A stretch of 22,893 nt of DNA from a virus. Of the stretch, positions 1-22,893 are shown in pieces; position 1 is the first letter of the stretch; each line of letters opens with the position of its first letter. Location: the IMG/VR virus record IMGVR_UViG_3300048672_000177, positions 1 through 22,893 of that record, one strand, 5' to 3'. The notes under the pieces were generated by a model. That model did not search any database, was not told the DNA's origin, and saw only the letters and a program-made list of their open reading frames with translations. A program made the translations under genes and the position numbers.

Positions 1-133
1 CATTTTGACCTTTAGCTTTCATATCGTTAAAGATTCTACTCTCATTCTCTAATGATTTAAAAAAATGTTTAGAGTGGTTCAATTCTTTTTCTGTTAAAAC
101 ATTAGAATTGTCTTGTGATTTATTGATTGACAT
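1..133 (-). CDS. Partial hypothetical phage protein (N-terminal 44 aa)
   Basis: An open frame reads leftward from an ATG at 133-131 and leaves the window without a stop, so only the N-terminus (MSINKSQDNSNVLTEKELNH and onwards, 44 residues) is visible. It is polar and rich in Asn, Ser, Lys and Glu, with no recognisable domain. A weak Shine-Dalgarno (AGGT) lies about 8 nt upstream of the ATG on the minus strand. It is probably the continuation of the leftward run of small genes starting at 1423. Function unknown. Confidence 0.6.
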   Translation of the reverse strand, partial: MSINKSQDNSNVLTEKELNHSKHFFKSLENESRIFNDMKAKGQN

Positions 134-173
134 AATAATACCTATAGTTAAGTTAAATGTAGCGATTAAAGCC

Positions 174-199
174 AAGCAGCGCCTAATAGAGGCACGCTT
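174..199. other. Imperfect inverted repeat in a short intergenic gap
   Basis: AAGC-agc-GCC (174-183) faces GGC-ac-GCTT (191-199) across a 7-nt loop, between two minus-strand genes. It is not followed by a clear T-run on the minus strand, so a terminator role is doubtful; an mRNA stem or processing site is equally possible. Nothing else is seen in 134-261. Confidence 0.3.
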
Positions 200-261
200 G
201 ATCTGATAGTAGTGCAATGGTACTTCCTTGTACTTAGGTGAGGCTTAGAGAAGATATTTAA

Positions 262-462
262 TTAGCCACTCATAAGCCAAGCGAAAGTTGTATTACATCT
301 GATTACATCCTTTCTCTTGAGGGTAACAGGGTCTTTAACTTTACCTATGATGGTTCCATCAGAGAAGGAAGTTACCCCATTGATATCAGCCAGAAACCCC
401 GTTAAATCTTTACGTAGAACTGGCTGATCTATGATGTTCTTTAGTTTGCAAGAGGTAATCAT
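262..462 (-). CDS. Hypothetical phage protein, 66 aa
   Basis: A small soluble protein (MITSCKLKNIIDQPVLRKDL...) with no signal peptide or membrane segment. The start at 462 is supported by AAAGGTG about 6 nt upstream on the minus strand. The gene begins 9 nt after the stop of the 77-aa gene (472-705), so the two are almost certainly co-transcribed. The central part (FSDGTIIGKVKDPV) looks like a short beta-rich segment, but no family is recognised. Function unknown; a role in early host takeover would be a guess from its place in a run of small leftward genes. Confidence 0.7.
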   Translation of the reverse strand: MITSCKLKNIIDQPVLRKDLTGFLADINGVTSFSDGTIIGKVKDPVTLKRKDVIRCNTTFAWLMSG

Positions 463-471
463 ATTACACCT

Positions 472-705
472 TTATAAATGGTCTGGTCTATCGTGAATAA
501 ATAAAGGTTCAATAATGAACCTATCAATTGATTCTTTTTTATTACCGACAATACTTAATACTTCGATAGTATTGATACTATGTCTTAGTGCTAAACCTTT
601 TATTCCAGAATAAGATATATTAATGCTATCTTCTATAACTTGTGTAGAAGAGAAGTATCCCACAATGTTACTATTGTCCATACTATTTTTATAAAGGATG
701 TACAT
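472..705 (-). CDS. Hypothetical phage protein, 77 aa
   Basis: A small soluble protein (MYILYKNSMDNSNIVGYFSS...) ending in the charged tail FIHDRPDHL. The start at 705 has a GAGG Shine-Dalgarno about 7 nt upstream on the minus strand. A second in-frame ATG (residue 9) could also serve but has no better ribosome site. It is the first gene of a two-gene unit with the 66-aa gene. Its long 223-nt leader contains several hairpins and a candidate promoter. No family recognised. Confidence 0.7.
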   Translation of the reverse strand: MYILYKNSMDNSNIVGYFSSTQVIEDSINISYSGIKGLALRHSINTIEVLSIVGNKKESIDRFIIEPLFIHDRPDHL

Positions 706-731
706 ATAAACCTCATTGATTAAAATTAATG

Positions 732-861
732 GTAACTATTTTTTAGTTACATGAATGCAAGCATTGCATGAATAAAGACTCTGATTGAATGACGCGAGTA
801 TCCATATGAATAGGCCTGTTCACGAATGAATTCGTTTATAAGTCGCACAGGTAGAGTCTTT
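732..861 (-). other. Structured leader or small RNA candidate upstream of the 77-aa gene
   Basis: Several perfect inverted repeats are packed here: AAAGACTC (774-781) with GAGTCTTT (854-861) as an outer 8-bp stem; inside it CCTGT (815-819) with ACAGG (847-851), and ACGAAT (822-827) with ATTCGT (830-835). Two further hairpins lie on the gene side: ATGCAA/TTGCAT (755-769) and GTAACTA/TAGTTAC (732-750). On the minus strand TTAAAG, 17 nt, TATAAA (around 836-865) is a weak promoter candidate, so the stems may form a 5' leader of the 77-aa gene. Whether this is a regulatory RNA or only folded spacer cannot be decided here. Confidence 0.35.
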
Positions 862-913
862 AAATAAAAACCCAGTAACTATAAGAACTAAGATAAGAAC
901 TTATAGTACTGGG
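862..913 (-). terminator. Rho-independent terminator of the 164-aa gene
   Basis: CCCAGTA (871-877) with an ACTATAAG continuation pairs with CTTATAGT-ACTGGG (to 913), giving a long hairpin with one bulge. On the minus strand it is followed by a T-rich tract (rc of 862-870, TTTTTATTT). It lies 16 nt past the stop of the leftward gene 929-1423. Confidence 0.75.
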
Positions 914-928
914 TGAGTAGTGATAGAG

Positions 929-1423
929 TTAAAGAGAAGCGATGATTGATTGAAGCAGTCTAATAGACTCATCATCGCCGGCATTATTAGCTAGTGCTAA
1001 TAGTTTTTCTGTTGATTTTTTCAAGGATAAAAGATTTTTTTCTTTATTCCATTGTTTAACAGATACAGCTTTTTCCTTGGCTTCGTAATTGTACCAAGGG
1101 TTGAGCATACCTGCTTCGATAACAGCGATATCCCATTTACCTGATTTGGTGCGAGTAAAAGCTTTCAGTTCTTCATTCCACTTGAGGGGAGTGTAACGCT
1201 GTATCCAAGATTTAACAGCTTTTTTATTCAACGACTTTTCAGGAAGGCCATTGTACAAGTCGTTGATGTGAGACCAACGGACATTGTAAGTTATAACACT
1301 AGAGAAAAGGTCATTAAGAAATGACTGTAGATTGACGTTGAATTTTCCTGAATATTTAATCAGGCTTTGAACTTTACCAGTAAATTCTTTTTCTAGTAAA
1401 GCGATATCAGTATTTTTAGACAT
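929..1423 (-). CDS. Hypothetical phage early protein, 164 aa
   Basis: A Lys-rich soluble protein (MSKNTDIALLEKEFTGKV...) without membrane segments or a recognised motif. The middle is Trp/aromatic-rich (KSWIQRYTPLKWNEE, GMLNPWYNYEAKEK) and the C-terminal third is helical and charged. The start at 1423 has a strong AAGGGG Shine-Dalgarno about 6 nt upstream on the minus strand. It has its own terminator hairpin just downstream and is the first gene after the long leader with promoters and boxA-like elements, which suggests early, strong transcription. No family recognised. Confidence 0.75.
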   Translation of the reverse strand: MSKNTDIALLEKEFTGKVQSLIKYSGKFNVNLQSFLNDLFSSVITYNVRWSHINDLYNGLPEKSLNKKAVKSWIQRYTPLKWNEELKAFTRTKSGKWDIAVIEAGMLNPWYNYEAKEKAVSVKQWNKEKNLLSLKKSTEKLLALANNAGDDESIRLLQSIIASL

Positions 1424-1488
1424 GTTAAACCCCTTAATATAAATAGACTCGGAATAAGCCTATTTTGTTAAGAGCTTAGAAATAAGAA

Positions 1489-1519
1489 AATCCCTAGAAT
1501 CTTAAAGAAACTAGGGATT
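1489..1519 (-). terminator. 9-bp hairpin in the leader of the leftward genes
   Basis: AATCCCTAG (1489-1497) pairs perfectly with CTAGGGATT (1511-1519). On the minus strand the stem is followed by TTCTTATTTC, so it could terminate or attenuate leftward transcripts about 65 nt before the 164-aa gene. With boxA-like elements upstream, an antitermination-controlled attenuator is plausible but unproven. Confidence 0.5.
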
Positions 1520-1552
1520 AAATTCTGTATGGTCATTAGTCTTAAGCGACAT

Positions 1553-1571
1553 AGCGCCACCACTAGGCGCT
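1553..1571. terminator. Short GC-rich hairpin, possible terminator
   Basis: AGCGCC (1553-1558) pairs with GGCGCT (1566-1571). On the plus strand it is followed by TTCTTATTATT, which resembles an intrinsic terminator, but no plus-strand gene ends here. It may instead be a stem in the leftward leader RNA. Confidence 0.4.
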
Positions 1572-1730
1572 TTCTTATTATTATTCAGCCATAAGCAGGC
1601 TATAGATTATTTGGGTTAGGTTAGATTAGAGAACAGTTTGCTAGGCTATTATAATCTACGTGACTGCTAGTCACTAATCAGACAGTTAGAGAATTACACT
1701 CTATATTTTATACTGTCTACCTTTTTATAT

Positions 1731-1741
1731 TGTTAAAGAGC
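1731..1741 (-). promoter_or_regulatory. boxA-like antitermination element (downstream copy)
   Basis: The minus strand reads GCTCTTTAACA followed by ATATA, matching the boxA of gammaproteobacterial rRNA leaders (consensus TGCTCTTTAACA), which is bound by NusB/S10. It lies in the untranslated leader between the minus-strand promoters and the gene starting at 1423. Just downstream on the same strand lie stems AGACAGT/ACTGTCT and GTGACT/AGTCAC. The sequence match is direct; function in antitermination is inferred. Confidence 0.5.
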
Positions 1742-1886
1742 TGGTGGCTAGTCATTAGACTATTTAAGAAAGGCATTGTAAGGTTATGAGTACAGCTCTG
1801 TCCCGTAAGACATTACTAGAGTGCACTCATTGATAGCTACCTTGTCAGGATTTATACTATCGCCTTAAAAGGCATAACTCGACCAC

Positions 1887-1902
1887 TAATTTTTAAAGAA
1901 CT
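1887..1902 (-). promoter_or_regulatory. boxA-like antitermination element (promoter-proximal copy)
   Basis: The minus strand reads AGTTCTTTAAAAATTA, close to the boxA variants GTTCTTTAAAAATT found before rRNA genes in several gammaproteobacteria. It lies about 45 nt downstream of the -10 of the minus-strand promoter at 1975-1947 and about 150 nt before the second boxA-like element, an arrangement resembling an rRNA leader or a lambdoid nut region. Confidence 0.45.
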
Positions 1903-1946
1903 GACTGGACTAATCCAGTACTGTACTGGTTTTACCCAGTGACTAT

Positions 1947-1975
1947 AGGTTATCAAAACGACTAACCTTTGTCAA
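1947..1975 (-). promoter_or_regulatory. Sigma70-like promoter for leftward genes (proximal)
   Basis: On the minus strand a perfect -35 TTGACA (1975-1970) is followed after exactly 17 nt by TAACCT (1952-1947), a weak -10. It lies upstream of both boxA-like elements and points toward the small leftward genes. Confidence 0.45.
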
Positions 1976-2033
1976 CCCAGGACCCCTTGGTTCCTGCTTG
2001 TACCTAGAAGACCGCTTCACTTGGTACGGTTCT

Positions 2034-2062
2034 AGTATCTCAGAAAGTCGATAGGATGTCAA
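2034..2062 (-). promoter_or_regulatory. Sigma70-like promoter for leftward genes (distal)
   Basis: On the minus strand TTGACA (2062-2057), 17 nt, GATACT (2039-2034). The -10 context TGAGATACTA is the same as in the divergent plus-strand candidate at 2199-2228, which supports both being real promoters of one type. Confidence 0.5.
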
Positions 2063-2198
2063 TAGGTTAATGAGAATTGTTTGGGTATATATAAGGAATA
2101 GGCTAGGTTCGGGGGGATAAAACCCCTAGTTTCCCCTGTCTCAAGTGTACCACAGAGTACTGATAGAGTCAAGGAAAATCCAATTGAACAGCGTTTAA

Positions 2199-2228
2199 TT
2201 GACAATCCCATTGGTTCCGTGAGATACT
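2199..2228 (+). promoter_or_regulatory. Sigma70-like promoter toward the structural genes
   Basis: TTGACA (2199-2204), 18 nt, GATACT (2223-2228), with the extended context TGAGATACTA. It is the best plus-strand promoter candidate upstream of the rightward gene block and is divergent from the two minus-strand promoters 140-250 nt away. Confidence 0.45.
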
Positions 2229-2261
2229 AAAAGGTTTGGTTGAACCATTAGAATATTAGTA

Positions 2262-2470
2262 GGTACTAATAAACTAATAGACCAAGGGGGGTTGGTTGGG
2301 ATTGGGACTGCTAGATTCTAATAGGTCTATATGATATATCCCACAGTCCTGTCAGTTCAACTTTATATATGAAACAAAGGGTTAGCTGACTTTCCTCCAA
2401 CTTCCGCTTGAACCTAATAGACCCATAATCCTAGAGCATCTACAGACAGATACTAATAGATACTAATAGG
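2262..2470. repeat. Iteron-like cluster of CTAATAG repeats
   Basis: The word CTAATAG with RR/YC flanks recurs as a direct repeat: AAACTAATAGACC (2271-2283), GATTCTAATAGGTCT (2314-2328), GAACCTAATAGACCC (2410-2424), and a tandem pair GATACTAATA (2449-2458) plus GATACTAATAGG (2459-2470). A diverged copy GGTACTAATA sits at 2262. The spacing is irregular. It could be a replication origin, an operator cluster, or a relic; the sequence alone does not decide. Confidence 0.45.
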
Positions 2471-2893
2471 TCCTAACAGTCATACCAATAGTAATATTAA
2501 TATCTTTTAGAATATTTTAATAATAAGAATAATTAATCTCTTAATCTCTTTCCCTCTTCTCTACAAATTGAATCTAATTGGTCTTTTCTCTCTTTTCTTC
2601 TCTTCAAAAAATATAAAAATAAAATTATAAAACCAAATTAGAGCTAAAGGGGCCAAGAGGATAATTGAACTTTTTATTTTTATAATAGTCTAAGTACTAG
2701 TCCCACTAGGATCTATTAGATACTTATAGTATCATTAGAACCTATGGATATAGTATAAATATAATAATAAGAATAATAAATACTAGTAGTATCTAATTGA
2801 TTAGGGGTGTCGTTATTATCTTTAAATAGAAAGATGAACTTAATATTAGGTACAATTGTCTAAGCAAGCATTACACATCAACCAAGGTTTCAC
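2471..2893. other. AT-rich gene-free spacer with GATACT/AGTATC palindromes
   Basis: No supportable gene lies in 1424-2893. This right part is very AT-rich (TAATAATAAGAATAA-type runs) and holds two small palindromes: GATACT-tat-AGTATC (2719-2733) and ATACT-agt-AGTAT (2783-2795). GATACT is the same word found in the -10 boxes and the tandem repeats to the left. Low stability plus repeated words fits an origin or regulatory region, but this is inference. Confidence 0.35.
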
Positions 2894-3157
2894 ATGCCCT
2901 CTTCTAAAAACTATAAAAGAGATTACAAAAAGGAATATGAGAACTACCAGGGCTCTAAAGAGCAGAAGAAAAAAAGAGCATCTAGAGGTAGAGCACGTTA
3001 TTCTCTTATGAAAAAAGGTAGAGTACGTATTGGAGACGGATTAGATGTCGATCATAAAGATACAAACGCCAATAATAACTCAGCTAAGAATCTAAGAGTT
3101 CAGTCTAAATCTGCTAATCGAAGTTATCCACGTAATAAATCAGCAGGTAAGAAATGA
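2894..3157 (+). CDS. Small free-standing HNH endonuclease, 87 aa
   Basis: A compact, very basic protein. The HNH (beta-beta-alpha-metal) motif is visible in the C-terminal half: LDVDHKDTNANNNSAKNLRV (about residues 52-71), with the DH pair, a middle Asn and NLR, followed by the SANRS stretch common in phage HNH enzymes. The N-terminal half is a Lys/Arg-rich helix. The start at 2894 has AAGG about 7 nt upstream. It sits just before the small terminase, a position where many phages carry an HNH nuclease that assists packaging cleavage with the terminase; a homing-nuclease role is the alternative. The stop overlaps the next ATG (ATGA). Confidence 0.85.
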   Translation: MPSSKNYKRDYKKEYENYQGSKEQKKKRASRGRARYSLMKKGRVRIGDGLDVDHKDTNANNNSAKNLRVQSKSANRSYPRNKSAGKK

Positions 3158-3324
3158 GTTTAAAAGATATAATCTATAAGTTATTAGGTTATGAGATTTA
3201 CTATGTCTCCAGTTATGGTATTCATTCTAGAATCTATGATTCAACTGATCTAGCAGCTTTAAGACCAGTCCATAAAGACATGTCAGTAGCTCCTCCTTGG
3301 GCTACTAAGGTTTACAACAAATGA
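3154..3324 (+). CDS. Hypothetical 56-aa protein between HNH nuclease and small terminase
   Basis: The ATG at 3154 overlaps the HNH stop (ATGA) and the TGA at 3322-3324 overlaps the start of the small terminase gene (ATGA), so it is translationally linked on both sides. The product (MSLKDIIYKLLGYEIYYVSS...) is soluble, with an N-terminal amphipathic helix and a Tyr-rich centre. Its codons (tct, aga, cct, gga) match the neighbouring resident genes. No family recognised. The double overlap is the main support for its being real. Confidence 0.6.
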   Translation: MSLKDIIYKLLGYEIYYVSSYGIHSRIYDSTDLAALRPVHKDMSVAPPWATKVYNK

Positions 3325-3863
3325 CTGAACTAGAATCTATAGAACCTAAAGGGGAAATTAAAACCTTTTCTACCCCGCGTTTATCTCCTGATGAGAAGTT
3401 GTATGTCCGAGTATACCTCCATACCCTCTCTCACTCTAAAGCTTATGAAGCTCTTAAACCAGGACTAGCTAATTATAGTTCTTACAATAATTTTGATAAT
3501 CAATTCTCTCGTAGAGAATCGGTAAAGTACCATATCTCTCAGGGGCTTCAAGAGAAAGCAGAAGCACTCTCTATCTCTCCAGAATTAATTATTGAGAAAC
3601 TCTATAAGGAAGCTATAAGAGAAGGAGCCGGTTCCAACCATGCTGCTCGTATTCAAGCTTTAACTCAACTAGGTAAATACTTTGGTTTATTTGAAGATAA
3701 AAAACAAGAACAATCACATACCTTCAACATTATCAATTATTCCTCTGAACCCTTAAAGATAGAGGAGGTAAAGGCAGTACCTTTAGAATCTCCTGATCTT
3801 TCTTTGGAAGAACAAGAAGAACTGCCAGATAATGTTGTTATAAACAATTATCAGGAGGAATAA
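3321..3863 (+). CDS. terS: Terminase small subunit, 180 aa
   Basis: A DNA-recognition subunit of the packaging motor. The N-terminal half (residues about 20-65) has a helix-turn-helix-like arrangement seen in small terminases (LSPDEKLYVRVYLHTLSHSK and the following segment). Residues about 100-135 hold the segment RIQALTQLGKYFGLFEDKK, which is typical of Terminase_2-type small subunits. The tail is acidic. The gene starts in an ATGA overlap with the 56-aa ORF. It ends at TAA preceded by AGGAGG, which could serve as ribosome site for a following ATG. Its partner, the large subunit, is 4.8 kb downstream instead of adjacent. Confidence 0.8.
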   Translation: MTELESIEPKGEIKTFSTPRLSPDEKLYVRVYLHTLSHSKAYEALKPGLANYSSYNNFDNQFSRRESVKYHISQGLQEKAEALSISPELIIEKLYKEAIREGAGSNHAARIQALTQLGKYFGLFEDKKQEQSHTFNIINYSSEPLKIEEVKAVPLESPDLSLEEQEELPDNVVINNYQEE

Positions 3864-3908
3864 ATGCAGGATAAACTAATCAGTCAACAAAAGAAGGAGA
3901 CAACATGA
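3864..3908 (+). CDS. 14-codon ORF at a module junction, possible gene remnant or coupling peptide
   Basis: ATG at 3864, directly after the small terminase stop and preceded by a near-perfect AGGAGG, starts a 14-codon frame (MQDKLISQQKKETT). Its stop TGA overlaps the next ATG at 3905. It could be a translational coupler, or the stump of a resident gene truncated when the cassette starting at 3905 arrived. Too short to claim as a protein. Confidence 0.25.
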   Translation: MQDKLISQQKKETT

Positions 3909-4417
3909 CAACCCTATCAGATGAGTTAACAACCGGACCACTGGCAGCAGAATTAGCGCCATTGATTACTGCTGGGGAAGACGGGTCAATTTTAGCCGTG
4001 CTTAATCGAAAAGATATTCCTGGCAAGGTGCCAATTATATCACATGCTATCAAAGCCTTTTTTAGTGCATATGGTTTTCGCATACCGATCATGGATAGCG
4101 CATCTTTAGCATGTAGAGAAACCACTGTTAATTTATCGGATTTTGATAGTTTCGATATGCGCAATCCACTGTATGAAGCAAAGCTTACTAGCATCCTGCA
4201 AGGGTTAGTCGATGAGCCATTAATTCCAGATTTTATGCAAGAACACATGGATTATGTGTTGTCACTAGGGGATGCTTTAAAAAGTAGAGTTGAGATCATC
4301 AATGATGGTTTAGAGATTACTGCTTTAGTTAATAAGACTAAGTTTGTACCGTTTAATATAACAATAGCGGACATTCGCGCAGAAATATGGAACGACGATG
4401 GGAGTCGTAAGTTATGA
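3905..4417 (+). CDS. Hypothetical virion/tail-associated protein, 170 aa
   Basis: Soluble protein MTTLSDELTTGPLAAELAPL..., mixed alpha/beta, ending DIRAEIWNDDGSRKL. A strong AAGGAGA Shine-Dalgarno precedes the ATG by 5 nt. It is joined by an ATGA overlap to the next gene and precedes the LamG-containing fibre protein, so a role in the tail fibre cassette (assembly or virion part) is plausible from context alone. Codons such as gcg, cgc and ggg make it unlike the small terminase upstream; it appears to start an acquired block. Confidence 0.7.
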   Translation: MTTLSDELTTGPLAAELAPLITAGEDGSILAVLNRKDIPGKVPIISHAIKAFFSAYGFRIPIMDSASLACRETTVNLSDFDSFDMRNPLYEAKLTSILQGLVDEPLIPDFMQEHMDYVLSLGDALKSRVEIINDGLEITALVNKTKFVPFNITIADIRAEIWNDDGSRKL

Positions 4418-4815
4418 GTAACACAACATTAACTAAAACAGCTAGAACAGTCGTAGCCAGTACAAGTAATGCAGCAGCAGCGACCACACGTGGAACAGTT
4501 GATTTGCGTACAGCTCAAGGCGGTATGTTAACGATGAAGATAACTAACGGTGGGACAGGCCCAACAGTACAATGTGAGGGCAGGATATTAGCTGCACATA
4601 ATGCAGGTGCTACACCTACAGCAGCTAGTGCTGGTTCTGATTGGAAAACGCTATGGCGCTTTGGAGGCGGAACTACTGCTTCTGCTGTAACAGAACAATC
4701 TTTTGTAGCTGATGCGTCAATCATGCACTTAGAAGTAGAGTTTACAGGCAATACTGGACAAGCGGTCACGGTTGAGGCGTATATGTCAGAGATCACTAAC
4801 GCAGTCACGGCCTAA
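4414..4815 (+). CDS. Small virion protein candidate, 133 aa
   Basis: A Thr/Ala/Gly-rich protein (MSNTTLTKTARTVVASTSNA...) predicted to be all beta. Short repeated hydrophobic-polar strands (GGMLTMKITNGGTGPTVQCE, MHLEVEFTGNTGQAVTVEAY) suggest a small beta-sandwich of the type seen in phage decoration or fibre-associated proteins. It starts by ATGA overlap with the upstream gene and is followed after 3 nt by the fibre protein. No enzymatic motif. Function assigned from composition and context only. Confidence 0.7.
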   Translation: MSNTTLTKTARTVVASTSNAAAATTRGTVDLRTAQGGMLTMKITNGGTGPTVQCEGRILAAHNAGATPTAASAGSDWKTLWRFGGGTTASAVTEQSFVADASIMHLEVEFTGNTGQAVTVEAYMSEITNAVTA

Positions 4816-4818
4816 ACA

Positions 4819-6534
4819 ATGGCAAACCTGATACTACCAAGTAGGAGGATTATACAGCCACAGGACGCGGCTACTATTGACTGGACTAATCCAATTACAT
4901 CATCTTTAGCCTATGCGATTAATGGGAGTTCGTTACGGAATAATGTAGACCACATATCTGTAGACAGTGCAAGTACAGCTACAATTAACGTGGGAGTTGG
5001 CGGAAAAGATATTATATGTACTGAAAACACAACTAATGCTTATTTTTCGAACTCTAAATTAACCACATCAAACGGTGCGGGGACTGGTGATTTCACATTA
5101 TTTTGTGTTGCAAAACTAGCAGCAGCTAGTGGAACTGTTGATAATATTATAGGTAATAAAAACGACAATGCTGGCTCACCATATTCCCAAGGTTTTCTTG
5201 GTGCGCATACAAATACGTCTGGAAGCTACTCTGCAAACGAAATAGCTCTTTTCACATACGGCGCTGGGACTGCTTCAGTAAGTATTGCGGCCGCAGTTGA
5301 TGCATCCACATATCAAACCATTATTGGTGTAAGAAAAGAGGATGTTTTAACTCTATATGTTGACTCATCAGAAACATCAGCAACATTAGCAATAAGGCAA
5401 ATTACGCAGTCGGGTACTAGATTTATTATAGGTAATTCAGGTAAATCCACAAATGAAGATGCAGGCGCATTTAGTATGCGTATGGGGTATGCATGGAACA
5501 GAGCGTTAGATTTATCTGAAATAGAATCCTTAAAAAGATACCCGTGGCAAATATTCGCTCCACAAAAACGAGTAATCTATTTTGATGTTGGTGCATCAGC
5601 AGGTTATACTCTTACTACTGATCCGACGAGTTACTCAGTATCAGGACAAACATCTTCACTATTACGTAACTCTTTGCTAGTAGGAGACCTATCTACATTC
5701 TCGTTAAACGGTCAAACTGCCACTCTAACTTATACTGCCTCTAGTAACGCGTATGTTCTAACTAGTTCAGTCGGATCATTTATATTTACAGGGGCATCTG
5801 CATCTCTATTAAGAGACGGATTGATATATGGTGGACCTAACTCTTTTAATCTAATAGGACAAACAGCAGCTCTATTAAAAGACAGTGTAATATCTGGAGA
5901 AAACACGCCTTTTACTCTCTCAGGACAAACAATACCTTTGTTAAAAGGAAGTATGGTAATAGGAGAAGCGCCTGCTTTCATATTTAATGGTAATGATGCC
6001 CCTCTGTTCGCTAATAGAGTAATCACCGCAGTACCAAGTAACTACGCTTTAACAGGTCAATTAGCTACTCTATTATATACTCAAGCAGGAGCATATATTC
6101 TCCCTGCTGACGGAGCTACTTTTACATACTCAGGACAAGCAGCTAATACCTTGTTAAATAGAATTTTAACTAGTTCTTTAGGTAGCTTCACTGTTTCTGG
6201 TATACCTGCTAGCTTACTGAGAGGCCTGGGTTTATCTGCAGGAGTAAATAATTATATACTCTCTGGACAATCAGCCACTCTCACTTATATAGGAGGCTAT
6301 ACTCTAGTATGTGGATCTTCCTCTTATACTTTATCTGCACAACAAGCTCAATTAATTCTTAATAGAGCTCTTTCAGCTAGCCCATCAGGGTATAGTATTA
6401 TAGGTAGAGATATAAATTTTGTAAAAGGGATTGCTGAGAGTGTAGGCTCTTCTCACATATGGAATATCATAATAAAATCACCAGATAGCTCTATACTTGT
6501 TAAAGGTTTAGATAATAATATTTTAATTAAATAA
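4819..6534 (+). CDS. Tail fibre-like protein: LamG-like domain plus tandem GQ-type repeats, 571 aa
   Basis: Residues about 25-250 look like a LamG/concanavalin-A-like lectin fold: FTLFCVAKLAAASGTVDNII, TLYVDSSETSA and the closing stretch YAWNRALDLSEIESLKRYPW, which is typical of phage LamG modules. Residues about 265-540 are roughly a dozen degenerate 22-27-aa beta repeats of the form YxLxGQxAxLL (SVSGQTSSLL, SLNGQTATLT, TLSGQTIPLL, ILSGQSATLT). Likely a surface-exposed fibre or host-glycan-binding protein. No clear Shine-Dalgarno; it probably relies on coupling to the gene ending at 4815. The first half has GC-richer codons than the repeats, so the protein looks chimeric with a join near 5580-5620. 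Confidence 0.75.
   Translation: MANLILPSRRIIQPQDAATIDWTNPITSSLAYAINGSSLRNNVDHISVDSASTATINVGVGGKDIICTENTTNAYFSNSKLTTSNGAGTGDFTLFCVAKLAAASGTVDNIIGNKNDNAGSPYSQGFLGAHTNTSGSYSANEIALFTYGAGTASVSIAAAVDASTYQTIIGVRKEDVLTLYVDSSETSATLAIRQITQSGTRFIIGNSGKSTNEDAGAFSMRMGYAWNRALDLSEIESLKRYPWQIFAPQKRVIYFDVGASAGYTLTTDPTSYSVSGQTSSLLRNSLLVGDLSTFSLNGQTATLTYTASSNAYVLTSSVGSFIFTGASASLLRDGLIYGGPNSFNLIGQTAALLKDSVISGENTPFTLSGQTIPLLKGSMVIGEAPAFIFNGNDAPLFANRVITAVPSNYALTGQLATLLYTQAGAYILPADGATFTYSGQAANTLLNRILTSSLGSFTVSGIPASLLRGLGLSAGVNNYILSGQSATLTYIGGYTLVCGSSSYTLSAQQAQLILNRALSASPSGYSIIGRDINFVKGIAESVGSSHIWNIIIKSPDSSILVKGLDNNILIK
5628..6440 (+). repeat. In-frame degenerate protein repeats (GQ repeats)
   Basis: About twelve coding repeats, each a beta strand pair with a G-Q/G-x-x-A-x-L core, lie in the C-terminal half of the 571-aa protein. 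The DNA copies (gga caa aca ... cta tta) are related but not identical, which points to old duplication followed by divergence. They are not a nucleotide-level tandem array. Confidence 0.6.
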
Positions 6535-6544
6535 TAGGAAAGAA

Positions 6545-6967
6545 ATGGCAACGTTTAATAAATTCAATAGCTTTGTAGAAGCTTTAGCAGAGAAAAAACA
6601 TGATTTAGGTGCTGACACCTTAAAGGTAATGCTGACATTGTCTGCCCCCATCGCTTCTAATACAGTCAAAACAGATCTTACGGATATTGCAGCAGGTAAT
6701 GGCTACACTGCTGGCGGTAATACAGCTGCAATCACCTCCTCTGCTCAAACCTCTGGTACATATAAACTGGTCTTAGCTGATCCAGCTACTTGGACTGCTA
6801 CTGGCGGAGCAATTGCCAACTTTAGATATGCAGTCCTTTATAATGACACTGCTGCTAGTAAAGAGCTAATTGGTTGGTGGGATTATGGCTCAACTGTAAC
6901 CGTAAATACAGGTGAAACTTTTAAAGTAGACTTTGATCCTACATCTGGCGTTTTAACGGTGGCCTAA
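6545..6967 (+). CDS. Conserved phage structural protein, 140 aa
   Basis: MATFNKFNSFVEALAEKKHD... followed by DTLKVMLTLSAPIASNTVKT, GYTAGGNTAAITSS, LADPATWTATGGAIANFRYA and LIGWWDYGSTVTVNTGE. This arrangement is one I recall as a widespread small beta-rich protein in tail/fibre regions of many phages, usually without known function. The start has AGGAAAG 5 nt upstream. Its stop overlaps the next start (TAATG). Codon use is resident-type. Probably part of the virion tail tip or fibre network; assignment by recalled family look only. Confidence 0.75.
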   Translation: MATFNKFNSFVEALAEKKHDLGADTLKVMLTLSAPIASNTVKTDLTDIAAGNGYTAGGNTAAITSSAQTSGTYKLVLADPATWTATGGAIANFRYAVLYNDTAASKELIGWWDYGSTVTVNTGETFKVDFDPTSGVLTVA

Positions 6968-7458
6968 TGATAATCTATGGAGCGTCTGATAAAGGACCAT
7001 TAAAAGTAACCTCTCAGTATCTAGATCCTGATGATGTAACAACAATACGTGCACACTTCGGCGCTCCTGTCTGGACTGCTAATACTGTCCTTCATGTTGG
7101 TGATATTACTAGACCTACAGCTGATAATGGTTATTATTATAGGGTTATTCTAGCAGGTAAAACAGGAGCTACAGAGCCGAGCACTTGGCTACAAACCTCC
7201 CAGATAGATGGTACAGTTAAATTTAAAGCTGTTCCCTGGGATCTTTGGTTACTTCCTAGTGAGACCTTACAAGAAGTATCTTGGACTGCAACAACTGGCG
7301 TTACCTTAGCTACTCCTCTATTTAGCGATGGTATAGCTTCAACAGTGATAACTATAGTTCCAGCGACTCTCTCAAAGATTGTAGTTGGAGTACAAGCCAC
7401 TAAAAGTAATAGCGATAAACTCTCAGGCTCATTTGAGTTTTTGGTAGCTCAGAGGTAA
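6967..7458 (+). CDS. Virion/fibre-associated protein with CBM-like segment, 163 aa
   Basis: Residues about 32-70 (APVWTANTVLHVGDITRPTA, then YYYRVILAGKTGATEPSTW) resemble the short aromatic module (xWxAnTxYxxGDxxxPT...YYRxxxAGxTGxxEP) common in phage fibres and sometimes likened to carbohydrate-binding chitinase modules. The C-terminal half is beta-rich (VSWTATTGVTLATPLFSDGI, SGSFEFLVAQR). It starts in a TAATG overlap with the 140-aa gene and ends 2 nt before the next ATG. Likely a partner of the fibre proteins upstream. Confidence 0.7.
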   Translation: MIIYGASDKGPLKVTSQYLDPDDVTTIRAHFGAPVWTANTVLHVGDITRPTADNGYYYRVILAGKTGATEPSTWLQTSQIDGTVKFKAVPWDLWLLPSETLQEVSWTATTGVTLATPLFSDGIASTVITIVPATLSKIVVGVQATKSNSDKLSGSFEFLVAQR

Positions 7459-7460
7459 TT

Positions 7461-7688
7461 ATGGAGGATAGTTTTGTAGAACGACGAAAGGAGCATTTGA
7501 GTATATCAGAAGAACTTCTAGAACAAATCGCTGAGAAAGCTGCTGAAAAAGCTATTATCAAGATGGAGAATAAATTATATACAGAAGTTGGAAAGTCTTT
7601 TATCGCTAAGTTTACTAAAGTGGTTGGTATAATTATTATAGGTCTTTTCTTATATATTACTAAAGGTGATTTAACTAAGGTATTTTAA
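7461..7688 (+). CDS. Small membrane protein, 75 aa, possible lysis accessory
   Basis: An N-terminal charged amphipathic helix (ERRKEHLSISEELLEQIAEK, then AAEKAIIKMENK) is followed by one transmembrane segment near the C-terminus (VVGIIIIGLFLYIT, about residues 54-67). The type MxDxxVERRxxHLSxSEExLEQIAExAAEKAI is a common phage small membrane protein. It is near the holin, so a lysis accessory or second holin is possible, but single-pass topology does not prove it. Its stop TAA overlaps the ATG of the broken gene at 7688. Confidence 0.65.
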   Translation: MEDSFVERRKEHLSISEELLEQIAEKAAEKAIIKMENKLYTEVGKSFIAKFTKVVGIIIIGLFLYITKGDLTKVF

Positions 7689-7933
7689 TGAGTTTAATAG
7701 AAACTTAAGAAGTAAAGTTTTATTCTAGTACTGACGATTTTCCACGAGTAGGAAATGAGTTGTGTGTAGCAGATGGAACTGTGTATGCAGTGTCTGGAGG
7801 AATCCGCGGAGCAATTGGGGATGCCCGACGTATGCGCCCACTAAATCTCTCATTCACTGGCACGGTTGGCACTGCAAAAATTCGTATGCGGTTGCCAACA
7901 GTACGCGAGTACTCGAATGCAATTGATACATAA
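7688..7933 (+). pseudogene. 81-codon gene interrupted by an in-frame TAA at codon 7
   Basis: The ATG at 7688 is in a TAATG overlap with the upstream gene, as for other genes here. It reads MSLIET, then TAA (7706-7708), and then the same frame stays open for 74 codons to TAA at 7931: EVKFYSSTDDFPRVGNELCV... LSFTGTVGTAKIRMRLPTVR EYSNAIDT. That stretch has clear coding character (a compact beta protein). One base change (for example CAA to TAA) would explain it; a sequencing error or restart from TTG/GTG inside the frame are alternatives. The codons after about 7735 are GC-richer (cgc, gcg, cga) than those of neighbours. Confidence 0.55.
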
Positions 7934-7977
7934 AACCCGTAAGGTTGTTTCGGCCTTGACTTATACAGGAGATATAA

Positions 7978-8379
7978 ATGATAGGAATAGATGCAATAGC
8001 TTCTCTAGTTAGCACAGCAGTAGATAAGATTTTTCCTGACGCTAACATAGAAGCACAAAGTAAAGCAGATGCTTTAAAATCAGAGTTGTCTAAAGAGTTG
8101 GAATATACTCTAGGTCAAATAGAAATCAATAAGATTGAGGCAGCCTCCTCTTCTCTCTTCGTATCTGGCTGGAGGCCAGCAGTAGGTTGGACAGGAGCAT
8201 TAGGTTATGCCTACGAGTTCTTACTTAGACCATTAGGTAATGGTTTAATGGCATTCAACGGATTGCCTTCTGCCTTCCCTGGCATTGAAATAGACGCTTT
8301 GAGTACACTATTGTTTGGTCTATTAGGCCTTGGTACTCTTAGAACTGTAGAAAAAGTAAAGAATGTAGCAAGGAAATAA
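7978..8379 (+). CDS. Holin, 3-TM type, 133 aa
   Basis: An inner-membrane pore protein that times lysis by releasing the endolysin. The protein has an N-terminal hydrophobic helix (IDAIASLVSTAVDKIFP), a charged coiled stretch, and then the hallmark GWRPAVGWTGALGYAYEFLL RP with a second segment and LLFGLLGLGTLRTVEKVK near the C-terminus. GWRPxxGW...RP and GLLGLGxxRTxEK identify the Holin_3TMs family (PF11351, recalled). The start at 7978 has CAGGAGA 6 nt upstream. The likely partner endolysin is at 11997, beyond terminase and portal. Confidence 0.85.
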   Translation: MIGIDAIASLVSTAVDKIFPDANIEAQSKADALKSELSKELEYTLGQIEINKIEAASSSLFVSGWRPAVGWTGALGYAYEFLLRPLGNGLMAFNGLPSAFPGIEIDALSTLLFGLLGLGTLRTVEKVKNVARK

Positions 8380-8381
8380 AC

Positions 8382-8651
8382 ATGTCTAAAATAAGGGTTG
8401 ATCCTTTAGTAGTAACTGTTCGCTATTATGAGAATGATATAGACCCTACTCTGCCTCTCCATCAGATGGAAGAGCCTTATTATAAAGCTTTTCCAATACA
8501 ACTCTCTGATGATGGCACTAGCAGGGTCACTTTAGTAGTAGAGCCCCCTACCATCAAAGAGTTTAAACTACTAAAAAAGGCTTTGAAGGATATAGGTGTT
8601 TTATCAGCGGAGTGGAGACATCATGGTAAAAAGGAGTTTATTAAACTATGA
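8382..8651 (+). CDS. Hypothetical 89-aa protein upstream of large terminase
   Basis: A small soluble protein (MSKIRVDPLVVTVRYYENDI...) of mixed beta/alpha type, ending EWRHHGKKEFIKL. It has AAGGAAA 6 nt before the ATG. It starts 2 nt after the holin and overlaps the large terminase by ATGA (8648-8651), so it is translationally coupled to it. No motif recognised; it may be a packaging accessory by position only. Confidence 0.7.
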   Translation: MSKIRVDPLVVTVRYYENDIDPTLPLHQMEEPYYKAFPIQLSDDGTSRVTLVVEPPTIKEFKLLKKALKDIGVLSAEWRHHGKKEFIKL

Positions 8652-9988
8652 ATGAAGTAATCACTATACCGTATAAATTTGAGCCTCGACCTTACCAAAG
8701 AGAGTTATTAGCTGCTTTAGATTCTGGTTATAAAAGAGCTATTGCAGTATACCATCGAAGAGCTGGTAAAGATAAAACTATGTTCAATGTCTTAGTGAAA
8801 AAGGCTCTACAAAGAAAAGGTGTCTATTATTATTTCTTCCCTGAGTATGCTCAAGGACGAAGAGTTATATGGGATGGTATTGACGGCTCAGGTTTCAAGT
8901 TTTTAGATCATATCCCTGAGCCTTTAGTCCAATCTAAGAACAGTACAGACATGAAGATAATCCTGACAAATGGTTCTGTAATCCAGATTATGGGTACTGA
9001 TAAGTTCGATAAAGTCCGGGGAAGTAACCCAGTAGGATGTGTATTCTCTGAGTTTGCTTTCCAGAATCCTAAAGCATGGAATATTGTACGACCTATTCTC
9101 GGTGAGAATGGTGGCTGGGCTATCTTCAATAGCTCTACAAACGGTAAGAATCATTTTTATGATCTATACCAGATGGCCATCACTAATAAGAATTGGTTTG
9201 TTCAGAATTTAAATGTTCTTCAAACTCTATCTCCTGACGGTGTCAGGTATATCCATGATGATGTTATCCAAGAGGATAGAGATTCAGGTATGTCTGAAGA
9301 GTTAATACAACAGGAGTATTTCAATTCTTGGACCGCTAACTCACAAGGATTCTATTATCTCTCTATTATTGAGGATTTAGAAGCTAAAGGCAATATTGCT
9401 AATGTCCCTCACGATACATCAACACCAGTAGAGACTTGGTGGGATATAGGGACAGGAGACTATACCTGTATCTGGTTTACTCAAACTATGGGTAAAGAGA
9501 TACATGTAATAGATTATTACACTTCTAATAATAAGGGTGTAGACCACTATGCTAAAGTTCTTCAGAATAAGAACTATGTCTATAAATGCCATTGGTTCCC
9601 TTGGGATATGGAGAAGACAGAATTTGGTACTGGACGTACTATATTCGAAACTGCTACAGAGCTTTTCAAAGGGACAAGGATTGACACTGTTCAACGTATC
9701 TCTAAAGAAGATGGTCGAAATGCTGTCCGTATGATCCTTCCTTTCTGCTCATTTGATAAATCAAAATGTAAAGATGGATTAGATGGTCTTAGGAACTATA
9801 GGAAAGAGTGGGATGATAAACGTCAAATCTTTAAAGATACTGACGTACACGACTGGGCTTCAGATCCAGCAGATGCCTTTAGATACTTGGCAGTAGGTAT
9901 TACAATGCCTAAGTCTAGATCTTTTAGGTCAGAATTTATGAAGAGTAAAGCGAAAGCTATATCAACTAAAAATTGGAGAGTTGCCTAA
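8648..9988 (+). CDS. terL: Terminase large subunit (ATPase and nuclease), 446 aa
   Basis: The packaging motor that pumps DNA into the prohead and cuts concatemers. The N-terminal ATPase shows an adenine-binding RPYQRELL (14-21), a Walker A variant HRRAGKDKT (36-44) and Walker B around residues 130-136 (CVFSEF, acidic E as catalytic Glu/Asp). The C-terminal RNase H-like nuclease has WWDIGTGDYTC (about 263, first Asp) and HDWASDPADAFRY (about 400, last Asp residues). The length is normal for the family. It overlaps the 89-aa gene by ATGA and the portal by TAATG. The small subunit is separated by a 4.8 kb fibre/lysis insert. Confidence 0.93.
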   Translation: MNEVITIPYKFEPRPYQRELLAALDSGYKRAIAVYHRRAGKDKTMFNVLVKKALQRKGVYYYFFPEYAQGRRVIWDGIDGSGFKFLDHIPEPLVQSKNSTDMKIILTNGSVIQIMGTDKFDKVRGSNPVGCVFSEFAFQNPKAWNIVRPILGENGGWAIFNSSTNGKNHFYDLYQMAITNKNWFVQNLNVLQTLSPDGVRYIHDDVIQEDRDSGMSEELIQQEYFNSWTANSQGFYYLSIIEDLEAKGNIANVPHDTSTPVETWWDIGTGDYTCIWFTQTMGKEIHVIDYYTSNNKGVDHYAKVLQNKNYVYKCHWFPWDMEKTEFGTGRTIFETATELFKGTRIDTVQRISKEDGRNAVRMILPFCSFDKSKCKDGLDGLRNYRKEWDDKRQIFKDTDVHDWASDPADAFRYLAVGITMPKSRSFRSEFMKSKAKAISTKNWRVA

Positions 9989-11994
9989 TGGCAGACTTAT
10001 TGAAAGAGAAGGAGCTAGCTACTCAGCAATGGCAACGTTATCAGAGTGCTTTATATAGAGGCCATCATAATTTTCAAACACAAGCAAGGTTAAATGAGAA
10101 TTTTTACTTAGGCGGCGGGAGACAATGGTCAGATGATGACAAGAAGGCTCTAGATGAACTGGGGCGTCCTTGGCTCGAAGAGAATATTATCTTCTCTACA
10201 GTAAACACTGTCCTAGGTTACCAAACTCAATCTCGTATGGACATTGCCTTTAAACCTAGAGAAATAGATGCTCAGGATATTTCTGATATCCTCTCTAAAC
10301 TAGCTATGTACTTAACAGATCAGAATAAGTACCCTTGGAAAGAGAGTCAAGTATTTGCTGACGGTCTTATCCAATCTAGAGGATACTTTGATATCAAGAT
10401 GGACTTTAATGAGAACACTTACGGTGATATCTCAATTGATGTCTTAGATCCATTAGATGTTATTCCAGACCCTGACTCTAAATCTTATGATCCAGATGAT
10501 TGGGCAGATGTTATTGTAACCTCTTGGATGTCTTTCGATGATATTAAAGAGACATACGGACTAGCTAAATGGAGGCAAATAGAAAAGTCTATTCTAAATG
10601 AACCTGACTTTGGCTATGGTTCATATGAAGAAGAGCGTAATAAATTTGGTACAGTTAATAATTATTCAGCTTTCTATACTGATGTTACTTCTGTACCTCA
10701 TGCCCGACTAGTCAATAGACAGTACTGGAAGCTTCAGAACAGAGAGTTCTATTTTAATCCTGAGACAGGCGATCTATTTCCAGTCCCAGACGATATTAAA
10801 CTTAGAGATAAAAAGAAGTATGCTCGTGATAATAAGTTTGAAATCATTAAAAAGATTACTAAGAGAATTAGGTGGACTGTCTCTTCTAGAGACGTAATCC
10901 TATTTGATGAGTGGAGTCCTTACGATCATTTTACAGTCGTACCTTACTTCCCTTATTTCAGAAGAGGGGTAACAGTAGGTTTAGTAGATAATCTTATTAA
11001 GACTCAAGAGATGCTGAATAAAGTCTATTCTCAAATCTTACATGTAGTTAATACTACTGCTAACTCTGGATGGGTAGTAGAAGAGAACTCTCTTGTAAAC
11101 ATGGATGTAGAAGATTTAGAAGATAATGGGGCTCAAACAGGTTTAGTAGTAGAATATAAACGTGGTCAGACACCTCCAGCTAAGATTGAACCTAATCAGA
11201 TTCCTACTGGTCTAAAAGATCTAGTAACATCTGGTGTAGATTTGATTAGATTGATCTCAGGAGTATCTGAGACATTCCAAGGTGGCAAAGGTCCAGAGGT
11301 ATCTGGTACAGCTATTCAGTCTAGAGTACATCAAGCAGCAGTCCAGTTGGCAGCTCCTATTGATAATCTGTTTAGAACTAGAAACATAATAGCTGAAAGA
11401 GTATTAAAACTGATACAAGCTTTTTATACTCAAGAAAGAACATTTGTTATTACCTCCTCTAATCCAGAAGGTAAAAGTGTTAATGAACAAGTACCTATCA
11501 ATAAAGAACAACAGGATTCTTCTGCTCTAATTAATGATGTTACAATCGGTAAATATGATGTTGTCATAGCTGATGTTCCAACTCAAATCACTTTCCAAAA
11601 TGCTCAGTTCTCTCAAGCTATTGAGATGAGGAAGTTTGGTGTTCAGATACCAGATGATGAGATGGTTCGTATGAGCACTCTATCTCGTAAGAATGAAATT
11701 GCTAAAAAGATTGAAGGCGGACCTACTGAAGAACAAATGCAACAACAAAATAGACAAGTAGAACTTCAATTAGAACAGATGTCTAAAGCTATTGAAGAGT
11801 TAGAGGCTAAAGCTCAAGCTAAACAGGCTGATACTCTTAAACAAGTAGCAGAAGTAGCTACCTTGATCTCACAGAACCCAGGCTTAGCGAGTATCATTGA
11901 TACACTCATGGGAACTATTGAGAAAGAAGAGTTGTCTAAGGAAGCACCAATGGAACAAGAAGAGTATGCATCTTCTACTAGACTCGGTGGTTAA
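9988..11994 (+). CDS. Portal protein, 668 aa
   Basis: The dodecameric ring at the head vertex through which DNA passes; it binds the large terminase. The ATG at 9988 overlaps the terminase stop (TAATG) and gives MADLLKEKELATQQWQRYQS; an upstream TTG at 9973 is less likely because it lies inside the terminase end. The length and pattern fit the P22-type/podovirus portals: the N-terminal RLNENFYLGGGRQWSDDDK, DVLDPLDVIPDPDSKSYDPD, the stem-like helical part near 370-460 (SGVSETFQGG, GPEVSGTAIQSRVHQAAVQL), and a Gln/Glu-rich C-terminal coiled coil (about 580-650) expected for the barrel. Confidence 0.9.
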   Translation: MADLLKEKELATQQWQRYQSALYRGHHNFQTQARLNENFYLGGGRQWSDDDKKALDELGRPWLEENIIFSTVNTVLGYQTQSRMDIAFKPREIDAQDISDILSKLAMYLTDQNKYPWKESQVFADGLIQSRGYFDIKMDFNENTYGDISIDVLDPLDVIPDPDSKSYDPDDWADVIVTSWMSFDDIKETYGLAKWRQIEKSILNEPDFGYGSYEEERNKFGTVNNYSAFYTDVTSVPHARLVNRQYWKLQNREFYFNPETGDLFPVPDDIKLRDKKKYARDNKFEIIKKITKRIRWTVSSRDVILFDEWSPYDHFTVVPYFPYFRRGVTVGLVDNLIKTQEMLNKVYSQILHVVNTTANSGWVVEENSLVNMDVEDLEDNGAQTGLVVEYKRGQTPPAKIEPNQIPTGLKDLVTSGVDLIRLISGVSETFQGGKGPEVSGTAIQSRVHQAAVQLAAPIDNLFRTRNIIAERVLKLIQAFYTQERTFVITSSNPEGKSVNEQVPINKEQQDSSALINDVTIGKYDVVIADVPTQITFQNAQFSQAIEMRKFGVQIPDDEMVRMSTLSRKNEIAKKIEGGPTEEQMQQQNRQVELQLEQMSKAIEELEAKAQAKQADTLKQVAEVATLISQNPGLASIIDTLMGTIEKEELSKEAPMEQEEYASSTRLGG

Positions 11995-11996
11995 TC

Positions 11997-12497
11997 ATGA
12001 ATTTTGATAAAGCTTTTGAACTATTAATTGGAGTAGAAGGAGGTTTCACTGATGATCCTAAAGATCGTGGTAATTGGACTTCTGGTAAAATAGGAGTAGG
12101 GACTTGTAAAGGAACTAAGTATGGACTCTCAGCAATGTCTTATCCTTCTTTAGATATTAAGAATCTCTCCTTAGATCAAGCTAAAGAGATCTATAAAAAA
12201 GATTGGTGGAGTAAACTAAAACTAGACCTATTGCCATCAGAGATTAGTTATGATCTGTTTGATACTGCTATAAATAGTGGTATTAGTAATGCTGTTAAAA
12301 TCCTACAAAAGACAGTAGGTACTAAGGAAGATGGAGTTATAGGAAATAATACTATTTCTTTAGTTCAGGCTCAAAATAAGGACAAGTTATCTGCTAGATT
12401 CAACGCTCATAGATTACTATTCATGACTGATATCTCAACATGGTCTATTTATGGTAAAGGTTGGGCAAGAAGAGTAGCTCACAATATATTGTTATAA
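11997..12497 (+). CDS. Endolysin, GH108-type N-acetylmuramidase, 166 aa
   Basis: Cleaves peptidoglycan glycan strands to lyse the host. The N-terminus carries the family motif EGGFTDDPKDRGNWT (E14 the presumed catalytic Glu), then TKYGLSAMSYPSLDI. The C-terminal part has the peptidoglycan-binding type 3 pattern: YKKDWWSKLKLDLLP, SYDLFDTAINSGISNAVKIL and EDGVIGNNTISLV. No signal peptide, so it depends on the holin or another route. The gene is 2 nt after the portal stop and is followed by a hairpin with a T-run. Its place between portal and scaffold is unusual; a virion-associated lysozyme used at entry is an alternative. Confidence 0.88.
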   Translation: MNFDKAFELLIGVEGGFTDDPKDRGNWTSGKIGVGTCKGTKYGLSAMSYPSLDIKNLSLDQAKEIYKKDWWSKLKLDLLPSEISYDLFDTAINSGISNAVKILQKTVGTKEDGVIGNNTISLVQAQNKDKLSARFNAHRLLFMTDISTWSIYGKGWARRVAHNILL

Positions 12498-12503
12498 CCC
12501 GTT

Positions 12504-12524
12504 CACTAGACGTTCTAGTGTTTT
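12504..12524 (+). terminator. Hairpin with T-run between endolysin and scaffold
   Basis: CACTAGA (12504-12510), loop CGT, TCTAGTG (12514-12520), followed by TTTT. A perfect 7-bp stem of moderate stability. It may be a partial terminator or an mRNA processing site that separates packaging/lysis transcripts from head genes. Confidence 0.6.
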
Positions 12525-12549
12525 AGTTAATTCCAACGTAGTAGGATAT

Positions 12550-13482
12550 ATGGCAGAACAAGAATATGAAGATTTAGATGAAACCTTGGATAGAGGCGAT
12601 TCTTACGAAGAAGATGATTATGAAGATCAAGACGAATCTGTAGATGAAGAGGATCAGGAAGATGATGATGAACCTAGTGACTCTGATATAGATCTGGATG
12701 AAGAAGAGGAAGAAGAGGCTGTAGAAGCCAAAAAAGAAATTAAAATTCCTAAATCCCGTTTTGATGAAGTAATTGCTCAACGAGAAGAAGCCAAGGAAAG
12801 ATCTCTCTGGCTAGAAGGTCAATTAGAAAAGTTAATTAATTCTCAGCAATCACAGAAACCTGTTGAACCTGAGAAACCTCAATTACCTGAGTATAACTTT
12901 GATGAAGCTGAGGAGAGGTATGTCAACCTAATTATTGAAGGCGAGATTGCTAAGGCTACTAAACTTCGATCTGAAATAGATAAAGTTAGACAAGAGAATC
13001 TGAGAGCTATTATCTCAGAGATCACTGAGTCTGTTACATCTAAAGTTAAATCTGAAAGTTCTGCTGTATTAGATGAGGAAAAATTTAATAACCTAATCGA
13101 GAATTTTGAAAATAAATATAAATTCTTGGATACTACCTCTGATGATTACAATGAAGAGGCAGTAGATACTGTTAACACTTTACTAGCTGGCTATGTAGCT
13201 GCTGGTAAGAATAAGGCAGAAGGTTTGAGATTAGCGGTTAATAAGGTAGCTCCTCTCTATGATAAAGTTAAAGAAGTTAAAGATTCCAAACAATCTTTGG
13301 GTAATAAGAGAAAGGTAGAGGCTGGCAAGAAAGCTGCTCAAGCTGCTAACAGCCAACCTAGCAAGACTAAGTCAGTATCTACCAGATCAGTTGATAAAGA
13401 AACTGTGAACGTATCTAAGATGTCTGAGAAAGACTTTAACCAATTAACTGAAAAAGAAAAAAGAATCCTACGAGGAGACTAG
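12550..13482 (+). CDS. Scaffolding protein candidate, 310 aa
   Basis: A strongly acidic N-terminus (residues 1-55, nearly all D/E with Y and S) is followed by a helical coiled region (RFDEVIAQREEAKERSLWLE and EEKFNNLIENFENKYKFL) and a basic Lys-rich C-terminus (KKAAQAANSQPSKTKSVSTR). Such a charged, coiled, domain-poor protein directly before the capsid gene is the usual profile and place of phage scaffolds, whose basic C-terminal end contacts the capsid. The start has TAGGA 4 nt before the ATG. The family is not identifiable by motif, so the call rests on position, composition and length. Confidence 0.72.
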   Translation: MAEQEYEDLDETLDRGDSYEEDDYEDQDESVDEEDQEDDDEPSDSDIDLDEEEEEEAVEAKKEIKIPKSRFDEVIAQREEAKERSLWLEGQLEKLINSQQSQKPVEPEKPQLPEYNFDEAEERYVNLIIEGEIAKATKLRSEIDKVRQENLRAIISEITESVTSKVKSESSAVLDEEKFNNLIENFENKYKFLDTTSDDYNEEAVDTVNTLLAGYVAAGKNKAEGLRLAVNKVAPLYDKVKEVKDSKQSLGNKRKVEAGKKAAQAANSQPSKTKSVSTRSVDKETVNVSKMSEKDFNQLTEKEKRILRGD

Positions 13483-13527
13483 TCCCCGCTCTGTCCATAG
13501 ACATCGGGCTTCCCGTGCCAGTCCGGT

Positions 13528-13533
13528 TATAAT
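13528..13533 (+). promoter_or_regulatory. Possible -10 box upstream of the tRNA cluster
   Basis: A perfect TATAAT preceded by TT lies 20 nt before the tRNA-Met candidate. At 17-nt spacing the -35 position is CGGGCT, not a match to TTGACA, so it would need an activator or phage factor. The preceding 13483-13527 has only weak hairpins (CGGG-ctt-CCCG). Confidence 0.3.
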
Positions 13534-13552
13534 AGACTGAGCTTTTAATTAT

Positions 13553-13628
13553 AGCGGGTATAAATCACTGGTAGATTATCAGTCTCATAAGCTGAAGGTA
13601 GAGAGTTCGATTCTCTCTCCCGCCACCA
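13553..13628 (+). tRNA. tRNA-Met (CAT), acceptor stem imperfect
   Basis: D arm AATC-actggta-GATT, anticodon arm TCAGT-ctcataa-GCTGA with anticodon CAT, and T arm GAGAG-ttcgatt-CTCTC are all canonical, followed by TCCCGCC-A-CCA. Against this 3' acceptor strand the 5' strand reads AGCGGGT, so pair 1-72 (A-C) and pair 7-66 (T-T) are mismatched, and one extra base lies before the D stem. The anticodon stem lacks the GGG/CCC of initiators, so it is elongator Met (or Ile2 if lysidine-modified). Encoded CCA is present. The mismatches may mean early decay. Confidence 0.7.
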
Positions 13629-13633
13629 AATAA

Positions 13634-13726
13634 GGAAATCTTGTAGATATGGCGTGTTCTACAGCGGACTGTAAATCCGCTCCCACTGGGTAAACAATCT
13701 TGGTTCGACTCCAAGGATTTCCACCA
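13634..13726 (+). tRNA. tRNA-Tyr (GTA), class II with encoded CCA
   Basis: Acceptor GGAAATC/GATTTCC pairs in all 7 positions; D stem GTAG/CTAC; anticodon arm GCGGA-ctgtaaa-TCCGC with anticodon GTA; a long variable arm containing CCC-act-GGG; T arm CTTGG-ttcgact-CCAAG; discriminator A and CCA. All features of a bacterial-type tRNA-Tyr are intact. Confidence 0.92.
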
Positions 13727-13731
13727 AATTT

Positions 13732-13803
13732 AGATACTAGTTAATCTGATGAAATACAGTAATCATGTACCTACGTGTTCAAGTTCGAGTCTTGAAGTAT
13801 CTA
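13732..13803 (+). pseudogene. Decayed tRNA or tRNA-like element
   Basis: AGATACT (13732-13738) pairs perfectly with AGTATCT (13796-13802), and the T arm TCAAG-ttcgagt-CTTGA is canonical with normal spacing to the acceptor; the total length, 72 nt, is also normal for a tRNA. But the D arm has no GG and no proper stem, and no 5-bp anticodon stem with a 7-nt loop forms in the middle, so no anticodon can be read. No CCA follows. It is most likely a degenerating third tRNA, less likely a functional tRNA mimic. Confidence 0.5.
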
Positions 13804-13831
13804 CTTAATTTTCGTTTACTTTTACGATAAA

Positions 13832-13911
13832 AAGTCGGCCTAAAGCTCCGTGATGCTACATGTAGAAACAACGGAATCCGATTTATAAAGTAAGGATTCT
13901 TTATTATTTTT
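13832..13911 (+). promoter_or_regulatory. Structured 5' region of the major capsid gene
   Basis: Nested pairs form one long stem: AAGTCGG (13832-13838) with CCGATTT (13878-13884), TCCGT (13847-13851) with ACGGA (13871-13875), and CTAC (13856-13859) with GTAG (13862-13865). A second hairpin ATAAAG (13885-13890) with CTTTAT (13899-13904) is followed by TATTTTT, resembling a weak terminator after the tRNA transcript. The capsid ribosome site AAGGA follows at about 13916. The stems could stabilise capsid mRNA or separate it from tRNA processing. Confidence 0.4.
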
Positions 13912-13925
13912 AAATAAGGAAAAAA

Positions 13926-14234
13926 ATGGCATTAACTAATTTTGCTGCATTAACAGCAGATCAAAAAATGGTATGGTCTAAAGACCTATGGAAAGCAGCT
14001 CGTGATATGGCTTTCATCAATAAATTTATTGGTGGTAGTGATTCAGTTATTCAACGTATCACTGAATTAACTAAAACTGAGAAAGGCGAAAAGGTCATTA
14101 TGCACCTGTTGGCTGATTTGGTCGAAGATGGTGTTGTCGGTGACAACGAGCGTGAGAATAACGAAGAAGAAATGAAAACATACAATGATACGATCACTAT
14201 TGATCTTATCTCACACGGTGTACGCCAAAAGGGT
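13926..14234 (+). CDS. Major capsid protein, exon 1 (residues 1-103), N4-gp56 type
   Basis: The main head shell protein, split by a group I intron. Exon 1 encodes MALTNFAALTADQKMVWSKD... to LISHGVRQKG, the N-terminal half of the N4-gp56-type capsid family. AAGGA lies before the ATG. The frame continues 24 nt into the intron (YLNSSYA, stop), which is an artefact of unspliced reading. Splicing after T14234 joins codon GGT to AAA at 15136 and restores RQKG-KLAEQKTVVTFRENA, exactly the continuous family motif. The two exons give 367 residues. Codons (ggt, cgt, gaa, cac) are those of a highly expressed gene. Confidence 0.9.
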
Positions 14235-14389
14235 TATCTAAATAGCTCCTACGCTTAATCTCGTAGAAAAGTCCTCTAATTGCTGGAATATCCTTAGAGT
14301 CTTTCTAACTACAAAGTAATCTGAAAAGATAAACTTGAATGTTTGAAAATAGAAAGAATTGGACAATCAGCAGCTAAGATACTAAGGTA

Positions 14390-14418
14390 TTGACAAATAG
14401 TGATATTTGTGGTATACT
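14390..14418 (+). promoter_or_regulatory. Sigma70 promoter inside the intron, upstream of the endonuclease
   Basis: TTGACA (14390-14395), exactly 17 nt, TATACT (14413-14418). This is the closest match to the sigma70 consensus in the window. It overlaps the intron core between Q and R and lies 70 nt before the HNH ORF, so it can drive the nuclease separately from the capsid transcript. Confidence 0.65.
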
Positions 14419-14487
14419 ATGTATAAAGTTCAACGACTAGAACGTAAGTTCGTAGTGTTCAAGAGAATACCAAATGGGGACTAACTT

Positions 14488-15075
14488 ATGCATATTTGCA
14501 AACAATGCGGTGAAAAAGATATATCTAAATTTTATACAAGATCTGATAACGGTAAACCCAGGGGTTTATGTAAATCTTGTTTAAACACTAATTCTTTAAT
14601 TAGATACTCTGAAAAGAAAGCTGAGATCGCTATAAAAGAGAGCCAGTACAGAGCGCTAAATAAAGATAAAATTAGACAAAGAAAAGCCATATATTATATT
14701 GATAATAAAGAGCACATCTTAGAAAGGTGTCAAAATTATAGGTTAATAAATAAAGATAAATATCTAGAATATTCTAGAAAATGGCGTAAATTAGATTTAG
14801 ATAGATATAGAAAGTTGAGTTTGAAACAAACATCTTTAAAACGTGCTAGAAAGCTTCAAGCTACATTTAAAGAGATGTCAGAATGGCATCAGTTTATGTT
14901 AGATGAAATATATGATCTTGCTTATATTAGATCCCAGGCAACCGGGATAAAATGGCACGTAGATCATATAGTCCCATTAAAATCTAAACTTGTTTGTGGA
15001 TTACATCATCCAAATAATTTGCAAGTTATACCTGCAACTGAAAATCTCAGAAAAGGTAATAGGTTAAAGATATAG
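14488..15075 (+). CDS. Intron-encoded HNH homing endonuclease, 195 aa
   Basis: Expected to cut intron-less capsid alleles so that the intron spreads by repair. The N-terminus is a zinc-binding ribbon (CKQCGEK...GLCKSCLN, residues 4-34, two CxxC pairs). The middle is a long basic helical linker with repeated NKDK/NKEH units (about 55-115), a layout seen in DNA-tracking linkers. The C-terminus has the HNH motif WHVDHIVPLKSKLVCGLHHP NNLQVIPATENLRKGN (about 156-191). A GGGG site lies about 9 nt before the ATG. The stop TAG (15073-15075) is inside the P7 3' strand. Codons are AT-rich and unlike the capsid exons around it. Confidence 0.9.
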   Translation: MHICKQCGEKDISKFYTRSDNGKPRGLCKSCLNTNSLIRYSEKKAEIAIKESQYRALNKDKIRQRKAIYYIDNKEHILERCQNYRLINKDKYLEYSRKWRKLDLDRYRKLSLKQTSLKRARKLQATFKEMSEWHQFMLDEIYDLAYIRSQATGIKWHVDHIVPLKSKLVCGLHHPNNLQVIPATENLRKGNRLKI

Positions 15076-15135
15076 TCTGATCTCTATAGAAATATAGAGA
15101 GATCTATTGGAATCGAATAGATCGTAACATTAATG

Positions 15136-15930
15136 AAATTGGCAGAACAAAAAACTGTTGTTACCTTCCGTGAAAACGCTAAAGAACGTCTGGCCTACTG
15201 GCTAGCAAATCGTATGGACCAATTGGCCTTCTTGACTTTGTCAGGTATTGGCTATAGTTACAACAATGATGGTTCAGCTCGTGCCACTACTGCATTCTCT
15301 CAGTTATCTTTCGCAGCTGATGTAGCAGCTCCATCTTCTCTACGTCATCGTAGATGGGACGGTGTTAATTCTACTTTGGTAGCAGGTAACACTGCAACTA
15401 TGCTGGCAACAGACACTCTTACTTACAAAGCTATTGTAGATATCGTTGTCTATGCTAAAACTCATTACATCAAACCATTGAACATGGGCGGTAAAGAATA
15501 CTATGTAGCTTTCGTTCGTCCAGAAGCTTTAGCTCAATTGAAAAAAGATCAAGACTACCAAAGAGCAGTTGTAACTGGTGCTGATCGTGGTAAAGATAAC
15601 CCATTCTTCTCAGGCGGTATTCTAACTGTTGATGGCGTGATCTTCCACGAACATCGTTTAGTCTTTAATACTAAAGGTGCTTCCTCTGGTTCTAAATGGG
15701 GAGCTTCTGGTACTATTGACGGTTCTAGAATGTTGTTGTGCGGCTCTCAAGCTCTAGGCTTTGCTGACTTGGGTGCTCCAGAGTGGTCAGAGAAATGGTT
15801 TAACTATGACTCTTCCCCTGGTATCAACATTGATAAAATGTTCGGTTTTATGAAACCTAAATTCTACAGCATTTATGACAAATCTGTTGAAGATTTCGGT
15901 GCATTGTGTATCGACCATGCTATTGCGTAA
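15136..15930 (+). CDS. Major capsid protein, exon 2 (residues 104-367), N4-gp56 type
   Basis: Encodes KLAEQKTVVTFRENAKERLA through LCIDHAIA and contains the family's conserved RLAYWLANRMDQLAFLTLSG, DIVVYAKTHYIKPLNMGGKE and VDGVIFHEHRLVFN. An ATG at 15133-15135 gives the false look of an independent gene start; its G is the last base of the intron, no Shine-Dalgarno precedes it, and the preceding family motif is in exon 1. The TAA at 15930 is followed by a strong terminator hairpin. Codons resemble exon 1 (cgt, ggt, ttc, cca), consistent with one very highly expressed gene. Confidence 0.9.
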   Translation, partial: KLAEQKTVVTFRENAKERLAYWLANRMDQLAFLTLSGIGYSYNNDGSARATTAFSQLSFAADVAAPSSLRHRRWDGVNSTLVAGNTATMLATDTLTYKAIVDIVVYAKTHYIKPLNMGGKEYYVAFVRPEALAQLKKDQDYQRAVVTGADRGKDNPFFSGGILTVDGVIFHEHRLVFNTKGASSGSKWGASGTIDGSRMLLCGSQALGFADLGAPEWSEKWFNYDSSPGINIDKMFGFMKPKFYSIYDKSVEDFGALCIDHAIA

Positions 15931-15948
15931 GCAGTAATTAATTAACAC

Positions 15949-15991
15949 GCCCCCTCTCCCTTAGATTATCTTTGGGCTGAGGGGCTCTTTT
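15949..15991 (+). terminator. Intrinsic terminator after the capsid gene
   Basis: CCCCTC (15951-15956) pairs with GAGGGG (15979-15984), with an inner CCC/GGG extension and an outer G-C, followed by CTCTTTT. It limits read-through from the capsid gene to the following small genes. Confidence 0.75.
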
Positions 15992-16002
15992 AAGAGAACA
16001 AT

Positions 16003-16083
16003 ATGGCTAAACAACCAGTAAAACCAATGAAAGCTCCATTCCCTCCTAAGAAAGCTCCGGCTAAAGGTAAGAAAGGTTGCTAA
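16003..16083 (+). CDS. Lys/Pro-rich microprotein, 26 aa
   Basis: ATG at 16003 to TAA at 16083 encodes MAKQPVKPMKAPFPPKKAPA followed by KGKKGC: ten Lys/Pro-type residues per dozen, no acidic residue, and a terminal Cys. A weak AAGAGA site lies about 6 nt upstream. It sits between the capsid terminator and the decoration-protein candidate. Short basic Pro/Lys-rich peptides of this type are often seen next to capsid genes, so a nucleoid- or head-associated role is possible, but there is no family evidence. Confidence 0.5.
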   Translation: MAKQPVKPMKAPFPPKKAPAKGKKGC

Positions 16084-16130
16084 TCAATTTAAAGAATCTA
16101 TTGATGATTCTTAAACAAAAGGTAGAGTTG

Positions 16131-16166
16131 ATGATGATCTATCTTTTTCCTCTTAATATCATCATA
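16131..16166 (+). promoter_or_regulatory. Leader hairpin before the decoration-protein gene
   Basis: ATGATGAT (16131-16138) pairs perfectly with ATCATCAT (16159-16166) across a 20-nt pyrimidine-rich loop; AGGAAAG, the ribosome site, starts 3 nt after the stem. A separate stem AAGAATC/GATTCTT (16092-16112) lies upstream. The stems may affect translation or mRNA stability; no T-run, so not terminators. Confidence 0.35.
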
Positions 16167-16177
16167 TAGGAAAGAAA

Positions 16178-16594
16178 ATGGCAATTACAAAAAAACCTGG
16201 TCGCCAGGAAAAAGTCGTAGCGATTGTAGATTATACTTTTGCTGATCTAACATCTGGTACAGCAGTAGCAGCAGTTAACCTGCCAGCTAATGCTCGTATC
16301 TTAGAAGTTATTAATAAAGTTGGTACTGCTTTTAATAGTGCAACATCTGATGCTCTGATTGTACAAAGCAACGAGTCTACACCTAAAGCTTATATCACTG
16401 TAACAGCAGGTTCTGGCGCTCTCTCTGCTGGTTTAACTAGTAGAGCTGCTAATACTAACCTTGGCTTTAAGAACACTGTAGTATCTACTGTAGATCTTAA
16501 ATGGACAGGTGTTGGTACAGCTCCTACCACTGGCACCGGCACTTTGATCGTAGAATATGTTGTTGATGGAAGATCTGCTTTCTCTCAAGACTAA
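16178..16594 (+). CDS. Head decoration / minor capsid protein candidate, 138 aa
   Basis: A small beta-rich protein (MAITKKPGRQEKVVAIVDYT..., TAVAAVNLPANARILEVINK, KWTGVGTAPTTGTGTLIVEY) resembling phage head-stabilising or fibre proteins. It lies just after the capsid gene, has a strong AGGAAAG Shine-Dalgarno and is bounded by its own terminator. The codons (ggt, cgt, gct) point to high expression. High expression, size and place argue for a capsid decoration protein; family identity is not established by motif. Confidence 0.65.
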   Translation: MAITKKPGRQEKVVAIVDYTFADLTSGTAVAAVNLPANARILEVINKVGTAFNSATSDALIVQSNESTPKAYITVTAGSGALSAGLTSRAANTNLGFKNTVVSTVDLKWTGVGTAPTTGTGTLIVEYVVDGRSAFSQD

Positions 16595-16606
16595 ATAAAA
16601 AATATA

Positions 16607-16661
16607 ACCCCATAGTCTCATGGTACTTACATAGTGAGTAATATGGTCTATGGGGTTTTTT
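16607..16661 (+). terminator. Strong intrinsic terminator after the decoration-protein gene
   Basis: AACCCCATAG (16607-16616) pairs perfectly over 10 bp with CTATGGGGTT (16648-16657), followed by TTTT. The 31-nt loop is itself able to fold. It separates the highly expressed head genes from the head-tail junction genes. Confidence 0.85.
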
Positions 16662-16676
16662 AGTATTAGGACTATT

Positions 16677-17033
16677 ATGAACAAAACACCAGCTCTAATA
16701 TCCTTGTTATTTGAAGCTAGAACTCAATCTCACATCTTTCATTTACAATCTAAGTCATATGCTCAACATAGGGCTTTAGGTTCGTATTATGAAGATATTA
16801 TAGATTTAGCAGATTCCATTGCTGAGAACTATCAAGGACGTTATGAAATTATAAAGAGTTATCCAAAGGTATCTGTTAATTCTACAGACCCTGTTAAAAT
16901 GATCGAACAGGTACGTTCCTGGATTGATAAGAATAGAAAAGATTGTTGTTCAGAATCTGAGATTCAAAATATCATAGATGAAGTACAATCTTTAAATAAC
17001 TCTACCATCTACAAATTAAAGAATTTATTTTAA
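16677..17033 (+). CDS. Hypothetical, DUF5856-like helical protein, 118 aa
   Basis: MNKTPALISLLFEARTQSHI FHLQ, then SYAQHRALGSYYEDIIDLAD SIAENYQGRYEI: a helical pattern with His residues spaced as in the DUF5856 family seen in other phages (resembling Dps/ferritin-like four-helix proteins, recalled, not searched). The C-terminus has CC followed by a helix. Start chosen at 16677 because TATTAGG lies about 7 nt upstream; an in-frame ATG at 16650 lies within the terminator stem and is unlikely. Role unknown. Confidence 0.7.
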   Translation: MNKTPALISLLFEARTQSHIFHLQSKSYAQHRALGSYYEDIIDLADSIAENYQGRYEIIKSYPKVSVNSTDPVKMIEQVRSWIDKNRKDCCSESEIQNIIDEVQSLNNSTIYKLKNLF

Positions 17034-17034
17034 T

Positions 17035-17427
17035 ATGGAATTTAAAAAATTTAGAAGCCCTGGAGTCGAAGAGATTAAGGTCACAGATCTCTCTGGTCAT
17101 GCAGCCACTCTCTCTCCAGAATACACATCAATACCCTCTATCTTATGGGGTCAAGCCTATGCCTTGGGAGCCGTCTCTGAGGACATGCAGGTTAATGACA
17201 TGGATTCTTTTATCTCTCAGAAAAAAAGAGAGGCAGAGGATTTAGTATTAAAAGAACGAGAAGAAGTTAAAGTTGTTCTTAGACAGATCATTAAAGAACC
17301 TCAAGGATTCTTAGATAAAGAAGGGAGACCTTTAACTCGTAAGGTAATCGGTCTTATGGAAAAACCTGTTAAGAAGGATCTAGTAGATTCTGTATGGGAA
17401 GAATTAATTAAAGAAGAAGGTATCTAA
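17035..17427 (+). CDS. Hypothetical virion-morphogenesis protein, 130 aa
   Basis: The N-terminal half MEFKKFRSPGVEEIKVTDLS GHAATLSPEYTSIP is extended; the second half is a charged helical region (KKREAEDLVLKEREEVKVVL) and ends VDSVWEELIKEEGI. It starts 1 nt after the preceding stop and overlaps the adaptor gene by TAATG. The tight packing with adaptor and nozzle genes suggests a head-completion or chaperone role, but no motif supports a precise call. Confidence 0.65.
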   Translation: MEFKKFRSPGVEEIKVTDLSGHAATLSPEYTSIPSILWGQAYALGAVSEDMQVNDMDSFISQKKREAEDLVLKEREEVKVVLRQIIKEPQGFLDKEGRPLTRKVIGLMEKPVKKDLVDSVWEELIKEEGI

Positions 17428-18173
17428 TGACACTGTTAGAGCTAATTACTCATCTTAGAAAGAATATTTTACATGATACCGGGGGTACTGGAACAGATTG
17501 GTCTTCTTGGACTGAGAGTGATTATGACTCTATTCAGTTAAGATGGGATAATGAAGAGTTAACAGGATATATTAATGCTGCTATAGATATGGTCTATAGA
17601 CGTACTAATCCTATTAAAGACTTTTATCAATTAGATATTGAAGCAGGTACTAATTCTTATAATCTCCCTTCTTACATACTTGAAGTCTTAAAAGCCAAGA
17701 GAGAGACTGGTAAATATATAGAAGAGAGGAGTATGGACGACTTCTGGAACTTCTCTGAGTATAATACTAAATCAGGTGAACCTTCCTCTTTCTTTACAGA
17801 TGTAGAACAAGGCAAAATTCGATTTTATCCTACACCCCTAACAGATGAAACCATAGACCTCATGATCTATAGGCTTCCGGTGTCTAAGTTATCATGGGAT
17901 AATCCAGAGGCTTCTCCAGAATTAAGGGAAGAATATCAGATCCCTATGTTATACGGGGCTGCTTCTCTTTGCTATTTAAAAGATGAAGCTAACATCTTAG
18001 ATCCTCAAAGAGCTAATACCTTCTCTCTAATGTTTGATAGAGAGTTCCCCTTTACTTCTGCCTATTCTAACATACGCAAAGGAAGAACTGCCAACAGGCC
18101 AGTAAGATATGGCGGTATTGGTGGAGTAAACGTAAAGCGTTCTAACTGGCAGAACAGAAGTGAGAGGTACTAA
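17427..18173 (+). CDS. Head-tail adaptor protein, 248 aa
   Basis: Connects the portal ring to the tail. Recognisable features: an N-terminal helix MTLLELITHLRKNIL, WDNEELTGYINAAIDMVYRR TNP (about residues 42-64), FYQLDIEAGTNSYNLPSYIL and GKIRFYPTPLTDETIDLMIY RLP, a pattern I recall for the SU10/podovirus adaptor group. The C-terminus is basic (ANRPVRYGGIGGVNVKRSNW), suited to contact a partner ring. It overlaps both neighbours by TAATG, so production is coupled with the nozzle-like protein. Confidence 0.75.
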   Translation: MTLLELITHLRKNILHDTGGTGTDWSSWTESDYDSIQLRWDNEELTGYINAAIDMVYRRTNPIKDFYQLDIEAGTNSYNLPSYILEVLKAKRETGKYIEERSMDDFWNFSEYNTKSGEPSSFFTDVEQGKIRFYPTPLTDETIDLMIYRLPVSKLSWDNPEASPELREEYQIPMLYGAASLCYLKDEANILDPQRANTFSLMFDREFPFTSAYSNIRKGRTANRPVRYGGIGGVNVKRSNWQNRSERY

Positions 18174-19441
18174 TGCCACGTCATCCTAAAGGTGTTAATA
18201 TAACAGGGTTTAAAGGATTAAATAATGTAGGTTCTCCTGATAATACTTCAGAACAGTTCTTAAAGAAAGCTCTTAATATTAATATAGACAAGACAGGTAA
18301 TATCTCTAAAAGGAAAGGTTATCAGAAAGTAATAGATGGAGTCTTTACATCCTTATGGGCCTCAGAAAACGGATTAGGATGTTATAGCACATTCAATAAT
18401 AACTTAGTAAGGATCTATGAAGACTATAGTACAGAAGTACTGGCTAGTGGAATATCAGATGATCCTATATCATTCGAGGAAATAGATGGAACTGTTTACT
18501 ATAGCTCTAATAGTACTAATGGTATTATATATTCTGGAACTAGACGGGAGTGGGGTCTTGAAAGAAACTGGCTATCTCCTAGTCTCACTCGCACTTCTGG
18601 GTCTCTTGATAATGGGTATTACCAAGTTAACTTTACTTGGGTCTATACCGACGGAAGAGAATCTGGATGCTCAAGAAGTTCTATCATATCTGTACCTGAC
18701 AATTCAGGAATAACGGTAGAAATTCCACCAGCCCCTTCTGGATCTATTTATGCTAGGATCTATTGTTCTACTCAGAATGGTAAAGAGCTTTATTTCCATG
18801 GGACTACAAGTCCTAATAGCACTTACCTTATTGATGATGCTTTTGCTCTAGTAGATCCTTTGAGATTCTTTAATATTGATAAAGCGCCTCTTGGTCATAT
18901 TGTCAAGTATTATAGAGGTCGGATTTATATAGCTTCTGGCAATGTACTCTGGTACTCTGAACCATTTCAGTATGAACAGTTTAGACTTGATTCTAACTAC
19001 TTTGAATTTCCAGGGGAGATTAGAGAGGTTATGCCAGTAGAAGACGGCATCTGGATAGGTTCTGATCGTCTTTATTATTTATCTGGTGAAGAACCTGATA
19101 AGTTTAAAAGGAGTACTAAAGAGCATATAAAGATTGTTCCAGGAACATCTACTCGCATCTCAGGTAGTTATATTCATATGGACAATACTCCTATCGGTTA
19201 CAAATGGCTAGTAACTAGTAATCTAGGGGTGTGGATATTATTTAATCAAGGCCTTTGTATTAATATGACTGCTGAGAATGTAGCTTTAGATCAAGCTGAT
19301 TCAGGTACATCTCTCTTCTTACAAGACTCTGGTATTAATCAATACCTTTCAATTCTTAAAACTAACTCTAATCCTAATAACTCTGTCATGGGTGATTTAG
19401 TAGAGACAACTATAGTCAGAAATGGCGTTATTATAAACTAA
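18173..19441 (+). CDS. Tail nozzle / DNA-stabilisation-like protein, 422 aa
   Basis: MPRHPKGVNITGFKGLNNVG opens a protein of repeated short beta segments: ALNINIDKTGNISKRKGYQK VID, SFEEIDGTVYYSSNSTNGII, YYRGRIYIASGNVLWYSEPF, EDGIWIGSDRLYYLSGEEPD. These read as propeller-like blades and match the P22 gp10/podovirus nozzle class, which plugs the head after packaging and forms the short tail tube. The gene directly follows the adaptor with a TAATG overlap, the expected order. Exact family not confirmed. Confidence 0.72.
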   Translation: MPRHPKGVNITGFKGLNNVGSPDNTSEQFLKKALNINIDKTGNISKRKGYQKVIDGVFTSLWASENGLGCYSTFNNNLVRIYEDYSTEVLASGISDDPISFEEIDGTVYYSSNSTNGIIYSGTRREWGLERNWLSPSLTRTSGSLDNGYYQVNFTWVYTDGRESGCSRSSIISVPDNSGITVEIPPAPSGSIYARIYCSTQNGKELYFHGTTSPNSTYLIDDAFALVDPLRFFNIDKAPLGHIVKYYRGRIYIASGNVLWYSEPFQYEQFRLDSNYFEFPGEIREVMPVEDGIWIGSDRLYYLSGEEPDKFKRSTKEHIKIVPGTSTRISGSYIHMDNTPIGYKWLVTSNLGVWILFNQGLCINMTAENVALDQADSGTSLFLQDSGINQYLSILKTNSNPNNSVMGDLVETTIVRNGVIIN

Positions 19442-19449
19442 GGAAACAA

Positions 19450-19959
19450 ATGGAACAAAATAAAATTAATGATTCTCAAGATCTGAAAGTTGGTGGCTAC
19501 TTTACCTACGAGCATATTAGAGATGGCAAGATTATTGACACTTGGAAAGAGAAGAATATTGTAGTTAACACAGGTTTAAATTATCTATTAGACTCCGCTC
19601 TATCTGGTGCTACTGTAAGTACATCTCACTATATTGGCCTTTTCTCTAATAACTATACTCCAATTGCTGGTACACTAATCACTGATTTGACAGAGGTTAA
19701 CGCTAAGTATACAGAAGCCACCAGACCAACATGGACTGAAGCAGGAGCTACATCTCAGGCAATCACTAACTCAGCTAGTCCAGCAGCTTTCACATTCAAT
19801 GCAAGCGAGACTGTCTATGGTGCCTTCTTAATTAGTAATAATACTAAAGGTGGCACTACTGGTACTCTGATTGCAGCTTCCAAGTTCTCTTCTAGTAGAG
19901 CTATGTTGTCAACAGATGTTTTAAATGTAACGTATACCTTGTCTGCATCTTCTACATAA
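19450..19959 (+). CDS. Tail/virion structural protein candidate, 169 aa
   Basis: GGYFTYEHIRDGKIIDTWKE KNIVVNTGLNYLLD, then HYIGLFSNNYTPIAGTLITD and a Thr/Ser/Ala-rich beta C-terminus. The pattern VVNTGLNYLLD...xYIGLF is one I recall in small phage proteins near tail fibres. The start has AAGGAAA 5 nt upstream. It sits between nozzle and fibre/spike genes, so a tail-tip adaptor or fibre-support role is plausible. Confidence 0.7.
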   Translation: MEQNKINDSQDLKVGGYFTYEHIRDGKIIDTWKEKNIVVNTGLNYLLDSALSGATVSTSHYIGLFSNNYTPIAGTLITDLTEVNAKYTEATRPTWTEAGATSQAITNSASPAAFTFNASETVYGAFLISNNTKGGTTGTLIAASKFSSSRAMLSTDVLNVTYTLSASST

Positions 19960-19964
19960 TATCT

Positions 19965-22355
19965 ATGACACTAATCCCTCCTTCCTTTTCATTTAAGGGA
20001 GATCGTCAAAAATCAATCTCTCTTAAAGCACAAGCTAGGCAATTCTATAATTTTATAGTTAATCAAGCTGAGTTAGGAGGGATTCCTTTTATCCACAGAT
20101 CTATAATCTTATCTGATGGTTCTCTTATAACTATTACCTCTAAAAAAGAGAGTATCTATGGTCATAGAACAGGTATTGTTTCTATAAATACAATACCAAC
20201 TATTAAAGAGATAGTTGAGTCTGGGCTCTATCTAGAATCAGGTTTTTTAGATTTATTGTCATCGGCTGTCTGCAATGAAAATACATTTAAACCAGCTGTT
20301 CTTAAATATAATACTGATGTTGCCGCTTATATTTCTAGCACACCAACACCGCTACAAGGACAGTTGAATTCATCCTACGAAGGGCAGCAACTAGCAGATA
20401 ATTCAGAATCTTTAGCTGTTGGATGCGTTGAAAAATTAGCCGCGATAACTGACGAATGCGGCAATACTTATACAGCTGGCGGATATTGTGATGCTGGAAA
20501 GATTTTAATGAAGAAAAAGTGTCAGGCGTTGATTCCGTCGAGTATGTTCTCTGGGAAGATAAGACTGCTAGTACAGGCGGTTTATGGATCAACTAGATCA
20601 GACTATTCGTGCGATTGGGACTCTAATCCATTTCTTTATAAGCTGACGATAGCTGGTAAAGCGATTCAGGCACCCGCTATCTACAATACGATTACAGGGC
20701 AGGGGTTTTTAATTACGGTCGATGACCGATACTATCTCGGTACGATCAAGGGGTCATCAGTCGTCATTACTGAAATTATATTAAGCGGCTTCGCTCAGGA
20801 AATGATTAGTTCAATCGACCCCGCTAGACTTACGGACCATGAGTACGTCACCCGAGTCGAATGCTATGCGTTATCGACGGCAACTTTCGGCGATGAGCTA
20901 CAGACTATCTTTTTCGCCGGGACGCTCGGCACCCCTTTAGCTCATGGGTGGCATTTCTCGTGGGACGGGCTAAAAGGGCGTGTGATTTTGCACGAAGCGA
21001 ACAACGCAACAAAAAAATACTTGTCCCGGGATTACAGGATAGAGCTAACGCCGACACTATCCGGGCCGCACCACACTTTTACGGCTTCAGTTACCATTGA
21101 CTCGTCGTCTGAATGGTGGCCGTGTCAAAGCTTTCTGTACCAGTTCGCTCCTGACTATATCCAGTCCGATACAAAAGTCGCTTTTCCGCAAATTGGGCCT
21201 ATTCCGTATTTGGGCATATCGGTCGGTAATGTGGCATCAAATGTGCAATGGACCGCGTTAATTTACTGCTATGCGCACTATGATTTTTTGTCAGGGGATG
21301 ATGAATTCATCGCAGTCACTCAGTCACATAACACAAACTCCATAGCCTCTGGTACATACACAATATCAAACCCAACGCCCCTAAAATCCAGCGATGTGTG
21401 GATTGCTATTGACTCGTATCGCGCCGCTTTTCCGACTGGGGGTTATCGCGGGACAACGAGAATATCTGTTGATGGGGATTTGTCAGGGAACACTCTGACA
21501 CTTAACGGAACGAACTCATCATTAGCCGAAACAAATAATGTCGAATGGTATCCAAACAACGTAGAAATTGATGTCGGGCTGGCTTACTGGTCTGGCGGAA
21601 CCAACCCAGCGGCGCAGTTTTGGGAATCCAAGACTCGGGAGTTTTCTACAGATGTGGATTGGAAAGCCTGGATGGTTACGAATGGATACTGGACAAGCAG
21701 CGGGGGATACTTCTCAAATTCGGCGGGTTTGATAGACCGTGGTGATGGGATAATGACTAACATTTACTACGGTGCGCATATTTACTATGCAACTTATGAT
21801 CGGCACTATGGCAAAGTTGATACCCCACTCGAAATAGCACCGACTTTTGTTGAGGCCATGCACAGCGACGCAAATACAGTAATGGTCGGCATATCGAAGT
21901 ATAAAGGGGCTATTGGGAAAACGAGAAATATTGAGGTCAATCGAGTAAATGGCCCTTGGGGGTTTCGTGTTATTAAGTTCTACTTTCACAACACACTAGG
22001 AATACAGGAGCTGAGTTTTGTGGGGCCGCTAATCTATTCCAGGTATTCACAAATCCAGTTTGTCAGCCCCTACTCTACCATATCAGATACTACCCCTCTT
22101 ACCCAGAGAACGGACATTGCGCAGATGGTGTGGCAAGGCCGACAGGAAGAGATATTTAATATCCCTACAACGCCAGCAGTAACACCTTCCAATTGGCATT
22201 ATTCCGCATCAATGGTTGTCGCACCATTGCTTGGGCATACAGAGCGAAGCAGGCAATCTCTAATCACAAAATCCAGCGAATATTCTGTGGACTTTGGCAG
22301 CGATATCTACGTCAATCACGACTATGCAAGTGATTCCGCTGTCGGATGGGCCTAG
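19965..22355 (+). CDS. Tail spike/fibre protein with foreign-looking C-terminal part, 796 aa
   Basis: Residues 1 to about 120 (MTLIPPSFSFKGDRQKSISL KAQ...) have resident tct/ctc/aga codons and likely anchor the protein to the tail. From about 20330 to the stop the codon use changes sharply to GC-rich (gcg, cgg, ggg, tcg) and the protein is a long beta-rich receptor-binding region. Segments such as PSSMFSGKIRLLVQAVYGS and HGWHFSWDGLKGRVILHE recall proteins in proteobacterial prophages, but no family is certain and no catalytic motif is seen. No clear Shine-Dalgarno precedes the ATG, so translation may depend on the gene just upstream. Confidence 0.75.
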   Translation: MTLIPPSFSFKGDRQKSISLKAQARQFYNFIVNQAELGGIPFIHRSIILSDGSLITITSKKESIYGHRTGIVSINTIPTIKEIVESGLYLESGFLDLLSSAVCNENTFKPAVLKYNTDVAAYISSTPTPLQGQLNSSYEGQQLADNSESLAVGCVEKLAAITDECGNTYTAGGYCDAGKILMKKKCQALIPSSMFSGKIRLLVQAVYGSTRSDYSCDWDSNPFLYKLTIAGKAIQAPAIYNTITGQGFLITVDDRYYLGTIKGSSVVITEIILSGFAQEMISSIDPARLTDHEYVTRVECYALSTATFGDELQTIFFAGTLGTPLAHGWHFSWDGLKGRVILHEANNATKKYLSRDYRIELTPTLSGPHHTFTASVTIDSSSEWWPCQSFLYQFAPDYIQSDTKVAFPQIGPIPYLGISVGNVASNVQWTALIYCYAHYDFLSGDDEFIAVTQSHNTNSIASGTYTISNPTPLKSSDVWIAIDSYRAAFPTGGYRGTTRISVDGDLSGNTLTLNGTNSSLAETNNVEWYPNNVEIDVGLAYWSGGTNPAAQFWESKTREFSTDVDWKAWMVTNGYWTSSGGYFSNSAGLIDRGDGIMTNIYYGAHIYYATYDRHYGKVDTPLEIAPTFVEAMHSDANTVMVGISKYKGAIGKTRNIEVNRVNGPWGFRVIKFYFHNTLGIQELSFVGPLIYSRYSQIQFVSPYSTISDTTPLTQRTDIAQMVWQGRQEEIFNIPTTPAVTPSNWHYSASMVVAPLLGHTERSRQSLITKSSEYSVDFGSDIYVNHDYASDSAVGWA

Positions 22356-22406
22356 TACTTATTTTAACTATTTATAACACTTAATATATATAGGCGCTTG
22401 TAACCA

Positions 22407-22893
22407 ATGGCTTCATATGCTAACACCAACTCTGAAAATCTAGTATCTATTACTACAAACAGCTCCCATTATAACCCTAAACCTGCTATTACAGAAGATA
22501 TAGTAATAGTATCCCCTGTAGAATACTTAGAGGTTTTTACACTTGTAGAGTCTCTTTTGATAGAGTCTCCTTCAACAACATCTGTTACTTTTAAAACTTC
22601 GATCCTAGATGCTATAAGTACACTTAGTTCTCTTTCTGTTTTATATCCGCAGAGTTTAATAGATACAATAGTTGCATCAGAAGGTAATAGTAACATTATA
22701 CATAAGGTTGCTTACTTAACAAATACTTTTATTGTTAACAGTTCTGAAGTATCCTCTATAGAATTCTATACTTTAATAGAAGATCTTACAGTTTTAATAA
22801 CATCTCTAGACAAAGTAATCTATGGTGATATTACAGATAATATCTATTTAACACAAACCTTAAATGTTCTATATAAACTGAGCGGAGCTATAC
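22407..22893 (+). CDS. Partial structural/fibre protein (first 162 codons)
   Basis: ATG at 22407 starts MASYANTNSENLVSITTNSS and runs off the window without a stop. The product is Ser/Thr/Ile/Leu-rich with short loosely repeated hydrophobic units (EDIVIVSPVEYLEVFTLVES, STLSSLSVLY, SSIEFYTLIEDLTVLITSLD), a style common in large repetitive virion proteins of podovirus-like phages. Codons are resident-type again, unlike the preceding gene. No good Shine-Dalgarno is visible, so the start is uncertain; total length unknown. Confidence 0.65.
   Translation, partial: MASYANTNSENLVSITTNSSHYNPKPAITEDIVIVSPVEYLEVFTLVESLLIESPSTTSVTFKTSILDAISTLSSLSVLYPQSLIDTIVASEGNSNIIHKVAYLTNTFIVNSSEVSSIEFYTLIEDLTVLITSLDKVIYGDITDNIYLTQTLNVLYKLSGAI

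Follow-up and report, generated by a model that had tools for sequence, protein, structure and literature searches.

A group I intron, probably mobile, that splits the major capsid gene of an uncultivated podovirus, and recurrent intron entry into the capsid genes of its relatives

The locus analysed here raises the question of how a phage produces its major capsid protein when the capsid gene is split by a 901-nt insert, and what this insert is. The window, that is, the whole stretch of DNA analysed, consists of 22,893 bases and represents a single metagenomic contig (an IMG/VR virus record) with the gene order terminase, portal, lysozyme-like gene, an acidic (probably scaffold) gene, capsid and tail-side genes; the carrier is an uncultivated podovirus, with Pseudomonas phage KPP25 as a distant relative. 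Directly upstream of the capsid gene, the window encodes tRNA-Met and tRNA-Tyr, and a degenerate, tRNA-like stretch at ~13731-13805 may be a third (the whole tRNA region spans 13553-13805); a small, apparently free-standing HNH_3 ORF of 87 aa is located at 2894-3157.

Both capsid exons are open, and each by itself matches a different portion of the same profile, PF13252: positions 1-96 for exon 1 (E 1.2e-10) and positions 101-374 for exon 2 (E 2.7e-27). Joining T14234 to A15136 yields one 367-aa protein with a single match to positions 1-374 of the 376 in PF13252 (E 7e-44) and a score of 92.2 bits against the NCBIfam model TIGR04387 (capsid_maj_N4), for which the cut-off is 60; the predicted joined product is an N4-gp56-type major capsid protein. 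The same junction had been proposed in a sequence-only reading of the window, and it is correct to the base, as judged from the continuous profile match and from relatives that read straight through it.

That reading also identified the insert as a group I intron, which is borne out by the RNA family matches, the core helices, their covariation and the existence of empty sites in relatives. Cmscan detected the Rfam family RF00028 in both halves of the insert, at 14225-14490 (39.4 bits, E 3.3e-8) and at 14986-15099 (40.7 bits, E 1.3e-8). Thus, the covariance-model search that had been suggested as a check is positive by E-value and negative by score, with either half under the RF00028 gathering score of 50 bits, so that a default Rfam scan of the window reports zero introns and an E-value scan is required to reveal the two matches. 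Each half falls below this score because a 195-aa HNH endonuclease gene fills P8. The elements P, Q, R, S, P7 and P9 that had been claimed were all located, along with P1, P3, P4, P8 and omega-G (Table 1), and in P1, the splice-site U14234 forms a U·G pair with the G of AUAGCUCCU. The intron with its exon ends, in which the ORF loop was replaced by a short linker, folds at -89.6 kcal/mol compared to -66.3 +/- 4.1 for shuffled sequences (z = -5.7), none of the 100 shuffles being equally good. The unconstrained fold of this ORF-less intron contains P1, P3, P4, P8 and P9 (it is the source of the P8 and P9 assignments); P7 is absent because it is a pseudoknot, which is beyond such folds. A P7.1-like hairpin between P7 and the 3' strand of P3 would fit subgroup IA, so that the intron is tentatively called IA-like.

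Table 1. Features of the split capsid gene and its intron (window positions; RNA letters for intron elements)
Feature	Positions	Strand	Evidence or remark
Major capsid gene exon 1	13926-14234	+	103 codons, final codon GGT; PF13252 1-96, phrog_334 1-104; unbroken in relatives
P1	14229-14250	+	AAGGGU/UAU (14229-14237; slash, splice site) pairs with AUAGCUCCU (14242-14250); cmscan alignment, MFE fold
Group I intron	14235-15135	+	901 nt; RF00028 in both halves, E ~1e-8; fold z -5.7; exact empty site in relatives
In-frame UAA	14256-14258	+	exon 1 frame, 22 nt into intron
P3 5' strand GUCCUC	14271-14276	+	covariation, 19 introns
P4 5' strand UGCUGG (element P)	14281-14286	+	cmscan and helix comparison, 19 introns
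P4 3' strand UCAGCA (element Q)	14367-14372	+	cmscan and helix comparison, 19 introns
P7 5' strand GACUA (element R), guanosine-binding helix	14435-14439	+	cmscan and helix comparison
P3 3' strand GGGGAC; also likely Shine-Dalgarno of HNH gene	14476-14481	+	helix comparison
P8 5' strand UAACUU	14482-14487	+	pairs with AGGUUA 15061-15066; fold
Predicted HNH (endonuclease VII-like) homing endonuclease ORF, 195 aa	14488-15075	+	inside P8; frame intact
P8 3' strand AGGUUA	15061-15066	+	fold
P7 3' strand UAGUC (element S)	15073-15077	+	UAG within is the HNH stop codon
P9, then peripheral hairpin	15081-15123	+	cmscan alignment, fold
Omega-G	15135	+	final intron base
Major capsid gene exon 2	15136-15930	+	begins AAA TTG GCA; PF13252 101-374, phrog_334 104-379

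Comparison of 19 introns shows covariation in the core. In P7, all 19 introns are paired, in the forms GACUA/UAGUC, GUCUA/UAGAC and GAUCA/UGAUC, the two variants being fully compensated, and P4 shows standard pairing in 16 to 19 of the 19. At each base pair of P3, 18 to 19 of the 19 introns pair standardly, with GC, UA, CG and AU alternatives and many compensatory changes, but these counts are flattered because complementarity, within ~100 nt, was the criterion for choosing the P3 partner; in most introns, this partner lies directly 3' of a conserved GAAAN.

Capsid relatives were gathered from IMG/VR by two scans, of which only the best-scoring loci entered the intron census, itself made with a lineage-built profile; the scan with exon 1 kept the best 80 of 346 matches. 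Protein-to-genome alignment with free intron placement covered 153 loci, and an intron-core profile was searched through all 162. In 130 of these 162 loci, the capsid gene is uninterrupted and the whole locus is devoid of intron matches. Among the intron-free relatives, the closest (L007-L009), with 90% (exon 1) and 83% (exon 2) protein identity to the window, cross the intron site of the window without one extra base. Just 3' of the capsid gene in L007 (4804-4840), there is an Rfam match to abiF RNA (40.4 bits, cut-off 37), which may be merely a terminator-like hairpin.

On this evidence, we consider it very likely that the insert in the window is a mobile, IA-like group I intron, the self-splicing of which would restore the full-length major capsid protein. 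Without splicing, the UAA in frame with exon 1 means that the RNA would yield only a 110-aa fragment.

The capsid gene of this podovirus clade is a recurrent intron target. After collapsing at 97% identity, there are 101 distinct complete capsid genes, of which 15 contain 27 introns and 86 contain none; four further introns are in partial loci (L045, L068, L091 and L106), which brings the total to 31 group I introns, distributed over 19 distinct phages and about 16 sites, with a maximum of four per gene (~1.1 kb). In the coordinates of the window capsid gene, the sites are at about nt 12, 49/52, 83, 162, 170, 216, 222, 234/237, 294, 309, 332, 377, 666, 729, 812 and 1008; the nt 309 site is occupied in the window, L035 and L091. 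Four introns each are found in L142 and L167, three in L069, and two each in L002, L025, L033 and L041. Intron presence varies with identity to the window capsid gene, from 9 of 21 genes at >=75% to 0 of 16 at <55%. Conservation is higher at intron sites than at random positions (mean 0.809 vs 0.756, p ~1e-4, in a test that includes one mis-mapped point, L022, placed at nt 263 when its true site is nt 12), as expected if the endonucleases favour conserved targets.

Most of the junctions fit the U and the G exactly, with three exceptions (L142 nt 49, L025 nt 234 and L167 nt 237) in which the best-fitting 3' splice site lacks the G, junctions being approximate near codon 17 (L025, L069, L142) and near codon 78 (L025, L167). 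These three introns may be decaying, or the missing G may reflect altered exon codons or errors of assembly. Most of the introns in the clade encode an HNH endonuclease, a few encode a LAGLIDADG endonuclease (the intron ORFs of L031 and L142 match Pfam LAGLIDADG_2), and several are ORF-less; within the four-intron loci, L142 (3148-7423) and L167 (594-3638), there are introns with HNH, with LAGLIDADG or with no endonuclease. The hotspot and the endonuclease gene of the window intron were both absent from the sequence-only reading, and we found no report of a capsid-gene intron hotspot in N4-gp56-type phages in the literature.

Over 176 nt, the window intron and the intron at nt 216 in MW202615.1 share about 92% identity, whereas the two capsid genes share 79.6% DNA identity and the intron sites differ, which points to lateral movement. 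Two introns within a single gene of L033 have cores that are 82% identical, compared to the mean of 62% between sites. At each of nt 222 and nt 1008, HNH introns and LAGLIDADG introns share the site in different phages. A group I search of the complete 65-kb MW202615.1 genome gave the two capsid introns and nothing else, and in the 11 intron-bearing IMG/VR records that were searched whole, every match was found inside the capsid gene; this silence of RF00028 elsewhere is weak evidence because the model misses some known introns. An exclusive restriction of the clade's introns to the capsid gene was considered and rejected: among six searched records with an intron-free capsid gene, one, that of L009, has a DNA polymerase gene with a group I intron. 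This intron (L168 1100-1850, record G012) contains an HNH-type ORF and splits the gene, which encodes a family A DNA polymerase, between RDQAKTFI and the next exon. The capsid gene is strongly preferred by the introns of this clade, but not exclusively.

The ORF of the window intron is predicted to encode an endonuclease VII-like HNH homing endonuclease. It matches phrog_26577 (E 1.3e-20) and phrog_1035, endonuclease VII (E 1.4e-16), has many phage relatives by tblastn, and contains motifs readable in the sequence, namely, an N-terminal CxxC...CxxC and HVDHIVPL...NNLQVIP; the match to Pfam HNH is sub-threshold (11.6 bits). Its placement relative to the ribozyme recurs across the clade. In nearly all HNH-bearing introns, the purine-rich 3' strand of P3 (GGGGAC, GGAGAA, GGGAGA and similar) lies a few nt 5' of the ORF start, appearing as the obvious Shine-Dalgarno sequence of the endonuclease (the ORF start in L022 is uncertain), and the endonuclease stop codon is inside the 3' strand of P7 (element S) or at most ~35 nt away. 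Furthermore, the frame that continues from the upstream exon meets a stop codon at most ~40 nt past the splice site in all of the introns examined. In the td intron of phage T4, the ribosome-binding site of I-TevI is hidden by RNA structure, the ORF extends into the core, and freeing I-TevI translation damages td splicing (PMC2988022). With a ribosome-binding site in P3 and a stop codon in P7, translation of the endonuclease should compete with folding of the ribozyme in the present introns as well, so that a conflict similar to that in T4 td would be expected, with P3 itself as the gate.

Under the scenario that we favour, the transcribed intron RNA would fold and, using guanosine as the cofactor, excise itself, so that codon 103 (GGU) would be joined directly to AAA and the full-length capsid protein could be made. 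Ribosomes on unspliced RNA would halt at the UAA close to the 5' splice site and hence would not enter the ribozyme core. When a relative lacking the intron infects the same cell, the HNH endonuclease presumably cleaves the capsid allele of that relative, and repair of the break would copy the intron in, that is, result in homing. We are highly doubtful that the window intron no longer splices, the contig being a defective or decaying allele. Such loss is suggested by those introns of the clade that lack omega-G at the best-fitting junction, but the window intron retains the U·G pair of P1, all core helices, P9 and omega-G, its HNH frame is intact and both exons are open. That there is no splicing at all, with the capsid built from two separately translated peptides or made by ribosome bypass as in T4 gene 60, is hardly credible: although there is an in-frame ATG in both parts (13926 and 15133), the second one consists of the last three intron bases and has no Shine-Dalgarno sequence upstream, a covarying ribozyme core is present, and inserts at about 16 points of the capsid gene cannot all be explained by a single two-part design.

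Granted self-splicing, the intron might be chiefly regulatory, delaying or tuning capsid production, rather than selfish. The capsid is a high-output late gene, the expression of which would hinge on splicing, and the ribosome-binding site and stop codon of the endonuclease overlap or adjoin core helices. This interpretation is nevertheless unlikely, given that most of the distinct genes are intron-free, the positions vary, endonuclease families differ at one and the same site, and several introns have lost the ORF, which is the pattern of a parasite and not of a conserved switch. Less improbable, albeit still doubtful, is that the intron owes its persistence to an advantage for the carrier phage, whose relatives, when infecting the same cell, would have their capsid gene attacked by the intron endonuclease. 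The location of the intron sites in conserved stretches of an essential gene is consistent with this possibility, and a precedent is known in gp210 of PhiPA3, which acts against co-infecting PhiKZ (PMC11620839); however, the same pattern is predicted by ordinary homing, and such attack is compatible with the self-splicing, homing intron that we favour. Tentatively, the two can be combined: the capsid gene might be an arena of homing warfare in which many intron lineages enter conserved sites, the endonucleases cut the capsid gene of rivals, and the ribozyme gates the nuclease through the ribosome-binding site in P3 and the stop codon in or next to P7, so that the nuclease would be made only from RNA that is not folded to splice.

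The surprise expressed in the sequence-only reading at an intron in a capsid gene was overstated, because introns of this kind are already known from mycobacteriophage LittleE (PMC3706429) and from crAss-like phages (PMC7886860). The LittleE (Cluster J) intron, of ~0.8 kb and probably of group I, likewise carries a homing-endonuclease gene in the major capsid gene, is preceded by U and ends with G, and has intron-free relatives; a further likeness to the window intron is that a 156-bp piece of it is common to an intron in another gene. In contrast to the window, LittleE has another capsid family and host, a LAGLIDADG ORF on the opposite strand and one intron. Its splicing was proven by RT-PCR and N-terminal sequencing, whereas that of the window intron is deduced from sequence; the lactococcal phage Tuc2009 is also listed as having a capsid-gene intron (PMC3706429). 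In crAss-like Delta and Zeta phages, MCP genes contain one to several introns, one gene being in five pieces (PMC7886860), and the likeness to the present clade extends to group I introns with up to four inserts per gene. However, in these phages, the genomes are larger, introns and inteins occur in many of the genes, and stop codons are recoded, whereas the window clade consists of podoviruses of ~60-69 kb that seldom have introns in genes other than the MCP (a single case, in a DNA polymerase gene, was found).

Among systems outside capsid genes, T4 td with I-TevI is similar in being a mobile group I intron with an ORF that ends in the ribozyme core and a ribosome-binding site sequestered by RNA structure (PMC2988022), but differs in its GIY-YIG endonuclease, its host gene and the use of a separate hairpin, instead of P3 of the core, to hide the ribosome-binding site. 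The Bastillevirinae and Twort introns are also of type IA, encode HNH or LAGLIDADG proteins, number up to three per gene and have ribozyme matches that are interrupted by the ORF, but they reside in genes for DNA polymerase, terminase, nucleotide reductase and thymidylate synthase, with none in capsid genes (PMC11878797). What is added here is an independent, dense invasion of the capsid gene in podoviruses and a uniform layout of the endonuclease gene.

The closest annotated relative of the window virus, Podoviridae sp. ctwe8250 (MW202615.1; L002, 11348-16524), has two group I introns in its capsid gene, at nt 170 and 216 as opposed to nt 309 in the window. Both are unrecognised in the annotation, and the deposited MCP CDS (14185-15042) is truncated to 285 aa, with its start inside an intron. 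As this example warns, gene callers truncate or split such capsid genes. The clade provides a natural series of capsid alleles with 0, 1, 2, 3 and 4 introns for measuring what splicing costs and by which route the introns spread; in the intron-bearing phages, between one and four self-splicing events would be needed to make the most abundant structural protein.
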